Source: Alicyclobacillus sacchari
GTDB taxonomy: Bacteria; Bacillota; Bacilli; Alicyclobacillales; Alicyclobacillaceae
Reading direction: 5' to 3'
Length of the DNA: 64,000 nt
NCBI RefSeq assembly: GCF_004366795.1
Contig: NZ_SORF01000003.1
Coordinates: forward strand, 62,001 to 126,000
Positions 1 to 64,000 of the stretch are shown here, one piece after another. Made by a program: the position numbers and the translations under genes. How positions within the stretch are numbered: the first letter of the stretch is position 1; each line of letters starts with the position of its first letter. The notes beneath the pieces are model-generated. The model was not told the origin of the DNA. It saw only the letters and a list, made by a program, of their open reading frames with translations, and made no database searches.

Positions 1-42
1 CACAAACATCCTCCTAATACGAAATCACGCGATATACTCGCT

Positions 43-534
43 TCACGACATGGCGTGCTCAACCTGCTGGCTCAGTAGCCGGCGATACCGTACATACATG
101 GCGATTCGCCAAGGCACAAGCATGCCAAACGCCAAACAGAAAAACAGTGAGCCTGTCTGATACACATCCACATAGTTCTCGACAACGCTATGGAGCGCGA
201 TACGCACCACCAAAAGCCCCAACAAGATATAAATAAACGCGCGCGAGCGCTTCAAATAGATACCGTCCTCCCCCACATAAAAGTGGGACGTTGCAATCAG
301 CGGATAGCTGAACAAGCAGCCTGCACAGATCGCCGCCAACGCATAGAGAACCGGTTCGCGCGTGAACGGAAACACGTACATCAAAAATCCTGTGCTCATC
401 GCCACTGGCGGAATGAGAATCTTGCGAGCGTTGGTGGGCCGTTTCCCGGCACGCAGACGCACGAAAATTACCGTCAGAGCAAAAACCACCGCAACGGCGG
501 TCCCAATGAGCGTCGTGGCCTGGTTGTGATTCAC
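43..534 (-). CDS. CcdC-like (DUF1453) integral membrane protein
   Basis: About 163 residues with several hydrophobic segments: an N-terminal anchor, a segment near a Pro-Pro-Val-Ala motif, and later helices. The layout and the motif around Arg-Lys-Ile-Leu-Ile-Pro-Pro match the CcdC/DUF1453 family, which is associated with cytochrome c maturation genes in Bacillus although its exact role is unsettled. I chose the GTG at 534 because GAGGGGGA lies a few bases upstream; a longer reading frame exists up to 582 but has no visible ribosome site. The gene is divergent from the MMPL transporter, with roughly 250 bp between the starts. No cytochrome c genes are nearby, so the functional link is family knowledge only. 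Confidence 0.72.
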   Translation of the reverse strand: MNHNQATTLIGTAVAVVFALTVIFVRLRAGKRPTNARKILIPPVAMSTGFLMYVFPFTREPVLYALAAICAGCLFSYPLIATSHFYVGEDGIYLKRSRAFIYILLGLLVVRIALHSVVENYVDVYQTGSLFFCLAFGMLVPWRIAMYVRYRRLLSQQVEHAMS

Positions 535-789
535 ACTCTCCCCCTCGCCTTCTTGGAATCGCTGCAATCTCGTCGCAGCCAACTCAGAATAGAAACTACG
601 AGAGAGTATACCATCAATTTCTCAACACGTTCTTGAACGCTGTTCTACAAAACTTCGACAAATGCCTGGAAATTCGGTGGAATACAGTGGCCGTCTGCCA
701 ACCCCGGACACAGTTTGCAAAATTTATTTTGGTTGCTAAACTACGTGGCAGAGTGTCAAATTTCACGACGACTAACGGAGGTCGACATC

Positions 790-3700
790 GTGTCTCAACG
801 GTATGCACATCTGCTCTTGCGCTACCGCTACTTGATGATTGCCGTCTGGCTCGTGGCCGTTGCAGCGGCTCACGTCTGTCTGCCACAATTGAACAGCGTC
901 GTGGCGCATCGCAACACCGAATTCCTGCCTAACTCAACGAGCGTCGTCGTCGCCAGCAATTGGCTGAAGCAGGTCAACCCCAAGGCAAGCGTCGGTAGCA
1001 GTGCCGTCGTGGCCATCTATAACCCAAAGGGTCTGACCCGCCAAGACAAGTCGTGGTTTGCCAACGAGTTGCGGCAAATCGCAAAGGACAAGACGAAGTA
1101 TGGCGTGAAATCGGTTAGCGGCGCGTTCAACGCGAGCGCCACCATCCAGAAACAATATATAAGTGGAGATGGCACGGCCGAGATCGCAAGCATCGGCTTT
1201 CCCGATTCAGACGTCGCCAAGACAACAAACGCTGCGCTTGCCCGCGTCGAACATGCGTTTGGGCAAAAGCCTGCCGACGCACGCATCTTGTTTACCGGCG
1301 ACACCCCCATTGAAAATGACAACATCAACATTTCCATGAACGGAGCATCAAAAACCGCAGGTGTGACGGTGGCACTCGTGCTCATCATCCTCCTTGTGGT
1401 ATTCCGATCCGTCGTCGCCCCCTTCCTTACCCTGCTATCCATTGGCCTGTCCTATCTCCTGACGACCAATGTCGTCGCGGCGTTGGCCAACGTCGGCTTG
1501 CCAGTGTCGACCTTCACGGACACGTTCCTGATTGCCATCATCTTTGGTGCCGGGACGGACTACAGCATCATCGTCATGAACCGCTTCCGCGAAGAATCGA
1601 GCCGCGGCTTGGCCCCCGTGGATGCCCTTGCGGCCGCCTTCCGGGGCATTGGCAAAACAGTCGTGTTTAGTGCACTCACCGTCTTCATGTCGTTTGCCAC
1701 GCTTTACTTCGCCCGTTTTGGGCTATTCAAATCAGGCGTCGGCGTCGCCGTCGGGATCGCGATCACGCTGGCGGCATGTCTGACGTTCCTGCCGGCCTTG
1801 ATGCTGTGCCTAGGGAGATTTGTTTTCTGGCCGCGCAAATCGATCACGGCAGCCAGCCACAAGCCGTCCCGCGTATGGAGTGCCACAGGTCGCCTCTCGC
1901 TGCGTCACCCGTGGTGGACACTCGCCGCTGTCTCCGTCGTCCTGGCGCCTATAGCAATGACGTTCACCGACCAAAGAACGTTCGATCCAACCTCAGACAT
2001 TCCGAACGCCCCATCCGTCGTGGGCTTCAAGATTGTCTCCAAGGCGTTTGGCGCAGGTAAGGTGCTACCCATGGATATTGTCGTGCACACGCGAGACAAC
2101 CTACGTTCGCCACAAGGCCTTGCGACAATTGAAAACATTTCGTCCTCCGTCGCCAAACTGCCATTTGTTTCGGAAGTCGACAGCGCCACGCGGCCTCTCG
2201 GCAAGGTGATCCCACAGTTTCAACTCGCCGGCCAGAATCATCTTGCGGCGGATGGACTGGGCCAGGTCCAGGTCGGATTACAAAGCATCGCGTCTAGCGT
2301 GGGCAGCCAAAGCGCAAACCAGGCGGTAAGCGCGACGAATCGACTGGCGGACAGTGCCGGAAGGCTCGCGACTGGCGAAAACCAGCTGCACGGTGGTCTC
2401 CAACAAGCGGCAACCGCGAGCCGTCAGGTCGCTACAGGGGCACAACGGTTGGCAAACGGTGCTGGATCGCTGGCAACCGGCAGCCAAACACTGGCCAAGG
2501 CAGCAACGCAGGTAGCGGCCGGCAGCCAACAGGTCACAACCGGGATCGCACAAAGCGCCAGCGCGGCGAAGCAACTGGCCAGTGGCAGTGCCAAGTTGCA
2601 GCAAGGGCTCAACCAACAAGCACAGGTAACCAGCGAACTGGCCAATGCCATCGCCAATTGGGCAAAGACGCACGCAAACGTCGCTGCGGATCCGTCATGG
2701 CAGCAAATCGAAGGTCTTGCCCAAGCCGCAACCGCAGGGAGTCAGGCGGCGAGTGCGGCTTCGGCCAAGCTTGCAGGCGGATCGAACCAGCTTGCCTTAG
2801 GCCTTGCCCAACTGTCGGCAGGCGCGAGCCATGTGGAAAAAGGCGCACAAGCCATCGCTTCAGGCGGTCAACGCTTGGCTGCCGCAAGTGGCCAATTGGC
2901 AACAGGTGCAGGCCAATTGGCAGCAGGAACAACCAGCCTTGCAACAGGTCTGGGGAAACTGAGCGGAGCGAGCATTCAACTGCACAGCGGGTTGACACAA
3001 TGGGCCGCCGGCGCACAAAAGTTGGCGTCAGGCATGCACGGGGCAGGACAAGGTGAAAATCAGTTGCACGATGCGCTGATCAAACTGGCAAATGGCGTCG
3101 GTAGCGTCAGGGGCGCCCTGAACCAGTCGAGCCGTGCCACGCAGACGGGTGATCCAGGTTTCTTCGTACCTGCATCCGCCATTCGGTCCAATCCAGACTT
3201 GCAGCAGGCGATGAACAACTACATCTCGGCAAACGGCCATACCGCTGACATTCGCGTGACTTTGAAAACTGATCCATACTCGATGACCGCAATTCAACAA
3301 ATGCCACGGCTCGAGGCGCAGGCACAGGCTGCATTCGCCGCAAGCCCGATAAACACTGGGGAACTTGGCTACACAGGCACAACTCCGACCCAGGCGGCAC
3401 TCAATCAGTTGTCGGGCAGCGACTTCACGCGCATGATGGCGATGATTCTCGCAGCCATCTTCATCTTGCTCGTCCTGATGCTGCGCTCGGTTCTGGCGCC
3501 GTTGTACGTCATCATCTCATTGACAGGAACCTATTACGTGACGATGGCCATCCTGCAGTACACAGCCGTTCACATCATGGGTAAAACAGGGATCAGTTGG
3601 ACGGTCCCATTCTTTGCATTGTTGTTACTCATTGCACTTGGTGTGGATTATTCGATCTTCCTCATGTCGAGATTCGACGAGGAACTGCGCAACCATCCGG

Positions 3701-4002
3701 AACAAAATATCCGCAGCGCAATGTTGCGTGCGATGCAACAGATGGGCAATGTCGTCTTTTCAGCGGCGGCAATCATGGCTGGAACGTTCGGATCGATGTC
3801 GGTCTCAGGTGTGACGACGCTGGTTGAAATTGGGCTGTCGGTCATCATTGGGCTCGCCATGTACGCGCTGATGGTTCTGGCCTTTTTTGTGCCGGCGGCA
3901 ACCGCAATTGTAGGAAAGGCTCACTTCTGGCCATTCATGAAGACGAGTCAAAAAGAACGCGAACTCCTTGCACGGATCGCAGATGTCGCGGATGAGACGT
4001 AA
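790..4002 (+). CDS. MMPL/RND-family membrane exporter with heptad-rich extracellular insert
   Basis: About 1,070 residues, the size of Actinobacterial MmpL and Bacillus YdfJ-type exporters. It has an N-terminal membrane anchor, a first MMPL block of about six helices (residues ~180-370, including the Gly-Thr-Asp-Tyr-Ser motif of the proton-relay helix), a long extracytoplasmic part, and a second MMPL block (~880-1050, with Gly-Val-Asp-Tyr-Ser). The central region (~490-790) consists almost wholly of seven-residue units of the type Leu-Ala-x-Gly-x-x-x, resembling YhgE/Pip-type coiled-coil or fibrous segments. The start is the GTG at 790, with GGAGGT about seven bases upstream; the frame opens earlier at 715 without a ribosome site. 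Such proteins usually export lipids, siderophores or drugs driven by proton flux; the substrate here is unknown. Confidence 0.88.
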   Translation: MSQRYAHLLLRYRYLMIAVWLVAVAAAHVCLPQLNSVVAHRNTEFLPNSTSVVVASNWLKQVNPKASVGSSAVVAIYNPKGLTRQDKSWFANELRQIAKDKTKYGVKSVSGAFNASATIQKQYISGDGTAEIASIGFPDSDVAKTTNAALARVEHAFGQKPADARILFTGDTPIENDNINISMNGASKTAGVTVALVLIILLVVFRSVVAPFLTLLSIGLSYLLTTNVVAALANVGLPVSTFTDTFLIAIIFGAGTDYSIIVMNRFREESSRGLAPVDALAAAFRGIGKTVVFSALTVFMSFATLYFARFGLFKSGVGVAVGIAITLAACLTFLPALMLCLGRFVFWPRKSITAASHKPSRVWSATGRLSLRHPWWTLAAVSVVLAPIAMTFTDQRTFDPTSDIPNAPSVVGFKIVSKAFGAGKVLPMDIVVHTRDNLRSPQGLATIENISSSVAKLPFVSEVDSATRPLGKVIPQFQLAGQNHLAADGLGQVQVGLQSIASSVGSQSANQAVSATNRLADSAGRLATGENQLHGGLQQAATASRQVATGAQRLANGAGSLATGSQTLAKAATQVAAGSQQVTTGIAQSASAAKQLASGSAKLQQGLNQQAQVTSELANAIANWAKTHANVAADPSWQQIEGLAQAATAGSQAASAASAKLAGGSNQLALGLAQLSAGASHVEKGAQAIASGGQRLAAASGQLATGAGQLAAGTTSLATGLGKLSGASIQLHSGLTQWAAGAQKLASGMHGAGQGENQLHDALIKLANGVGSVRGALNQSSRATQTGDPGFFVPASAIRSNPDLQQAMNNYISANGHTADIRVTLKTDPYSMTAIQQMPRLEAQAQAAFAASPINTGELGYTGTTPTQAALNQLSGSDFTRMMAMILAAIFILLVLMLRSVLAPLYVIISLTGTYYVTMAILQYTAVHIMGKTGISWTVPFFALLLLIALGVDYSIFLMSRFDEELRNHPEQNIRSAMLRAMQQMGNVVFSAAAIMAGTFGSMSVSGVTTLVEIGLSVIIGLAMYALMVLAFFVPAATAIVGKAHFWPFMKTSQKERELLARIADVADET

Positions 4003-4154
4003 AGCAGGTATGGCGGTCGCTTCTCTTCGCGACATGCCTGACACCCGTCAGGTCGAGAGCAAGATCCAAGCGCCGCCGACTCCGCATACTTTTTTCCTTC
4101 CGCACCCACTCTAGGGGTGGTGAAACTTCTGTCCTGCCATAGGAGGCGATCTTG

Positions 4155-5051
4155 ATGCCCACGAACTCAACAACTGCGCAACCGGGGCATGCCCCATCGT
4201 TCCCAACGTCGTTCCCACCCCAGCACCAAAATCAGCAACCTGGTCTTGAATCCGAGATGAACCCACGCCCGTTTTTCGACGATGCGAACTACCGTGGCAG
4301 CCAAAAGCTGCAGGACAAAGTCGCCATCGTCACCGGCGGCGACAGCGGTATCGGCAGAGCGGTCGCGATCGCGTTTGCCAAGGAAGGCGCCGATGTCGCG
4401 ATCGTGTACTACAACGAGCACGAAGATGCAGAGGAGACGTCCACCTGCATCAGCCAATATGGCCGCAAGGCGATTACCCTGCCCATTGACGTAGCCAATG
4501 CAGATCTGTGTAAACAGGTAGTGGCTCAGGTGATTCAGAGATTTGGGAAGCTTGATATTCTGGTGAATAACGCCGCTGAACAGCATCCGCAAAACAGTAT
4601 CTTGGACATCACGCCCGACCAACTACAGCGGACATTCTCCACAAACGTGTTTGGATATTTCTATATGATTCAAGCGGCTCTTCCACATCTGCAGCAGGGA
4701 TCGTGCATCATCAACACGACATCGATCACGGCTTATGCTGGCAACGAAACGCTGATCGACTATTCGGCAACAAAAGGGGCGATTGTCACCTTAACGAGGT
4801 CTTTGGCAAAGTCTCTCGCCAAACAGGGGATTCGCGTCAATGCGGTAGCACCAGGTCCCATTTGGACGCCACTGATTCCGTCGACCTTTGAAGCCAATCA
4901 GGTCGCGCAATTTGGAAGTGACACGCCCTTGGGTCGAGCCGGGCAGCCTGCGGAACTGGCGCCAGCCTACGTGTATCTGGCAAGTCATGATTCCTCGTAT
5001 ATGAGCGGGCAGGTACTACATGTAAACGGCGGCGAGATCGTCAACGGATGA
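4155..5051 (+). CDS. SDR-family oxidoreductase (general stress protein 39/YhxC-like)
   Basis: A 298-residue short-chain dehydrogenase with a ~45-residue Pro/Gln-rich N-terminal extension typical of the YhdF/YhxC/GspA39 subgroup. Visible motifs are the NAD(P)-binding Thr-Gly-Gly-Asp-Ser-Gly-Ile-Gly (~residues 60-67), Asn-Asn-Ala-Ala, the catalytic Ser in Asn-Thr-Thr-Ser-Ile, and Tyr-Ser-Ala-Thr-Lys (Tyr-x-x-x-Lys), followed by the Pro-Gly-Pro-Ile-Trp-Thr-Pro loop. The ATG at 4155 is supported by AGGAGG at 4141. It reads in the same direction as the MMPL gene but about 150 bp away. Substrate cannot be inferred; relatives are general-stress proteins in Bacillus. Confidence 0.9.
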   Translation: MPTNSTTAQPGHAPSFPTSFPPQHQNQQPGLESEMNPRPFFDDANYRGSQKLQDKVAIVTGGDSGIGRAVAIAFAKEGADVAIVYYNEHEDAEETSTCISQYGRKAITLPIDVANADLCKQVVAQVIQRFGKLDILVNNAAEQHPQNSILDITPDQLQRTFSTNVFGYFYMIQAALPHLQQGSCIINTTSITAYAGNETLIDYSATKGAIVTLTRSLAKSLAKQGIRVNAVAPGPIWTPLIPSTFEANQVAQFGSDTPLGRAGQPAELAPAYVYLASHDSSYMSGQVLHVNGGEIVNG

Positions 5052-5083
5052 ACCCCTGACGCTCGCCGCTTGTAAGCTGTGCA

Positions 5084-7396
5084 TTACGATTGTGGTACGA
5101 GCGTCACCGTGCCGTTGGCTGGGATGACGCCGGTAAGAAGCGTGGCGGGCGCCAATCCGTTGCTGACGGCTGGCGTCTGCGCAGCGATTTGAATCGTATA
5201 GACACCGCCCGACGGTTGCGCGGAGGATGCCACGACAAAGTCGCCGCTGTGCAGGGTCACAAGGACTTTGCTCAAATTGCCCACCTGGTAGACAGGAATG
5301 GACGTCGCTGTCCCCGCCGGGTTATTCACCTCGACCCGATACACGTTCGTGAACTTCACATACTGCGAATCGACCCATCCGTAATTCACAATATGATACC
5401 AAGGCATCACATAAGGACCTGCCATGCCTTGTTCAATCTGATCGATCCGCACCGTCGTGCCAGCGGGAATCAAATTGGCGTTGGATTGGTTGGGCTGGAT
5501 GTAGGTCGTCCACATCGCGTAGCTCCAGATGCCGTCCGGATTTGCCATGTGCATGACCTGCGACTCAAACTTCTTGACAGCCGCTTCGGTAAGGGGGCCG
5601 TACTGGCCGTCGGTCTGCAGTCCGGCTCCAATCGTCTGATTCAGGTACTTCTGCACTTCAGCAACCGGCTCACCTGAGCTGCCATTTTGCAAAGGACCAA
5701 AGAACTGTTGATTCATACCCACAGCCATCGTCGGGAAATACGGCACCCCAGAGTTTTGGTAGTAGCTGTCCGATTGAATGACGCCAGTCGCACCGTTCAT
5801 GTAAAAGACGGGTTCCGTACTGCTTTTTGGCGTGGGGGCCACGTTTTGTGGCGAGTATTGCTGATATGCGCTCACACTCGATCCGACCGAACTTGCGAAC
5901 TGCGTCATGAGGCTGCCGATGCCAGAAGCCCATTGTTTGTCTGTCGCATAGTTGACATTCATCCCGGTGAGCGTCGGTGAAACGTACTCGCTGCCACCCG
6001 GATTGAGGTAGTTATTACGGACCTCCCACGCTTCAAAGCGAATGGCGTAGTCGTCGCTCGGGAACACGCCCGCGTCAGTGCCAGGATTCGAATCGTACGC
6101 ACCGTATCCAAATAGGTTGTTCTTTGCCAGCGCAATTTGACTCTGACCCCAGTAACTTTCGAGAATTGCATGGGAGACGAGATAGTTGGCATCTACGCCA
6201 TATGTGTTCTGAGCATCCATAAACGAGGCACCCAGACCATTGAGTGGCGAATCGTTGGCAAGTAAGTAGGAATTGATACTTGAGATATTGATGTTGGAAG
6301 GGGCCGGGAAACGAAGATCGACATTGGTAAATGACAGATTGCCACCCGTCGAACCGCTCGTGCCACCCCCGGTCGTATTTCCGGTGCTGTTGCCCGTCAT
6401 ATTTCCGGTGCTGTTGCCCGTCATATTTCCGGTGCTGTTGCCCGTCATATTTCCGGTGCTGTTGCCCGTCATATTTCCGGTGCTGTTGCCCGTCATATTT
6501 CCGGTGCTGTTACCCGTCATATTTCCGGTGCTGTTGCCCGTCGAGTTGCCCCCGGGGTCGGAGGTCGTCACCACAGCTGGCGAGGTTTTCATCGTCCACG
6601 CCGTTCCCTGCCAGACCGAGCCGACGCCAGTACGTTTTAAAGCATTCATGACGTACCAGATAGGCATGAACGTCGTCATGTTCCCGGAAGCCGGATCTGG
6701 ATGGACAACCGCGATCACATTGGCCACCACGGTGCCATTGATGGCGATTGCCGTGCTGCCTTTACCGTACTGAATATGCGAGTAATCGACTGCCGCGTTC
6801 GTGGACGGCGCGATGATATTCCAAACGCCATTCGCCCATACGCTCGTATAGCCGGCCTGTTTCAGAGCCTGCATCACGTACCAAATGGGCATGTAGGTTG
6901 TTCCGTTGTATGTAAATCCAATCGGTGAAGAAACGAGATTGCCATTGAAAGAAATGCGTTTGGTCTGCACATCACTGACCACGCGGCTGTTGGCTGAGGT
7001 GACAACAGGCGGCACCTCATAAGCCGCGACAGCCTTTGCAATGGCTCCCCAGGTCAACGGTCCGACGACGCCGTCCACCTGTAGTTGATTCGCATTTTGA
7101 AAAGCCTTCACCTGCGCCTCGGTAGTCGCATCAAATGTCCCGGTCGCTTGGCCGACCGTAAACCCAAGCGCATTGAGATCATTTTGCAGAACCGTGACGG
7201 ACGGCCCTTGCGTCCCATACTGGAGCATCGGGTAGGATTGCCAAGACGATCCGAGTCCAAGCGTCCCGGCTGTATCCGTGCTTGCCGTATTCACTGCGGC
7301 ATGGTTTGTGGCGGTCTGCGCCCACGCGGTGGGCGACTGAGACAGCGCAACCCAAGCAGGCAACGCGAGCACCGCAAGTAGGCGACCTGATTTCAC
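5084..7396 (-). CDS. Secreted multi-domain glucosaminidase (GH73-like) with peptidoglycan-binding and stalk domains
   Basis: About 770 residues. In order: Sec signal peptide (1-27, Ala-Trp-Ala-Gln end); a PG_binding_1 repeat (~54-120); two copper-amine-oxidase-like stalk modules (~145-270) each with a Tyr/Phe-Met-Pro-Ile-Trp-Tyr-Val-Met motif; a low-complexity Gly-Asn-Ser/Met-Thr linker encoded by 24-bp repeats (~283-343); a glucosaminidase domain (~375-500) with the acidic residue of His-Ala-Ile-Leu-Glu-Ser as likely catalyst and Asn-Asn-Leu-Phe-Gly downstream; a second PG_binding_1 repeat (~570-632); and an SH3-like C-terminus. It probably cleaves peptidoglycan glycan chains outside the cell. 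The start is the GTG at 7396 with GGGAGGTCC upstream, 25 bp after the preceding gene, so it is the last gene of a three-gene operon. Confidence 0.87.
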   Translation of the reverse strand: MKSGRLLAVLALPAWVALSQSPTAWAQTATNHAAVNTASTDTAGTLGLGSSWQSYPMLQYGTQGPSVTVLQNDLNALGFTVGQATGTFDATTEAQVKAFQNANQLQVDGVVGPLTWGAIAKAVAAYEVPPVVTSANSRVVSDVQTKRISFNGNLVSSPIGFTYNGTTYMPIWYVMQALKQAGYTSVWANGVWNIIAPSTNAAVDYSHIQYGKGSTAIAINGTVVANVIAVVHPDPASGNMTTFMPIWYVMNALKRTGVGSVWQGTAWTMKTSPAVVTTSDPGGNSTGNSTGNMTGNSTGNMTGNSTGNMTGNSTGNMTGNSTGNMTGNSTGNMTGNSTGNTTGGGTSGSTGGNLSFTNVDLRFPAPSNINISSINSYLLANDSPLNGLGASFMDAQNTYGVDANYLVSHAILESYWGQSQIALAKNNLFGYGAYDSNPGTDAGVFPSDDYAIRFEAWEVRNNYLNPGGSEYVSPTLTGMNVNYATDKQWASGIGSLMTQFASSVGSSVSAYQQYSPQNVAPTPKSSTEPVFYMNGATGVIQSDSYYQNSGVPYFPTMAVGMNQQFFGPLQNGSSGEPVAEVQKYLNQTIGAGLQTDGQYGPLTEAAVKKFESQVMHMANPDGIWSYAMWTTYIQPNQSNANLIPAGTTVRIDQIEQGMAGPYVMPWYHIVNYGWVDSQYVKFTNVYRVEVNNPAGTATSIPVYQVGNLSKVLVTLHSGDFVVASSAQPSGGVYTIQIAAQTPAVSNGLAPATLLTGVIPANGTVTLVPQS
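6381..6548. repeat. Seven 24-bp in-frame tandem repeats
   Basis: The unit ccggtgctgttgcccgtcat + attt is repeated head to tail seven times on the plus strand. The sixth copy has one substitution (ttaccc) and the last copy diverges in its final bases. On the coding (minus) strand each unit encodes Gly-Asn-Ser-Thr-Gly-Asn-Met-Thr, forming a linker between the stalk modules and the glucosaminidase domain. The near identity of the copies suggests recent slippage, so copy number may vary among strains. Confidence 0.95.
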
Positions 7397-7421
7397 AACG
7401 AGGACCTCCCTTTCAATTTCG

Positions 7422-8831
7422 TCATGAAGCGGTTGTCGAATTGATGTTGATCCGCTGTACTTGTGGGCCCTGCGTACTCGCCGACAATTGAATCTCACCG
7501 AGCACCACGGTTCCCGAAAGTTGCGGCAACATGAGATTCCATGTAACGGTTAGCCCAGAAGAGGGGATCTGAACCCAAAGCGTGTGGCCCTTCGGCCACT
7601 GAAGATTGCGTGTGTCAAGTGCAAACGTATTTGTCCACTTACTCTGCCCGGAAATCTCATAGGTGACGTTGCCAAATGTAGTGATGTAACCGAATCCTGT
7701 GCCCGTTGGCGGGGTTGGCACCACCAATACATACTGGTTGCCCTGCTTGACGACACGCAGGGAGTCAAAGAATTGGTAGGTCTGCTCCACGGCGCTTTGT
7801 ATGGATGCATCCGACGAAAAAAACGGCTGACCGCCGCGGCTGTCTCCTGTGAACGATGCGACAGCCTCGTCCGCGATGGGATAACAAATCTGCCACGTGT
7901 TCTTGGCCGTTTCGACAAAACCCTGAAGGGTATTGTGGAGATTCGACACCAAGGTCGCCAATTCCTGCGGCGTAAGGAAATTTGTCGATTGCCAGGAAGC
8001 CGGCATCAATCCAACAGCCGACGCCCACGCTGCCGGCGCACCCCCTGGTTGATAAGCCGCATCGCTTGCATTCATGCCGTAAGCATGCCACAGGATTTGA
8101 ACTGCCGTCGCCGGCGTCAGCGGCGCAAAGACACCTGCCGCGCTCGCCGAGATCGGCTGGTATATCCCTTTTTCCATGCTGGCATGCACATAGCCCCAGG
8201 CCGGCGAATTCGTCGACAAATCGGTATACGAACTGCTCCCTGATGTATCTGGGGAGACGCCAAACGCTTGGTCGACCGCGACGAGCAGGCTCCATACACC
8301 CACTTGATCTGCGGGCAAAGCTGTTGGCAGCGCACTCGTATCGAGCGACAGCGTCGTGCCGTCCCAGGTTGCGCCGATGCCTAAGCGGGCCAACAATTGC
8401 TCGATATTCGCCACTGGGAAGAACATCGCCTGTTTGCCGGAAGCTGGATCTGCCGCCGCGACACCTTGTAAACGCTGGACGACCGTCCCGTTGATGGCGA
8501 TCGCGACATTACCTGCACTCTCCGTATCCGGGCTCGTGTCGACGGGAATGGAAACGGGCACCGTGACATTCCAGACACCCTGCTTCCACGTGCTGACAAA
8601 GCCCATCTGCTGCAGAGCGCTCATCACGTACCACAGCGGCATGTAGACCATACCGTTTTGCGAGAACGTGTACGGTTTCGCCAGCGTGGACTGCCCATTC
8701 AACACGATGGCCCGCTGCTCCATGATCGAGGACTTGTGTATGACAGACGCCTGCGTCACTGGCACCACGGCGCTTCCCGCAATGACTGCGAGCATCGCAG
8801 TTCCCAACACCCATGTCTTACGATCCGCCAT
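7422..8831 (-). CDS. Secreted protein with copper-amine-oxidase-like stalk modules and SLH-like repeats
   Basis: About 469 residues. A signal peptide (1-~28) is followed by two stalk modules (~35-155), the first with Tyr-Met-Pro-Leu-Trp-Tyr-Val-Met-Ser-Ala-Leu as in the downstream glucosaminidase. A middle region (~165-300) resembles S-layer homology repeats: Tyr-Thr-Asp-Leu-Ser then Trp-Gly-Tyr-Val, then Gly-Ile-Tyr-Gln with a Pro-Leu-Thr-Pro-Ala-Thr-Ala segment. The C-terminal ~170 residues are unassigned and may bind a surface ligand. It begins at the ATG at 8831 (GGGGGTGGG upstream), overlapping the preceding gene by 14 bases, which implies translational coupling. A wall-attached structural or regulatory partner of the neighbouring proteins is the likely role; no enzyme motif is seen. 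Confidence 0.8.
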   Translation of the reverse strand: MADRKTWVLGTAMLAVIAGSAVVPVTQASVIHKSSIMEQRAIVLNGQSTLAKPYTFSQNGMVYMPLWYVMSALQQMGFVSTWKQGVWNVTVPVSIPVDTSPDTESAGNVAIAINGTVVQRLQGVAAADPASGKQAMFFPVANIEQLLARLGIGATWDGTTLSLDTSALPTALPADQVGVWSLLVAVDQAFGVSPDTSGSSSYTDLSTNSPAWGYVHASMEKGIYQPISASAAGVFAPLTPATAVQILWHAYGMNASDAAYQPGGAPAAWASAVGLMPASWQSTNFLTPQELATLVSNLHNTLQGFVETAKNTWQICYPIADEAVASFTGDSRGGQPFFSSDASIQSAVEQTYQFFDSLRVVKQGNQYVLVVPTPPTGTGFGYITTFGNVTYEISGQSKWTNTFALDTRNLQWPKGHTLWVQIPSSGLTVTWNLMLPQLSGTVVLGEIQLSASTQGPQVQRININSTTAS

Positions 8832-10479
8832 GAATACCCACCCCCGCAATGAAACTCGCTGTCGTGTCATACGCAATGCGTTCACTGCCCTGTGATCGCT
8901 CCGAAGTCAACAGGAGTTTTGAACCGTCGTAGTATGCATGCGAGGCTTCGCCTGTTCCATAGCCGTCAGCGCTCAACTGGGCAAGCGAACTATCGTACAC
9001 TGCCTGATGCTCGACATCGATGCCTGTCAACTCCACCTCAACGCCAAGCCCGAGCCGCGACGCGGTCTCGGTGGCATTGGTCATGCGGGCGAGATCGGCC
9101 TGTTGCCCCTGCTCGACGAAGTTCGGCTGAATCCACGCTGCCGTAAAGCCGAGTGATTGCCACTGCCAGACGCCGCCAGCACCATAGTACGGGATCCAGA
9201 ACAAAGGTAGATTGTTCGCTTTGGCTAGAGCGGAAGCAAATTGGATATATGGAGCTTCACCGGGCATCGTTTGGCGATACTGTTCCTCGTTCCAGTAGAA
9301 CCCGACCAGTTTCAAATTTTTGAAATCCGCTTTCTTCCAATCGTCGAGCAATTGGTGGACATACCAGGTCTCTGCCTGTTCGCGACCCGCCAATCCATTT
9401 GGATCGCCAGAGCCGCCATCAAATTGCACGTCTTTCCCGTCGACGGCTCCGAAGTCGATCAGCCCATATGCAAAATACGGCAACGAAAGCACGACTTTTT
9501 CCTGATATCCCGGGCGGTGCAACGCCTGATTGACGACAGCAACCGCCTGGTTCAAGGCGCTCAATTGCTTCCCAGGGGCAAATAAATCCTGAAGATAGGC
9601 GGACAAGCCTTGCTCTGTGTCCTGTACTGAGCCATAGGGCAGAAAGAGCATCGTGTCGAACAGAGGTTTGGTCATCTGTCCGCGCTCCGTTACATAAGCG
9701 AGCATAGGTTCGAAGTCCTGGACGGACCACGTGCCTTGACTGCCATTGGCCCCCGTTTGTACGAGCAACATATTGCGAATACCGGCGGCATTGGGTGCCG
9801 ATGGCAGCAACGGACCGGGCGCCTTGATGGATGCTGCCACCACTTTCGGCAAGGTGCTAGCCGCCAGACCGCGCTCTGTTCGTGAACCTTGTACGTCAAA
9901 ACCATTGACGAACACCCAAACGTCAACGGGAATGACGAGCCGCACCGCCGACGCCTCGATCCCAGCCGCACTCGACCAGGCAAACGTCTGTGTCATCACA
10001 CGCTGATCGCTTTGCGGTATTGCAGAAGGGCGCTGCCCTGCCGTGTACCATTGACCGTTTTGGTCAAACTGAAACTCGACATCACTGGGGAAATAGATAC
10101 CAAGCGAAAAGTTTTGCAAGGCCTGAATGTGAATGGACTTCACGTCGACTGGAGACGTAAACGTCAACGTGATGGTGCGACTCCCCTGATGGCTGAAGCC
10201 TCGCCACCCAGACATCTGTGTCACATCGCTTTGATACGATGTTTCCTCCCGTGCGAACGTAGCATCCGGTATACCGCTCACCGCAATGGATAGGGCACCC
10301 TGCGATGTCAGATCCGTCATGGCGCTGCTGACATTTGCGCCCTCCGATCCCGCCGCCCCTGTCGCACTGCCTGTCCCCGCAGCTGCGGCCAAGGCGATGC
10401 GCGGCGGATCGAGCGAGGCGGCCGCTAGTGCGCAAAGAGCCATCGCGGTCGCCGCCCACATTTTTCGCTTACTGAACAA
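8818..10479 (-). CDS. DUF4855-type secreted protein
   Basis: About 553 residues with an N-terminal signal sequence, a discoidin-like beta-rich domain (~50-190: distortion of a Val-Lys-Ser-Ile-His-Ile-Gln-Ala pattern), then a TIM-barrel-like DUF4855 region (~210-550) with Leu-Val-Gly-Phe-Tyr-Trp-Asn-Glu-Glu near residue 400, and Phe-Trp-Ile-Pro-Tyr-Tyr. DUF4855 proteins are secreted, possibly glycoside-hydrolase-like; the paired Glu residues would suit catalysis but this is inference. I prefer the TTG at 10479, since GAGGAAGG sits eight bases upstream; GTG 10500/ATG 10497 extend the frame by six or seven codons without a ribosome site. First gene of the wall-protein operon running to 5084. Confidence 0.8.
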   Translation of the reverse strand: MFSKRKMWAATAMALCALAAASLDPPRIALAAAAGTGSATGAAGSEGANVSSAMTDLTSQGALSIAVSGIPDATFAREETSYQSDVTQMSGWRGFSHQGSRTITLTFTSPVDVKSIHIQALQNFSLGIYFPSDVEFQFDQNGQWYTAGQRPSAIPQSDQRVMTQTFAWSSAAGIEASAVRLVIPVDVWVFVNGFDVQGSRTERGLAASTLPKVVAASIKAPGPLLPSAPNAAGIRNMLLVQTGANGSQGTWSVQDFEPMLAYVTERGQMTKPLFDTMLFLPYGSVQDTEQGLSAYLQDLFAPGKQLSALNQAVAVVNQALHRPGYQEKVVLSLPYFAYGLIDFGAVDGKDVQFDGGSGDPNGLAGREQAETWYVHQLLDDWKKADFKNLKLVGFYWNEEQYRQTMPGEAPYIQFASALAKANNLPLFWIPYYGAGGVWQWQSLGFTAAWIQPNFVEQGQQADLARMTNATETASRLGLGVEVELTGIDVEHQAVYDSSLAQLSADGYGTGEASHAYYDGSKLLLTSERSQGSERIAYDTTASFIAGVGIHGGS

Positions 10480-10639
10480 CCATGACACCTTCCTCATCAC
10501 GACGAACTTGCCGATCCCGCTTCGACAACGAACGACAATCTAGTCAACGATACCTTTCGAAAGTCAAGTCCAATTTCTAAGGGCATTGTGCTAAATTTGC
10601 ACCACGTCAGCATGGGATTTCCAATCTATCAAAAATTCA

Positions 10640-10669
10640 TTGACAAAGTCATAGTCTCGTCCATATAAT
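10640..10669 (+). promoter_or_regulatory. Consensus sigma-A promoter
   Basis: TTGACA at 10640-10645 and TATAAT at 10664-10669, separated by 18 bp. Both hexamers are perfect. Transcription should start near 10676, feeding the short structured RNA immediately downstream. Confidence 0.85.
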
Positions 10670-10675
10670 GTGTAT

Positions 10676-10803
10676 AAGGTCTTTGTAATCTTCATATACT
10701 TTGAGCGTGGACACGAAGATCCTAAGCCGGTAAAGTGGGCACATAGGCTTAGGGGAGTGAATTGTGCAACCGGCCACCCGATACTACATCTGGGTGGTTT
10801 TTG
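10676..10803 (+). ncRNA. Putative structured small RNA or terminated leader (about 125 nt)
   Basis: Starts a few bases after a perfect sigma-A promoter and ends in an intrinsic terminator: CCACCCGAT (10774-10782) pairs with ATC-T-GGGTGG (10788-10797), followed by TTTTT. Two further stems are visible: ATCTTC 10688-10693 with GAAGAT 10715-10720, and CCTAAGCC 10721-10728 with GGCTTAGG 10746-10753. The 5' arm of the terminator (GGCCACCCG, 10772-10780) is also complementary to CGGGTGGCC at 10864-10872, and GTGCAAC (10764-10770) to GTTGCAC (10821-10827), so readthrough RNA could fold differently. I do not recognise a known riboswitch, T-box or 6S RNA. It may be an independent sRNA or an attenuated leader of the small gene at 11079. 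Confidence 0.6.
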
Positions 10804-10902
10804 TGTTGTCCGCGTTACTCGTTGCACGCCTTCGTATCTAGACATCCATGAACGTTCAAGCAACGGGTGGCCAAACTGGGGTCAAAGGGTTAGACAGAAG
10901 AA

Positions 10903-10989
10903 GGGAGACTATAAAAGTCTCCGCGAACAATGAGTACACAAAACCAACCGAATCAGGGATGGATACTCGCAGAGAGGTCCATCCCTGAT
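10903..10989. other. Two perfect hairpins between the short RNA and the next promoter
   Basis: GGAGACT/AGTCTCC (10904-10922, loop ATAAA) and a 12-bp inverted repeat ATCAGGGATGGA (10952-10963) / TCCATCCCTGAT (10978-10989) with a 14-base loop. Neither has a T-tract on either strand, so neither is a standard intrinsic terminator. They may be RNA stems or protein-binding sites. Confidence 0.6.
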
Positions 10990-11004
10990 GTCGTTTATGC
11001 CCCA

Positions 11005-11063
11005 TTGACCCTTTGTATGCGTTTGTATACAATGATCTCGCAAATCGAATACATTTGTATACA
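11005..11063 (+). promoter_or_regulatory. Promoter with duplicated TTTGTATACA element
   Basis: TTGACC (11005-11010), a 17-bp spacer and TACAAT (11028-11033) form a likely sigma-A promoter. TTTGTATACA occurs at 11022-11031, overlapping the -10, and again at 11054-11063 just before the ribosome site; each contains the palindrome TGTATACA. The 32-bp offset is three helical turns, which suits a repressor binding on one DNA face. Confidence 0.6.
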
Positions 11064-11078
11064 GAGGAGTGTGTTGGC

Positions 11079-11471
11079 ATGCAACACGTTGACAGGGAAA
11101 CACACGACCATCACGGTTCACACGGCAGGCACCACAAACCTGGCAGAGCCCCGCACGATCACCCGAAACACGGGATCGGCCCACAAACGTTTCGCCGCGG
11201 GCGAGCACTGGCCTTTCTGGAAACGCTCAATGTGCGGCGCGCAACCCTGATCCGGCAATTGGAACAACCTGAACTCACATCCATTCATCCCGTGATCGCG
11301 GGCGAACTCAAGGCAGTTGACATGATGCGCGACGAGTTCATGGCTATGTTTGACCTCCGAGACACACAGGAAGACACAGACAACTACGAAGCGCCACAAA
11401 CCAAGCACACCACTCCACCCAACACAGAACAACCCATCGAACCAAGCGACCAAACTGAATCTGACGCATGA
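11079..11471 (+). CDS. Small His-rich hypothetical protein with conserved helical core
   Basis: 130 residues. The N-terminal ~35 residues are rich in His, Gly and Lys. A helical core (~35-90) begins Phe-Arg-Arg-Gly-Arg-Ala-Leu-Ala-Phe-Leu and contains Arg-Gln-Leu-Glu-Gln-Pro-Glu and Gly-Glu-Leu-Lys-Ala-Val-Asp; the C-terminal 40 residues are Thr/Pro/Gln-rich and probably disordered. The core resembles a helical segment I associate with some Firmicute PadR-like regulators, but no winged-helix domain is present, so I give no function. The ATG at 11079 follows AGAGGAG by about nine bases. Duplicated TGTATACA sites precede it. It converges on rpoN. Confidence 0.7.
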   Translation: MQHVDRETHDHHGSHGRHHKPGRAPHDHPKHGIGPQTFRRGRALAFLETLNVRRATLIRQLEQPELTSIHPVIAGELKAVDMMRDEFMAMFDLRDTQEDTDNYEAPQTKHTTPPNTEQPIEPSDQTESDA

Positions 11472-11482
11472 AGCAGCGAGAA

Positions 11483-11529
11483 GCGGGAGCATGACCTACG
11501 CGCGGCAAGACTCGCATGGTTGCTCCCGC
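11483..11529. terminator. Inverted repeat between converging genes
   Basis: GCGGGAGCA (11483-11491) pairs with TGCTCCCGC (11521-11529), with a further CATG/CATG pair inside the loop. It lies between the small gene ending at 11471 and the rpoN stop at 11530. There is no clear T-run, so termination strength is uncertain. Confidence 0.5.
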
Positions 11530-12822
11530 CTATCGCCGCCGCTTTTGTGAACTGGGGATACCCATCTGCTCACGGTATTTCGCCACAGTCCGACGTGACA
11601 AGGCAACGCCCTGTTTCGCCAAGCGCAACACGATCTCGGCGTCGGAGAGCGGATTGCGCGCATCTTCTAGAGCGATCAGCGAACGCATGAGATGCTGTAC
11701 CGCTTCTGCAGAGAAGTCAGATGCGGCAAGTTGCGCCGGGAAGAACGCATCCATCGCCCACACCCCGAATGGCGTCTTCATGCTCTTGTTGCGGATCGCT
11801 CGACTGACGGTGGACTCGTGCATCTCCAATTCCTGAGCCACCTCGCGCAGCGTGAGCGGACGCATGTGTCCCGGCCCATGTCTTAAGAAGTTAAGCTGCC
11901 GCGCGACAATCACTTCAGCCACCCGTAGCATGGTCATACGGCGTGTTTCAATGGCCTTAGCCATGCGCTCGATAGCGCGTAAACGCGCGGCTAAGAACGC
12001 CCGTACCTCCGTCCCGCCGGATATCCAAAGTGCGCGGTATGACGGTGAGACCCACAAGCGTGGTTCGGCACTTTCATGCACGCGCACCATGAACGCGTCT
12101 CCGGCCTGTTCAACGACGACGTCCGGAGGAACAAGCGACAACGGCTCTTTGCACCATGCCGCACCCGGGCGCGGCGTGAGACGGCGAAACTGTGCAAGTA
12201 CTTCATAGATTTCATCCAACGAAACGTGACAGTTTCGCGCAACCAATCGCAGTTTCCCCTGCCCCAAATCGTTCAGATGATCGATCACCTTACGCGCCAA
12301 TGTGCGGTAAGGGGGTTCGATTTTGTCCAGTTGCAGAATCAGGCACTCCTCCAGATTCCGCGCACCAACCCCTGAAGGTTCACAGTCTTGCAGAGCAGAT
12401 AAGGCCTCCTCCACCTCCCGCACAGGGACGCCAAGCCGAACAGCCACGACGTCCAACGAATCTGTACAATAGCCGCGCTCATCTAGGCTGCACGCCAGTT
12501 GTTGCGCAACTCGCAAGGTGCGTGACGGAAGCGGCATCACCCGCAACTGCGCACAAAGCTCATCGGCAAGGGTCCGCTGTGCCGGATATTGATAGACGGC
12601 ATCGAAGCTCCATGGCGCCGTGGCACCTTGTCTGGGGAACTCGCCAGAAGCCACCGCCCATGGCCACTCCCATTCCAGGCAAGGGTTGTCTTGCGCCATG
12701 TGCTCCAACATGTCTGCCAGTTCAGACGACGAGGATTGCAAAACAGCCAGTGCCTGCCGCATCTCTGCAGTCATGACAAGCCGCTGCGTCTGCTGCATTT
12801 CCCCGCAAAATGCCATATCCAT
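11530..12822 (-). CDS. rpoN: RNA polymerase sigma-54 factor
   Basis: About 430 residues in the usual three-part sigma-54 layout: a Gln/Leu-rich region I (Gln-Gln-Thr-Gln-Arg-Leu, then Leu-Ala-Val-Leu-Gln), a core-binding domain (~90-230), and a C-terminal DNA-binding part with a helix-turn-helix and the RpoN box Ser-Arg-Arg-Thr-Val-Ala-Lys-Tyr-Arg-Glu near the end. It directs polymerase to -24/-12 promoters and needs an AAA+ activator. The ATG at 12822 is favoured because GGAG, formed within the permease stop region, lies eight bases upstream; a GTG at 12831 is possible. It begins five bases after the permease stop, so it is probably co-transcribed with rocE and expressed from that operon's sigma-54 promoter. 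Confidence 0.95.
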   Translation of the reverse strand: MDMAFCGEMQQTQRLVMTAEMRQALAVLQSSSSELADMLEHMAQDNPCLEWEWPWAVASGEFPRQGATAPWSFDAVYQYPAQRTLADELCAQLRVMPLPSRTLRVAQQLACSLDERGYCTDSLDVVAVRLGVPVREVEEALSALQDCEPSGVGARNLEECLILQLDKIEPPYRTLARKVIDHLNDLGQGKLRLVARNCHVSLDEIYEVLAQFRRLTPRPGAAWCKEPLSLVPPDVVVEQAGDAFMVRVHESAEPRLWVSPSYRALWISGGTEVRAFLAARLRAIERMAKAIETRRMTMLRVAEVIVARQLNFLRHGPGHMRPLTLREVAQELEMHESTVSRAIRNKSMKTPFGVWAMDAFFPAQLAASDFSAEAVQHLMRSLIALEDARNPLSDAEIVLRLAKQGVALSRRTVAKYREQMGIPSSQKRRR

Positions 12823-12827
12823 GGCAA

Positions 12828-14240
12828 TCACTCCGTCATGGTTTGTTGCTTCATGGGAACCTGAATCCGCCGCCGATAGAATAGATAGTAACTGAGCAAA
12901 ACGATGACGATAATGGGCACGCCCGCATAAATCGCCATCCGCTGTCCCGGAATAAAGATCAGGCTGACAGCAATGGCCAAATTCAATACAACGCCGGCAA
13001 TCGGCAAAATCGGGTACAGCGGCGTGCGATACGCCAAAGCCCGCACGTCTCCACCATCGCGCACATACTTACGGCGAAATCCAATTTGTGAAGCGCAAAT
13101 GATGGCCCAGGAAAGCACCGCAATTAGACCGATTCCAGAGACAATCCACAAGTACAGCGTATTGGGTGAAACTTGATAAAGCCACAGTGACAACGTACCA
13201 ATGACAAGGGTGGCCAGCACCGACCAAACAGGTACCTGAGCCTTGCTCAATCGCGTCAAAAAGCGAGGTGCCATGCCGTCGAGCGCCATCGACCAGAGAA
13301 GCCGGGAGGACGCGTAGGTCCATGATGATCCCGCGGACAGTGCAGATGTAATAACGATCATATCCATGATCAGCCGAGCATATGGAATTCCCGCAACTTG
13401 GAATATAGTCGCAAATGGACTGTCATTCAAGCCGGCCTTTTGCCAAGGAATAATACCCACCAAGACAATCATCGAAATGACGTAGAACAACAATGTGCGA
13501 ACGCTGGTACTACGTACCGCGCGCGGGACGGATCGCGCCGGATCCTTACTTTCCCCAGCGGCAATACCAATCAATTCTGTGCCACTGTATGCGAAACTGA
13601 CAGGCACCAATGCCATGAAGACGGCGCCAACACCATGTGGGAACAGGCCACCTTGGCCGGTGTAATTGTGAAGGCCAATGGGATGATGGCCGGTCAACCC
13701 AAAAATCGCAAGCACACCAGCAATACAGGCGGCGACGATGCCAAATACCTTGATGCTTGCGAACCAAAATTCCGACTCGCCATAGACGCCTACCCGCGTG
13801 ACGTTCAACGCCAAATAAATGGCTGCAAAGAGCGCGTACCACACCCACAAAGGCACACCAGGAAGGTATTGGTGGATGATAATGGTCGCGGCAATCCATT
13901 CGCCGCCAATGGTGAACGCCCCATTCAGCCAATACAGCCAGGCACTCAAATAGCCAACGGACGGACTGATGAATTCCTGAGCATATGTCTTGAACGATCC
14001 CGCCACAGGCATGGCGGTTGCCAACTCGCCCAAACACATCATGACGATGGAAACGATGATACCTCCAATTACGTACGCAAGCACAGCACCACCCGGCCCA
14101 GCTTGATTGACCGTGTATCCCGAGCTCAAAAAGAGCCCGGTGCCGATCACTCCACCAATCGAGATCATGAACATGTGGCGCGCCTGCATGCCCCGCCGAA
14201 GTTGCGACTCTTTCTCCATAATCTGATCCAGTTGTTGCAT
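12828..14240 (-). CDS. rocE: APC-family amino acid permease, probably arginine/ornithine (RocE-like)
   Basis: About 470 residues with twelve predicted membrane helices. The N-terminal Gly-Gly-Val-Ile-Gly-Thr-Gly-Leu-Phe and the following Gly-Pro-Gly-Gly are signatures of the amino-acid transporter (LysP/RocE/GabP) group. It should be a proton-coupled symporter in the cytoplasmic membrane. Arginine/ornithine specificity is inferred from the neighbours: a RocR-like activator upstream and rocA-rocD-gdh-rocF beyond it. The ATG at 14240 is chosen because GGGGGAGGG precedes it by five bases. A -24/-12 promoter at 14315-14331 lies upstream, and rpoN follows almost immediately. Confidence 0.85.
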   Translation of the reverse strand: MQQLDQIMEKESQLRRGMQARHMFMISIGGVIGTGLFLSSGYTVNQAGPGGAVLAYVIGGIIVSIVMMCLGELATAMPVAGSFKTYAQEFISPSVGYLSAWLYWLNGAFTIGGEWIAATIIIHQYLPGVPLWVWYALFAAIYLALNVTRVGVYGESEFWFASIKVFGIVAACIAGVLAIFGLTGHHPIGLHNYTGQGGLFPHGVGAVFMALVPVSFAYSGTELIGIAAGESKDPARSVPRAVRSTSVRTLLFYVISMIVLVGIIPWQKAGLNDSPFATIFQVAGIPYARLIMDMIVITSALSAGSSWTYASSRLLWSMALDGMAPRFLTRLSKAQVPVWSVLATLVIGTLSLWLYQVSPNTLYLWIVSGIGLIAVLSWAIICASQIGFRRKYVRDGGDVRALAYRTPLYPILPIAGVVLNLAIAVSLIFIPGQRMAIYAGVPIIVIVLLSYYLFYRRRIQVPMKQQTMTE

Positions 14241-14314
14241 AATCGCCCTCCCCCACAATTGATAGCGCTTTCAAAAGAACATACAATACATCCACCTTGT
14301 GATGATTATGAATT

Positions 14315-14331
14315 AGCAAGATTCATGCCAA
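14315..14331 (-). promoter_or_regulatory. Sigma-54 (-24/-12) promoter of rocE-rpoN
   Basis: Reading on the minus strand, TTGGCATGAATCTTGCT carries the essential GG and GC dinucleotides ten bases apart, with TTGC at -12. It lies about 75 bp upstream of the rocE start and closely resembles the rocA promoter at 16257-16273. Confidence 0.85.
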
Positions 14332-14451
14332 GCACATGTTATCGCGAGTCGTCGTGAAGCATCGACGCGATCGACGTTTCGCCGCCCCTAGCTGGATGCG
14401 CCAAATCGGAGCAGAAAAGAAGCCTGACTGACCGACAAGCCGGGCAACCAA

Positions 14452-14491
14452 GGTGCAAACGGGCTTTTCAGGTGCCAGGAGTGTTTGCACC
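14452..14491. promoter_or_regulatory. Inverted repeat GGTGCAAAC...GTTTGCACC, likely activator site
   Basis: A perfect 9-bp inverted repeat (14452-14460 and 14483-14491), centres 31 bp apart, about 120-175 bp upstream of the rocE -24/-12 promoter. It shares the TGCAAA half-site with the palindrome upstream of rocA, so both are likely upstream activating sequences for the RocR-like protein. TTTTCAGGTGCCA between the arms also has a near copy in the rocA region (TTTTTCAAGGTGCCA, 16223-16237). Confidence 0.65.
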
Positions 14492-14527
14492 CAGGGTGTT
14501 GTTTAGCTCATTGCATAAGCATGCAAC

Positions 14528-16051
14528 CTATGTTCGATATGCTGCCGGATCGACGTTCAGCTCACGCAACCAATACTGCAAATTCTGTCGGCTGAGCCCC
14601 AATTCCCTTGCTGTGGCCGAAACATTTCCTTGATGTCGGGACAGCACATCAACCAATACTTGCCGCTGCGCTTCTTGTACCCGTTCCCGCCACGTCCCGC
14701 AACCGGCTCCGGATGGCTCGGCATTCGTGTCCACAGAACCAACCACAGCCGCCTGCACATCCGCCGCATCCGCATCAAGTTGATCTCCGGCTCGCGCGTG
14801 GTCACGCGCCTGCACACGATCCCGTATGTTCTCGGCCGCCGCGCCATGCGCCGCTCCTTGCATGGCTCGCTCCAACTTGCGCCGCAGATGAAGCGGTACA
14901 TGCTGCAAACCCAGTTCCCGCTCATCTTGCACCAAGTTCATCGCACCCTCAATGATGTGTTCCAGCTCGCGGACGTTGCCCGGCCAATCGTAGGCCAGAA
15001 AGGCCTGCAACAACGTCGGCTCAATCTGCTCCACAGACAGGCCAAAGCGGCGATTCAGGCGCTCTCTGAACATGGCGACAAGTTGCGGAATATCCTCTTT
15101 GCGATCCCGCAGCGGCGGCACCAAGAGGGCTACGACACTCAATCGATAGTACAGGTCTTCGCGTAGGCGCCCTGCCGCTATGGCGTGCAGCGGATCTTCG
15201 TTAATGGTCGCCAGTACGCGAACATCAATCGGCCTGTCTTTGAGTTCACCCACGCGCCGCACCGCACGCTCCTGCAACACGCGCAGCAGCTTCGCCTGCA
15301 GCGGCGGACTCAATGAATTCAACTCGTCCAACAGCAGCGTACCACCGTCCGCCTGTTCGAGCAGTCCCGGCCTATCCACGGCTCCCGTGAAGGCGCCCCG
15401 CGCCGTGCCAAAGAGTAGCCCTTCCATGAGCGCCTCTGGAATCGCAGCGCAATTTTGCGAGACGAAAGGCCCGTGCTGACGACCACTCGCCGCATGCACA
15501 CTTTGCGCGAACAATTCCTTACCCGTTCCCGTCTCCCCAATGATCAAAATCGACGAATCCGTGCGTGCGGCTCGCATCGCCTGATCGATCACGTCGCGCA
15601 GCACGGGGCTATCGCCGACAATCGAGGCGAATGTGTAGCGAACCCCCGAATGTGCAAGCAAGTTGTTTTGCAGCCGTTCTACGGGCGTCACGTCGCGCGC
15701 GATTTCAACAGCGCCAACGACCTGACCATCGACGAGAATCGGATACGTGCGATTGATGGTCGTGATGGCCTTGCCGCTCTGGTTGAAATACGTCTGCTTG
15801 ACATTTTCGCGCGATTTGCGCAAGCGCACCGCTTGCAAAAGCGTGCTGCCCGCCGCATCCGGGAACGTGAACACATCTTCGACCCGTTTGCCGATGACAT
15901 CCTCAGGCCGCATGCCTTCAATGTCAGCCATTCGTTTGTTGTAGTAGACCGTCGTACCGTTCGCGTCGATCACGTGAACGCCCTCGTCCAATCCCTGCAG
16001 CAGGGCCTCAAGTAGTCGAACGCGATGCACCTCTTGCACTGAACGTCCCAC
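14528..16051 (-). CDS. rocR: Sigma-54-dependent transcriptional activator (RocR-like)
   Basis: 507 residues. A PAS domain (~15-120), an AAA+ domain (~140-370) with Walker A Gly-Glu-Thr-Gly-Thr-Gly-Lys-Glu (172-179), the sigma-54-contacting Gly-Ala-Phe-Thr-Gly-Ala loop (219-224), Walker B Leu-Leu-Leu-Asp-Glu (~239-243), and a Fis-type helix-turn-helix at the C-terminus (Ala-Arg-Glu-Leu-Gly-Leu-Ser-Arg-Gln-Asn). Between AAA+ and HTH is an unusually long ~75-residue Ala/Arg/Asp-rich linker. By family it senses ornithine/citrulline-type inducers and activates roc promoters; this is supported by its position between rocE and rocA. The GTG start at 16051 has only a weak ribosome site (GGTGA), so an internal GTG a few codons on is possible. 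Confidence 0.9.
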   Translation of the reverse strand: MGRSVQEVHRVRLLEALLQGLDEGVHVIDANGTTVYYNKRMADIEGMRPEDVIGKRVEDVFTFPDAAGSTLLQAVRLRKSRENVKQTYFNQSGKAITTINRTYPILVDGQVVGAVEIARDVTPVERLQNNLLAHSGVRYTFASIVGDSPVLRDVIDQAMRAARTDSSILIIGETGTGKELFAQSVHAASGRQHGPFVSQNCAAIPEALMEGLLFGTARGAFTGAVDRPGLLEQADGGTLLLDELNSLSPPLQAKLLRVLQERAVRRVGELKDRPIDVRVLATINEDPLHAIAAGRLREDLYYRLSVVALLVPPLRDRKEDIPQLVAMFRERLNRRFGLSVEQIEPTLLQAFLAYDWPGNVRELEHIIEGAMNLVQDERELGLQHVPLHLRRKLERAMQGAAHGAAAENIRDRVQARDHARAGDQLDADAADVQAAVVGSVDTNAEPSGAGCGTWRERVQEAQRQVLVDVLSRHQGNVSATARELGLSRQNLQYWLRELNVDPAAYRT

Positions 16052-16179
16052 CTATTCTTCACCGTGCTTTGCCAATGGCTGGCCACCCACATGCGGCCAT
16101 GCGATGCCTCGCCCATCGGCAAGATGCATCAATATGCAGAGAAGTCAAGCATCCATGCTCTCATGTCTCATGGACAAAC

Positions 16180-16196
16180 TGCAAATACAGTTTGCA
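16180..16196. promoter_or_regulatory. Palindrome TGCAAA-N5-TTTGCA upstream of rocA
   Basis: TGCAAATACAGTTTGCA, perfect 6-bp arms, about 60 bp upstream of the rocA -24 element and 130 bp from the rocR start. The half-site matches the inverted repeat upstream of rocE. Likely the activator's binding site, possibly serving both divergent genes. Confidence 0.7.
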
Positions 16197-16256
16197 CGCC
16201 CAAACCGTATTGCGCAAGTAGGTTTTTCAAGGTGCCATAGATCCATCCTGAGACGG

Positions 16257-16273
16257 TTGGCACGATTCTTGCT
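16257..16273 (+). promoter_or_regulatory. Consensus sigma-54 promoter of the rocA operon
   Basis: TTGGCACGATTCTTGCT matches the -24/-12 consensus (TGGCAC-N5-TTGC) exactly, with GG and GC ten bases apart. It lies about 65 bp before the rocA start. Confidence 0.92.
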
Positions 16274-16336
16274 TATTACTTCAGGCAGGCAGATGTTTTC
16301 ACACCCGCCTTCTGACAACACGAAGGAGGACACGGC

Positions 16337-17887
16337 ATGATTCCTTACCGTCCTGAACCGTTGACCGATTTTTCGGTATCCCAGAACCGCGAATCGTTTG
16401 CGATCGCGCTCGCACACGTGCAAGCACAAGTCGGCAAGACGTATCCCTTGATCATCGGCGGTGAAACGGTCGATACCGGACGCTATCTCGAATCTTATAA
16501 TCCATCCGCCAAAACGGAACTGATCGGCCGCGTGGCAAAAGCCGGCAAACCGGAAATTGAGCAGGCGCTTTGCGCCGCACAACGCGCATTCGCATCCTGG
16601 TCGGAAACCCCTGTCGTCGATCGTGCCGCACTCTTATTTAAGACAGCTGCTATCCTGCGCCGGCGCAAACATGAATTTTCTGCATGGATGTTGCTGGAAT
16701 CAGGTAAAAGCCGCGCGGAAGCCGATGCGGACACGGCGGAAGCCATTGATTTTCTCGAGTATTACGGACGTCAAATGTTGGATCTTTCGCAACGAGGCGA
16801 TGCCGCACTCACGCCGTTCCCTGGCGAAGACAATCATATGGAGTACATTCCACTCGGCGTTGGTGCCATCATACCGCCGTGGAACTTCCCGCTGGCGATT
16901 GTCACAGGCATGACGGTGTCAGCCGTGGTCGCAGGCAATACCGTCCTGCTGAAACCCGCAAGCCAGACGCCCATCATCGCCTATAAGATGATGGAAGCGT
17001 TGATGGAAGCCGGACTGCCCGCTGGCGTGGTCAACTTTGTTCCGGGAGACCCGGAGGAAATCGGCGATTTCATGGTCGAACATCCGGATATTCGTTTTAT
17101 TTCGTTCACCGGATCGAAACACGTCGGTCTGCGTATGAATGAATTGGCCGCCAAGCGTATCCCCGGTCAACGCTGGATCAAGCGGTTTGTCGCAGAAATG
17201 GGTGGCAAAGACGCCATCGTCGTCGATGAAGGCTTCGACATCGATCTGGCTGCGCGCATCATCGTGCAATCCGCGTTTGGCTTTTCTGGGCAGAAATGTT
17301 CTGCCTGCTCGCGCGTCATTGCGCATGCCTCGCTGTACGATCCGCTCATCGAACGTGTCGCGGCGCTGACCCGCGAGCTCAAGGTGGGCGACGTGCGTGA
17401 TGAGGCCCACTTCACAGGACCCGTGATCGACGAGAAAGCGTTTGCCAAGGTGACCAGCTACATCGACATCGGCAAACAGGAAGGCCGACTCGTCGCGGGC
17501 GGTGAGGCATCGCAAGAGCGTGGCTACTTTGTTCAACCGACCGTGTTCGCAGATGTGGCGCCAACGGCCCGTCTCATGCAGGAAGAAATTTTCGGGCCTG
17601 TTGTCGCATTCGCCAAAGCCTCCAGTTTTGAAGAGGCCATCGCCATGGCCAATCAGACGGAATTCGGGCTGACAGGGTCCGTCTTGACGCGCGATCGAGA
17701 ACACATCGCCTATGCACGGCGCAAGTTCCATGTGGGCAACCTGTACTTTAACCGCAAGTGCACCGGTGCGGTGGTGGGCGTGCACCCGTTTGGCGGATTT
17801 CAGATGTCAGGTACCGACTCCAAAGCAGGCGGCCCTGATTATCTGTTGTTATTCACGCAACCGAAAGCGATCTCGGAATTGCTGTAA
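16337..17887 (+). CDS. rocA: 1-pyrroline-5-carboxylate dehydrogenase
   Basis: 516 residues, the length of Bacillus RocA/PutC-type enzymes. It oxidises glutamate-gamma-semialdehyde/P5C to glutamate with NAD. Visible aldehyde-dehydrogenase features are Pro-Pro-Trp-Asn-Phe-Pro, Lys-Pro-Ala-Ser-Gln-Thr-Pro in the cofactor site, Phe-Thr-Gly-Ser, the general base in Ala-Glu-Met-Gly-Gly-Lys, and the catalytic Cys in Ser-Gly-Gln-Lys-Cys-Ser-Ala. The ATG at 16337 follows AAGGAGGA. It is the first gene of rocA-rocD-gdh-rocF, behind a perfect sigma-54 promoter. Confidence 0.96.
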   Translation: MIPYRPEPLTDFSVSQNRESFAIALAHVQAQVGKTYPLIIGGETVDTGRYLESYNPSAKTELIGRVAKAGKPEIEQALCAAQRAFASWSETPVVDRAALLFKTAAILRRRKHEFSAWMLLESGKSRAEADADTAEAIDFLEYYGRQMLDLSQRGDAALTPFPGEDNHMEYIPLGVGAIIPPWNFPLAIVTGMTVSAVVAGNTVLLKPASQTPIIAYKMMEALMEAGLPAGVVNFVPGDPEEIGDFMVEHPDIRFISFTGSKHVGLRMNELAAKRIPGQRWIKRFVAEMGGKDAIVVDEGFDIDLAARIIVQSAFGFSGQKCSACSRVIAHASLYDPLIERVAALTRELKVGDVRDEAHFTGPVIDEKAFAKVTSYIDIGKQEGRLVAGGEASQERGYFVQPTVFADVAPTARLMQEEIFGPVVAFAKASSFEEAIAMANQTEFGLTGSVLTRDREHIAYARRKFHVGNLYFNRKCTGAVVGVHPFGGFQMSGTDSKAGGPDYLLLFTQPKAISELL

Positions 17888-17956
17888 GAAGGCGATCGCG
17901 AAGCCGACCTCACTTGGCTTGGCTCCGCAGCCGAATCGAGAAAGGATGGACAGCAT

Positions 17957-19168
17957 ATGACAGACATCACGCACAACTCCGAGGCACTGCGCCTTGAACA
18001 GACGTATGGGGCAAAAAACTACAATCCACTTCCGGTGGTTCTTGTGAAAGGTGAAGGCGTCTGGGTTTGGGATGAAGACGGCAATCGCTATCTCGACATG
18101 CTGAGCGCGTATTCCGCTCTCAACCAAGGCCATCGCCATCCAAAGATCATTGCCGCGCTGAAAGATCAAGCGGATCGCATCACCCTCACGTCGCGGGCGT
18201 TTTACAACGACAAATTGGGGATCATGTACGAACGCTTGGCCAAACTCACAGGCAAAGACATGATCTTGCCGATGAACACAGGCGCGGAAGCGGTCGAAAC
18301 AGCCATCAAGGCGGCGCGGCGTTGGGCCTATGACATCAAACATGTGCCGGCGAACCAGGCAGAAATCATCGTCTGCAGCGGCAACTTCCACGGCCGCACA
18401 ACGACCATTATTTCGTTCTCTTCGGACGCCGAATACCAACGTGGCTTCGGCCCGCTCACGCCCGGTTTCCGGATCGTCCCCTACGGCGACATCGAAGCCT
18501 TGCGCCAGGCGGTCACGCCAAACACCGCAGCTTTCCTCGTGGAACCGATTCAGGGTGAAGCGGGTATCGTGTTGCCGCCGGTGGGATATCTGCGCGAAGC
18601 TTATGAATTGTGCAAGGAACACAATGTCCTGTTTATCGCCGATGAAATCCAGACCGGTCTTGGGCGGACGGGCAAGATGTTTGCGTGTGAATGGGAACAG
18701 ATTGTTCCCGATATGTACATCATCGGCAAAGCACTTGGCGGCGGCGTGTTCCCTGTCTCGGCAGTGGCAGCAGACCAGGACATTCTCGGCGTATTTGAGC
18801 CCGGTTCCCATGGCTCCACGTTTGGTGGAAACCCCCTCGGCGCGGCCGTGGCCATCGCGGCACTCGACGTGTTGGAAGAAGAGGGCCTCGCCGAACGTTC
18901 GCGCATACTCGGCGCAGCCTTTCTGGAACGTCTGAGCGCCGTGGAAAGCCCCATCATCAAGGAGGTTCGCGGCCGCGGCTTATTCGTCGGTGTGGAATTG
19001 ACAACCAAGGCCCGCCCCTACTGTGAGCGATTGAAACAAGAAGGCTTGCTCTGCAAAGAAACGCACGAAAACACGATTCGCTTCGCGCCGCCTCTTATCA
19101 TCTCCCAGGAGGACCTGGATTGGGCGTTCGAACGGATTGCACGCGTACTTTCCGAGGTGACAGCATGA
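17957..19168 (+). CDS. rocD: Ornithine aminotransferase
   Basis: 403 residues, a class III PLP-dependent aminotransferase of the ornithine-oxo-acid type. It transfers the delta-amino group of ornithine to 2-oxoglutarate, giving glutamate semialdehyde (P5C) for the RocA enzyme upstream. Motifs include Gly-Asn-Phe-His-Gly-Arg-Thr, Glu-Pro-Ile-Gln-Gly-Glu-Ala-Gly, Asp-Glu-Ile-Gln-Thr-Gly, the PLP-lysine in Ile-Gly-Lys-Ala-Leu-Gly-Gly-Gly, and His-Gly-Ser-Thr-Phe-Gly-Gly-Asn-Pro. It starts 69 bp after rocA with AAGGATGG upstream. Its stop overlaps the glutamate dehydrogenase start (ATGA). Confidence 0.96.
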
Positions 19169-20436
19169 TTGCCGATTCCTTGATTCATGATGCCAATCAA
19201 GAAATGGATGTTCTGCGCTCCGCACAAACAGTGATCCGCAATGCCCTGGAGCGCCTCGGCTACGGCCCACATTACTACGATCTCCTGAAGGAACCTTTGC
19301 GCATGCTGACAGTCCGTTTCCCTGTGCGCATGGACGATGGCAGCGTACGTGTTTTCACAGGATATCGCGCACAGCACTCGGATGCGGTGGGGCCGACGAA
19401 AGGCGGCGTCCGTTTTCACCCGAACGTTACGGAATCTGAGGTCAAAGCGTTATCACTCTGGATGACCATTAAGTGCGGCATCAACGGCTTGCCATATGGC
19501 GGAGGCAAAGGCGGTGTCATTTGCGATCCGCGCGAGATGTCGTTTGGCGAACTCGAACGTGTCAGCCGTGCCTATGTTCGTGCCATCAGTCAAATTGTCG
19601 GTCCGACGAAAGACATTCCAGCGCCCGACGTGTTCACCAACTCGCAAATCATGGCGTGGATGATGGATGAATATAGCCACCTGCGCGAGTTTGATTCACC
19701 TGGCTTCATCACCGGCAAACCGCGGGTACTCGGCGGATCGGAAGGCCGCGAAACGGCGACCGCGCGCGGCGTATTGATTTGTATTGAGGAAGCGGCGAAG
19801 CGGCGTGGCTTGCAGCTCACAGACGCTCGCATCATCATTCAGGGTTTCGGTAATGCAGGAAGTTACCTGGCGCAGTTTTTGCATGAAATGGGTGCGCGTG
19901 TGATTGGCATCAGTGATGCGTATGGCGCACTGTACGATGAAACAGGGTTACCGATACCGGAGCTTCTGGAACAGCGCGACTCGTTTGGAACCGTGACCAC
20001 GCGTTTTCAGCGGACCATCACCAATCAGGAATTGCTGGAGAAGCCTTGTGATATCCTGGTGCCCGCGGCGATTGAGAACCAGATTACGGCTGAAAACGCT
20101 GAGCGCATCCAAGCGTCCATCATCGTCGAAGCGGCCAACGGACCCACCACCCTGGAGGCTACACGCATCGTCAGCGAGCGCGGCATCCTGCTGGTGCCAG
20201 ACGTACTCGCTAACTCCGGAGGCGTCACGGTTTCATACTTCGAATGGGTTCAGAACAACCAAGGATACTATTGGTCGCACGAAGAGGTGGAAGCGCGGCT
20301 CGCACATGCCATGCGTCAATCGTTTGCAAAAGTGTACGCGACTTCGATGCGGCACCAGGTGGATATGCGCCTGGCCGCATACATGACAGGTATTGAGCGC
20401 ACGGCGCAAGCCGCGCAGTTGCGCGGTTGGCTATAA
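19165..20436 (+). CDS. rocG: NAD(P)-glutamate dehydrogenase (RocG/GudB-like)
   Basis: 423 residues, a hexameric-type Glu/Leu/Phe/Val dehydrogenase. It deaminates glutamate to 2-oxoglutarate and ammonium, the last step of the arginine route. Seen: the Gly-Gly-Gly-Lys-Gly-Gly substrate lysine region, Pro-Ala-Pro-Asp-Val-Phe-Thr-Asn, the dinucleotide fold Gly-Phe-Gly-Asn-Ala-Gly-Ser, and [14 protein letters not shown]. The start at 19165 gives a four-base ATGA overlap with rocD, with GAGGTGA upstream. Its place in the operon favours a catabolic, NAD-linked RocG role; the symbol rests on that context. Confidence 0.94.
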
Positions 20437-20492
20437 CGCGCAGGGAAAGCAGCGAGATCGAACAGATTTGATGAGGAAAGCAGGGGGCCAGC

Positions 20493-21389
20493 ATGAAGGA
20501 AATTCACATTATCGGCGTACCTTCCGACTACGGCCAGAATCGACGCGGCGTCGATATGGGGCCAAGCGCTATTCGCTACGCTGGGCTCAAGGAAAAACTC
20601 GAACGTCTTGGCTATCGTGTGAAGGATCGTGGTGACGTCATGGTTCCCACGCCAGAGACACGCCATATTGAGCATCAAAAGCTCAAATATCTGAAGGAAG
20701 TGTTGTCTGTCTGTGAGGCCCTGGCGGAACAAGTCCGCGATGTCGTCACAAGCGGCTACACACCGGTAATTCTGGGGGGCGACCATAGCATCGCAATGGG
20801 CAGCTTAGCCGGCATGGCGGCGGCGAAGAAGCAGTTTGGCGTGATTTGGTTCGATGCACACGGAGATATGAACACGCATGAAACGACGCCTTCTGGAAAT
20901 ATCCACGGCATGCCGCTGGCTGCTAGCCTCGGCATTGGCCACGAAGCGCTCACAGACCTTTGTGGCATTCGCCCGAAGGTACAAGCGGATCATGTCGTTT
21001 TGGTCGGAGCTCGCTCCATTGATCCGGCAGAGGCGAACTTGATTCGCCAGTCAGGCGTTCACGTGTTCACCATGGCCGACATTGACCGCATGGGTATGGA
21101 CGCAGTAATGCGCAAGGCAATTGAACTCGCGGCAACAGACACGGACGGCATCCATCTCAGCCTCGATTTGGACGGCCTCGATCCGATGTTCGCACCGGGC
21201 GTCGGCACACCGGTCAACGGTGGCGTCACCTACCGCGAAGGACATCTTGCCATGGAGCTGTTGTCCGCATCGGGCAGCTTGCTTTCAGTCGATGTGGTCG
21301 AGGTCAACCCGATTCTCGATCACCGCAACCAGACCGGCCGCATGGCTGTCGAACTGGTCGAATCGCTTTTCGGCAAACGCGTGCTGTAA
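20493..21389 (+). CDS. rocF: Arginase
   Basis: 298 residues, a standard bacterial arginase that hydrolyses arginine to ornithine and urea. The binuclear manganese ligands are visible: Gly-Gly-Asp-His-Ser, Trp-Phe-Asp-Ala-His-Gly-Asp-Met-Asn, and Ser-Leu-Asp-Leu-Asp-Gly-Leu-Asp-Pro. Ile-His-Gly-Met-Pro-Leu and the Gly-Gly-Val-Thr-Tyr-Arg-Glu segment are also typical. It starts 56 bp after the glutamate dehydrogenase. As last gene of the operon it supplies the first reaction of the pathway. No urease genes are in the window. Confidence 0.96.
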   Translation: MKEIHIIGVPSDYGQNRRGVDMGPSAIRYAGLKEKLERLGYRVKDRGDVMVPTPETRHIEHQKLKYLKEVLSVCEALAEQVRDVVTSGYTPVILGGDHSIAMGSLAGMAAAKKQFGVIWFDAHGDMNTHETTPSGNIHGMPLAASLGIGHEALTDLCGIRPKVQADHVVLVGARSIDPAEANLIRQSGVHVFTMADIDRMGMDAVMRKAIELAATDTDGIHLSLDLDGLDPMFAPGVGTPVNGGVTYREGHLAMELLSASGSLLSVDVVEVNPILDHRNQTGRMAVELVESLFGKRVL

Positions 21390-21411
21390 GCGCCAGACGG
21401 AATCATGATGC

Positions 21412-21457
21412 AGAGGGCCATCCTGCGAGGGTAAATCCCCAGCTTGGATGGCCCTCT
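21412..21457 (+). terminator. Terminator of the roc operon
   Basis: AGAGGGCCATC (21412-21422) pairs with GATGGCCCTCT (21447-21457), with an inner GGG/CCC stem and a weak TTCC tail. It lies just after rocF. A very similar stem (AAGGGCCATC/GATGGCCCTT) occurs at 32770-32808. Confidence 0.7.
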
Positions 21458-21813
21458 TCCATATTGACTGCCTTCTGGCGCGTACTGGGAGATTAGCTTT
21501 CGGCCTCTGCCCCACGTCAAGGGTTTGGCTGGTTTAGGGTCCGTCAGATACACAACTTTTTGGCTGGCAAATCGCTCTGCGCATCCCCCATTGCGTTTTT
21601 TGAAAGGACAAGCAGTCCGATAACTTTCAATGCGTCCCAACCTATGCGCTCAGCACCTATGACATGCCAGGCCATATCATGGCTGACTTGCCTCCATTCA
21701 TACATAGCACCCATCCCACCTTATGCGCACCACTTCAAGTCTACAAATCGACGAGAAGCTCACTCGGGAGCTTCTCGTCCGACTTCCTGTGTGACCCAAA
21801 TGATAAGCCAACA
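21458..21813. other. Gap between rocF and the osmolyte transporter
   Basis: About 350 bp without a convincing gene. It holds a perfect 12-bp inverted repeat GACGAGAAGCTC (21750-21761) / GAGCTTCTCGTC (21768-21779), probably the terminator of the minus-strand transporter operon (tail GATTTGT). Otherwise nothing recognisable; short frames here have no ribosome site. Confidence 0.6.
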
Positions 21814-22767
21814 TCAGATCAATCCCTTTTGCGTAAGCCACTCCTTGGCAACCTCGGAAGGGGATTTCTTATCAATGTCGACTTGCGCATTCAACCGTTG
21901 CATCTGACTATCGTCCAACGTTCCGCTCAACTTGTTCAAAATTCCTCTCAACTCCGGATGTGCTTGTAAGGTACTATCCCGAATGATAGGGACTGCATAA
22001 TACGGTGGGAAAAAGTTTTGATTGTCCTTCAACACAGTCAGATGGTACTCAGGAATCTCCGGATCCGTTGAGAAACCATCCACGACGTCGACCTTCTTGT
22101 CGATTAAAGCCTCATATTTCAAACCGACTTCCATGGTCTTAACCGCCTTGAAGTGAGCACCGTATACCTTCTCCAGGCCGGGCAACCCGTCGTCGCGACT
22201 GACGAAGTTTTGCTCTGTGCCCAAGGTCAATGAAGGAGATTGCGCAGCAAGCCCTGAAAGTGTAGATATGCCGAGCCGCTTCGCTTCGCTTGCGCGCATC
22301 ACCATCGCGTAGGTATCGTTAAACCCAATGGGCTTTAACCAAGTCACATGGTACTTTTGTTCAAACTGCTGCTTCACTTCGTCGTACGCCTTGTTCGGAT
22401 TTTCAGTTACCTGATCGTGCAAGATATTGACGAGTCCCGTCCCTGTATACTCGACATAGGTGTCGACATCCCCATTTTTCATCGCGTTCCAAAGCACATT
22501 GGTATCGAGATTGTCTTTCATCACGACGTGCAGTTTCGGGTCATCGTGCTGAATCAATAGCTTCAATACGTTCGCCATAATGAGCTGCTCTGTAAAGTTT
22601 TTACCGCCGACGACAATAGTATTGCTACCGCTTGCCCCACCCGTGCCACAGCCCGCAACAGCGGCAACAAGCGCAACTGACATCGCCGAATAGCCGACCG
22701 TTCGCACCCGACGACGACCTTTGAAAAGACTCGTGAACATCGTCCAACAACGCCCCAATCTATCCAA
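21814..22767 (-). CDS. Osmoprotectant ABC transporter substrate-binding lipoprotein (OpuCC-like)
   Basis: About 317 residues. A basic N-terminus and hydrophobic stretch end in the lipobox Val-Ala-Gly-Cys. The mature protein starts with the OpuAC/ProX fold signature Val-Val-Gly-Gly-Lys-Asn-Phe-Thr-Glu-Gln, followed by Asp-Val-Asp-Thr-Tyr-Val-Glu-Tyr-Thr-Gly-Thr-Gly, typical of choline/glycine-betaine/carnitine binders. The TTG at 22767 is preceded by AGGAGGT at six bases. It is the third gene of the ATPase-permease-binding protein operon on the minus strand. The exact ligand cannot be told. Confidence 0.88.
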   Translation of the reverse strand: MDRLGRCWTMFTSLFKGRRRVRTVGYSAMSVALVAAVAGCGTGGASGSNTIVVGGKNFTEQLIMANVLKLLIQHDDPKLHVVMKDNLDTNVLWNAMKNGDVDTYVEYTGTGLVNILHDQVTENPNKAYDEVKQQFEQKYHVTWLKPIGFNDTYAMVMRASEAKRLGISTLSGLAAQSPSLTLGTEQNFVSRDDGLPGLEKVYGAHFKAVKTMEVGLKYEALIDKKVDVVDGFSTDPEIPEYHLTVLKDNQNFFPPYYAVPIIRDSTLQAHPELRGILNKLSGTLDDSQMQRLNAQVDIDKKSPSEVAKEWLTQKGLI

Positions 22768-22799
22768 ACCACTACCTCCTAGCAACCAAGCCTGACTCT

Positions 22800-23432
22800 T
22801 TATCTCAATCCACGCGGCGTCATGCGCCGGTCAATCCAGTTCAAAAGCTGATCGAACACAATGGCGAGCAGTGCCGCCGGAATCGCGCCCACCAGGATCA
22901 AAGGCGGATCGATCATATTGACGCCACGCATGATCAGATCGCCGAGTCCGCCTGCTCCAATAAACGTGGCCAGTGTCGCCACCCCGATGGTCAACACGGT
23001 GGCGGTACGAAGCCCTGCCATCATCACGTTTCGCGCAAGCGGCAACTGAACGCGAAAGAGCGTTTGCCACTTGGTCATGCCCATCCCGCGTGCCGCTTCA
23101 ATCAAACTTTGGTCGACTTCCATAATGCCTGTGTACGTATTTCTCACGATCGGCAGCAAGGCATAGAGCACCAGCGCAATCACAGCCGGTAACATCCCGA
23201 TACCAAACAGTGGAACCATGAAGCCCAACAGAGCTAGGCTCGGGATCGTCTGAATGATCGACACCACCGTCAGTGCGACGTTGGCCAGTCGCGGGTGGCT
23301 GGTGATGTAGATACCTAGCGGGATCGATATCACTGACGCGATCAAGATGGCGATTACGCTTAAATAAATGTGTTGCGCAAGCGCCGTCCCCAACGCCCCC
23401 CAATTACTGTTGAACGCTTGCCAAAGCGGCAC
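22800..23432 (-). CDS. Osmoprotectant ABC transporter permease (OpuCB-like)
   Basis: About 210 residues with five or six membrane helices and the permease coupling loop Glu-Ala-Ala-Arg-Gly-Met-Gly-Met-Thr. Gly-Ala-Gly-Gly-Leu-Gly and the Ile-Gln-Thr-Ile-Pro-Ser-Leu-Ala segment are typical of OpuCB/OpuCD subunits. The GTG at 23432 is favoured by AGGAGG nine bases upstream, giving a 29-base overlap with the ATPase gene. Only one permease is present, whereas Bacillus OpuC has two, so this subunit probably forms a homodimer. Confidence 0.88.
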   Translation of the reverse strand: MPLWQAFNSNWGALGTALAQHIYLSVIAILIASVISIPLGIYITSHPRLANVALTVVSIIQTIPSLALLGFMVPLFGIGMLPAVIALVLYALLPIVRNTYTGIMEVDQSLIEAARGMGMTKWQTLFRVQLPLARNVMMAGLRTATVLTIGVATLATFIGAGGLGDLIMRGVNMIDPPLILVGAIPAALLAIVFDQLLNWIDRRMTPRGLR

Positions 23433-24561
23433 TGTCGCGCACCTCCTCACCGGTTGGTGTCATCAGCTTCAGCACACTGCCACGGGTGACGGCGCCCAAT
23501 AACCGTCCCTCGTCGTCCAGAACCGGCAAAAATCCATGGCCCTCGCCCTGCAGCAACTGCACGACTCGCGCAACTTCTTCGTTTGGATGAATGACAGGGA
23601 CATCCCGATTCATCACCGTCGCCGCTGTCGCGCCTTCGTCGGCGAATCTGTCAAGGACACGCACCGCATCCACAACGCCTAGGTAGTGACCGCTGCGATC
23701 CGTCACAATGAGCGCATTCACTCTCCTGGTTCGCATCAATTGAATGCACTCCGCAATCCCCCGGTTCGGCCGAACGGTGATAGCTTGCACGATGGCATCG
23801 TCAACGACGGCTCGCGTTCCCGCTTGTGCAAATCGCTTCTCCCCAACAAATTGCCGGACGAAATCGTTCTTCGGGTGCCGCAAGATTTGTTCCGGTACAT
23901 CGTGTTGAATGATTTTCCCGTGCTGCATAAGAACGATTTGGTCCGCAATCTTCAACGCCTCATCCATGTCGTGTGTGACAAAAACGATGGTCTTTTGTAG
24001 CTCTGCCTGTAGCTTTGCGATCTCGTCCTGTAATTGTTCACGGCTAATGGGATCCAAGGCACTAAACGGCTCATCCATTAAAATAATCTCCGGATCAGCC
24101 GCGAGTGCGCGTGCCACTCCTACTCGCTGTTGCTGCCCGCCACTGAGCTGCTTCGGGTAGCGCGTGGCAAAAGCAGACGGATCCATTCCCATCAAGTCCA
24201 ATAATTCATAGGCCCTGCGCAGACATGCAGATTTTGGAATGCCTTTCATACGAGGCACCAAACTGATGTTTTCCTCGATGGTCAAGTGTGGGAAAAGACC
24301 AATCTGCTGAATGACGTACCCGATTTCGCGCCGCAATTCCACAGGGTCTACCTGCGATAGATCGACGCCATTGACACAAATGGCCCCGCTCGTCGGCTCG
24401 ATCAAGCGGTTGATCATCTTCAAGGTCGTCGTTTTTCCACATCCTGACGGACCAATCAGCGTTACCAAATGTCCTTTTTCAATAGACAGGTTCAGATCTT
24501 GGACGATACTTTTCCCACCAAAACTTTTGTATACAGAAGTAAATTCGATTGATCTGGTCAT
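23404..24561 (-). CDS. opuCA: Osmoprotectant ABC transporter ATPase with tandem CBS domains (OpuCA-like)
   Basis: About 385 residues. An ABC ATPase domain (~1-240) with Walker A Gly-Pro-Ser-Gly-Cys-Gly-Lys-Thr, signature Leu-Ser-Gly-Gly-Gln-Gln-Gln, Walker B Ile-Leu-Met-Asp-Glu-Pro, and His-Asp-Met-Asp-Glu-Ala is followed by two CBS domains (~255-370). In this family the CBS pair tunes transport to ionic strength or binds cyclic-di-AMP. The ATG at 24561 follows AAAGGAG; an upstream extension to 24654 has no ribosome site. It is the first gene of the operon; a weak promoter (GTGACG...TATAGC) may lie some 40 bp upstream. Confidence 0.92.
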   Translation of the reverse strand: MTRSIEFTSVYKSFGGKSIVQDLNLSIEKGHLVTLIGPSGCGKTTTLKMINRLIEPTSGAICVNGVDLSQVDPVELRREIGYVIQQIGLFPHLTIEENISLVPRMKGIPKSACLRRAYELLDLMGMDPSAFATRYPKQLSGGQQQRVGVARALAADPEIILMDEPFSALDPISREQLQDEIAKLQAELQKTIVFVTHDMDEALKIADQIVLMQHGKIIQHDVPEQILRHPKNDFVRQFVGEKRFAQAGTRAVVDDAIVQAITVRPNRGIAECIQLMRTRRVNALIVTDRSGHYLGVVDAVRVLDRFADEGATAATVMNRDVPVIHPNEEVARVVQLLQGEGHGFLPVLDDEGRLLGAVTRGSVLKLMTPTGEEVRDSAALASVQQ

Positions 24562-25227
24562 ACCCGCTCCTTTCCCAAAGCTATACAAACTAGGCAGTTT
24601 TACGTCACACATGTGCTGAAATGAGAAACATGATGATGCGGAAGATCCAAACACACTGATTCGCCTACGAGGTTAGCTGACGGATTCGGCACCATAGGCG
24701 CCTATGCAAACGAATTGGGCGTTCGTCCGCAATTCACCCCAATACTTGGTTCCCCCGTTCCTGCCAAGGCAGGATTCGGCCCTTGATGTTATTTGGCTGG
24801 AGAAAGTGTGTATGGCAAGTAGTGTAGCACAACCTCGGTATGATGCAAGTCGTAGTGGGATCTGCGTCAATGCGCGTGGGTGAGGTGTCATCTGAACCAG
24901 GGGTTATCGTGGGCACGAACATCTTTCGCACATAGACGTCACGGTTGCAAAATCCGTTGCTAAGTCTTTTGGGGAGTTGAATATTCGGGCAAACACCTAT
25001 TGTACCGCCGTTCGAGACGCAACGAGTCGAATGTGCAAGCACAGGTCTGGGATGTACGGCAATGAGGGGCTCTCGCAGTACACAGCATCCAGCGTAGGAA
25101 CCATGAAACAGGAAATCCAGTGCTGCATGTCGAATCTTCGTTTCGTGGTGGCAACCCTAGGTCGCCTATAGGCCACTCTGAATCTGCATCTGGCAGCCAT
25201 GCTGTCCAATCCGAGGAGGATTTCTAC
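24562..25227. other. 665-bp divergent intergenic region
   Basis: Lies between divergently read opuCA and a lipoprotein gene. I see no convincing gene; the short frames on both strands lack ribosome sites and recognisable sequence. It contains a perfect 14-bp palindrome CATAGGCGCCTATG (24693-24706) and a CCTGCC-AA-GGCAGG repeat near 24760-24773. Promoters for both flanking genes must be here but none is strong. Confidence 0.5.
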
Positions 25228-26187
25228 ATGCCACAACATCGCAAGGTCGCGTTCGCTGCTCTCGCCGTATTGGGCGGTACCCTCGTGCTGACAGGGTGCG
25301 GTAGTCAAGCGGCCACAAGCCCTGCGAATACGGCGACGCCGTCACCCTCGGCAAACGCGGTAAACCATACGAACGGAACAGGCGATAACAACAGCACGAA
25401 CTCAACGAATCAGACGAACAATACAACCAATGACAGTCAGAGCAATCCAGAGAACAATTCTTCCACCGGCACCAATGGCAACGGCGGATCGTCCAACGAC
25501 ACCGGCAGTGTGCAGGTCTCGAGCCATTTTCCGAGCCTCGTCAAGCAAGCGATGGCGACACTGGGGACAAACGGGTTTACCGGCGCGAATGCACCGACGT
25601 TCCTGCCGCAGCCGACCGCAAGCGGCAACAGCTCGTATGACGCTCATGAGACCGTGCCGACGACGAACGGGCCGCAATTTCTCGCCGGTTATCATGTGGG
25701 ATTCGCGTCTGGCGGCCAAACGTATGCAGCCTTTGAAGTTGATCACTTCGCCAGTTCGCAAAGCGCGTCACAAAGCGTTCTCACGTTTGCAAACGCGCTC
25801 AAGGGCGGCAAGACGGTATCAGGCGGCAGCGGCATTGTTCTGCCCAACAATCAGTCGGCGTCTGTCTCCACCAGTGACGGGTCGACCGTCATCCACTGGA
25901 CAAACGGCAACTGGGCCTGCCAGGTCGTCAATGAAAACACGTCGGTTCCGCCAACGCCCATTGCTGATAAATTGGTCTCCCAATTGGCCGCGAACAGCCT
26001 CCCGACGACTGACGGGACAGGTCGCATCATCGTCGATAACGCCAATCCGGCTGGTACAGACCTCACCGTGACGCTCATCTGGAGCGCCAACGGAAACGTG
26101 TACCAGGTACAAACGACAAGCGCGGCCAATTCGCCAATTCAATCAGCCTTGCAAATGGCCTCTTCTCTTCAACCGTATCCAGGCTGA
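25228..26187 (+). CDS. Secreted lipoprotein of unknown function
   Basis: About 319 residues. The signal peptide ends in the lipobox Leu-Thr-Gly-Cys near residue 24, so the protein should be membrane-anchored outside the cell. Residues ~30-95 form a low-complexity Asn/Thr/Ser/Gly-rich tether. The globular remainder (~100-319) has alternating beta and helical segments without a motif I can assign. The ATG at 25228 follows GGAGGATTTC. Monocistronic, with an inverted repeat after it. Confidence 0.75.
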   Translation: MPQHRKVAFAALAVLGGTLVLTGCGSQAATSPANTATPSPSANAVNHTNGTGDNNSTNSTNQTNNTTNDSQSNPENNSSTGTNGNGGSSNDTGSVQVSSHFPSLVKQAMATLGTNGFTGANAPTFLPQPTASGNSSYDAHETVPTTNGPQFLAGYHVGFASGGQTYAAFEVDHFASSQSASQSVLTFANALKGGKTVSGGSGIVLPNNQSASVSTSDGSTVIHWTNGNWACQVVNENTSVPPTPIADKLVSQLAANSLPTTDGTGRIIVDNANPAGTDLTVTLIWSANGNVYQVQTTSAANSPIQSALQMASSLQPYPG

Positions 26188-26198
26188 GAAAAACCACG

Positions 26199-26223
26199 AG
26201 GCCAGGCGTGCGAAGCCTGGCCT
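26199..26223. terminator. Terminator between converging genes
   Basis: AGGCCAGGC (26199-26207) pairs with GCCTGGCCT (26215-26223). On the minus strand the stem is followed after five bases by TTTTT, so it suits the minus-strand gene ending at 26377; it can also serve the lipoprotein gene. Confidence 0.7.
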
Positions 26224-26376
26224 GACAACGTAGACTCCGTCTTGCCGAAGGACACCCAACTCGTATCCCCCCGCGACAGCCAAGACCGCATACGCTGCCG
26301 TCTGGCCACCCTTTTGGTAACGCTGGCAACACGTGAATCCCGCCCTGGTGCGATGGCAGTATCGTCTTGGGCGCGA

Positions 26377-27678
26377 TCACGCCCTCCCCGCCGCTGATCG
26401 ACGCCGCCGCTTGTGTTTTGACATGGGACGCAAAAGCCAACGCACAAAAGCCCAAAGTCCTGCCGGCGCCCCCATCAGCATCAACCACTCAATAGGCACA
26501 TTGTAGCGTTCAAAGGCGAAGAACACGCAGAACAACAGTGTAAAGTAGAGTAGGCTCACCCAGACGAGCAACAATTCCAACCTTCTGCCTTTCGCGAATA
26601 CCATCGCCACAAAATGACCGATGATCGAAACGTACACAAGCCAGCGCTGAAGACTGAACAATTGTACGCCCTTGATACCGAAAATCGGGATCGGTAGATA
26701 TGCGCGCAGCCACAAAATCTGCGGCTTCAGCCAAAGATATGTCCGCCAAAACGACTGTGGATTGGCCTTCAACCATTCGCGAATTCGCTGAATGGCCACC
26801 TGCTTCTCGAGTGCGAACCAAGGCAGTTCGTGCAACCGCTGCGGCCGTAAATTCGGATGCTCGCGCAGCAATTGGTGTTCCACGGCTCCCTCGTTGGCCG
26901 GCGGCGGATAGCCCTGACCTTGGAACGTGCCGAGCAAAAGCGGGTTCCAGCTGTCATCCGTAAGCAGGATGAACTTGTGAAAAACGATCTCGTTGCGCAC
27001 CCACCACGGCAACATGAAAACGATGCCGATGACAACCGCGATGCCTGCGTGGCGAATGAGTAAACGTCGAGGGTAACGCTTGGCGGCGAGGTACAGCACG
27101 CCGATGACGGCCCACAGTGCGACGTTCGGCCGCACATACATCGCTAGCATAAAGAAGATCGAGAGCCAAAGGAGATCGCGCAGAGCCTTCGTCTGCTCCA
27201 ACTTGAGCAAATAATAAAAGGCCCAGGCGAACGTGGCCATAAACAGCGGCTCTGTGAGAAACAGTGTGTCGATCTCGACACTTGGCGGATACAGCGCAAT
27301 GGCAAGGGCGACGATGGCCGCGAAGGCAGGGCTTGTCATCTTGCCGATCGCTTTGTAGGCGCCGACAACGCCCGCGGTCCCGATGAGGGCAAACACGATT
27401 TTCCCCACATACAAACCAAGAGCCCCTTGTCCAAAGAGGGCGATGATGGCCGCGAGTAACAGCGTAATGCCAGGCATCATGTGCAGCGTGGGTTTCGCTG
27501 GCGTGTAGTACGAGAGTGTGCCCGACTGCAAGAACCAAACGGCACTTCGATAATAACCAGCATCGTCGCTGTGGAGCGACATGTGTGGCCCGTAGGTGAA
27601 AATCACAAGCAGCCGCGGCACGAGGGCGACGGCTGCAATCCACATCCAAGCGCGTGAACGCGCCTTTGCTTTACGCAT
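26377..27678 (-). CDS. Membrane glycosyltransferase-like protein (GT39/PMT-type)
   Basis: 433 residues with about ten membrane helices. After the first helix comes an external loop with Ser-Asp-Asp-Ala-Gly-Tyr-Tyr, the paired acidic residues typical of the ArnT/PMT superfamily, which use polyprenyl-phosphate sugars at the outer face of the membrane. The C-terminus is Arg/Lys-rich and cytoplasmic. The ATG at 27678 follows AGGAGA. No partner glycan genes are adjacent; the acceptor is unknown. Confidence 0.72.
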   Translation of the reverse strand: MRKAKARSRAWMWIAAVALVPRLLVIFTYGPHMSLHSDDAGYYRSAVWFLQSGTLSYYTPAKPTLHMMPGITLLLAAIIALFGQGALGLYVGKIVFALIGTAGVVGAYKAIGKMTSPAFAAIVALAIALYPPSVEIDTLFLTEPLFMATFAWAFYYLLKLEQTKALRDLLWLSIFFMLAMYVRPNVALWAVIGVLYLAAKRYPRRLLIRHAGIAVVIGIVFMLPWWVRNEIVFHKFILLTDDSWNPLLLGTFQGQGYPPPANEGAVEHQLLREHPNLRPQRLHELPWFALEKQVAIQRIREWLKANPQSFWRTYLWLKPQILWLRAYLPIPIFGIKGVQLFSLQRWLVYVSIIGHFVAMVFAKGRRLELLLVWVSLLYFTLLFCVFFAFERYNVPIEWLMLMGAPAGLWAFVRWLLRPMSKHKRRRRSAAGRA

Positions 27679-27934
27679 GGATCAGTTCTCCTATGACGTG
27701 GTCTATTGCGGCAGTGCCTGTCCAAGACCAGTGTACACGAATCGACAAAAAGTGCACACGGGGATCCCCAACTCGATAGTGCCATTGGTCTGTTTGATGC
27801 ATATAAACGATGATATATCGGTTAGGTAGATTGCATTGTGGCACGCAAGGATGCAGGACTACCGCGGTTTCTCGTCGTAATCTACGAGCAGGTATCGGAG
27901 CCTAAGGTTAGAACAAGGAGGTTCACACGGTTCC

Positions 27935-30007
27935 ATGAACACTTTTGACACAGACGACACAGACCCATCGCAGATCCGCAATACGTTGCTGATCACGCGT
28001 CACGACGAATTGCAACCCTTCATCGATTGGTTGTCCGAGGCTCGACCCGGAACGGCTATCTGGTCGGTGCAAGGGATTGGCGGCATTGGTAAAACGACAT
28101 TTCTTGGACAGATCCAGGCCAGTGCTCGCCGATATGGGGCTGATACAGTTTATATAGACGGAGCCATCGGTTTTACAAACGCCTCCGATCTTCTTTCATA
28201 TCTGCATTCATCTTTACAATTTTCCAGTTCATCATCCACACCCCTCTTCGGCTCTCTGCTTAACCAATGGCACGAACGGACGCATTCCAAAAAAACGGTC
28301 ATTCTTTTCGATCACGTCGAAGAAATGTCATTCCTCGAATCATTCTTACGCAAGGAATTCGTGCCGCAGGTTCCATTTGAAAACGTCTTGCTCGTCTTTG
28401 CATCGCGACAGGGCTTGTCCATCGGCTGGCGTACGGATCCAAACTGCGTTGTGCGCCTGAAAAGCCTGGATTTACACCCCTTCACGTGGGAGCAATCCAT
28501 GCAATATACTTTCGAATTCGGAATCCACGACTTGCAATTACAGCAAAAGATCAGTCGTGCAACAGCAGGCTATCCCCTCGCACTCGCCTTTGCGGTGCAA
28601 ACGACTGAGCAACAGGAAACTGCGAAATTCGGCGGAGATTGGGAAGCCGTTCTTGAGATGGCGTTTCGGATGTTCAGCGAAGTCGCACCACACCTGAGTC
28701 CTCTCGTGGAGGGACTCGCGTTCCTGCGCAGTGCCACCCAAGAGATGCTCGTTGAACTGCTGGAACTCGAAGTTCCTCGCGATCATTTTCGCGATCTCAG
28801 CCGCCTCTCATTTGTCCGCACGACCGAAATGGGTCTCGTCATGCACGACGTTGCGCGAACCTTCCTTCTGAACGATCTGAAGCTCCGAAATCCGCAGCAG
28901 TTTGATAACCTCTTCCTGCGGGCTGTCATGGTTCTCGAGAAAGCCATTCAACATTACCCAAAACGGCTCACATATCAGGTCTGCCATAACATGGCCACCC
29001 TGTGTACCTTTCGCCCTTCCGCGCTCACGTTCCCTCACCCAACCATGCAGATGATCCTGTCTGCACGCGCATTGCCAAACTGCGAATTTCTCATCGAAAG
29101 CGATGTTGCACTCTTGCATGACATGCTGGACAAAGGGATGGCATCGGGACTATTTCTGGAAGAAACAATGGATCACCATGGACTGCTTGATGTATTGATA
29201 CATCTATCTCCAGAAGGGTTTCGCATCGTGCGCGATCGCCATGGTCATCCCCTGGCATTTGCCGCATTTGTGCCGCTATGTGGCGAGTGTCTCGCGCAGT
29301 TGCCACCGCACATCGTCGATATGGTGCGTCGCGGATTGGGCGAGGATTTTTCAACATACGAAATGACACACATGGCACAAACAGATACCGTACTTAACCT
29401 CATGAGCTGCGTGGCAAACGAAACTGAAGAACATACATTTTTTGACCTTTTGCTCGCACTGAAAGTATATGGATGGGCTGAATTGTCACAAGGCAGAAGA
29501 TGTCTGCTGTTTGGATCGCGGCCGGAGGTTACATCTTTTTATACACAACTCCACTATGAGCCGCTCTACACGGACACGGTTGCTCCAACCCCTGGTTCTA
29601 TCATGTTTGCGCTCGATTTTCGCCAAAAGTCGATGGGACGCTGGCTGGCTTCTTTGCTGCTGAATACAGAAATTGCAGAGGCACATTCGACCGTCACACC
29701 AACAGTGGAAAGCTTGCGAGAGGCATTGAAATGTTTGCGCCGCCCCAAGCAGTACGAACATATAGAACTCGCCAGTGCCTTGGGCATGTCAGCGGACGCC
29801 CTGATGGCCCGGCTATCCGAACTATTGTTGGAGAAACGCCCCACCACGCCGCTCACCGTCGAACTACAACGCGTCTTGGCACTCACATACCTGGGTCAGC
29901 GACAAGGCGTCTTTGCCATTTCGCGAGATATGAACATCAGCCGCTCCACCTACTACCGCTATTTAGAACAGGCTCACACGGCACTTTTGCAAGTGCTCAC
30001 AAGATGA
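27935..30007 (+). CDS. P-loop (STAND/NB-ARC-like) ATPase with GNAT-like and C-terminal HTH regions
   Basis: 690 residues. The N-terminal part holds Walker A Gly-Ile-Gly-Gly-Ile-Gly-Lys-Thr (47-54) and a Walker B-like Val-Ile-Leu-Phe-Asp-His-Val (~121-127), with Phe-Ala-Ser-Arg-Gln after it, as in STAND/AAA regulators. A winged-helix-like region follows (~230-320). Residues ~415-560 look like a GNAT acyltransferase fold: Pro-Leu-Ala-Phe-Ala-Ala-Phe, then Phe-Tyr-Thr-Gln-Leu-His-Tyr-Glu-Pro-Leu. The last ~50 residues form a helix-turn-helix (Ile-Ser-Arg-Asp-Met-Asn-Ile-Ser-Arg-Ser-Thr-Tyr-Tyr-Arg). It is probably a nucleotide-dependent regulator; the GNAT assignment is tentative. AAGGAGGT precedes the ATG by 12 bases. 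It is followed by the MFS + aminopeptidase pair. Confidence 0.75.
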   Translation: MNTFDTDDTDPSQIRNTLLITRHDELQPFIDWLSEARPGTAIWSVQGIGGIGKTTFLGQIQASARRYGADTVYIDGAIGFTNASDLLSYLHSSLQFSSSSSTPLFGSLLNQWHERTHSKKTVILFDHVEEMSFLESFLRKEFVPQVPFENVLLVFASRQGLSIGWRTDPNCVVRLKSLDLHPFTWEQSMQYTFEFGIHDLQLQQKISRATAGYPLALAFAVQTTEQQETAKFGGDWEAVLEMAFRMFSEVAPHLSPLVEGLAFLRSATQEMLVELLELEVPRDHFRDLSRLSFVRTTEMGLVMHDVARTFLLNDLKLRNPQQFDNLFLRAVMVLEKAIQHYPKRLTYQVCHNMATLCTFRPSALTFPHPTMQMILSARALPNCEFLIESDVALLHDMLDKGMASGLFLEETMDHHGLLDVLIHLSPEGFRIVRDRHGHPLAFAAFVPLCGECLAQLPPHIVDMVRRGLGEDFSTYEMTHMAQTDTVLNLMSCVANETEEHTFFDLLLALKVYGWAELSQGRRCLLFGSRPEVTSFYTQLHYEPLYTDTVAPTPGSIMFALDFRQKSMGRWLASLLLNTEIAEAHSTVTPTVESLREALKCLRRPKQYEHIELASALGMSADALMARLSELLLEKRPTTPLTVELQRVLALTYLGQRQGVFAISRDMNISRSTYYRYLEQAHTALLQVLTR

Positions 30008-30171
30008 CCGTAATGGCAAAAACATAGATGCGGCAGCGGCCTGGATAGACGTCGGCAGGGCAATTCGTGGAACAGTTGAGACATTCGGAACGAAATCTGG
30101 GATGCCTGTGAACAAAGCCGATCGTACGCTTTATCCCGAAACCGTGAATGAACTGGATGGAGGGATTTTGA

Positions 30172-31455
30172 TTGGCGGTGGAAAGTGCTCTGGCCCCTGA
30201 ACAGAGGCCGAATGTCCTTAACGTAAGCCTCGTCATTCTGTTGGGAGCGTCCTTTTTCGGCTCGTTAACCACGTATATGTCACAGCCTTTTTTTGTGCTT
30301 TACTACCACCATGCGCTTGCTTTGCCGATGGCACAAGCGGGGCTGCTCGTAGGGCTCACGCCCCTGTCGGCAGCGTTATTTGGCGTGATCGGCGGATATG
30401 TGTCGGATCGCATTGGCATTCGCAGAGGTTATGTGCTCGCCCTAGCCGTTACTGCTGTTTGCTTCATTGGTCTGGCTAGTCTGCGGCTGTATGTGCTTTT
30501 ACTTGGGGTTTCCGTTGTCATGGGTTTGGCCAACGCCACCATGCGCAGCGGCGTCCAGGCCTTGATTAATACCCGTGTGCCGAAATCTGAAGCCGGGCGA
30601 TATCAGACATACCTCTACTGGCTAAACAACCTTGGCATCGTCATTGGTCCAACCGTCGCAACGATACTGTTTAGTGCAGGCAAGAAACCAACGGTGTTTT
30701 ATATTGCCGCTGGACTTCTCCTGTTGCTGGCCATCGTCATTTGGAGTGTGGTGAGAGACGCACAAGCGGAAACACCCGCCGCGACGGCGCCTGGTGAAAA
30801 ACCGCAGGAGCCTCCCTCGAAACGCCCCACTTTTCTGGATGTGATGAAGTGTTTGGGCACAGATAGAGCTCTTTGGTGGACTTTTATCGCACTGCTCTGT
30901 TTTATCGTGGTGGAATCACAGTTGACTTCGACACTTGGCTTGTATTTGGCTTCGAAATTCCGCCACGGCACCCAATACTACGGACTCCTCAACACGGAAA
31001 TAGCCCTCATCGTGCTGCTATGTACGCCGCTTGTGCAACGCTTCGCGAAAAAACTTCCTGTGACAAAAGTTCTGCCCACAGGCCTTGTCGTCCTCGGACT
31101 TGGTCTTGCCCTATCCGGTTTTTCCACACAACCGATAGGCTGGTTCATCGGCATCTTCTTCTATGGCATCGGTGAGGTGTTGGCCATCACCAAAGTGAAC
31201 GAGATCATGGCTGGTGCCGCAGGACGCGGCAACCCGGCGACGCGCTTTGCGTCATTGAATTCGGCAATGTTCCTTGGCATGTTTATTGGTTATACACTTA
31301 GCACACCTCTTGTCTCTGTCCTATCGTCTGAAGTGTTCTATCTAGGTACCTTCATCATCGTGATCTGCGCGATGTTGGCGTTTCTGAAAGCCTATCACCT
31401 GCTCCGCGAAACATCGGTTTCCGAGTCGAAAAATGAAGCCACAGGAGCGATGTGA
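30172..31455 (+). CDS. MFS transporter
   Basis: 427 residues with twelve membrane helices. The loop between helices 2 and 3 reads Gly-Gly-Tyr-Val-Ser-Asp-Arg-Ile-Gly-Ile-Arg-Arg-Gly, the major-facilitator signature; Asn-Asn-Leu-Gly-Ile-Val-Ile-Gly-Pro lies in helix 5. It resembles drug/peptide exporters of the DHA1 type. The TTG at 30172 is supported by GGAGGG eight bases upstream. The M29 aminopeptidase begins three bases after its stop, so the two form an operon, and a shared peptide-related role is a reasonable guess. Confidence 0.85.
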   Translation: MAVESALAPEQRPNVLNVSLVILLGASFFGSLTTYMSQPFFVLYYHHALALPMAQAGLLVGLTPLSAALFGVIGGYVSDRIGIRRGYVLALAVTAVCFIGLASLRLYVLLLGVSVVMGLANATMRSGVQALINTRVPKSEAGRYQTYLYWLNNLGIVIGPTVATILFSAGKKPTVFYIAAGLLLLLAIVIWSVVRDAQAETPAATAPGEKPQEPPSKRPTFLDVMKCLGTDRALWWTFIALLCFIVVESQLTSTLGLYLASKFRHGTQYYGLLNTEIALIVLLCTPLVQRFAKKLPVTKVLPTGLVVLGLGLALSGFSTQPIGWFIGIFFYGIGEVLAITKVNEIMAGAAGRGNPATRFASLNSAMFLGMFIGYTLSTPLVSVLSSEVFYLGTFIIVICAMLAFLKAYHLLRETSVSESKNEATGAM

Positions 31456-31458
31456 ACG

Positions 31459-32715
31459 ATGAAGGATTTCACAACATGTCTCAAAGACTATGCCCGGATA
31501 GGCATTCGGCTAGGTGTCAATCTGCAGCCGGATCAATCTCTCGTCATCGATGCTCCCATCGATGCCGCAGAATTTGCACACCTTCTTGTGGAAGAGGCGT
31601 ATGGCGCTGGCGCCAAATCCGTACAGATCATGTGGTCGGATCCTGAATATGAAAGACTTCAACTCCTGTACGAGTCGCCCCAGACGTTCACGAAATACCA
31701 TGCATGGAAACAGCAAGCTTATGCAGAGATGGTTGAAAACAAGGCGGCGTTCTTCACTGTTTTGGCCCCGAGGCCTGGCCTCTTTGAGGATGTACCGGCT
31801 GAAGGGATCCACGCCATGCAAACAGCTGCTCTGTCCGCTTTGCGACATGTGCGGGAATCGAAAATGAGGGGCCAAGTCAGTTGGTCCGGTTTAGCCATCC
31901 CAACGGTTGCGTGGGCGAACCAAGTATTCCCGGATGAAGAACCAGACAAACGCATAACAAGGCTCTGGGAAGCGCTATTTCACATGACTAGGGTCGACCA
32001 GGCACATCCAGAGCACGCATGGCGGCAACATCTTCACGATCTGCGCCGCCGATGTGCGCTCATGAACAACGCCCAATACCACGCTCTGAGGTACATTGCG
32101 CCTGGGACGGATCTCACTGTACAGCTGCCCCGTCGGCATAGATGGAGCGGAGGTGGTAGGTTCACGCAAGATGGCATCTTCATTGTACCCAATCTGCCAA
32201 CGGAGGAGATTTTCACCGCACCGCTGCGCACCGGTGTCCATGGGACGGTTACAAGTACCAGACCCTTGCTTTACGCAGAGCGCGTAATTGACGAGTTTAC
32301 GTTAACTTTTGAACAGGGCCGCGTGATCGAGTGTCGTGCAGGACGTGGCCTCGATATGCTGAAAGCGCTGTTGGCAACCGATGAAGGCGCTGCTTTTCTC
32401 GGCGAGGTAGCTCTGGTGCCACATGGCTCACCAGTTTCCCAGCAAGGCGTAACGTTTTATCACCCACTGTTTGACGAAAATGCCTCATGCCACCTGGCGC
32501 TTGGGTCAGCTTACCCAACGTCGATCGAAGGCGGACAATCTCTGCCCAAAGAGCGGTTGGTCGAGCAAGGCATCAATGCGAGCATGATTCATGTTGACTT
32601 TATGATGGGTTCAAAAGAATTGAATGTCTTCGCGCTAACCGGTTCAGACGAATGGGTTTGCTTGTTGGAGCATGGCGAGTGGGTCGATAGCGCGCCACCA
32701 GTCTCTCATTCGTAA
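31459..32715 (+). CDS. M29-family metallo-aminopeptidase (AmpS-like)
   Basis: 418 residues, the usual length of thermophilic aminopeptidases of family M29 (AmpS, aminopeptidase T). The likely metal ligands lie in Leu-Pro-Thr-Glu-Glu-Ile-Phe-Thr-Ala-Pro, Glu-Asn-Ala-Ser-Cys-His-Leu-Ala-Leu-Gly and Ile-His-Val-Asp-Phe-Met-Met-Gly-Ser. It removes N-terminal residues from peptides in the cytoplasm. The ATG at 31459 follows AGGAGCG and sits three bases after the MFS stop. Confidence 0.92.
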   Translation: MKDFTTCLKDYARIGIRLGVNLQPDQSLVIDAPIDAAEFAHLLVEEAYGAGAKSVQIMWSDPEYERLQLLYESPQTFTKYHAWKQQAYAEMVENKAAFFTVLAPRPGLFEDVPAEGIHAMQTAALSALRHVRESKMRGQVSWSGLAIPTVAWANQVFPDEEPDKRITRLWEALFHMTRVDQAHPEHAWRQHLHDLRRRCALMNNAQYHALRYIAPGTDLTVQLPRRHRWSGGGRFTQDGIFIVPNLPTEEIFTAPLRTGVHGTVTSTRPLLYAERVIDEFTLTFEQGRVIECRAGRGLDMLKALLATDEGAAFLGEVALVPHGSPVSQQGVTFYHPLFDENASCHLALGSAYPTSIEGGQSLPKERLVEQGINASMIHVDFMMGSKELNVFALTGSDEWVCLLEHGEWVDSAPPVSHS

Positions 32716-32769
32716 CCCGAGTGCAAATGAGTTCATGAAACGCGCACATCTAGGCGCTCCCTAATCCAA

Positions 32770-32808
32770 AAGGGCCATCGCACGTGCATAGCACGCGGGA
32801 TGGCCCTT
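32770..32808. terminator. Bidirectional terminator
   Basis: AAGGGCCATC (32770-32779) pairs with GATGGCCCTT (32799-32808), with an internal GTGC/GCAC stem. T-rich on both sides (ccgTTTTc on plus; TTTTgg on minus). It ends the aminopeptidase transcript and also the minus-strand small ORF at 32841. Confidence 0.75.
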
Positions 32809-32840
32809 CCGTTTTCACTTACACCCCAGTATTTCTCGCA

Positions 32841-32903
32841 TTAAAACAGGTGATCGAACAGATGGCTGAACAGATGGTCAAACAGATGATTCATCTTTTT
32901 CAT
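32841..32903 (-). CDS. Predicted 20-residue His-Leu-Phe repeat peptide
   Basis: A minus-strand ORF of 20 codons plus TAA. It reads Met-Lys-Lys-Met-Asn, then four units: His-Leu-Phe-Asp, His-Leu-Phe-Ser, His-Leu-Phe-Asp, His-Leu-Phe. An excellent ribosome site (GAGGTGAG) lies eight bases before the ATG and a terminator follows the stop. A helix with this period would place His residues at i, i+4, i+8, i+12 on a slowly turning stripe, suiting membrane-surface or metal binding; that is inference. Too short for normal gene finders. I do not recognise a family. Confidence 0.55.
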   Translation of the reverse strand: MKKMNHLFDHLFSHLFDHLF

Positions 32904-33193
32904 AATTGTATCTCACCTCTCTCTCACCGCCAGCATAGCGGTCGGCATGCACAGAACGCAATGGGTTGGAAGAAATACGGGATTTATGAGACGAAAGGGA
33001 CAGCGTGGTGATCCAATAAGACGACGATTACGCAATCTCGTGGTAGAGATCCAACCTTCTGCGGCGTGTGCTCTGCGAGAGAGGATAAATGAATGAAACG
33101 ATTGAAACACATGTCAGGACGTCTGGAACAGCTTTCCCCATTATCATGTGAAATCGGTACAGAGTTTGCCGTAGAAAGGGATGCTTATCGAAC
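32904..33193. other. Intergenic region upstream of the small peptide and the flavoprotein
   Basis: About 290 bp divergent region. No recognisable gene or strong promoter was seen. It should contain the promoter of the minus-strand peptide and that of the plus-strand flavoprotein. Confidence 0.4.
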
Positions 33194-34666
33194 TTGAACG
33201 AACGCTCGTTGCTTATGGAAGAAAACTGTCGGTCCATTCTACAACAAAGCATTTTGGGCGACGTGGTGTTTCCAGAACACCCCGACTACCATGCTCGCCG
33301 TAAGGTCTGGAACGGCCTGTTTGATACGCGGCCAGCCGTTATCGTGGTTTGCCAGAATGCGGATGATGTCTCCGCTGCAGTTCAATTTGCCCAACAGCAA
33401 GAACTGCCTGTGGCCGTGCGTGGCGGTGGGCATCATATCGCGGGATATGGTTCTTGTGACGGAGGCGTACTGATTGATACCTCGCCGATGCGAGACGTGC
33501 ACGTTGAGCTGGCAAGCCAAACGGTCAAGGTAGCTTGTGGTGCGTCAGCAGGTGAGGTGATCCGCGCGACACAGCAACACGGCCTGGCAGTCCCCACCGG
33601 AGATGTGTCAAAGGTCGGCATAGCAGGGTTAGCGCTCGGCGGCGGAATGGGCTACCTGCGCAGAAAGTTTGGCCTGACCTGTGATCATCTGGTTGAAGCC
33701 GAGATGGTGCTTGCCGACGGACGCCAGGTACGCGTCAATGCAACCGAACATGACGAGTTATTCTGGGCAATCCGTGGCGGAGGCGGCAACTTCGGCGTCG
33801 TCACGTCACTCACGTTTCGGGCACGCCGGATTGGACCCACAGTCTACGGTATCCATTTGATATATCGCGCGGCCGATTTAGCGACCGTTCTGCGAGGGTG
33901 CCGCGAGTACCTGCGAGCGGGCCATTCCGACGTTAGTTTTAATCTCGCTATCCACACCATTCCTCCCCTTCCACACCTGCCACAAGAACTGATTGGGCAA
34001 AAGGTGGTCAGTATCAGCGGGATGCACGCCAGTGAAGATTTGACACTCGCTTCTCTCGATGTGGAACCACTCCGCAATCTGGGAATCCCGCTTGTGGATT
34101 TGTGCGGCCCAATGGATTACACACACCTGCACACGCATTTGGATGAGCAGGTGCCCGAAGGAATGCCCGCGTACGGAAAGTCAATCTACCTGCGCACGCT
34201 AGATGATGCATCCATTTTCACCCTCCATCAGGCCATCCAAGCTGCTCCACCCACCTCCATGGCGATGGTATGGCTGCTCGGCGGCCGCATGTCGGAAGTA
34301 CCCGCAAGCGAAACCGCATTCGGTGGTCGCGATGCGGAAGCCTTGATTATCATGGAAGAACTCGTCAACCCTGCAACCGCTGAGGATACACAACAAGGCC
34401 GTATCTGCAGTGGATGGGTCAACCACTTATACAACTCTTTGGCGGAAACACAACCGTCCGTTACCACCTATCTGAATATGGCGGGACTTGAGTCACAACC
34501 AGAAGCCGTAGTACGTGCTACGTACGGAGCCAACTACGAGCGCCTGTCTGCAATTAAGCGTCGCTACGATCCGAACAATGTCTTCCGATTCAATCCAAAT
34601 ATTTCGCCGGGATATGAGGCACTTGAACGGCCTGCGTTTGAGCAAAACAAGGGGAATAAGCGGTGA
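33194..34666 (+). CDS. BBE-type FAD-linked oxidoreductase
   Basis: 490 residues. An FAD_binding_4 (PCMH) domain (~40-210) has Arg-Gly-Gly-Gly-His-His-Ile-Ala-Gly, where the His is the expected covalent FAD attachment site, and Phe-Gly-Leu-Thr-Cys-Asp-His near residue 160 that could provide the second (Cys) linkage. Gly-Gly-Gly-Gly-Asn-Phe-Gly-Val-Val-Thr follows. The C-terminus has the BBE motif Tyr-Asp-Pro-Asn-Asn-Val-Phe-Arg-Phe-Asn. Relatives oxidise sugars or secondary metabolites. The start is uncertain: TTG 33194 has AAAGGGA well upstream; ATG 33215 has none. Confidence 0.88.
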   Translation: MNERSLLMEENCRSILQQSILGDVVFPEHPDYHARRKVWNGLFDTRPAVIVVCQNADDVSAAVQFAQQQELPVAVRGGGHHIAGYGSCDGGVLIDTSPMRDVHVELASQTVKVACGASAGEVIRATQQHGLAVPTGDVSKVGIAGLALGGGMGYLRRKFGLTCDHLVEAEMVLADGRQVRVNATEHDELFWAIRGGGGNFGVVTSLTFRARRIGPTVYGIHLIYRAADLATVLRGCREYLRAGHSDVSFNLAIHTIPPLPHLPQELIGQKVVSISGMHASEDLTLASLDVEPLRNLGIPLVDLCGPMDYTHLHTHLDEQVPEGMPAYGKSIYLRTLDDASIFTLHQAIQAAPPTSMAMVWLLGGRMSEVPASETAFGGRDAEALIIMEELVNPATAEDTQQGRICSGWVNHLYNSLAETQPSVTTYLNMAGLESQPEAVVRATYGANYERLSAIKRRYDPNNVFRFNPNISPGYEALERPAFEQNKGNKR

Positions 34667-34786
34667 AGCGGCATACGCTTGCTATTCTGAGCTTGGCTTT
34701 CATGCTCAGACTTTGCGTGGATGCCCGATGAAGCATCCACCGGTCCGTGTTCGTCCCGAAGGCCCAGACTAACAAAATCCACTTTG

Positions 34787-34816
34787 GGCTGCCAGGAGCA
34801 CACCCCCCTGGCAGCC
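34787..34816. terminator. Terminator between converging genes
   Basis: GGCTGCCAGG (34787-34796) and CCTGGCAGCC (34807-34816), a perfect 10-bp stem between the flavoprotein and the RND pump. On minus it is followed by CAAAGTGGATTTTG, so the tail is weak. A smaller TGAGC/GCTCA hairpin lies near 34690-34709. Confidence 0.65.
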
Positions 34817-34858
34817 TTCACCGCACCCACGCCAAAAGCAGATCCATGCTGCTCCGGA

Positions 34859-37800
34859 TTAGACCAACTCAACCGGTGGTTCTCCGTCTGCGCCCTGATG
34901 AAGCCCTGCGTTCTGCTCACGTTGGCGCCTGTCGCGTTTACCTGCAAACGTAAGGTAAACCGCAGGAACAAGTAACAGCGTGACCAGTGTCGAGAACGTG
35001 AGGCCAAAGGCAATCACCGTCGCCATCGACGCCAACGTCGCCGCGCCCTTGCCATAGCCAATCACAAGCGGCATCATCGCGAGTACCGTCGTCAATGTCG
35101 ACATGAGGATCGGACGGAGCCGCACAGGCCCTGCCTGCATAAGCGCGTCGTAGAGCGAATAGCCCTCCCGTCGCAGGCGGTTCGTATAGTCGACAAGGAC
35201 GATGGCGTTGTTCGCAATCAGTCCCATGACCATGATCACGCCAATCGCCGAATCAATATTGAGTGAACGATGCGTCAGGAACAAACCGAGCGCCGCGCCA
35301 ATAAACGTCGGCGGCAGGCAGAACATGATCACAAACGGTGTCAACAGGGCTTCAAACAGGCTGGCCATCAGCATGTACAGAAGCAGAATCGAAAAGGCAA
35401 ACGCTGCTGCGAGATCAATCATGGTCGAATGCAGGAACTGCCCGTTTTGGCCAAATCCAACGCTATAACCGTTAGGCACGTGCAACGTCTTTAGCTTTTT
35501 GGCCAACGCCGCCTGCGCGCGCCCTGATGTCACACCATATGGCGTCGCCGTGACAGTGATGGTGCGCTCGCCATTCACGTGATCGATCTGCGGCGGTTCC
35601 GATGAATCGCTGACGGACCCCAGTTTTGTCACGGGCACCTGTTCGCCGCGTTGATTCTCGACCGTCAACTTGGATAAGTTGTTCAGATTTTGCGCATAGG
35701 ACGACGGCAACTGGACGACGATGTCATAGGCGTTGCCTCCTTGATTGAACGTCGAGGCCACCGCGCCGTTGACGTCCGTGCGCAACACCGACTCCACCTC
35801 CTGCTCTGTCAGGCCATACAGAGCCAGCGCGGATTGGCTCAGTGTCAACTGCACATCCGGCACGCCACTCGTCGCACCATTCTGGATGTCCTCAAGCCCC
35901 TTGGTCTGTTGCATCAAGTGCACGACTTGATGGCTTAGCCGCACCAGTTCCGCCATATCCGCCCCTTGAATCTGCACGGAAATCTGATTGGAAGCAGGCC
36001 CGCTCGATCCGTTGGCCGATCCGGCAGCCACCTGAATCTGCGCGCCTTTCACCTGCTGCACGTCGATGCCAAATTGGTGGCTCATCGCATCCACCTCCTT
36101 GGACGCGACGCTTGCCGCAAACGATACGGTGATGTTGGCCTGGTTGGTAGCGCCGAGATCGCTATAGGAATTGCCGCCAATTTGCGCGTCTATCTGCTGG
36201 ATACCGCTCAACTTCTCGCGCGCCATGGCCTCGACCTGCTGCGCGATCGCGTTGGTCGCTGCGAGCGAGGTTCCTTGCGGCGCGTCAATGGAAACGCTCA
36301 TTTGGTTATCTCCGACGTTCGGAACCAGTTCAAAGCCGATTTTCGGCACCATCGCGATGCTCGCCACAAACATCAGCGTCGTCACGACAAATACCGTGTT
36401 GCGATGGCCCAACGCCCAGCGCAGTGCTGCCCGATACGTCGATGTCAAACCGTGCATGATCCGGGCGGACCAGTCAAACGGGGCATACAAGCGAAATGGC
36501 GCATCGATGCCAGGCACCGTGTCTGGCCGCTCAAAGCGCCGCCCACGCAACAGACGAGACGCCAGCATCGGCGTGAACGTCAACGCGACGAACAGAGCCG
36601 CGACGTGCGAAAAGGAGACCGTGAGCGACAGTGGCTTGAAAAATTGTCCCGCCAAGCCCGGCACAAAGATGGATGGCGCAAACACGCAAATCTGCGCACA
36701 AGCGGCGACCACGACCGCCATCCCCACTTCCTCGGTGCCAAGCTTCGCCGCTTCCCGCGCAGACAGTCCCCGCTGCCTGGCGCGGAAGATGGATTCCAAC
36801 ACGACAATTGAAAAGTCGACGAGCGATCCGAGTCCAACCGCGAGTGACCCTAAGGTAATCGAGTTGATGGACAAGCCAGCGGCGGCCATCAGTGCAAATG
36901 TGGACAGGGTCGCAATCGGGATCGCAACGGCGACGACCGCGGTCGTGCGAATGCTGCGCAGAATGAGCAGGATGACGATTACGCCGAAGATAAAGCCCAG
37001 TACGGTGTGATTGACGACGGTGTCCATCGTGTCGCGAATGGGTTGTGCGCTGTCGCTCAAGATTTGCACATGCACACCTGCCGGCAGTTGGGAAGCCAAA
37101 CTGGGGATTTCCTGGCGCACCGCGTTTGAAACCTGGACGATGTTCGCGTCACTCGCCTGCGAGACGGAGAGCGTCACGGCCGATTTGCCGTTGACTGTGG
37201 ACATGAGCGTCACCGTCTTGTCCCCGTCTTCCACCGTGGCAATGTCTCGCAGCGGAATGTTGCCGCCGAGCGGAAGTGCGATGGGAACGTTGTTGACGTC
37301 CGATGGGCTCGCAAACTGACCGTCGACGTGCAGCGGAATCAGCAAGTTGCCCTTTTGCACCTGTCCCGCGTCCGCTGACATGTTATCCGAAGCTATCGCC
37401 TGCACCACCTGCTCAATGCTCAAATGATACTTGGCGAGCTTGGCTGGATCGACATCGACCGTGATCTGACGCGTCAGGTTGCCTGCCGTCTGCACACCGG
37501 CGACACCGTTCAAGCGTTCGATGGCCGGTTCGACGATGTTGGTGGCCGCATCGCTGACCACCTGCTGTGAGACATGACCGGTACCGTATACAGACAGCTT
37601 CATCATGGGCAGGCTGCTCGGGTCAAACTGCTCGACCGCGGGCGCACTTGCATCGGCTGGCAGCCCCGGCTCTACCCGCGCGATGAGGCTGCGCATCTGG
37701 TTTAGCTCTTCGTCGATGTTAGTGCCGTAGTTGAACTCGACGACGACCAGCGAGCTGCCCTGCGTCGATGTCGACTCGATGAGTTGCACACCTGACAATC

Positions 37801-38017
37801 CTTCGAGTGTCTGCTCGATGGGATGCGAGACTTGTTGCTCGACCTCTTCCGGCGACGCCCCGGTCCACGAGGTCGCAACGGCTGCAATCGGCAGGTTGAG
37901 CTTGGGGTACAGCTCTTCCGGTAGATGAAACATGGAAAAAACGCCGACCAACACGATGGCCACCATCAGCATCGTGATCGTGACCGGGCGGCGAATGGAA
38001 AAGTTGGCGATCCGCAC
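34859..38017 (-). CDS. RND-family efflux permease (HAE1/SwrC-like)
   Basis: About 1,052 residues, close to Bacillus SwrC (YerP) and AcrB length. One N-terminal membrane helix (Arg-Arg-Pro-Val-Thr-Ile-Thr-Met), a large porter loop (~45-330), helices 2-6, a second porter loop (~560-850), and C-terminal helices. Gly-Leu-Ile-Ala-Asn-Asn-Ala-Ile-Val-Leu-Val-Asp-Tyr and the Leu-Gly-Ser-Leu-Val-Asp-Phe-Ser-Ile-Val helix fit the family. In Gram-positives such pumps expel surfactants, lipopeptides or drugs without an outer-membrane channel. The GTG at 38017 is chosen because AAAGGAG precedes it by eight bases; the frame opens at 38044. No membrane-fusion partner gene is adjacent. Confidence 0.92.
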   Translation of the reverse strand: MRIANFSIRRPVTITMLMVAIVLVGVFSMFHLPEELYPKLNLPIAAVATSWTGASPEEVEQQVSHPIEQTLEGLSGVQLIESTSTQGSSLVVVEFNYGTNIDEELNQMRSLIARVEPGLPADASAPAVEQFDPSSLPMMKLSVYGTGHVSQQVVSDAATNIVEPAIERLNGVAGVQTAGNLTRQITVDVDPAKLAKYHLSIEQVVQAIASDNMSADAGQVQKGNLLIPLHVDGQFASPSDVNNVPIALPLGGNIPLRDIATVEDGDKTVTLMSTVNGKSAVTLSVSQASDANIVQVSNAVRQEIPSLASQLPAGVHVQILSDSAQPIRDTMDTVVNHTVLGFIFGVIVILLILRSIRTTAVVAVAIPIATLSTFALMAAAGLSINSITLGSLAVGLGSLVDFSIVVLESIFRARQRGLSAREAAKLGTEEVGMAVVVAACAQICVFAPSIFVPGLAGQFFKPLSLTVSFSHVAALFVALTFTPMLASRLLRGRRFERPDTVPGIDAPFRLYAPFDWSARIMHGLTSTYRAALRWALGHRNTVFVVTTLMFVASIAMVPKIGFELVPNVGDNQMSVSIDAPQGTSLAATNAIAQQVEAMAREKLSGIQQIDAQIGGNSYSDLGATNQANITVSFAASVASKEVDAMSHQFGIDVQQVKGAQIQVAAGSANGSSGPASNQISVQIQGADMAELVRLSHQVVHLMQQTKGLEDIQNGATSGVPDVQLTLSQSALALYGLTEQEVESVLRTDVNGAVASTFNQGGNAYDIVVQLPSSYAQNLNNLSKLTVENQRGEQVPVTKLGSVSDSSEPPQIDHVNGERTITVTATPYGVTSGRAQAALAKKLKTLHVPNGYSVGFGQNGQFLHSTMIDLAAAFAFSILLLYMLMASLFEALLTPFVIMFCLPPTFIGAALGLFLTHRSLNIDSAIGVIMVMGLIANNAIVLVDYTNRLRREGYSLYDALMQAGPVRLRPILMSTLTTVLAMMPLVIGYGKGAATLASMATVIAFGLTFSTLVTLLLVPAVYLTFAGKRDRRQREQNAGLHQGADGEPPVELV

Positions 38018-38297
38018 AGAACCGGCTCCTTTATGTCGTGTCATGTCATGGGTTAAGGGCGCACTTTCATCCCTGCTGACCTATATCCTCGCTTGGGCAC
38101 ATTACTTTTGCAAGTAAACTTTTTATGAAATTGTAGAGAACACCGTGGAAATGTTCCATTTGTCGACACAGACAGCAGGATTTCGACGCCACCAGGGCGT
38201 AGATGTGAGCATAGAAAGCTTGCTCAAAAGCCTTTGAACCGCTTTGCACAGCGGATGTGCATGAGGAGAGATAGCTATTTATGCGGAGTATTCTGCG

Positions 38298-39056
38298 GTG
38301 ACTTGGCTCGTCGCCGCGCTCTTGTTTGCGTACGGATTGGCCTTTGGATCGTTCGCGAACGTCGTCGCCTACCGCGTACCGCGCCGCGAATCGATCGTGC
38401 GGCCGCGGTCACACTGCGTGCATTGCCATCACACCTTGTCCTGGTGGGAGCTGGTGCCCGTTCTCTCATGGCTCGTGTTGCGCGGCCGTTGCCGTGGATG
38501 CGGGAAGCCCATTTCACCGCGCTACCCGCTGCTCGAATTCGTGACTGGCGTGCTCTTTGCCAGTGCCTGGTGGCAAGGGCACACCCTCGCGCAGGTTTTC
38601 GTGTGGGCATTGTTCTGGCTGTACCTCATGATGGCGGTCGGGACTGACCTGACAGCGATGATCGTCCCGGATGTGCTGTCACTTCCGGCCGCTGTCGTCT
38701 TGCTTGGCGCCTCCGGCCTGACGCACATCCAGCCGTGGACACACGCGACAATCGGCCTTGCTACCGGTTTTGCGATGGTACTTGCCGTGCACCTGCTGTC
38801 AGGTGGGCGCATGGGCCTCGGTGACGCCAAGCTGTACCTAGGCATCGGAGCGATGCTCGGACCCTGGCTCACCTTGCTCTCATTCGTACTGGCCGCCATC
38901 TTGGGCAGTGTCATCGGCATTGGCCTGCGCCTTGCTGGGAAACTGCAAGCCGGACAGTACGTGCCGTTCGTGCCGTTTATCGCTCTCGGCGTGATGGCCG
39001 CTGCCTGGTACGGGCACGCGCTCGTGCACCTGTATATACGGCTCGTCGGACTGTGA
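38298..39056 (+). CDS. pilD: Prepilin peptidase (PilD/ComC-like)
   Basis: 252 residues, A24-family aspartic membrane peptidase with about seven helices. The cytoplasmic zinc-type pair Cys-Val-His-Cys and Cys-Arg-Gly-Cys is present. The two catalytic Asp lie in Gly-Thr-Asp-Leu-Thr-Ala and Gly-Leu-Gly-Asp-Ala-Lys. It cleaves and N-methylates the leader of the type IV pilins encoded opposite. The GTG at 38298 has CGGAG nine bases upstream. pilT follows after 53 bp. Confidence 0.93.
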   Translation: MTWLVAALLFAYGLAFGSFANVVAYRVPRRESIVRPRSHCVHCHHTLSWWELVPVLSWLVLRGRCRGCGKPISPRYPLLEFVTGVLFASAWWQGHTLAQVFVWALFWLYLMMAVGTDLTAMIVPDVLSLPAAVVLLGASGLTHIQPWTHATIGLATGFAMVLAVHLLSGGRMGLGDAKLYLGIGAMLGPWLTLLSFVLAAILGSVIGIGLRLAGKLQAGQYVPFVPFIALGVMAAAWYGHALVHLYIRLVGL

Positions 39057-39109
39057 AGCGCAGCTATGGTGACACCGTGACACATGCCATGAACACAGGG
39101 GGAAATTCC

Positions 39110-40150
39110 ATGAACATCGATACATTTCTCGTACAAGCCAAGGAAAAACACGCGTCAGACGTCCACCTCTCGGTCAACGCGCCCGTGATGTATCGGGTCA
39201 ACGGCGAATTGGAGCCAGAGGGATCTCCCCTTGCGCCGGAGGATCTCGATACGATGGCGAGATCCATGATGAATGCGGAGCAGTGGGGGAGGTTTTTAGA
39301 GCGGGGCGAGATCGATTTCTCGTACAGTATCCGCGGCGTCTCGCGCTATCGCGTAAACGCCTATCGGCAGCGCGGTTGCATCAGCGTGGCGGCGCGGCTT
39401 ATCCCGGCGCGCATTCCGACGCTGGACGAACTTGGCCTGCCCAAAGTCTTTCGCACCTTCATGGAGAAACCGCATGGCCTCGTGCTGGTCACAGGGCCTA
39501 CGGGCAGCGGCAAGACCACGTCGTTCGCGGCCTTGCTCGACGCCATCAACGAGACACAGCGCCGACACATCATCACGCTCGAAGACCCTATCGAGTACCT
39601 GCACACGCATAAGATGTCCATTGTCGATCAGCGCGAGATCGGCCTGGATACCCTCGGCTTCGCCCCCGCCCTGCGGGCAGCCCTGCGCCAAGATCCCGAC
39701 ATCCTGCTCGTCGGCGAAATGCGCGATCTCGAGACCATCAGCACGGCCATCACCGCATCGGAAACGGGCCACCTCGTCTTCGCCACACTGCATACGAGCG
39801 ACGCGGTGCAGACGGTGGAGCGCATCATCGACGTCTTTCCGGCAGAACAACAGGGGCAAATTCGCCTGCAAATCGCCTCGGTACTGCAAGGCGTCATATC
39901 CCAACGCCTGCATCGCTCCGCAGACGGCAGATATCGCGTCGCTTCGTTTGAAGTGCTCGTCAACACGCCGGCGGTTGCCAACCTCATCCGCAGCGGCAAG
40001 ACGCATCAGATTCCGTCGCTCATGCAAACCGGCAAACAGTTCGGTATGCAGACGATGGAGATGAGCATGCAGGAACTCGTACAACAGGGCAAAATCGCGA
40101 CAAGTGTACTGAAGCAGTGGACCTCGACAACTCAGTTGGCGGGCTGGTAA
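39110..40150 (+). CDS. pilT: Type IV pilus retraction ATPase
   Basis: 346 residues, full PilT length. N-terminal PAS-like domain with His-Ala-Ser-Asp-Val-His-Leu-Ser, then Walker A Gly-Pro-Thr-Gly-Ser-Gly-Lys-Thr-Thr, the Asp box Leu-Glu-Asp-Pro-Ile-Glu-Tyr, Walker B Leu-Val-Gly-Glu-Met-Arg-Asp, and a His box Thr-Leu-His-Thr-Ser-Asp-Ala. It powers pilin depolymerisation at the inner face of the membrane. The ATG at 39110 has GGGGGA upstream. Its last 19 bases overlap the end of the converging pilO-like gene. Confidence 0.94.
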   Translation: MNIDTFLVQAKEKHASDVHLSVNAPVMYRVNGELEPEGSPLAPEDLDTMARSMMNAEQWGRFLERGEIDFSYSIRGVSRYRVNAYRQRGCISVAARLIPARIPTLDELGLPKVFRTFMEKPHGLVLVTGPTGSGKTTSFAALLDAINETQRRHIITLEDPIEYLHTHKMSIVDQREIGLDTLGFAPALRAALRQDPDILLVGEMRDLETISTAITASETGHLVFATLHTSDAVQTVERIIDVFPAEQQGQIRLQIASVLQGVISQRLHRSADGRYRVASFEVLVNTPAVANLIRSGKTHQIPSLMQTGKQFGMQTMEMSMQELVQQGKIATSVLKQWTSTTQLAGW

Positions 40151-40818
40151 TATGCAGCGATTTGGAGGTCTGCGACCGCTGCACCTCCACCCGTCCCTTT
40201 CACGTCGGTGACGTAGAGGTCCAGCAGCCGCTGGCTATGATAGAGATCGGCTAGAAAGGCTTCGATGTCGCTGGCCGATCCGCTGGCGCTTACCTCGTAA
40301 TCAAGGCTGGGAATAGACGGGTTTCCCACCTCAATCGGGCCACTCGTATTCGTGATGGTGTCGCCAAGTTGCCCCGCCAGCGCCTGCAAGGCCGCCTGGG
40401 CCTGCGTACTATTGGCAATGGCACTCTGCTCCGCCGCAGTCGCCGAGCCGGTCGTTGCGCTAGTTGTACTCGATCCGCTTCCCATTCCCGCTTCACCCAT
40501 CCGAGACACGCTCACCAAGTTGACCTTGTTCGCGTGCGCATCTGCCGCGAGCAACTGAAGGAAGCTCGGCTCGTTTGGTCCCACCGGCAAAGCCGCGTTC
40601 ACGTCAACTTGGGCGCTGCCCTTCTTCACGCCTTGCTTCACCGCAGTCTGTTCCGACAGCGAATTGAGCGTCGCCACCAGCGATTGGCGCTGAGCTTGCA
40701 GCAAACTCAGACGATTCAACATGGGCGCCACGCCATACAGATACACGAGCGCGACGGCGACCAAGACGCCTGCTCCGTACAACAAGACGCGTTCGCGCGT
40801 CGTCAGCTGCCGTTTCAC
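40132..40818 (-). CDS. pilO: PilO-like pilus alignment protein
   Basis: 228 residues. A short cytoplasmic N-terminus, one membrane helix (~12-32), a coiled-coil stretch (Leu-Gln-Ala-Gln-Arg-Gln-Ser-Leu) and a C-terminal ferredoxin-like domain (~150-228) match PilO architecture. It should bridge the PilM/PilN platform outside the membrane. The GTG start overlaps the pilN stop (GTGA). It ends the pilus operon and overlaps pilT tail-to-tail. Assignment rests on topology and position more than on sequence motifs. Confidence 0.78.
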   Translation of the reverse strand: MKRQLTTRERVLLYGAGVLVAVALVYLYGVAPMLNRLSLLQAQRQSLVATLNSLSEQTAVKQGVKKGSAQVDVNAALPVGPNEPSFLQLLAADAHANKVNLVSVSRMGEAGMGSGSSTTSATTGSATAAEQSAIANSTQAQAALQALAGQLGDTITNTSGPIEVGNPSIPSLDYEVSASGSASDIEAFLADLYHSQRLLDLYVTDVKGTGGGAAVADLQIAAYYQPAN

Positions 40819-41405
40819 TGGGCCGTCCCCCCTGTCGCAAGCGTCAACGTCACGGTATACGCGTACGCATAGTCGGTCGATCCGCCTCTGACAAACACGG
40901 CGTGCGGCGTTTGCCCAGCCACCTCACTCGGCTGTTTGGCAACCTGGAACGCCACCGATGTGGTGAAGGCGTCCCGCTGAAGGTTCTGCTCAAAAGCGGC
41001 GACCTCGGCGACCCCCACACTGCGCCCCATAATCGCCATCGCATGGCCATTCAACTGAACTTCGTCGACCGTCATGCCAGCGGATAAAGCCGCGTCCATT
41101 TGCTGCAAAATGGCCGCCCAATCCGCTCGATCAGCCGCCGCTTGTGCGATCTCGCTTTGCAGGTTCGCGACCCCATTCGCATGATTCGCAGGCGAACGTC
41201 CGCGCTCAGCCGTCTGCACCTGCGTATTCAAGTTGGCGACTTGCGAAGCGATTTGTCCCACCTGCTGTTGCAAAACCACCAAAAACGCCACACAGGCTGC
41301 GACAGCCGCGATCACCACGGCGAGAACTGGCAGACGCCCGCGCCACCCTGCCGGCAGGCGCGTGCCATTAGGTTTTTGAGGTCGTGGTAGTAAATTGATA
41401 TCCAA
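40815..41405 (-). CDS. pilN: PilN-like pilus alignment protein
   Basis: 196 residues. It begins Met-Asp-Ile-Asn-Leu-Leu-Pro, the conserved PilN N-terminus that binds the PilM groove, followed by one membrane helix (~28-47), a coiled coil (~48-85) and an alpha/beta domain. The start is a TTG, three bases after the pilM stop, with a GGTGTGAG site partly inside it. Confidence 0.86.
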   Translation of the reverse strand: MDINLLPRPQKPNGTRLPAGWRGRLPVLAVVIAAVAACVAFLVVLQQQVGQIASQVANLNTQVQTAERGRSPANHANGVANLQSEIAQAAADRADWAAILQQMDAALSAGMTVDEVQLNGHAMAIMGRSVGVAEVAAFEQNLQRDAFTTSVAFQVAKQPSEVAGQTPHAVFVRGGSTDYAYAYTVTLTLATGGTAQ

Positions 41406-41408
41406 GTC

Positions 41409-42389
41409 TCACACCCCGCGAAGCGCCAGGCCAATAGCAGCCGCATAGTCGTGAAGAGAAGCATCATCCGGGCGGATTGCCACCTTGCGCGTGAACGCCA
41501 TATGGCTGCGAATCAACGCCGCCAAAGACATGATCTCGCACGGCATGCCCACCTGCCCCTCCAGGACGGAAAGATCACTTGAAACAGCCCCCTCGGGCGA
41601 AGCGATGAACAATCGTGCAAACTCGACATCACGCTGATTGAGCGTGTATCGGAAAAAATTCACCGTGCGTTCGATCTCGACGCCAATCTGACTGAGATCG
41701 TCGAACATGCCGTTGGATGCGTCATCGACCGGCGCGGGCAGCGGAAACTGGCGCGTCAGGTAGAGAAGCCCCTGGTGAAACACATGCATATCCACGAAAT
41801 CGCCGTTCACTTCCATGAACAGAAAGCTTTGTGGCAACCCGTCATGGAACTTTCGCAATAAGCGGTATACCGCGAGCGGATGGATGTCTACGGAAACGGG
41901 ACGAATGCCATGATGCCGAAACGAGTCCACCAACGTCCCGACCAACTGCTTGTCCGCCGCAACGAGGATGAGACTGGTCTCGGCGTCGTCCGAAGCTTCC
42001 CCTGCCGCCTCCTTTGGGCAACGGACAAAGTCAAACGTCACCTCATCGAACGGCAGGTGGATGCTGTGTTGCAGCTGGAATTCGATCACGCTGCGCAACT
42101 CCTCGTCGCCAAAGCTGGGCAATCCCAACTGCCGAATCACCGTCCAGCGGTTCGGCACTGCGACATGCACCTGCGACTTCCTGCGTCCGTCAGGGCGAAA
42201 CGCCTTTTGCCAAACGGCTTGCCATGCCTCGAAATCGGCTCCGGAGGATGTGTCCCCCGTTTCGCCGTGGATCTCGTAGGTCTCTAGGCGGCGCAAGCGC
42301 GGCACCTTCGCCCATTCCAATTCCGCGATGCGAACGCACGCGTCGCTCACTTCGACCCCAATCGACACGCCTTTCCCACGCAATGCCAC
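41409..42389 (-). CDS. pilM: PilM-like actin-fold pilus assembly protein
   Basis: 326 residues, no membrane segment. Opens with Val-Ser-Ile-Gly-Val-Glu-Val-Ser-Asp-Ala-Cys-Val-Arg (actin-like phosphate-1 region), and has Val-Ile-Glu-Phe-Gln-Leu-Gln-His and Phe-Leu-Phe-Met-Glu-Val-Asn-Gly-Asp. It should be the cytoplasmic ring component that holds the PilN N-terminus. The start is a GTG with GGTGA upstream, 14 bases after the preceding minor pilin gene. Confidence 0.88.
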   Translation of the reverse strand: MALRGKGVSIGVEVSDACVRIAELEWAKVPRLRRLETYEIHGETGDTSSGADFEAWQAVWQKAFRPDGRRKSQVHVAVPNRWTVIRQLGLPSFGDEELRSVIEFQLQHSIHLPFDEVTFDFVRCPKEAAGEASDDAETSLILVAADKQLVGTLVDSFRHHGIRPVSVDIHPLAVYRLLRKFHDGLPQSFLFMEVNGDFVDMHVFHQGLLYLTRQFPLPAPVDDASNGMFDDLSQIGVEIERTVNFFRYTLNQRDVEFARLFIASPEGAVSSDLSVLEGQVGMPCEIMSLAALIRSHMAFTRKVAIRPDDASLHDYAAAIGLALRGV

Positions 42390-42403
42390 ACAACATCACC
42401 CGC

Positions 42404-42904
42404 CTACACCGCACTCACGGAGGAATATGTATAAAATAGGCCACCCGGCCCTTTCTGCGACTGCTGTTGCAGCTGAATGTCGAGAATCAACGATGACCCA
42501 CTCAGCGTCGTTCTCACCATCTCATGCAACATCCCTTGTCCATCGATGTACGACCCCAGAAACACGGAAGGGTAGCCTTGCACCTTCAATCCTGCGATCA
42601 CGCCCGTCTGCACAGCAAGATTGGCCGCAGCGGGCGAGATAAACTTTTGGGGTTGCAGCATGTTTTGGATGATGGACTCCATCTGATTAAAGCTGGATTC
42701 CACCTGGTTGTCCGCCTGATATTGCGCGGCAGTCTCCGTGACGAGAGTACGGCCACCTGTATGCAACGCGTAATCGGTCCAGGCAATGGCGCCAGAGACC
42801 ACAGTAGCCAGAATGACGACCAGCACGACTGACCACACCAGCGTAAATCCGGACTCGGCGCGAACGAATGACGCTTCCCTATTCCCTGATTCATTTCGCC
42901 ACAC
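42404..42904 (-). CDS. PilX/GspK-like minor pilin lacking Glu5
   Basis: About 166 residues. Near residue 20 there is Glu-Ser-Gly-Phe-Thr-Leu-Val-Trp followed by a hydrophobic helix, so a prepilin peptidase site (Gly|Phe) is present, but position +5 is Trp instead of the usual Glu. GspK/PilX-type tip subunits also lack Glu5. A GTG at 42904 fits the AAGGAG ribosome site best (ten bases); GTG 42913 is too close. It follows the PilW-like gene after 18 bases. Confidence 0.7.
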   Translation of the reverse strand: MWRNESGNREASFVRAESGFTLVWSVVLVVILATVVSGAIAWTDYALHTGGRTLVTETAAQYQADNQVESSFNQMESIIQNMLQPQKFISPAAANLAVQTGVIAGLKVQGYPSVFLGSYIDGQGMLHEMVRTTLSGSSLILDIQLQQQSQKGPGGLFYTYSSVSAV

Positions 42905-42922
42905 GCGCTTCACGCTCCTTCA

Positions 42923-43681
42923 TCAGCGGACATCCGCATCATGGTAGCCAGACGCCAGAACATAGTTCATCTGTTGGCCCGTGGTACTTTGGTACGGCGC
43001 TGACAGCCGCATCATGAAGCTGTTGACAAAGGTGCCGGATGAAATCGTGGAAGGATGGAGAAAACCGAGAATATAGTTGGTCCAGGAAAAGTCCGCACCA
43101 CTTGTCTGCGGATAGAGAACCGGAAACATCCATTCGATGTTCACACCGCCCGCCAGAGGCGTCCCACTGACCGCGGGCGGGGTTTGGCTCTGCGCTTGCG
43201 CGTTGGTGGCAGGAACGCTGTAGACGTCCCACGACGAAGCGGATCGCTGAATGAACTCAAAGGCTTCAAAGCAATTTGCCCCGACAATTGTCGCCTGTGA
43301 CGTTTGCCCTCCGGAGATTGCGGGGACGACGGTCGTCGCGTTGTACATCCAGGGCCTGTCTGTATCGACTGCGGCCGTGGTCGGATAACCACCTCGATAG
43401 AGCCAAAGCACGACAACGGCCGAGGATGCAGCTGGATTGCCGTTGAACTCCATCTGCACGAAATCAGCGCTGCGCAACATGCGGTTCAGCGCATGGTTGA
43501 TGGTGAGGACCTTTTCCTGCGCCGCATTGAAGCTGGTCAGGCGCTGCGCCCGCTCAGCGAGCATCCATACCAAATTGACCAGAATCCCCACAACCATGCC
43601 CGCGATCGCGATGGACGCCAGCAGTTCAATCAAAGTAAGCCCGGCCTCACCGTTTGGCCTATGCGTTTTGATCGTCATCAC
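42923..43681 (-). CDS. PilW-like minor pilin
   Basis: About 252 residues. Type III signal Gly-Leu-Thr-Leu-Ile-Glu-Leu-Leu near residue 14 with Glu5, one N-terminal helix, then a beta-rich domain with a single Cys pair-less core. Length fits PilW/PilJ minor pilins. GTG 43681 or ATG 43678 lie after GAGGAGA; an upstream extension to 43810 overlaps the previous gene and has no ribosome site. Confidence 0.82.
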   Translation of the reverse strand: MMTIKTHRPNGEAGLTLIELLASIAIAGMVVGILVNLVWMLAERAQRLTSFNAAQEKVLTINHALNRMLRSADFVQMEFNGNPAASSAVVVLWLYRGGYPTTAAVDTDRPWMYNATTVVPAISGGQTSQATIVGANCFEAFEFIQRSASSWDVYSVPATNAQAQSQTPPAVSGTPLAGGVNIEWMFPVLYPQTSGADFSWTNYILGFLHPSTISSGTFVNSFMMRLSAPYQSTTGQQMNYVLASGYHDADVR

Positions 43682-43692
43682 CGCATGTCTCC

Positions 43693-44166
43693 TCACGACG
43701 AAGGTAATACTGGTGCAGTTATGGTCGCGGTGAGCCCCTGCGGCGTCTGCACTTGCACCTTGTAGTTGACGGACGCGGAGTTGCTCGTAGGGTTCGAAGA
43801 GATCGTACACTGAAATCCGTTGTACAGCGGATAGGTCCAGGCGAACGTAATGCCAGGCGGCGGCACAATCAAAACGATGGAAGACTGTGACTCATTGCCC
43901 AACGCGTCACCTGGGACTTCAATCACCCAGCCAATGATATTTTGCGGCCTGTCCTTGATCTCCTCGGCAATCGTTGTGGCCAGTCCCAACGCCTGATCAT
44001 ACTGAGCCATTTTGAGCGATCCCGCCTGTGCCCCCCCCACCGCAAGCAGGGCAGCCGTACCCGCAAGCGCGATGATGGCTACAGAGGCCATGACCTCGAT
44101 GAGTGTCAAGCCCGCTTGCGCGGTTCCCTTGTCCCACCGAAGCCACAAATTGCGTTTGAGAAGCAC
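43693..44166 (-). CDS. PilV-like minor pilin
   Basis: About 157 residues. Prepilin signal Ala-Gly-Leu-Thr-Leu-Ile-Glu-Val-Met-Ala-Ser with Glu5, then a helix and a small beta domain, typical of PilV/PilI minor pilins. The GTG at 44166 follows GGAGGTGG; the reading frame opens at 44205 but without support. Separated from pilA by a hairpin at 44215-44236. Confidence 0.8.
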   Translation of the reverse strand: MLLKRNLWLRWDKGTAQAGLTLIEVMASVAIIALAGTAALLAVGGAQAGSLKMAQYDQALGLATTIAEEIKDRPQNIIGWVIEVPGDALGNESQSSIVLIVPPPGITFAWTYPLYNGFQCTISSNPTSNSASVNYKVQVQTPQGLTATITAPVLPSS

Positions 44167-44214
44167 GGCCCACCACCTCCAGGGGGTTGTCCGAATAGCT
44201 ATCAATACAGAGAG

Positions 44215-44236
44215 AAAGCCCCCTTGCGGGAGCTTT
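44215..44236 (-). terminator. Hairpin after the major pilin gene
   Basis: On the minus strand AAAGCTCCC-gcaa-GGGGGCTTT followed by CTCTC. It lies just after the pilA stop and before the minor pilins. It may partly terminate transcription or protect the pilA mRNA 3' end, favouring more major pilin than minor pilins. Confidence 0.5.
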
Positions 44237-44263
44237 GCCTTGGTCGACGCGTCGATGACGATG

Positions 44264-44803
44264 TTACTGAATCGTGACGTAGTAGGTGCCTGTTGTGCCG
44301 TTTGTACTGTTGGGATAGGTAAATGTCACATAGGGCACGGAGTTGTTCGTCGGTTGGGCATTTACGATGGCGAAACTCCCCTTTTGCGACTGTGGCGCAG
44401 GCAAGGAGTTGAGATAGCCGCCGCCCGTGGAATTGTTAAGACCATTGGTAAGAAGATCAGATACAAAGCTGGATCCGTTTGCTGCCGAGTTAGCCGGCGC
44501 CAACGTAGCACCCCCCGTGGAACTCGTCAGGTTACCCGTGGAGTTGATTGCCAACGCCCCTCCGTTCGACGAACTCGACTGATAATCAAACTCTGCCCGC
44601 TGCAGAGCGTCCGCAATCATCTGCTCGTTTGCTTTATCCGTTGCAGTGCGCGCCTTATTGATTTGCCCCATGACGACAGGCACGCCGACAGCAGCCAAAA
44701 TAGCAAGAATGACGACGACGGCGAGTAGTTCAATCAGCGTGACGCCTTGCTGTTCTCTTAGTCTTTTGAATAGCATTTGTAACTTATCTCTCAATGCCTG
44801 CAT
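44264..44803 (-). CDS. pilA: Major type IV pilin
   Basis: About 179 residues. The leader ends Gln-Gln-Gly|Val-Thr-Leu-Ile-Glu-Leu-Leu, with Glu5 and the long hydrophobic helix that follows. The globular part is rich in Ser, Asn, Gly and Thr with repeated Asn-Ser-Thr-Gly-like stretches and no Cys. The ATG at 44803 follows AAGGGAG by seven bases. The gene has its own likely promoter (TATAAT near 44886-44881) downstream of pilC and a hairpin after it, as expected for a highly expressed subunit. Confidence 0.88.
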   Translation of the reverse strand: MQALRDKLQMLFKRLREQQGVTLIELLAVVVILAILAAVGVPVVMGQINKARTATDKANEQMIADALQRAEFDYQSSSSNGGALAINSTGNLTSSTGGATLAPANSAANGSSFVSDLLTNGLNNSTGGGYLNSLPAPQSQKGSFAIVNAQPTNNSVPYVTFTYPNSTNGTTGTYYVTIQ

Positions 44804-44880
44804 GTACACTCTCCCTTTCACACCCTCATTGACCAGGAACTCTCCTCCATACACAAAAAGATCCTGGCCGTCACATCCCT

Positions 44881-44886
44881 ATTATA
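44881..44886 (-). promoter_or_regulatory. Likely -10 element for pilA
   Basis: TATAAT on the minus strand, about 80 bp before the pilA start, in an AT-rich stretch between pilC and pilA. No clear -35 hexamer is visible 16-18 bp upstream, so an activator may be needed. Confidence 0.4.
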
Positions 44887-44952
44887 AATTGCGAAGAAAT
44901 GAATTGTACACTATGTTACACATTGTTTTGGCACGCTTACGCAAGCACATGT

Positions 44953-46188
44953 TCACATGCCTGTCGAACTGCCCATCCCTTGATACAGCGCGAACATCGG
45001 CAGCAATGCCGCCAGCACGATAATCCCGACAACCCCAGCGAGCAAGGCGGTCAAGATCGGCTCCATCAGTTGCCGCAATCTATCAACCATCATCTCCAGC
45101 TCCGATTCGTAAAAATCCGCCACCTTCGCCAGCATCTCGTCGAGATGCCCCGTCGCCTCCCCAACGCGCACCATCTGCACCATCAGCGGTGAAAACGCCC
45201 CGGTCTCGCGCAGCGCTCCCGAGAGCGATCCGCCATCGCCCAATGCGTCCCTGACTTCGCGCAAAGCACCCGCCACATACCGATTGCCCACCGCATCAGC
45301 GGACAACGCGATAGCTTGCAAGGCTGGCAAGGCCGCATGAAACAACATTGCCAGCGTGCGCGAGACCTGGGCCATCGCCCGTTTTTCCACCAACTGTCCA
45401 AACACCGGGATCCGTAAAAGAATCCGATCTCGCCAGTACAAGCTTGGCCCGTGCCGATTGACCCATAGAACGGCGCCTAAAATCAGCGCTACAATCATCA
45501 GACCGATATACCAGCGATGTGTGATGAGACTGGAAGCGCCAAGCACAATCCGCGTCGGTAACGGCAACTGGATGTGCTGTGCTGCGAAAACGCTGACAAA
45601 CGTCGGAATCACGCGCAGTAACAAGAATATCGATACAACGACGGCCATGACCGCCACCACAATCGGATAGATCATGGCGGAACGAATTTTTTCGATGGTT
45701 TCACGCTGGCGCTCCTGATACCCAGCCGTGTTCTCCAGCACCTCGTCGAGCGTACCACTTGCCTCGCCCGCGCGCACCATCTGCACGAACAGCGGCGGAA
45801 AGGCGCGTGGATGTTCGGCAAGACTTTCCCACAAAGGCCGCCCGTCGCGAACGCTGGCCGCCACAGCGAAGATGGCGCTTTTGAGCATGCCCTTTTCCGT
45901 CTGCTCGTGCAGGACCTCGAGCGAATTGACCAACGGCACCCCCGCCCGCACCAACGTCGCGAATTGGCGGCAAAATGGGACAAACTGCTCGAGTTTCACA
46001 CCGCCAAAGAGCCCGAAATGGACGTTGATATCCCGCGTCCAAATGGATTCGTCGATCGCTCGCAGCTCCACAACATATAGCCCCTGCTCGCTCAACTGGC
46101 GAACAGCCGCCGTCTCGTCCTCCGCCTCAATGCTCCCTCGCGATCGCGCGCCACGCGCCGCCATCGCCTCGTACTGATACACGCCCAA
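44953..46188 (-). CDS. pilC: Type IV pilus inner-membrane platform protein
   Basis: 411 residues, the length of PilC/GspF. Two homologous cytoplasmic helical-bundle domains (~70-190 and ~270-390) with Val-Arg-Ala-Gly-Val-Pro-Leu and Glu-x-Gly-Glu-Ala-Thr/Ser-Gly motifs (Val-Arg-Ala-Gly-Glu-Ala-Ser-Gly and Val-Arg-Val-Gly-Glu-Ala-Thr-Gly), each followed by membrane helices. It couples PilB and PilT motors to pilin assembly. The TTG at 46188 is supported by GAGGAGA eight bases upstream. Confidence 0.93.
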   Translation of the reverse strand: MGVYQYEAMAARGARSRGSIEAEDETAAVRQLSEQGLYVVELRAIDESIWTRDINVHFGLFGGVKLEQFVPFCRQFATLVRAGVPLVNSLEVLHEQTEKGMLKSAIFAVAASVRDGRPLWESLAEHPRAFPPLFVQMVRAGEASGTLDEVLENTAGYQERQRETIEKIRSAMIYPIVVAVMAVVVSIFLLLRVIPTFVSVFAAQHIQLPLPTRIVLGASSLITHRWYIGLMIVALILGAVLWVNRHGPSLYWRDRILLRIPVFGQLVEKRAMAQVSRTLAMLFHAALPALQAIALSADAVGNRYVAGALREVRDALGDGGSLSGALRETGAFSPLMVQMVRVGEATGHLDEMLAKVADFYESELEMMVDRLRQLMEPILTALLAGVVGIIVLAALLPMFALYQGMGSSTGM

Positions 46189-46217
46189 CTTCGTTCTCTC
46201 CTCAACGCGCTACCGAA

Positions 46218-47897
46218 TCAAACGAGTGTAAGTGCTCCTTCGACAACCGCCACGCGCAGCACTTCCTGAACGGTCGTCAAGCCCTGTGCCGACTTCGCCA
46301 ATCCGTCTTCCAACATCGTCGCCATGCCGCGCTCATGAACGTGCCGTCTATAATCGTCGGGCGATCGCGATGCCAAAATGAGCGCAGTCATCTCGTCGTC
46401 CACTTCCAACACCTCGTGAATCGCCATGCGGCCGCGAAAGCCTGTGTTGCCACAGCTTGGACAGCCACGGCCGACCACGAGACCGTCCGGAGAGACTCCG
46501 TGTTGAGCCAACAGTTTGGCTTCCATCGGCGTCGGGCGGTAAGGTTGCTGACAGCGCGAGCAGACGCGGCGCACCAAGCGCTGTGCGACAACCCCCGACA
46601 ACGCGGAGGCGAGCATGTAAGGCGCCACCCCCATGTCGATCAGCCGATTGATCGTGCTCACCGCGTCGTTGGTATGTAAGGTCGAAAGCACGAGATGCCC
46701 CGTAACCGCGGCACGGAGAGCGATTTCCGCCGTTTCCTCATCGCGGATTTCGCCAATCATCACAATATCCGGGTCCTGGCGCAACATGGCGCGCAAGCCT
46801 CGGGCAAAGGTCAATCCGGCTGCCAGATTGACCTGCACCTGGTTGACGCCATCGAGTTGATATTCAATCGGGTCCTCAATCGTGATCACATTCATCTCGG
46901 GCGTTGCCAAGCGCTTGAGCGCCGCGTATAAGGTGGACGTCTTGCCGGATCCGGTGGGGCCCGTAAGTAAAATGGCGCCGTGCGGGCGGGCGAGTATCCG
47001 TTCAAAAGCTGTGAGATTGGCAGCAGAAAAGTCGAGCTTCTGCAAATCGAACGTCTTGCCAGCGAGATCGAAGACACGCATGACCACCTTTTCGCCATGC
47101 GTCGTCGGCATCGTCGCCACACGCACATCGAGCGTGCGGCCACCCTCCTCGAGTTCAAAGCGCCCATCCTGCGGCAATCGCTGCTCTGCGATGTTCAGTT
47201 GCGCCAACACTTTGACGCGCGCGGTCAAGGCGCTTTGCAGGTGCCGTGGCACAATTCGCTCTGTCCGCAAAAAGCCGTCGATCCGATAGCGCACGCGCAC
47301 GCCATCCGCCTGCGGATCGAGATGAACGTCGCTCGCGCCAGCGCCTGCGGCCTCGATGAGGATCTGATTCAACATGCGTACGACAGGCGAATCGCTGCGC
47401 ATCGGATCCGGTTCATCGGCGGGCACAGGCTCCGGTGGTGCCTTGCGAGCGGCCGCATCAAACGTTTCCTGGAGGCGATAGTACCGATGAATCGCCGCCT
47501 GAATCTCTTGCCGCGTCGCGATCGAAGGCTCGATACTGAGATTGGTCGTCATGCGCAGATCGTCGATGGCATAGTAATCCATCGGATCTGCCATCGCGAC
47601 ATAGAGCCGATTTGCGCTTCTACGGTAGGGAATGACCTGGTATGATTCGACCAGCCGCTCGGGGACGAGCTGAAGAACAGCGGGATCAATCCGCATGTTG
47701 CTGAGCACGACATGGGGGATGCCGAGCTGAAATTCGAGCACCTCGACGAGTTGGCTTTCGGTGATATATCCGTTGTTGATCAACACGTCGCCAAGACGGG
47801 ACTGCGATTCGCGCTGGTCCGCCAGAGCCTTTTGCAGTTGCTCAGACGTCAGCAATCCTGCCTCGACGAGAATTTCACCCATACGCTTGCGCGCCAC
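46218..47897 (-). CDS. pilB: Type IV pilus extension ATPase with tandem MshEN motifs
   Basis: About 559 residues. The N-terminal MshEN domain carries two adjacent 24-residue motifs of the form R-[LM]-G-x2-L-x10-L-x3-L-x2-Q (starting near residues 5 and 34), which bind cyclic-di-GMP in MshE and some PilB proteins. Then Walker A Gly-Pro-Thr-Gly-Ser-Gly-Lys-Thr-Ser, Asp box Glu-Asp-Pro-Ile-Glu-Tyr, Walker B Met-Ile-Gly-Glu-Ile-Arg-Asp, His box Thr-Leu-His-Thr-Asn-Asp-Ala, and a zinc knuckle Cys-Ser-Arg-Cys ... Cys-Pro-Ser-Cys. It energises pilus extension. The GTG at 47897 has GGGGTGA six bases upstream. Confidence 0.94.
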   Translation of the reverse strand: MARKRMGEILVEAGLLTSEQLQKALADQRESQSRLGDVLINNGYITESQLVEVLEFQLGIPHVVLSNMRIDPAVLQLVPERLVESYQVIPYRRSANRLYVAMADPMDYYAIDDLRMTTNLSIEPSIATRQEIQAAIHRYYRLQETFDAAARKAPPEPVPADEPDPMRSDSPVVRMLNQILIEAAGAGASDVHLDPQADGVRVRYRIDGFLRTERIVPRHLQSALTARVKVLAQLNIAEQRLPQDGRFELEEGGRTLDVRVATMPTTHGEKVVMRVFDLAGKTFDLQKLDFSAANLTAFERILARPHGAILLTGPTGSGKTSTLYAALKRLATPEMNVITIEDPIEYQLDGVNQVQVNLAAGLTFARGLRAMLRQDPDIVMIGEIRDEETAEIALRAAVTGHLVLSTLHTNDAVSTINRLIDMGVAPYMLASALSGVVAQRLVRRVCSRCQQPYRPTPMEAKLLAQHGVSPDGLVVGRGCPSCGNTGFRGRMAIHEVLEVDDEMTALILASRSPDDYRRHVHERGMATMLEDGLAKSAQGLTTVQEVLRVAVVEGALTLV

Positions 47898-47972
47898 CGG
47901 CAATCACCCCTGTACCGGATCAAGATGGATCCCATCCGGCGCCGTGGCAACCGGATTGGATCTCCATATCTG

Positions 47973-49172
47973 TCAATGAAGGATGGACAGTGTGTTGTAC
48001 TTTTGAGAGACGAACAGATCATAGCCGTTGGCTTGGAAAAAGCCGAAGCCAAGCAAAGAGACGCCGGTGTAACTCGGATCGACAATGCACGGGATATCGG
48101 CAAAATGCTGCCCACCGATGTCCAGCGAAACCTGGCTCATATACGCCTGATCTTCCCCACCAATGCCCGACACGGCAATCGAACCAAGATTGGGCAGATG
48201 GAGCAGTTTTGCGTCAGCCGCGGTAAAGAGCGGTTCGTATGCACCGGTATCCAGTTGCAGGGTGAGGTTGTCCTTTCCGCTCGCGGCGTTAAAGAAGACG
48301 CCATTTTGAAACGTCGTGATGGGAACCGAGGCGAGCAAAGTTTCCCCCGACGCCTGGGTCGTCCCCGATTGGCTCGAAGCTGCCGGCGCGAACTTCACCG
48401 CTGCCGTCTGCTGCACCGTCTTTCCTGCGGGATCGACCCAGGACACCGTGACATACGCGGTCTCCGCCGTGTTGTCTTCGAGACCATTGAACCACGTCCC
48501 CGAATAATCGGTCGATGTATGCAGAGTCGTACTTCCGGTGGAAGGTGTCAATGTGCTAAAACCGGTCGTCATGATGGTGATGTTCTGATTCGGCACCGGA
48601 TTGAGTCCGTCCAAGGTGGCAATTTGCAGCGGCGCGGGACTCCCCACCGTCGCATTCTGCGTGTCGATCTCGATTTGATAATGATGGCTGACAGGAACGC
48701 TGCTGAACGTGAAGCCGCCGCCTTTGAGCGGCGTAGCCTTGACTTTCGCCGCAAGATTCTGCCAAGGAACATATGTCGTGCCGCCGTAGACGACGCCTTG
48801 TACATAGCCACCGGTGACGGCAATCTTGCCATCGCCAAGATCCTCATACGGCGTTTTCATCGCCGCCATGCCGGCGAGCGCCACATAGGTGGTGTCGCCC
48901 ACGGCGATGGCGTCATACTGCTTGCCGCCAATGAACGCGCGCACATGCCCGTTTGGGAGGGCGTTCGCTTTCACCATAGCGGCCTTTTGCGCCTTCTGCG
49001 CCGCCTTGGCCACCGCTTGGCGGGGAGACTGCTTCGCCGTGTGCGAACCTGCCACATGATGCTGCGCTATGCCGCCAGATACGGTTTTCGCTGAGACGGT
49101 CGCCGCCATTGGCGTCGCCATGAGCAGCCCGGAAACGACCACGGAAGTCCAAAGAGAACGTGCTGTCTTCAC
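47973..49172 (-). CDS. Secreted retropepsin-like aspartyl protease with stalk-like domain
   Basis: 399 residues. Signal peptide (1-28), a Lys/Ala/Gln-rich helix, a stalk-like module (~75-155) with Gly-Gly-Thr-Thr-Tyr-Val-Pro, a beta-sandwich (~165-270), and a C-terminal domain (~280-399) with Leu-Gln-Leu-Asp-Thr-Gly-Ala (one catalytic-type Asp-Thr-Gly), Ile-Gly-Gly near residue 355, and Ser-Leu-Leu-Gly-Phe-Gly-Phe-Phe, which together mark a retroviral-type aspartyl protease fold. Active enzymes are dimers. The GTG start has AGAAGGTAGG upstream. Located 75 bp upstream of pilB on the same strand, so possibly co-transcribed with the pilus genes. Confidence 0.75.
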   Translation of the reverse strand: MKTARSLWTSVVVSGLLMATPMAATVSAKTVSGGIAQHHVAGSHTAKQSPRQAVAKAAQKAQKAAMVKANALPNGHVRAFIGGKQYDAIAVGDTTYVALAGMAAMKTPYEDLGDGKIAVTGGYVQGVVYGGTTYVPWQNLAAKVKATPLKGGGFTFSSVPVSHHYQIEIDTQNATVGSPAPLQIATLDGLNPVPNQNITIMTTGFSTLTPSTGSTTLHTSTDYSGTWFNGLEDNTAETAYVTVSWVDPAGKTVQQTAAVKFAPAASSQSGTTQASGETLLASVPITTFQNGVFFNAASGKDNLTLQLDTGAYEPLFTAADAKLLHLPNLGSIAVSGIGGEDQAYMSQVSLDIGGQHFADIPCIVDPSYTGVSLLGFGFFQANGYDLFVSQKYNTLSILH

Positions 49173-49317
49173 AAAGAATGCCTACCTTCTCGAGATGGTC
49201 CAAAGGGCATCCCTTCAAACGCCATCTACTACGTAATTTGATTGGTAGGATAATTCTGTGCCAAACTGGTCATTTCCTGCACGAATGCCACTGGGATTTA
49301 CCGACTGCTATCGCCGC

Positions 49318-50385
49318 TCAGGCATTGCGCGACGATTCACGCACCATCTGCAGCACATCCTCCAACACGGCGCTCGCCGTGGGCAACGCACCTGCTCCCG
49401 GGCCAATCAAAGTGATGGTGCCCACCACGTCGCCCGTGATGGCAATGGCGTTGTTGACGCCATCGACGAAATAAAGCGGATCGTCAGGTTGCAGCACCTG
49501 CGGGCCAACCTCACAACGGACGATGCCATCATCGCCCCAGACCGCGGACGCAACATGTTTGACCTTGGCGCCCGACGCTTTGGCGGCTTCCATCTGTGCA
49601 GCCGTGATCGCGCTGATGCCGGCGCGCGGCTTCGTCAATACGGCTGTCGGAACGCCATTTCTCGCCATCTCGTTCGGCGACTGGCCGTCGGCGACACATT
49701 CTGTTGCCAACAGACGCGTATCCACGCGCAGCGCCTGCAGGAGAATTTGCAGCTTATAGTAGGCATCCAAGCCCTCGACATCCGCCGCGGGATCTGGCTC
49801 AGCATAGCCAAGTGCCTGCGCTTCCTGAAGCGCGCTGGCAAAGGCCGCCCCTGTCGCGTGCATCTGCGTGAGGATATAGTTGCACGTACCGTTGACGATG
49901 CCGCGCAAAGACTGCACGCGATTCAAGTCAAAGTAGGTATGCAAGGTATGTAAGACAGGAATGCCACCGAGCACACTCGCTTCATGGCGCAAGAACAGGC
50001 CGCGCTTACTCGCGAGATCGCGCAATTCCTCGCCATGGAGCGCCATCAAGGCCTTGTTCGCCGTGACGACCGACTTGCCGTTTTCCAGCGCGTGCCGCAC
50101 CACATCGTGCGCCACATCGATACCGCCCATAACCTCGATCACGATATCCACATCGTCCGCCTCGCACACGATGCGCCAGTCGTCCGTCAACAGGTGGCGC
50201 GGAACAAAATCCGGCCGGGGGCGCTCCAAGTGTCTCACGGCAATATGCGTAGCTTCCAGTTGCGCACCATCCCACGCACCTTGTCGATCCGCCAGCACCC
50301 GCAGCACACCACTTCCCACAACACCACATCCAACCAGACCCAGACGCACCTTGTTTGCCACCCGTCTCTCGCCGCCTCTCTCCAT
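49318..50385 (-). CDS. hom: Homoserine dehydrogenase without ACT domain
   Basis: 355 residues. Rossmann motif Gly-Leu-Val-Gly-Cys-Gly-Val-Val-Gly-Ser-Gly at the N-terminus, Ala-Asn-Lys-Ala-Leu (catalytic region), Gly-Gly-Ile-Pro-Val, Val-Asn-Gly-Thr-Cys-Asn-Tyr-Ile-Leu, and Gly-Tyr-Ala-Glu-Pro-Asp-Pro-Ala-Ala-Asp-Val-Glu-Gly-Leu-Asp. It reduces aspartate semialdehyde to homoserine for Thr/Met synthesis. Most Bacillus enzymes are ~430 residues with a C-terminal ACT domain; here it is missing, so threonine feedback may be absent. ATG 50385 or GTG 50361 could start translation; neither ribosome site is strong. It follows panD. Confidence 0.93.
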   Translation of the reverse strand: MERGGERRVANKVRLGLVGCGVVGSGVLRVLADRQGAWDGAQLEATHIAVRHLERPRPDFVPRHLLTDDWRIVCEADDVDIVIEVMGGIDVAHDVVRHALENGKSVVTANKALMALHGEELRDLASKRGLFLRHEASVLGGIPVLHTLHTYFDLNRVQSLRGIVNGTCNYILTQMHATGAAFASALQEAQALGYAEPDPAADVEGLDAYYKLQILLQALRVDTRLLATECVADGQSPNEMARNGVPTAVLTKPRAGISAITAAQMEAAKASGAKVKHVASAVWGDDGIVRCEVGPQVLQPDDPLYFVDGVNNAIAITGDVVGTITLIGPGAGALPTASAVLEDVLQMVRESSRNA

Positions 50386-50420
50386 ATGTAGACCCTAACG
50401 GATCGATTGCCTATTCAAAA

Positions 50421-50443
50421 AGGGCACCCCGTCGGGATGCCCT
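50421..50443 (-). terminator. Intrinsic terminator of panD
   Basis: On the minus strand a GC-rich stem (50443-50434 with 50429-50421) is followed by TTTTT. It lies just after panD and before hom, so hom may need readthrough or its own promoter. Confidence 0.8.
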
Positions 50444-50481
50444 TCCACTTCACCACCATGTAACTGGCTCGTTTACATCGG

Positions 50482-50883
50482 TCACGACGGCGTTTTGGCT
50501 AGACGCCGATTCTCTTCCGCCTCGCTGTCCAGATGTGTTTGTATGCGGTTGTTTTCGTCAACCAGCACCACGGTCGGTTCATGCTGTAAAGCGTCCGCAT
50601 GTTCGTACATCGCATAGGAAATGATGATGACCAAATCCCCTGGCTCTGCCAACCGCGCCGCCGCACCATTCAATCCAATGACGCCAGTACCTGCATCGCC
50701 CGGAATGACATATGTGTCAAAGCGCGCGCCCGTGTTGATATTCACCACCTGCACACGCTCATTTTCCAACAAATCCGCTGCTTCCATGAGGTCTGTATCA
50801 ATCGTGATACTCCCTACGTAATTGAGGTTTGTCTGCGTCACCGTTGCGCGATGGATCTTTGACTTCATCATCGTGCGGAACAC
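50482..50883 (-). CDS. panD: Aspartate 1-decarboxylase proenzyme
   Basis: About 133 residues. Decarboxylates aspartate to beta-alanine for pantothenate and CoA. Starting at the GTG at 50883 (GGAGGGG upstream), the self-cleavage Gly-Ser falls at residues 24-25 within Asn-Tyr-Val-Gly-Ser-Ile-Thr, exactly as in other PanD proteins, which settles the start. Lys9, Tyr58-region and the Gly-Asp-x-Val-Ile-Ile segment are conserved. Neither panB nor panC is next to it. Confidence 0.95.
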
Positions 50884-51103
50884 GCCAACCCCTCCGTTCC
50901 CCTTCTGTGCTGTCAGCAAGGCAATCAACCACTTGTCAAGGCGTTTTCCTCAGGCCATCTTACTCCCATCTACGCCCCATGACAAGTCAGAACAGACGGA
51001 AACGATGCCAGTACGTGCACAGGCCGGACAACTGTCCAGGGTGCAACACACGATATGATCTACAAGGTCTAATCCAATCACACAATGGCTCCGCTGCACA
51101 GCT

Positions 51104-52399
51104 TCATCTGGACACGGGCCGTCCGGCATTGGCTTGCTGAAGCCCCGTGCTTGGTCTGCGGACGCGAACAGCCATTGTCAACAAGACGGCAAGGACGAGA
51201 GACAGTGCCATGAAGACGTAGGATGCATTTGGGCCACCCGTTACGTTGTTGAGATAACCAACAAAATAGGATCCCACGAACGAACCCAAAGCGCCCATGC
51301 AATTGATGAGCGCCATGGCCACCCCTGCGACATTGCTGGGTAAAATCTCCGGCACGATCGCGAAAAACGGCCCGTACGGCGCATACATGGCTCCGCCAGC
51401 GATGACGAGCAGAATGAACGAAGTGGTGAAATGCCCAGACCCGAGGATATAGGAAAGGTAAAAGGCCACAGCGCCGATGAGCAATGAAACCCAAACATAC
51501 ACCTTGCGGGTATACGGCCGCCGATCCGACAGAAATGACGTGATCATCATGAGAATCGCGGCCAGTAAATACGGAACCGAAGATAACCAACCGGTGCTCA
51601 CAATGCCGACGTGCGACGCCGCCTTAATCATGGACGGCAGCCACAGGACGAAGCCATACACGCCAATACTCCAAAAGAAGTATTGCAAACTGAGTAACAC
51701 AACCGATCGGGACGAGAACGCTTCCCGATAACTTTTCACTTGTGCCATGCCCTCTTGTTCCGCTGCAAGCGCGGCTGTGACGGCTTGTTGCTCTTCTCGC
51801 GTCAGCCACCTGGTCTCTTCAGGTTTGTCTTTGACCACTGCCCACCAAATAAAGGCCCAGATGATGGAAGGGACGCCTTCAATCACAAACATGCCCTGCC
51901 AATGAAACCATTGAATCAGGTATCCTGAGATGACGGACATCCAGAGTACCGTAATGGGATTGCCGAGGATGAGAAACGTGTTCGCGCGGGATCGTTCTCC
52001 ATTGGTAAACCAATGGCTAATAAAAATCAGCATCGCAGGCATGACAACGCTTTCAACAATGCCAAGTAAAAACCTATCCACGTAGAGCAACGGCAGGTTG
52101 GTGATGAGGCCCTGCAAAGAGGCAAAGATGCCCCACAAAATGAGTGCCCAAAAGACAAGTTTCTTCGCGCTGTATTTTTTCGCATAGTGCGCACCCGGCA
52201 CCTGAAAGAAGAAGTACCCGAGGAAAAACAGCGAGGCCAATAAGGATGACGACGCTGCGTTCATATGCAAGGCCTGCTTCAATCCAGCCGCCGCACCCAA
52301 TCCGTAGTTTGACCTATCGAGGTACGCCAAGCTGTACGTGACGAAGATAGCAGGAATGAGTCTGGACCACCTTGATCTTGGAAACGACTGCTGCTCCAT
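51104..52399 (-). CDS. MFS transporter of the anion:cation symporter type
   Basis: About 431 residues with twelve helices. Tyr-Leu-Asp-Arg-Ser-Asn-Tyr-Gly in the first loop, Tyr-Phe-Phe-Phe-Gln-Val-Pro-Gly in helix 2, and Gly-Ile-Val-Glu-Ser in helix 4 are typical of the ACS family (hexuronate, tartrate, sugar acids). The ATG at 52399 follows GGGGGAG; an in-frame extension to 52597 runs through the operator. A LacI-family regulator with matching operators is upstream on the same strand, suggesting a sugar-acid uptake gene, though no catabolic enzymes adjoin it. Confidence 0.85.
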   Translation of the reverse strand: MEQQSFPRSRWSRLIPAIFVTYSLAYLDRSNYGLGAAAGLKQALHMNAASSSLLASLFFLGYFFFQVPGAHYAKKYSAKKLVFWALILWGIFASLQGLITNLPLLYVDRFLLGIVESVVMPAMLIFISHWFTNGERSRANTFLILGNPITVLWMSVISGYLIQWFHWQGMFVIEGVPSIIWAFIWWAVVKDKPEETRWLTREEQQAVTAALAAEQEGMAQVKSYREAFSSRSVVLLSLQYFFWSIGVYGFVLWLPSMIKAASHVGIVSTGWLSSVPYLLAAILMMITSFLSDRRPYTRKVYVWVSLLIGAVAFYLSYILGSGHFTTSFILLVIAGGAMYAPYGPFFAIVPEILPSNVAGVAMALINCMGALGSFVGSYFVGYLNNVTGGPNASYVFMALSLVLAVLLTMAVRVRRPSTGLQQANAGRPVSR

Positions 52400-52543
52400 G
52401 TGCATCTCCCCCTTGAAAGATGATTCAACCCTCCATCGTGCACGCGCGGATCGACCGCCATGTCGCACACCTTCAAGCATTCGCGACCCGAATGCTGGCT
52501 CACCCCCTTCAAGTTTCAGATACATTCCGGACAACGAGCCCTG

Positions 52544-52582
52544 TACATGGCACATGTATGCCGGTATGGTACCGGTTCCATA
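52544..52582. promoter_or_regulatory. LacI-type operator upstream of the MFS gene, with adjacent palindrome
   Basis: TATGGTACCGGTTCCATA (52565-52582) is a near-perfect 18-bp palindrome with a central CG, as LacI-family operators have. Six bases away is TACATG-GCA-CATGTA (52544-52558). Both lie upstream of the MFS start. The first closely resembles the site before the lacI-type gene at 53745. Confidence 0.65.
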
Positions 52583-52619
52583 CACGTCACGAACCATCGC
52601 TCGGCGCAGACCACGTGGC

Positions 52620-53669
52620 CTATGACGGCCGCCGCCTATTCAAGGACTGCCCAATGGCAACCTGCGGAGTTGAGCCTCGTTCCTTCAGCATGGCTGCGAC
52701 ATGGAACCGCTTCGCGTCACTCGTATCGCCCCCCAGTCGAGCAACGAGCCGATCCGCAGCCTTCACGCCCATTTCGTATGCCGATTGAGACACTGTGGTG
52801 ATCCCCACAATGTCGGCCCAGTCTGGATCGTCAAAGCTGATGAAGCCCACATCATAGGGAATGCGATAGCCGAGATTTTGCATGACCAACGCCGCCTTAA
52901 GCAATATCACGGCATTACCTGTGAAGACAGCCTTGGCCATGACAGGCTTTTTGTTCATAAAGGCTGTCATGCATTCGATCAACGACTGGTCACCCTCGAC
53001 TTGGAAAACGGGGCTATGCTCCTCGATTCCATGCTCCGCAACAAAGGATCGAAATGCTTGAACGCGCTCGATGCGCGTACTGATGTCTGCGGTAGGCGCT
53101 GTCACATAGGCAATGCTGCGGTACCCTTGGCGCACGAGGTAGTTGAGAGCATCATATGTCGCCTGGGTATTGTCCATACCGACGAGATCGACATGCATTC
53201 CAGATACGTCGCGATCGAGCAGCACGACCTGGGTCTTCTCCTTTTGCAAGGCAAGTAACATGCTCTGGTTGTAACCTGTTGTATGCATGATGAGACCGTC
53301 TATCTGATGTGAGCGGAGCGTGCGAATATAGTTCTGTTCCTTAGCGGGATCGTTGTCAGAGTTACAGACAAGCAGACTATAGTTGTGTTTGTGGCAAACG
53401 TCCTCGGCTCCACGTAGAATAGCTGTCGTAAACGGATTGGCGATGTCGGCGACAATGATGCCAATCAGCCTGCTTCGCTTTGCCTTTAATCCTCTTGCCA
53501 TTTGGCTGGGCTCGTAATGCAACCCTTGTATGGCCTGCTCAATCTTGCGATAGGTTTCTTCGGCAATATATTCCGTTTGGTGACTCAAGAAGCGAGAAAC
53601 GGTTGTCTTGGAAACACCTGCTGCTTTCGCTACATCGGCGATGGTGGGTCGACGACGACTATCCCTCAT
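52620..53669 (-). CDS. LacI-family transcriptional regulator (KdgR-like)
   Basis: 349 residues. N-terminal LacI helix-turn-helix Thr-Ile-Ala-Asp-Val-Ala-Lys-Ala-Ala-Gly-Val-Ser-Lys-Thr-Thr-Val-Ser-Arg, hinge helix with Met-Ala-Arg-Gly-Leu, then a periplasmic-binding-protein-like effector domain (~65-335). The 'Gln-Thr-Glu-Tyr' wing and Ile-Ala-Asn-Pro-Phe motif suggest the KdgR/sugar-acid subgroup. ATG at 53669 follows GAGGTGA by seven bases. Sits upstream of the MFS gene in the same direction. Confidence 0.93.
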   Translation of the reverse strand: MRDSRRRPTIADVAKAAGVSKTTVSRFLSHQTEYIAEETYRKIEQAIQGLHYEPSQMARGLKAKRSRLIGIIVADIANPFTTAILRGAEDVCHKHNYSLLVCNSDNDPAKEQNYIRTLRSHQIDGLIMHTTGYNQSMLLALQKEKTQVVLLDRDVSGMHVDLVGMDNTQATYDALNYLVRQGYRSIAYVTAPTADISTRIERVQAFRSFVAEHGIEEHSPVFQVEGDQSLIECMTAFMNKKPVMAKAVFTGNAVILLKAALVMQNLGYRIPYDVGFISFDDPDWADIVGITTVSQSAYEMGVKAADRLVARLGGDTSDAKRFHVAAMLKERGSTPQVAIGQSLNRRRPS

Positions 53670-53744
53670 CCGGCAATCACCTCGGTATTCGTGTCGTTAC
53701 GCGGTCGCTGGCGAGCGATGCGCGTAGACAGTCTGCGGGCACCT

Positions 53745-53764
53745 GTATGAAATCGGTTTCATAC
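53745..53764. promoter_or_regulatory. LacI-type operator upstream of its regulator
   Basis: GTATGAAATCGGTTTCATAC, a near-perfect 20-bp palindrome about 75 bp before the regulator start. It shares TATG-N3-A-N-CGGTT-N-CATA with the site at 52565, supporting autoregulation and control of the MFS gene by the same protein. Confidence 0.7.
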
Positions 53765-53934
53765 CACCAATATAGGATGGCGGCGGCTGGGGTGTCAATC
53801 TCATCGAACCAGACAGAAAGCAGACATTGGCACGCCAATGGCATATAAGCTACAAGTTCTTTTCCAACAGATTCGGTACAGCACGAACACACACCGCTTC
53901 TCACGATGCAGTCTGAATGACCGCCCTTCTTGCG

Positions 53935-54819
53935 TCATGTGTATTGTTGAATTGGCAGACTGCGAAGGGGATTCTGTTGCAGCATATTGGTAAACTCCTT
54001 CAGTGCGCTGGTCATCAGCGTATCCTTGTGTCGAATGAAATACGTTTTGGAGGAACTATATTGAGCTGGTACGGCAAAAGAGCGTACTAAACCCTTCTCT
54101 TCATATTTTTGAATTGCAGACTGTGGTACAAAGGACGCCCCGAGGCCCGAGATGACGCCTTGGATAATGGCATCAAGATGATTGAATTCCAGATACCGTA
54201 TGGAACGAATACCTATTGATTTCAACCAAATCTCAAGCTGTTCCCGGTGCGGGCAACCTATTGTATTCATGAGAAAGGGTTGATTGCATACCGATTGAAC
54301 ATCCTCCTTCTCAGGTCTGCTTATCAGCACGAGTTGTTCTTCAAATACGAGCTCCTGCACGATGTTGGCGTCTTCGAAGCCTGATTTCACAAATGCCCCG
54401 TCGAGTTCGAAGTGGCGGACCTTGTGAGCCAACGCGTCTGAGTAATCCGTTGTGAGTGACAATTCCACATTGGGATAGACTTTATGGTACTTTGCAAGAA
54501 TCATTGGGAGATGTATCGCGGATAACGTGTGATGAGCTCCTAGTTTGAGCCGACCCGTGGGTTCCGAGGCGTCGTTCAGCACTTGATGTGCCTCATCGAG
54601 CAAACGCACGACTCGTTCCGCATAATCTAACAGCTTCTCACCTGCCGGAGTTAGCACCATACCTCGTTGTCGGTAAAACAACTGTGTATGTAACTCAGCT
54701 TCCAGTTGTTGCACTCTAGCTGTTACGTTCGATTGTACATAACCAAGGATTTGAGCCGCCTTTGTAATGCTACCCTCTCTTGCAACAATCCGAAAAATCC
54801 GCAGCTCATTACTCTCCAT
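53935..54819 (-). CDS. LysR-family transcriptional regulator
   Basis: 294 residues. N-terminal helix-turn-helix (Ile-Thr-Lys-Ala-Ala-Gln-Ile-Leu, Gln-Ser-Asn-Val-Thr-Ala-Arg-Val) and a C-terminal effector domain with His-His-Thr-Leu-Ser-Ala-Ile-His-Leu-Pro. The Gly-Cys-Pro-His-Arg-Glu segment resembles the YwbI/CzcR group. Divergent from the DHA2 exporter gene with a 125-bp AT-rich gap, the usual arrangement for a LysR regulator and its target. Confidence 0.92.
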   Translation of the reverse strand: MESNELRIFRIVAREGSITKAAQILGYVQSNVTARVQQLEAELHTQLFYRQRGMVLTPAGEKLLDYAERVVRLLDEAHQVLNDASEPTGRLKLGAHHTLSAIHLPMILAKYHKVYPNVELSLTTDYSDALAHKVRHFELDGAFVKSGFEDANIVQELVFEEQLVLISRPEKEDVQSVCNQPFLMNTIGCPHREQLEIWLKSIGIRSIRYLEFNHLDAIIQGVISGLGASFVPQSAIQKYEEKGLVRSFAVPAQYSSSKTYFIRHKDTLMTSALKEFTNMLQQNPLRSLPIQQYT

Positions 54820-54944
54820 TTTACAACCCCCAACACATCTATCGTAAAAACCGAATCAAAATATCACTTATATTCATTTTACATGATACTTTTCCTCATG
54901 TACATTCGTGCACAGACAAAGCCACAATATTGGAGGAGTTATGC

Positions 54945-56384
54945 GTGACTAAGGAAAATACACGCAAGTGGGCCATTTTGGCTGTCGTTACACTTGTTTC
55001 GTTTGTGACAAACGTGGACGCAACCATCGTCGTGATCGGCCTTCCCACATTGATACGCGATTTGAAAATGACGATTGCAACAGGTATGTGGACCATCACT
55101 TCATACCTGGTTACAAGCACGATATTTTTACTTCCCGCAGGCCGGTGGGCTGATGTAGTTGGAACAAAGCGAATTTTTGTTTGGGGATTTGCGCTTTTCA
55201 CGATGGCTACAATTTGTTGCGGCCTGTCTCATTCCAGTGCCACACTCATTGGTTTTCGACTCATTCAGGGAGCAGGTGCGGCATTAGCCTTGGCCACGGC
55301 CACACCCATCATCATCCGAACATTCCCACGCGAGCAACTCGGATTCGCACTTGGAATCAACTCGACCTCATGGGTGATTGGCTCCATCGTAGGTCCGGTA
55401 GCCGGAGGCGCTCTCATTAGTGGTTTCGGATGGCGTTCCATTTTCTTTGTTTCCGCCCCATTTGCGCTCATAGGATTGCTTGGGGGATGGCTCCTACGAA
55501 AAGAACCGACTGCACAAATACGATCCAAAACGGATTGGACGGGTACTTTCACGTTTGGATTGGGACTGACCTCACTGTTGATGGCGTTCTCTCAAGCGCC
55601 GGTTTGGGGTTGGACATCCATGAGCGTTCTAGGACTCTTCGGAATCACCGGATTGTGTTGGATAGCATTTGTCATCGTGGAATCCAAGGTCCAGGATCCA
55701 CTTTTCAACCTCAAGTTATTTTCTTACAGACATTACACGACGGGACTAGGAATGACTCTGTGCTATTGCATCGGGTATTTTTCCATAAGCACGTTACTCG
55801 CATTATACCTACAAGGCGCACAACACCTAAGCCCGTTCCGGTCGGGGCTACTACTTCTGCCATTGTCAGCCCCTCAACTGTTGATGGGCCCGTTTGGCGG
55901 CAAATTAGCTGACCGTCTCGGCCCTGTAAGGTTGCTACTCGTCGGAATAACCGTGATTGCGTTCGCTGTATTACTCCTCGGAAACATCGGAGAGCGAACA
56001 TCTATTCCATACATTACTATCCCATTGTTCATCATTTCCGTGGCGAACGGTTTGGCGTGGCCATCACTAGCGAAAGCAGTCCTCTCCGCTGCGCCCCAGG
56101 AACAAGCAGGATTGGCATCAGGAATGTTCTACACGGTTTACAATATTGGTCGGGCTGTGAGTCAATCACTTGCACTCATGATGGTTGAGCTTAGCGTAAC
56201 ACCTCGCATCGCATCTCAAATGTTCATTGGGATGGGGATGCAGACCATAACCACGAAGAGTGCCTTCGTGCATGTGACGGACACGGGGTTTCGAATGTAC
56301 ACTTTATTCTTCGTGGTCGCCTTACTACTCGGATTCTTTTTGCTGCGTCCGCAAAGGCTCAAAACGATATTACGGAACCAATAA
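54945..56384 (+). CDS. DHA2-family MFS drug exporter
   Basis: About 479 residues with fourteen predicted helices, the DHA2 (QacA/EmrB) layout. Asn-Val-Asp-Ala-Thr-Ile-Val lies in helix 1, Gly-Arg-Trp-Ala-Asp-Val-Val-Gly-Thr-Lys-Arg in loop 2-3, and Gln-Gly-Ala-Gly-Ala-Ala in helix 4. The GTG at 54945 follows GGAGGAG by six bases. Probably controlled by the divergent LysR protein. The AT content is higher than in neighbours, so this pair may have been acquired. Confidence 0.88.
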   Translation: MTKENTRKWAILAVVTLVSFVTNVDATIVVIGLPTLIRDLKMTIATGMWTITSYLVTSTIFLLPAGRWADVVGTKRIFVWGFALFTMATICCGLSHSSATLIGFRLIQGAGAALALATATPIIIRTFPREQLGFALGINSTSWVIGSIVGPVAGGALISGFGWRSIFFVSAPFALIGLLGGWLLRKEPTAQIRSKTDWTGTFTFGLGLTSLLMAFSQAPVWGWTSMSVLGLFGITGLCWIAFVIVESKVQDPLFNLKLFSYRHYTTGLGMTLCYCIGYFSISTLLALYLQGAQHLSPFRSGLLLLPLSAPQLLMGPFGGKLADRLGPVRLLLVGITVIAFAVLLLGNIGERTSIPYITIPLFIISVANGLAWPSLAKAVLSAAPQEQAGLASGMFYTVYNIGRAVSQSLALMMVELSVTPRIASQMFIGMGMQTITTKSAFVHVTDTGFRMYTLFFVVALLLGFFLLRPQRLKTILRNQ

Positions 56385-56432
56385 CATGAAACACACCTGT
56401 TCCCAGCATCCCCCTCAGCTTAAAGATGCAGA

Positions 56433-56462
56433 AAAACGCAGCGCTCTGATATGCTGCGTTTT
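56433..56462. terminator. Bidirectional terminator after the DHA2 exporter
   Basis: AAAACGCAGC (56433-56442) pairs with GCTGCGTTTT (56453-56462), giving U-runs on both strands. Confidence 0.85.
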
Positions 56463-56741
56463 CGATGTTTATGCAGTTTGAAAGGAGCGGTTTATTGCGC
56501 ATTCGCTACCGTTACCTCAGAATGAGAACCGCAGAAAGCCCTCCGCCGGAACGCATCGTGCCATACGCTGCATGTCGGAGACCAGGGGCATCAATCGCTT
56601 TTCCACCACACCAGTAAACCATACAAGCAAAACACACGGTCCGGTCACCCATTGCGCTTGACGCAGACAAGCGCTAAGTTGGAAACTGGCGCCCATGCGA
56701 CAAAACGGGGTGCCTATCCTGCAGGTGGGGAGCCCACACGT
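56463..56741. other. Intergenic region before the next MFS gene
   Basis: About 280 bp. An AAAGGAG site at 56481 precedes a 40-codon frame from TTG 56495 to 56617, but the encoded peptide is Pro/Arg-rich and unrecognised, so I do not call it a gene. No strong promoter was seen. Confidence 0.4.
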
Positions 56742-57995
56742 ATGAATCGATCGCGCAACCTGACCCACACACAGCCTCTTCCCAAAGAGTCGTATGCGTT
56801 TATCCTCGCAAGTCTGGTCAATTCGATTGGCAGTGCCCTCATCTGGCCGCTCACGACCATTTACGTGCACAATGTTCTGCACCGCAATTACGCAGATGCC
56901 GGGATCGCATTATTCTTTCAATCACTTGCCACCATCGTCGGCCAGGTGATGGGCGGGGCACTTTATGCCCGTCTTGGCCCACGCAAGCTCATCATCGGTT
57001 CGCTCGTCCTGACTGGCTGTGCGCAGTGGAGTCTCATCTTCGCCCGCACATGGCCGACATATGTTTGCGCCATGACCGTCAACGCCTTTCTCATTGCGAT
57101 CACGATGCCCGCAGTCAGCGGCTTTGTTGGACAAAGATGGCGGGCCGTGAGCACACGACTTTTCAACGTGATGTACGTCAGCAACAACGTAGGTGTAGCC
57201 ATCGGCACCACGCTTGCAGGAATCCTGGCGTCCATCTCGTTTTCGTTTACGTTTCTCATCAACGGCATCTCCACGTTGATCTTTGCAGGCTTCCTCACCA
57301 TATTTATGCGCCGGTTCTCGACCGACGAGTTGGAGGACTGGCAGGCAGGATTCGGCACTGCACGACAGGAAAGCCCCAAGCTCCTGCTCACCCGGTACCA
57401 GTTGTACGCATTTGTCGGCATCGGCTACATGCTCTTGAACCTGGCGACCTCGGCCTGGAACTCCGGTGTCGCGCCGTATCTGAATCAGGCTGGGCAGCCA
57501 CCTGCTTCATACAGCCTGCTATGGACCGTGAACGGCATCGTCATTCTCGTAGGGCAACCGATGACCGCCTTCATCAACCGGCGGCTGACACCATCCCTCC
57601 CGTCGCGGCTGACTGCAAGCGCTGTACTCTATGGCTGTGCCTATGCGATCATGTGGACGACCCACGCGACCTATGCGTTCCTCATCGTGGGTATGGTGGT
57701 TGCCACGCTCGGCGAAATGCTCATCGCCCCCACCGTTCCGGCGCTGATTACCGCGACTGCTCGCCAGCATGCCGCTTTTTATCTCGGCGTGTCCGGCGGT
57801 ATCGCCAGCGTCGGCCGCCTCATTGGCCCCGTCTTGTTTGGCACGTTGTTCGATCACGCCGGCCTTCCTCCGATTCTCTGGGTGGCCATTGGCGCATGTG
57901 CTGGTGCCGTCATGGCCTTCATCGTGCAGCAACGGTTAGCACAAGAGGCGCCCCATGCGTCGTACGAGCGTACGGATGAGATGAGCGGATTGTAG
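56742..57995 (+). CDS. MFS transporter (multidrug-type)
   Basis: About 417 residues with twelve helices. Loop 2-3 reads Gly-Gly-Ala-Leu-Tyr-Ala-Arg-Leu-Gly-Pro-Arg-Lys; Ser-Asn-Asn-Val-Gly-Val-Ala-Ile-Gly lies in helix 5. Resembles DHA1 drug transporters. The ATG at 56742 is preceded by GGTGGGGAG at a rather long distance; the frame extends to 56652. Converges on the M29-like gene with 56 bp between stops. Confidence 0.83.
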   Translation: MNRSRNLTHTQPLPKESYAFILASLVNSIGSALIWPLTTIYVHNVLHRNYADAGIALFFQSLATIVGQVMGGALYARLGPRKLIIGSLVLTGCAQWSLIFARTWPTYVCAMTVNAFLIAITMPAVSGFVGQRWRAVSTRLFNVMYVSNNVGVAIGTTLAGILASISFSFTFLINGISTLIFAGFLTIFMRRFSTDELEDWQAGFGTARQESPKLLLTRYQLYAFVGIGYMLLNLATSAWNSGVAPYLNQAGQPPASYSLLWTVNGIVILVGQPMTAFINRRLTPSLPSRLTASAVLYGCAYAIMWTTHATYAFLIVGMVVATLGEMLIAPTVPALITATARQHAAFYLGVSGGIASVGRLIGPVLFGTLFDHAGLPPILWVAIGACAGAVMAFIVQQRLAQEAPHASYERTDEMSGL

Positions 57996-58051
57996 AATGA
58001 CGCGTTCCTCGCGGCGCTTTTCGCAACAGAGCACATCCCTCTCCGCCATGG

Positions 58052-59005
58052 CTACACGAGCAGTTGTCCGTCCTGCATCACGATTTCATCGTCTAGATAC
58101 AGCGTCGGCGCCAGCATCACGACATCCAGGTGCACCCCTGCTTCAACCGTGCCGCCAAACGTCGCATTGCTGCCAAACGCCACATGCACCGTCCCAAGCG
58201 CCTTTTCATCCTCCAGAATGACGCCCGTCAGCCTGGCCTTATCGTTCGTGCCAATGCCAAGCTCCGCGACGTTCCGTGCGGCGGGCGTATCTCCAAGCAT
58301 CATCAGCCACTCGTCCGCGCGCTCACCCTCCGCGGCGACAAGCAATCCTTCGCGCACCGTGAGCCGCACCGGACTCTTAAGAAGGCCAATTCCCGCCAGC
58401 GATCCGTCCACCACCAGCTCCCCTGTTGCCGTTCCTTCCACCGGTGCGAGATACGCCTCGCCTGACGGCGCATTGCCTGCTTCTCCCGGATGACGATAGA
58501 CACCCGTGCTCGCGATCCCCTGCCTGCCCGCCAGGGAGCAGGTGAACACGGCGCCATCCTTTTCAATGCGTGCAACCCGCGCCCGCGTCAGCCGATCCGC
58601 CACCTTGTGCGTCAATGCCGCCACAGCCGAAAAGTCCGCCGACATCGGTCCATGCTCAAACATATCCTCCGTCACACCGGGCATCGTCGCCACGCGCGCC
58701 CCTGCTTCCGATGCCCGCTTGCGCGCCTGCGTATGCGTGAGCGATCGCAATGTTGGGCAGACCACGACATCAGCCGCGGCCATCGCTGCCGCAACGACCG
58801 CCGGCGGCTCTGCCCCGTTCTTCTCCCGCGGCTCCATCTCCATGATGATCGATTCCGCACCGATGTCCCGACCAGCCTGGCACAGGCTGCGGCAAATGGC
58901 ATCCCGTGTCCCATCTGAGACAATCAACAATGTTTCGCCCGCCTGCAATCCCATCGCGTGCAACAGCATGTTACGAGCTGAATCCAAGAGTGCCATCGCG
59001 CTCAT
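58052..59005 (-). CDS. M29-like aminopeptidase family protein
   Basis: About 317 residues, shorter than the 410-residue M29 enzymes and closer to the COG2309 group that also includes aromatic-ring dioxygenase relatives. C-terminal motifs Glu-Leu-Gly-Ile-Gly-Thr-Asn, Glu-Asp-Glu-Lys-Ala-Leu-Gly-Thr-Val-His-Val-Ala-Phe-Gly and Gly-Val-His-Leu-Asp-Val-Val hold the likely metal ligands. Substrate unknown. The ATG at 59005 is close to AAAGG; ATG 58996 is an alternative. A terminator-like hairpin lies directly before the start. Confidence 0.8.
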   Translation of the reverse strand: MSAMALLDSARNMLLHAMGLQAGETLLIVSDGTRDAICRSLCQAGRDIGAESIIMEMEPREKNGAEPPAVVAAAMAAADVVVCPTLRSLTHTQARKRASEAGARVATMPGVTEDMFEHGPMSADFSAVAALTHKVADRLTRARVARIEKDGAVFTCSLAGRQGIASTGVYRHPGEAGNAPSGEAYLAPVEGTATGELVVDGSLAGIGLLKSPVRLTVREGLLVAAEGERADEWLMMLGDTPAARNVAELGIGTNDKARLTGVILEDEKALGTVHVAFGSNATFGGTVEAGVHLDVVMLAPTLYLDDEIVMQDGQLLV

Positions 59006-59022
59006 CTTTCCTTTCAAAAAGC

Positions 59023-59044
59023 CCCACCCGTCACCGGATGGGGT
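59023..59044 (-). terminator. Intrinsic terminator or attenuator before the M29-like gene
   Basis: On minus, CCCCATCCG-gtga-CGGGTGGGG followed by CTTTTT, only 18 bases before the start at 59005. It may simply end the upstream gene, or it may attenuate transcription into the peptidase gene; its U-run nearly touches the ribosome site. Confidence 0.75.
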
Positions 59045-59073
59045 CATCATCGCTAGCCTTTTCACATCAGGAT

Positions 59074-59532
59074 TCAATTGATGGTAATTGAAATGGAGAT
59101 ATTTCCTTTGCCACCCTTATGCCTTGGTTCACCGAGCACGTATTTGACTTGATCGGAAGCAGCCATGTAAATCCACAGAATGAACAGAATGATTTCACCG
59201 ACATACGGCAACAGCATGAACCATAGCCAATGGCCACTTTTCCCGAAGGCATTGAGGAATTTGACATACCAGATGATTGCGAAAACAACATTGGCAATTG
59301 GGATTAACAGAAACAATAGATTCCACGCCGATTTTCGTATCGTCCACATGTACGGAATCGCGCCTAACACGGGAATCCAGGCAAACCACCGTAAAGCCGT
59401 CCCAGCCTTACCGTACAACACAAAACATGTCGCGCTGTGGATGAGATAGGAGGCGATCATATAAAAAACAAAAACCGCAACCATCACGAACAACCAACCC
59501 TCCCGACCCAGAACCATGTATTTTCTATGCAT
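59074..59532 (-). CDS. Small membrane protein (DUF5684-like)
   Basis: Up to 152 residues with four hydrophobic segments, including Trp-Ile-Pro-Val-Leu-Gly-Ala-Ile-Pro and Leu-Leu-Ile-Pro-Ile-Ala-Asn-Val-Val-Phe-Ala-Ile-Ile, a pattern of DUF5684 proteins. The C-terminus has a signal-peptidase-like tail with Lys/Gly residues. The start is doubtful: ATG 59532 lies two bases after a TATAAT, so translation more likely begins at ATG 59517 or at GTG/ATG 59487/59484, after GGGAGGG. Confidence 0.65.
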   Translation of the reverse strand: MHRKYMVLGREGWLFVMVAVFVFYMIASYLIHSATCFVLYGKAGTALRWFAWIPVLGAIPYMWTIRKSAWNLLFLLIPIANVVFAIIWYVKFLNAFGKSGHWLWFMLLPYVGEIILFILWIYMAASDQVKYVLGEPRHKGGKGNISISITIN

Positions 59533-59864
59533 TATACTCAGAGTATACCATAATATGTTCGGGCCAGGGCATGATTGGATATTGATACAGCGTCAAGACC
59601 GTCAAGTCGGCACGGATGACCATTCCTCTCTATCTGTCTGATCAAGCTGTGTTCGAACCGCTGTCTGCGCTGACACTTCCCACCCGTGATCTCAAGGACA
59701 ACGTTCCCCTGCAGATTGGGCTGGATTACACCATCATACACTGTAACTAGGGCATCGCTAGAAAGCAACTGTTTACCGTTCCATGGCGACTACGTTGCTA
59801 CACACCGACAAAAAGCCCGCTCATTTCGAGCGGGCTCGTATATCACATTCTGCTCTTGATTGTA
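59533..59864. other. Intergenic region with terminator
   Basis: About 330 bp. It contains AGCCCGCT (59814-59821)/AGCGGGCT (59829-59836), followed on minus by TTTTTG: the intrinsic terminator of the gene ending at 59865. A 76-codon minus-strand frame (59538-59768) has no ribosome site and no recognisable sequence. Confidence 0.7.
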
Positions 59865-60620
59865 TCAACCTGCTGAATTGGTTGTGCCGTTTGACGCATC
59901 CGTCGCATTGGAAGAAGTGTTCCCTGTCGTATTGCTCGTCGTCACCGTCACGCCACCCGTGCTGTTCGTCGTTGTATTGCTTGTGGTGTTGGTGCTGTTG
60001 CTCGTAGGCGTGGTGTCGTTGCTCGTGCCATTCGACGTGCTTACCGTCACACCGCCAGTCGCATTCGTACTGCTCGATGCCTGAACGGCAGCTTCAGCCT
60101 TGCTCCAGTTGGCTTGTAGTTGTGCGAGTGCTTGTTGCACCTGTGCTTCATAGGTTGTAATCGCGGCCGTGATGGCTGCTTGATTGCCTTTCGCCTTGGC
60201 AATGGCACGCTCAAGCTGTCCATGCGCCTGTGCAATCTTCACATTCGTCTCCGCAGTTAGCCGATTTGCCGTCTGCATCAGGACCAAGGGTTGTTTATCA
60301 TCATCACCCTTTTTCTGCTGATCCTTTGCATCGCGCTTGTCGTCCTTGTCTTGCCACTTACCGTGTCCACGCACGTCATCTCCACTCGTATTCGCGGTTG
60401 CACCTTCACTGGTAGATGTGCTCGCAGTGGAAGTGCCCAACGCGGCATTTGACGTGGAATTCGCGTTGATGTCCGTGGACAGCGTCCACCCTTGTCCATG
60501 TCCAGGATGGGCAGGATGCACGTTACCCCGCGTCGCGGCATACGCGACCGATGTAGCAGAAGCAATGACAATCACTGCGGCTCCGATAGACATCATAGAT
60601 TTCTTTGTCATGCGGCCCAT
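59865..60620 (-). CDS. Secreted low-complexity protein under c-di-GMP riboswitch control
   Basis: 251 residues. Signal peptide (1-29, Ala-Tyr-Ala-Ala), a Ser/Thr/Asn-rich stretch (~45-80), a Lys/Asp-rich charged stretch (~82-110), a helical core (~112-180: Gln-Thr-Ala-Asn-Arg-Leu-Thr-Ala-Glu, Gln-Ala-His-Gly-Gln-Leu-Glu), and a C-terminal Asn/Thr/Ser/Gly tail with two Gly-Gly-Val-Thr-Val segments. It looks like a surface or matrix protein (weak resemblance to DUF5667). GGAGG lies eight bases before the ATG. A cyclic-di-GMP-I riboswitch sits in its leader. Confidence 0.75.
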   Translation of the reverse strand: MGRMTKKSMMSIGAAVIVIASATSVAYAATRGNVHPAHPGHGQGWTLSTDINANSTSNAALGTSTASTSTSEGATANTSGDDVRGHGKWQDKDDKRDAKDQQKKGDDDKQPLVLMQTANRLTAETNVKIAQAHGQLERAIAKAKGNQAAITAAITTYEAQVQQALAQLQANWSKAEAAVQASSSTNATGGVTVSTSNGTSNDTTPTSNSTNTTSNTTTNSTGGVTVTTSNTTGNTSSNATDASNGTTNSAG

Positions 60621-60669
60621 GTCTGAAATCCTCCCGAATAAGTCGATTGGCGGTCATTGGGCCCAAGCG

Positions 60670-60753
60670 GGCAACTGGCTGACATCATCCATAGGGATGA
60701 AGCCCCTGTAGCTTTGCGTCCCATACTTTCGCATGGTTTGCTTTTGACCTGCC
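60670..60753 (-). ncRNA. Cyclic-di-GMP-I (GEMM-I) riboswitch
   Basis: On the minus strand the leader contains AAGCAAACC, a P2 stem CCAT-gcGAAAgt-ATGG capped by the GAAA tetraloop, then GGGACGCAAAGC, a second stem built on GGGG/CCC, and the closing GCCAGTTGCC. All are hallmark elements of the GEMM-I aptamer, including the tetraloop that docks into P3. The P1 stem is GGCAG (60753-60749) with TTGCC. About 50 bases separate it from the ATG at 60620, where GGGAGG could be masked by the expression platform. Whether c-di-GMP turns the gene on or off cannot be told. Confidence 0.92.
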
Positions 60754-60954
60754 TAGTAGACTATTCGAAGACTAGTAGAGATATGTGGCCGTGCTGCCTA
60801 ACTAAACCGCCTTCCCGAAAACTACGCTGAAGACCAGTCTAAGCGCCACGAAGGAGCAAGACCACCGGATTTGTTTGAAAAAAGCGGCCATTCCTCGATG
60901 GCCTTTGCTCCTGTAAGCGGGTTACATGCCGGTCAGGAAAGTGTTCACTTGCCA
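60754..60954. other. Upstream leader region and terminator of the glycosyltransferase
   Basis: Holds GGCCAT (60885-60890)/ATGGCC (60897-60902), followed on minus by GCTTTTTTC: the terminator of the glycosyltransferase ending at 60955. The riboswitch promoter must lie between about 60760 and 60870. A CTACTAGTC...GAC(T)AGTAG-like repeat around 60752-60778 is also visible. Confidence 0.6.
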
Positions 60955-61671
60955 TCAACCTGCATACGGCTCGATGCAATACCTGTTTTGATTCTTATCA
61001 TAACGAATAACCTTGGCAAATCCAGGAACATCGATCCCTCTGGCCAGATAATGGGCAGCAAACGACGTTTCATAGAATACCGTTGGCCGCATACTATGTG
61101 TGCGCTGTAGGTTGCTGTTCTGAATCGCGTGCCAGAGGACTCTATCCCCAATTACCGACACCCCTGACCTTACTGCAGAGTTGCCTCGCAATCCCCAGGC
61201 GGATAAAATGTAGAAAGCGCTATCGAAAAACATGTAGCAGTTGGAATCCACGAAATTTAGGCCGTCGCACTCTGTACAGACGCCTAGAACCTCTCCTGTG
61301 TCTGGCCGACAGAGGTATCTAGATGAGGTCACCACGTCCGCACCGCTTGAGCGTCCAAGTGAGTACAAAGTCTCAATATGATTTTCAGCATACCAATTGT
61401 CGGCATCAAGGAATAGAACAGCCTCAAACTGCAGTCCGGCTGCGGACGCTGCTCCGATAAGCCTAGGGGTATCGCCAAAGTCACTGTGCGGTAATGGGAG
61501 CGTTATATGTTGCGTCCTCGGCCATGAGTCAATGTCTTCCTGTCTCCGCCCATCTCCAACGAATATATGAATGACGTCTTTGTAGGACTGATCAAGAACA
61601 CTACGATGGCACCGTGCGAGCTTTTCGATAGGTTCTTCAAAGTACGGCGTCACCACTGCAAACCTCAACAC
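60955..61671 (-). CDS. Family 2 glycosyltransferase
   Basis: About 238 residues, a single GT-A domain. N-terminal Val-Val-Thr-Pro-Tyr-Phe-Glu-Glu, then the nucleotide-sugar DXD site Phe-Leu-Asp-Ala-Asp-Asn, and Gly-Asp-Arg-Val-Leu-Trp near the catalytic base. A Cys-x9-Cys-x2-Cys cluster (Tyr-Leu-Cys-Arg, Gly-Val-Cys-Thr-Glu-Cys-Asp) is unusual and could bind metal. No membrane segment. TTG 61674, GTG 61671 or an internal GTG are possible starts. Probably modifies a surface protein or glycan with its neighbour upstream. Confidence 0.82.
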   Translation of the reverse strand: MLRFAVVTPYFEEPIEKLARCHRSVLDQSYKDVIHIFVGDGRRQEDIDSWPRTQHITLPLPHSDFGDTPRLIGAASAAGLQFEAVLFLDADNWYAENHIETLYSLGRSSGADVVTSSRYLCRPDTGEVLGVCTECDGLNFVDSNCYMFFDSAFYILSAWGLRGNSAVRSGVSVIGDRVLWHAIQNSNLQRTHSMRPTVFYETSFAAHYLARGIDVPGFAKVIRYDKNQNRYCIEPYAG

Positions 61672-61674
61672 CAA

Positions 61675-62027
61675 CCACCACCACTTAGAAAAAAGTTATG
61701 CGTCTGAAAAAAGAAACCATCACAACAAGCATAACTGAAATCAACAGAAATTGACACAATATAAGATGAAAGGATCGCACCCAATGCCACAGCGCTGCAC
61801 CTTTTGGGGTACACGCGCGCACTTCAGATTCAGGGTCCCCTGAGCAGCATAAGTAGTAACTTCACCCTCCCCAATTTAGGGACCTTTCCAGGAGGCCTCC
61901 GTACAACTACTGGAGACGTCCACGAAACAAAAAATAACGCTCTAAGCAGAGGATTATGGTATCTGTTGACCGTGCGCACAGTTAGCTCAATGCCAAGGCA
62001 TTTGGTGTGGGAAGGCCCAGATCCACT
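61675..62027. other. Intergenic region between two glycosyltransferase genes
   Basis: About 350 bp, AT-rich near 61680-61770. No gene, terminator or promoter can be called with confidence. A plus-strand frame of 75 codons (61804-62031) has no ribosome site. Confidence 0.45.
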
Positions 62028-63479
62028 CTAATCGCCCTGTTTGTCCCGCTCTTGTTGAATCATTCGCGCTTGATTTCGCAGCCATTCAATCTGCCCCGCT
62101 ATAGAGGCGTTTTCCGGTGAGCGTGACAAAGCATCCTCGTATAGCTTGAGCGCGTTGTAACTGTTGCCGAGTAACTTTTCCACATCCGCGATCGCTGCCG
62201 TCGAACGCCATGTGAGAATTTGCGGGTCAAACGCCACCATCCCCCGGTAGCCTACCGCACTCTCCTGCGCCTTCGTAAAGGCCTCTTTCGCCTGCCCTAG
62301 CTCATGTATCGCGGTATTCATCAGAGCACGTCCTAACGCGAACCATGTACCTGGATAATTCGGATGCTCCGCCTTTGCCCGCTCTCCAACCGCAATGGCC
62401 TCAGCGCGGCGGCCGAGTGCCACAAGGGCATCGATGAGGAACATACGAACCTCAGGCAAACGAGCATACTGCGGATTGCTCGGAGCAAGCCGCTCGGTCG
62501 TATAAAGAGCATTGACAGCCTCCTCGACGTGACCGGCCAAGAGTAAATCGCGACCAAGGAATCCCCATGACGCGATATCGTTTGGATTATCACGTACCGC
62601 GGCACGCAGCAAGTGGATGTTCCGCTGAAGCTTTTGCTTCGAATTCATGACCTCCGGCTTGTAGCCATCGTGACGAACGCGAATGCGCACAGCGGGTCTC
62701 ACAAAGTTGCCCGCAAATACGCCGCCCTCCGGCAGGCCGATCTGTTCGTGGATACGTCCCAGCCAACGCAGGCCTGTCCGCACCGCGAATAAGCGAGACA
62801 TATCGTAGTTTGGCTCAACGCGATCATCGAATACATTGATCTGCCCAATGCGAAGGATAGCGGGAGGTTCAAGTTGGTTAAACAACCCCGCGACGATACG
62901 TGGATTCTCGACGTCTTCCTCGAACAACACCTCATCGGCATCTACCCAGAGAACCCAATCAGACGATACCTGATCCAGCGCAAAATTCCTGGCAGCGGCG
63001 AAGTCATCGTTCCACTCGTACCGAAACACCTTCGCACCGGCGGCCTCCGCAATTGCAACCGTGTCGTCGGTACTTCCTGTGTCCACAACGATAATTTCGT
63101 CGACTGCAGGAGAGAGTGCGGCTACTGCTTTGCCAATGGTTCTGGCCTCGTTTTTGGCGATCATTGCTGCCGAAATCGTGACGTGCGGGACGGCTAACAG
63201 TTCTTGAATCCAGACCGGCGTCTTTCCCGTCAGTCGCTCGCGTAAGCGCATCCTCGCAGGTTCTGCCCACTCTGCCTGGGGATCCAAGAGCCATGCGCGA
63301 TTATATGCCGCCCAAGCGGCATCATATTCTCCTAAATGCTCAAGCGATTCTCCAAGAAACTCCCAGAGTTGGGCGTTGAGCTTCCCCTTATCCCGTAACG
63401 ATTCTACAGCCAAAGTTTTAGCTTCACCATAGCCCCCCCGCAAGAGTTGATCCTTAACTGCATCGACAGCAGGAACCAC
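62028..63479 (-). CDS. TPR-containing family 2 glycosyltransferase
   Basis: About 483 residues. A TPR pair (~5-75), a GT2 catalytic domain (~100-290) with Ala-Ala-Met-Ile-Ala-Lys-Asn-Glu, Val-Asp-Thr-Gly-Ser-Thr-Asp-Asp-Thr and the DXD Trp-Val-Asp-Ala-Asp-Glu, then further TPRs (~310-480). This is the layout of protein-modifying glycosyltransferases such as SunS-type and Ser/Thr-rich surface protein transferases. The neighbouring Thr/Ser-rich protein genes are plausible acceptors. GTG 63479 is favoured; the frame opens at 63527. Confidence 0.87.
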   Translation of the reverse strand: MVPAVDAVKDQLLRGGYGEAKTLAVESLRDKGKLNAQLWEFLGESLEHLGEYDAAWAAYNRAWLLDPQAEWAEPARMRLRERLTGKTPVWIQELLAVPHVTISAAMIAKNEARTIGKAVAALSPAVDEIIVVDTGSTDDTVAIAEAAGAKVFRYEWNDDFAAARNFALDQVSSDWVLWVDADEVLFEEDVENPRIVAGLFNQLEPPAILRIGQINVFDDRVEPNYDMSRLFAVRTGLRWLGRIHEQIGLPEGGVFAGNFVRPAVRIRVRHDGYKPEVMNSKQKLQRNIHLLRAAVRDNPNDIASWGFLGRDLLLAGHVEEAVNALYTTERLAPSNPQYARLPEVRMFLIDALVALGRRAEAIAVGERAKAEHPNYPGTWFALGRALMNTAIHELGQAKEAFTKAQESAVGYRGMVAFDPQILTWRSTAAIADVEKLLGNSYNALKLYEDALSRSPENASIAGQIEWLRNQARMIQQERDKQGD

Positions 63480-63643
63480 GTTACCTAGCACCCCCGAGCA
63501 TAGTAAAGCGCAGTGAATGGTATGCACATAGAGTGTAGCTTACAAATCAAAGTTTGCAAGGGCGATCATGCGAATAACAGTAGTAGAAGATGATTCCAAT
63601 CTGACAATACACGACCTCACGAGTTCAACTACACCTCCTTCAA

Positions 63644-63676
63644 AAAGGAGCTGTTCGGAATCCGAACAGCTCCTTT
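63644..63676 (-). terminator. Strong intrinsic terminator
   Basis: A perfect 16-bp stem, AAAGGAGCTGTTCGGA (63644-63659) with its complement (63661-63676), followed on minus by TTTTTG. It ends the partial gene at 63703. Confidence 0.9.
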
Positions 63677-63702
63677 CGAATACAGGTAATGCTCCTAGCA
63701 AG

Positions 63703-64000
63703 TTAGTTGTTAACAACTTGAATGGTCGCCGTAACTCCATTTGAAGTCACAAATGTGACGGTGGCCGTACCCTTTTCAGGCTCGGCATATACTGTACTGC
63801 CGCTTACTGCTACCACACTCGAGTTGTTAGAGAACCAATACCCTGATGCGCCACTTACCGCTACGCCATACTGATCCTTGACGCTCAGAAGATTCTGTAG
63901 TGCGGTAGTAATTGCCGTTGCAGTGTTTGGTGTAGTTTCCGTGAAGGAAGCCTCACTGAACGATGCCGACGCAGGTGCCGGCGGGGTCGTGCTCACCGTT
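63703..64000 (-). CDS. C-terminal part of a surface protein with bacterial Ig-like domain
   Basis: The last ~98 residues of a gene that continues past the window edge. A Thr/Pro/Ala/Ser-rich linker (Thr-Thr-Pro-Pro-Ala-Pro) precedes an Ig-like beta-sandwich with Leu-Ser-Val-Lys-Asp-Gln-Tyr-Gly and Gly-Thr-Ala-Thr-Val-Thr-Phe. These domains are typical of S-layer or surface-attached proteins. The adjacent TPR-glycosyltransferase may act on it. The frame is open to the window end, so the start is outside. Confidence 0.75.
   Translation of the reverse strand, partial: TVSTTPPAPASASFSEASFTETTPNTATAITTALQNLLSVKDQYGVAVSGASGYWFSNNSSVVAVSGSTVYAEPEKGTATVTFVTSNGVTATIQVVNN

Follow-up and report, generated by a model that had tools for sequence, protein, structure and literature searches.

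A cyclic-di-GMP-I (GEMM-I) riboswitch aptamer lies directly 5′ of a gene for a Ser/Thr/Asn-rich protein in the 64,000-nucleotide stretch of Alicyclobacillus sacchari DNA analysed here (the window), and the base of its ligand pocket equivalent to G20 of Vc2 is an A. The riboswitch is a further example of an established class, with one pocket letter altered. On balance, we favour a reading in which it controls translation of a secreted protein, would still respond to c-di-GMP but with changed affinity or selectivity, and would act as an ON switch through a closing helix, P1.

The aptamer was located with an Rfam covariance search, which matched model RF01051 with 60.9 bits (gathering score 35 bits; E 1.8e-9 for the 64 kb window and 4227 families) in a full-length alignment covering model positions 1–87 of 87. 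Specifically, the aligned aptamer shows a GAAA-capped P2, the junction (GCAAA, GACGCAAAG) and the CC of the ligand strand, which we take to be C92 and C93 of Vc2; the base just 5′ of GCAAAC is presumably Vc2 position 20. Within the clan, the aptamer (L003) is assigned to RF01051 and not to c-di-GMP-I-GGC (RF03167). A chance match was rejected, since the score stands 25.9 bits above the cut-off and the linkage to the gene is kept among orthologues. The earlier note had read a GEMM-I riboswitch in the interval 60620–60753, bounded by the start codon and the 5′ end of the aptamer, and had named a covariance search as the check and a low score as the refutation; the high score over the full model bears this reading out. 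Its description of the core match as close stands for the covariance score, the junction and the CC, but fails at the specificity base, where A replaces G, and on the P3 side opposite the GAAA loop, which reads CUUC- versus CUAA in the model. This unusual P3 side is shared by orthologues that have G20.

Table 1 Features of the riboswitch locus in window coordinates.
Feature	Position	Strand	Basis or remark
GEMM-I (c-di-GMP-I) aptamer	60667..60752	minus	RF01051
Proposed P1, 5′ strand GGCAGGUCA	60745..60753	minus	duplex with 60649–60656
A at the equivalent of Vc2 G20	60742	minus	model column 11, a conserved G
CC of the ligand strand	60670..60671	minus	model columns 83–84
Possible hairpin GCCC-GCUU-GGGC, which would occupy the ligand-strand CC	60661..60672	minus	predicted structures of G003 and G006
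GGCCCA, able to pair with UGGGCC (60619–60614) at the start codon	60658..60663	minus	minimum-energy fold of G000
Proposed P1, 3′ strand UGACCGCC	60649..60656	minus	duplex and compensatory changes among orthologues
Shine-Dalgarno GGGAGGA	60629..60635	minus	8 nt 5′ of the ATG, from sequence
251-aa ORF: signal-peptide-like start, helical hairpin 90–183, Ser/Thr/Asn-rich tail 183–251	59865..60620	minus	
Terminator-like hairpin 5′ of the leader	60886..60903	minus	
Terminator-like hairpin 3′ of the gene	59815..59831	minus	

The aptamer ends 46 nt 5′ of the ATG at 60620, and this arrangement is conserved. Searching 61 genomes, its own included, with the window protein returned seven matches in six genomes; the match in G035 (E 5.7e-4, 57 residues, in the low-complexity tail) was left out, and the six orthologues kept come from the window genome (G000), A. 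tengchongensis (G006), G003, G014 (two copies, a and b) and G001. All six have a GEMM-I aptamer directly 5′ of the gene, with the start codon 45–64 nt past it, and the proposed link between riboswitch and gene is thus supported by their joint occurrence at six loci in five genomes. The protein of A. tengchongensis CGMCC1504 is 83% identical to that of the window, and leader and gene together share 84.9% DNA identity with its locus over 892 bp. When window positions 50001–64000 were compared, this similarity stops at 60755, at the 5′ end of P1, while two further blocks, 56614–58999 and 52258–53800, also match the A. tengchongensis locus. This joint conservation of leader and gene, together with the intact junction and the sharing of the unusual P3 by G20 orthologues, speaks against an aptamer that is decaying and no longer regulates its gene; the score, among the lower ones of the genus (best 79.7 bits), the derived A20 and the atypical P3 side would suit such decay, which we nonetheless hold to be very improbable. 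Terminator-like hairpins stand on both sides of leader and gene, so a transcript with this single gene is likely, although such hairpins are no more frequent in the region than chance predicts (2 found, 1.9 expected). No consensus promoter site was found directly 5′ of the leader; transcription is predicted to begin near 60755. In G003, a group II intron (group-II-D1D4-3, 135 bits; L070:4037-4209, plus strand) starts about 150 nt past the orthologous gene, near the contig end.

The 251-codon ORF, which stops at 59865, is present, and its product is probably secreted, judging from a signal peptide recognised by eye at its start. Ser, Thr and Asn make up 38.3% of residues 30–251 and 72.5% of residues 183–251, against a mean of 15.6% (s.d. 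6.2, maximum 35.1) in the 48 stop-to-stop frames of the window that are 250 aa or longer, a background that probably includes the ORF's own frame; the composition of the tail agrees with the earlier description of a Ser/Thr-rich protein. No Pfam or NCBIfam family reached its cut-off for the window protein and the four orthologues of G003, G014 (both copies) and G001, and RolB_RolC, Herpes_UL25, TraP and other weak matches, all below their cut-offs, were rejected as names for the protein. The alignment of the six orthologues shows a conserved block at about residues 121–168. The AlphaFold2 model is of poor quality as a whole (mean pLDDT 48.7, pTM 0.33), with pLDDT below 50 over most of the protein outside residues 111–180; for these residues the block means are 73–88, and the model places helices at 90–143 and 147–183. 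If exported, a protein built of such a hairpin and a polar tail would fit a component of the cell surface or matrix.

The A at the pocket position (pattern match G000:C3:122712-122742, equal to window 60712–60742) takes the place of the G20 usual in c-di-GMP-selective members and is the base that marks GEMM-Ib. According to PMC9262584, this position is a selectivity factor and not a hard filter; A20 therefore leaves membership of the GEMM-I class standing. With A at this position, we propose altered affinity or selectivity. In the same source, changing the equivalent position of Cd1 to A (G11A) or C had no large effect on c-di-GMP binding. PMC9049102 gives 4900 nM for c-di-GMP with a G20A/C92U double mutant versus 0.011 nM for the wild type; unlike in that mutant, position 92 is unchanged in the window aptamer. 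Among the orthologues, A20 occurs in A. sacchari and A. tengchongensis, and G20 in G003, G001 and both copies of G014. This split among orthologues of one gene offers a small natural experiment on ligand choice or sensitivity within a riboswitch class. We counted 61 GEMM-I aptamers in 14 of 15 genus genomes, three of them in the window assembly; A20 is present in four of the 61, namely the window aptamer, its G006 orthologue and one other locus each in G001 and G005, while ten fell outside the motif pattern and were read by eye as G20. The two other loci are L038:1501-1584 (minus strand, G001), 5′ of a gene that looks by eye like a chemotaxis transducer, and L048:506-588 (plus strand, G005), 5′ of a SinR-like gene; a further G005 aptamer, G005:C19:30707, has G20. 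A sample of 398 genomes of the class has 30 occurrences of the A20 pattern, spread over 25 genomes, and 160 genomes with the G20 pattern. A20 is a minority natural form that occurs beyond the window locus.

The same base raises the question of cGAMP. The substitution might have moved an ancestral c-di-GMP switch to 3′,3′-cGAMP in this lineage, giving a riboswitch of GEMM-Ib type: G000 and G006 have A20 where the remaining four orthologues have G20, the CC strand is preserved, and the A20G change makes a c-di-GMP switch out of a cGAMP switch of Geobacter, as reported in PMC6456294. We regard this as improbable, given the lack of a large effect of the equivalent Cd1 change, the recurrence of A20 in 25 of the 398 class genomes and the synthases encoded by G000 and G006. 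Hypr GGDEF enzymes carry Ser in place of the Asp of ordinary GGDEF (PMC6456294). In the window genome, 11 of 12 GGDEF loci have the Asp of an ordinary c-di-GMP synthase and L083 is degenerate; L075 and L082 lie in one protein and returned the same motif, its weaker domain not being read separately. G006 is similar: 11 of its 12 loci have Asp, with two lying in a single protein, and L137 is degenerate. No Hypr-type Ser was thus seen in the recognised GGDEF motifs of either genome, and SMODS was found in neither, occurring in one of the 15 genus genomes (G013). This survey of GGDEF and SMODS speaks against a dedicated cGAMP pathway, though a promiscuous or other synthase may exist. As the search for Hypr-type GGDEF and SMODS synthases found neither, we rate altered sensing of c-di-GMP above a cGAMP switch, and the window aptamer is predicted most likely to bind c-di-GMP with changed affinity or selectivity. 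Equally doubtful to us is a wider version, in which a G20 switch became, in the lineage of A. sacchari and A. tengchongensis, an A20 switch that answers 3′,3′-cGAMP or several cyclic dinucleotides, with the distal helix gating the ribosome-binding site. If true, Alicyclobacillus would have gene control of the cGAMP type in genomes whose search for known cGAMP synthases found none.

How the preferred c-di-GMP-class switch might work is suggested by the proposed closing helix P1, which would join the extreme 5′ end to a 3′ strand that starts 13 nt past the ligand-strand CC. In 1000 dinucleotide shuffles of the downstream strand, a helix as good or better arose 32, 192, 34, 19 and 11 times for G000, G006, G003, G014a and G014b, respectively, so that P1 of G006 taken alone is not unusual. 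Comparison of the orthologues supports the helix: its third pair is U-A in G003 versus C-G in G000 and G006, and two adjacent pairs, U-A and C-G in one G014 copy, are C-G and U-A in the other, making three compensated pairs in total. The register differs between the G000 and G014 types, and the G001 leader is without P1; in its place, a stem and then a U-run come 5′ of the Shine-Dalgarno sequence (SD) and were read by eye as a terminator. We dropped the idea of an intrinsic-terminator platform in the window leader, where no stem with a T-run was found between aptamer and ATG (60667–60620). A distal P1 as a peculiarity of the window gene was also rejected: a coarse survey of the 61 aptamers of the genus gave 49 duplexes of −6 kcal/mol or better, of which 24 lie at least 8 nt away, 5 at 4–7 nt and 20 adjacent, and distance alone therefore says little.

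In the proposed mechanism, binding of a c-di-GMP-class ligand would hold the three-way junction and favour P1, which would keep the leader beyond it from pairing with the ribosome-binding region and so raise translation. We modelled folding with P1 forced and the pocket CC kept unpaired, and compared it with folding in which the 5′ strand was blocked. The mean unpaired probability of the SD rose with P1 in all five leaders, from 0.42 to 0.53 (G000), 0.34 to 0.41 (G006), 0.47 to 0.64 (G003), 0.24 to 0.71 (G014a) and 0.21 to 0.85 (G014b); the effect is small in G000. Relative to the unconstrained ensemble the gain was 0.06 in G000, 0.05 in G006, none in G003, 0.23 in G014a and 0.27 in G014b. The G014 copies carry a CCUCC anti-SD that overlaps the 3′ strand of P1, and the competition between P1 and anti-SD is therefore plain. 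When the pocket was fixed but P1 left free, SD accessibility did not change consistently across the six leaders, and this folding was rejected as a guide to direction. Sequestration of the ribosome-binding site was likewise dropped as a proven element, the pairing between leader and ribosome-binding region being equalled in 278 (G000), 306, 281, 519 and 684 of 1000 shuffles.

The main rival to ON control is a translational OFF switch, in which the ligand would take the CC from the GCCC/GGGC hairpin and thereby free GGCCCA to cover the start codon. The GGCCCA:UGGGCC pair is present in the minimum-energy fold of G000, and both the GCCC-GCUU-GGGC hairpin and GGCCCA are identical in G000, G006 and G003. 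Additionally, P1 lowers start-codon accessibility in G000 (0.37 to 0.11) and G003 (0.43 to 0.01), whereas it raises it in the other three leaders. This reading appears rather unlikely to us: SD accessibility moves the opposite way, the pairing of the ribosome-binding region is no better than in shuffles, and the GGCCCA pairing is absent from the G014 leaders, which have the CCUCC element. We take a translational ON switch to be the most likely mode of action, a choice we make with modest confidence.

Other cyclic-dinucleotide switches were seen along the way. In the window, a c-di-GMP-II aptamer (10700–10784, plus strand, 61.9 bits) stands about 230 nt 5′ of a His-rich 152-codon ORF (11013–11471, plus strand) for which no Pfam match was found at E 0.1. 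Also in the window, a c-di-AMP aptamer (24791–24647, minus strand, 84.4 bits) lies directly 5′ of a 416-aa ORF (aptamer and ORF within 24791–23404, minus strand) that resembles by eye the ATPase of an osmolyte ABC transporter. The other two GEMM-I aptamers of the genome precede two genes: one for a 662-aa protein that by eye resembles a chemotaxis transducer, the other for a long protein of PAS/GGDEF/EAL type, in which GGDEF was found by search and the rest was read by eye. In five genus genomes (G001, G003, G004, G005 and G008) GEMM-I precedes genes for SinR-like regulators, at L048, L049, L052, L060 and L064, the label resting on inspection by eye for the last three. At L049:442-1154 (G003:C32:246041), an ORF at 556–747 between the aptamer and the SinR-like gene (816–1154; HTH_3, 67.3 bits) is SinI-like, with a Pfam SinI score of 31.3 bits at a cut-off of 31.4; masked or undetermined bases 5′ of this locus (L139, G003:C32:244000-249000) translate as X. 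A sinIR-type biofilm switch under the influence of c-di-GMP would be a worthwhile study subject. In G001, a c-di-GMP-I-GGC aptamer with T at position 20 (L057:2499-2574, minus strand; G001:C1:4371299; 62.5 bits, cut-off 59) precedes ORFs resembling, by eye, folE and queD.

The earlier interpretation, that the second messenger is linked to surface composition, is plausible and goes beyond the evidence for ligand and protein. If true, an exported protein of Alicyclobacillus would be linked directly to signalling by cyclic dinucleotides; no such control was apparent in the listed titles and abstract openings of literature on Alicyclobacillus and c-di-GMP. Compared with the RF01051 members Vc2 of Vibrio cholerae and Cd1 of Clostridioides difficile, the window aptamer agrees in its full-length covariance match, GAAA-capped P2, A-rich junction and CC strand, and differs in A20, in the CUUC- of P3 and in the distance of the proposed closing helix from the ligand strand. 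It shares A20 with the GEMM-Ib cGAMP riboswitches of Geobacter as described in PMC6456294, but differs in the Hypr and SMODS synthases, neither of which was found in the window genome. c-di-GMP-I-GGC, of the same clan, is approached by the leader of the G014 C16 orthologue (L007), which scores 60.3 with that model at a cut-off of 59. Among the systems compared, the closest worked-out parallel is cbpA of the Bacillus cereus group, where, according to PMC7423583, the GEMM-I switch Bc2 lies 5′ of a collagen-binding surface protein and exerts ON control. Both are cases of GEMM-I 5′ of an exported (for the window, probably exported) protein in Bacilli, conserved with the gene; CbpA is described as cell wall-anchored, with binding domains and under transcriptional control, whereas no domain was recognised in the window protein and its proposed switch is translational. 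The window riboswitch is ordinary in kind, its points of interest being A20 and the proposed closing helix.
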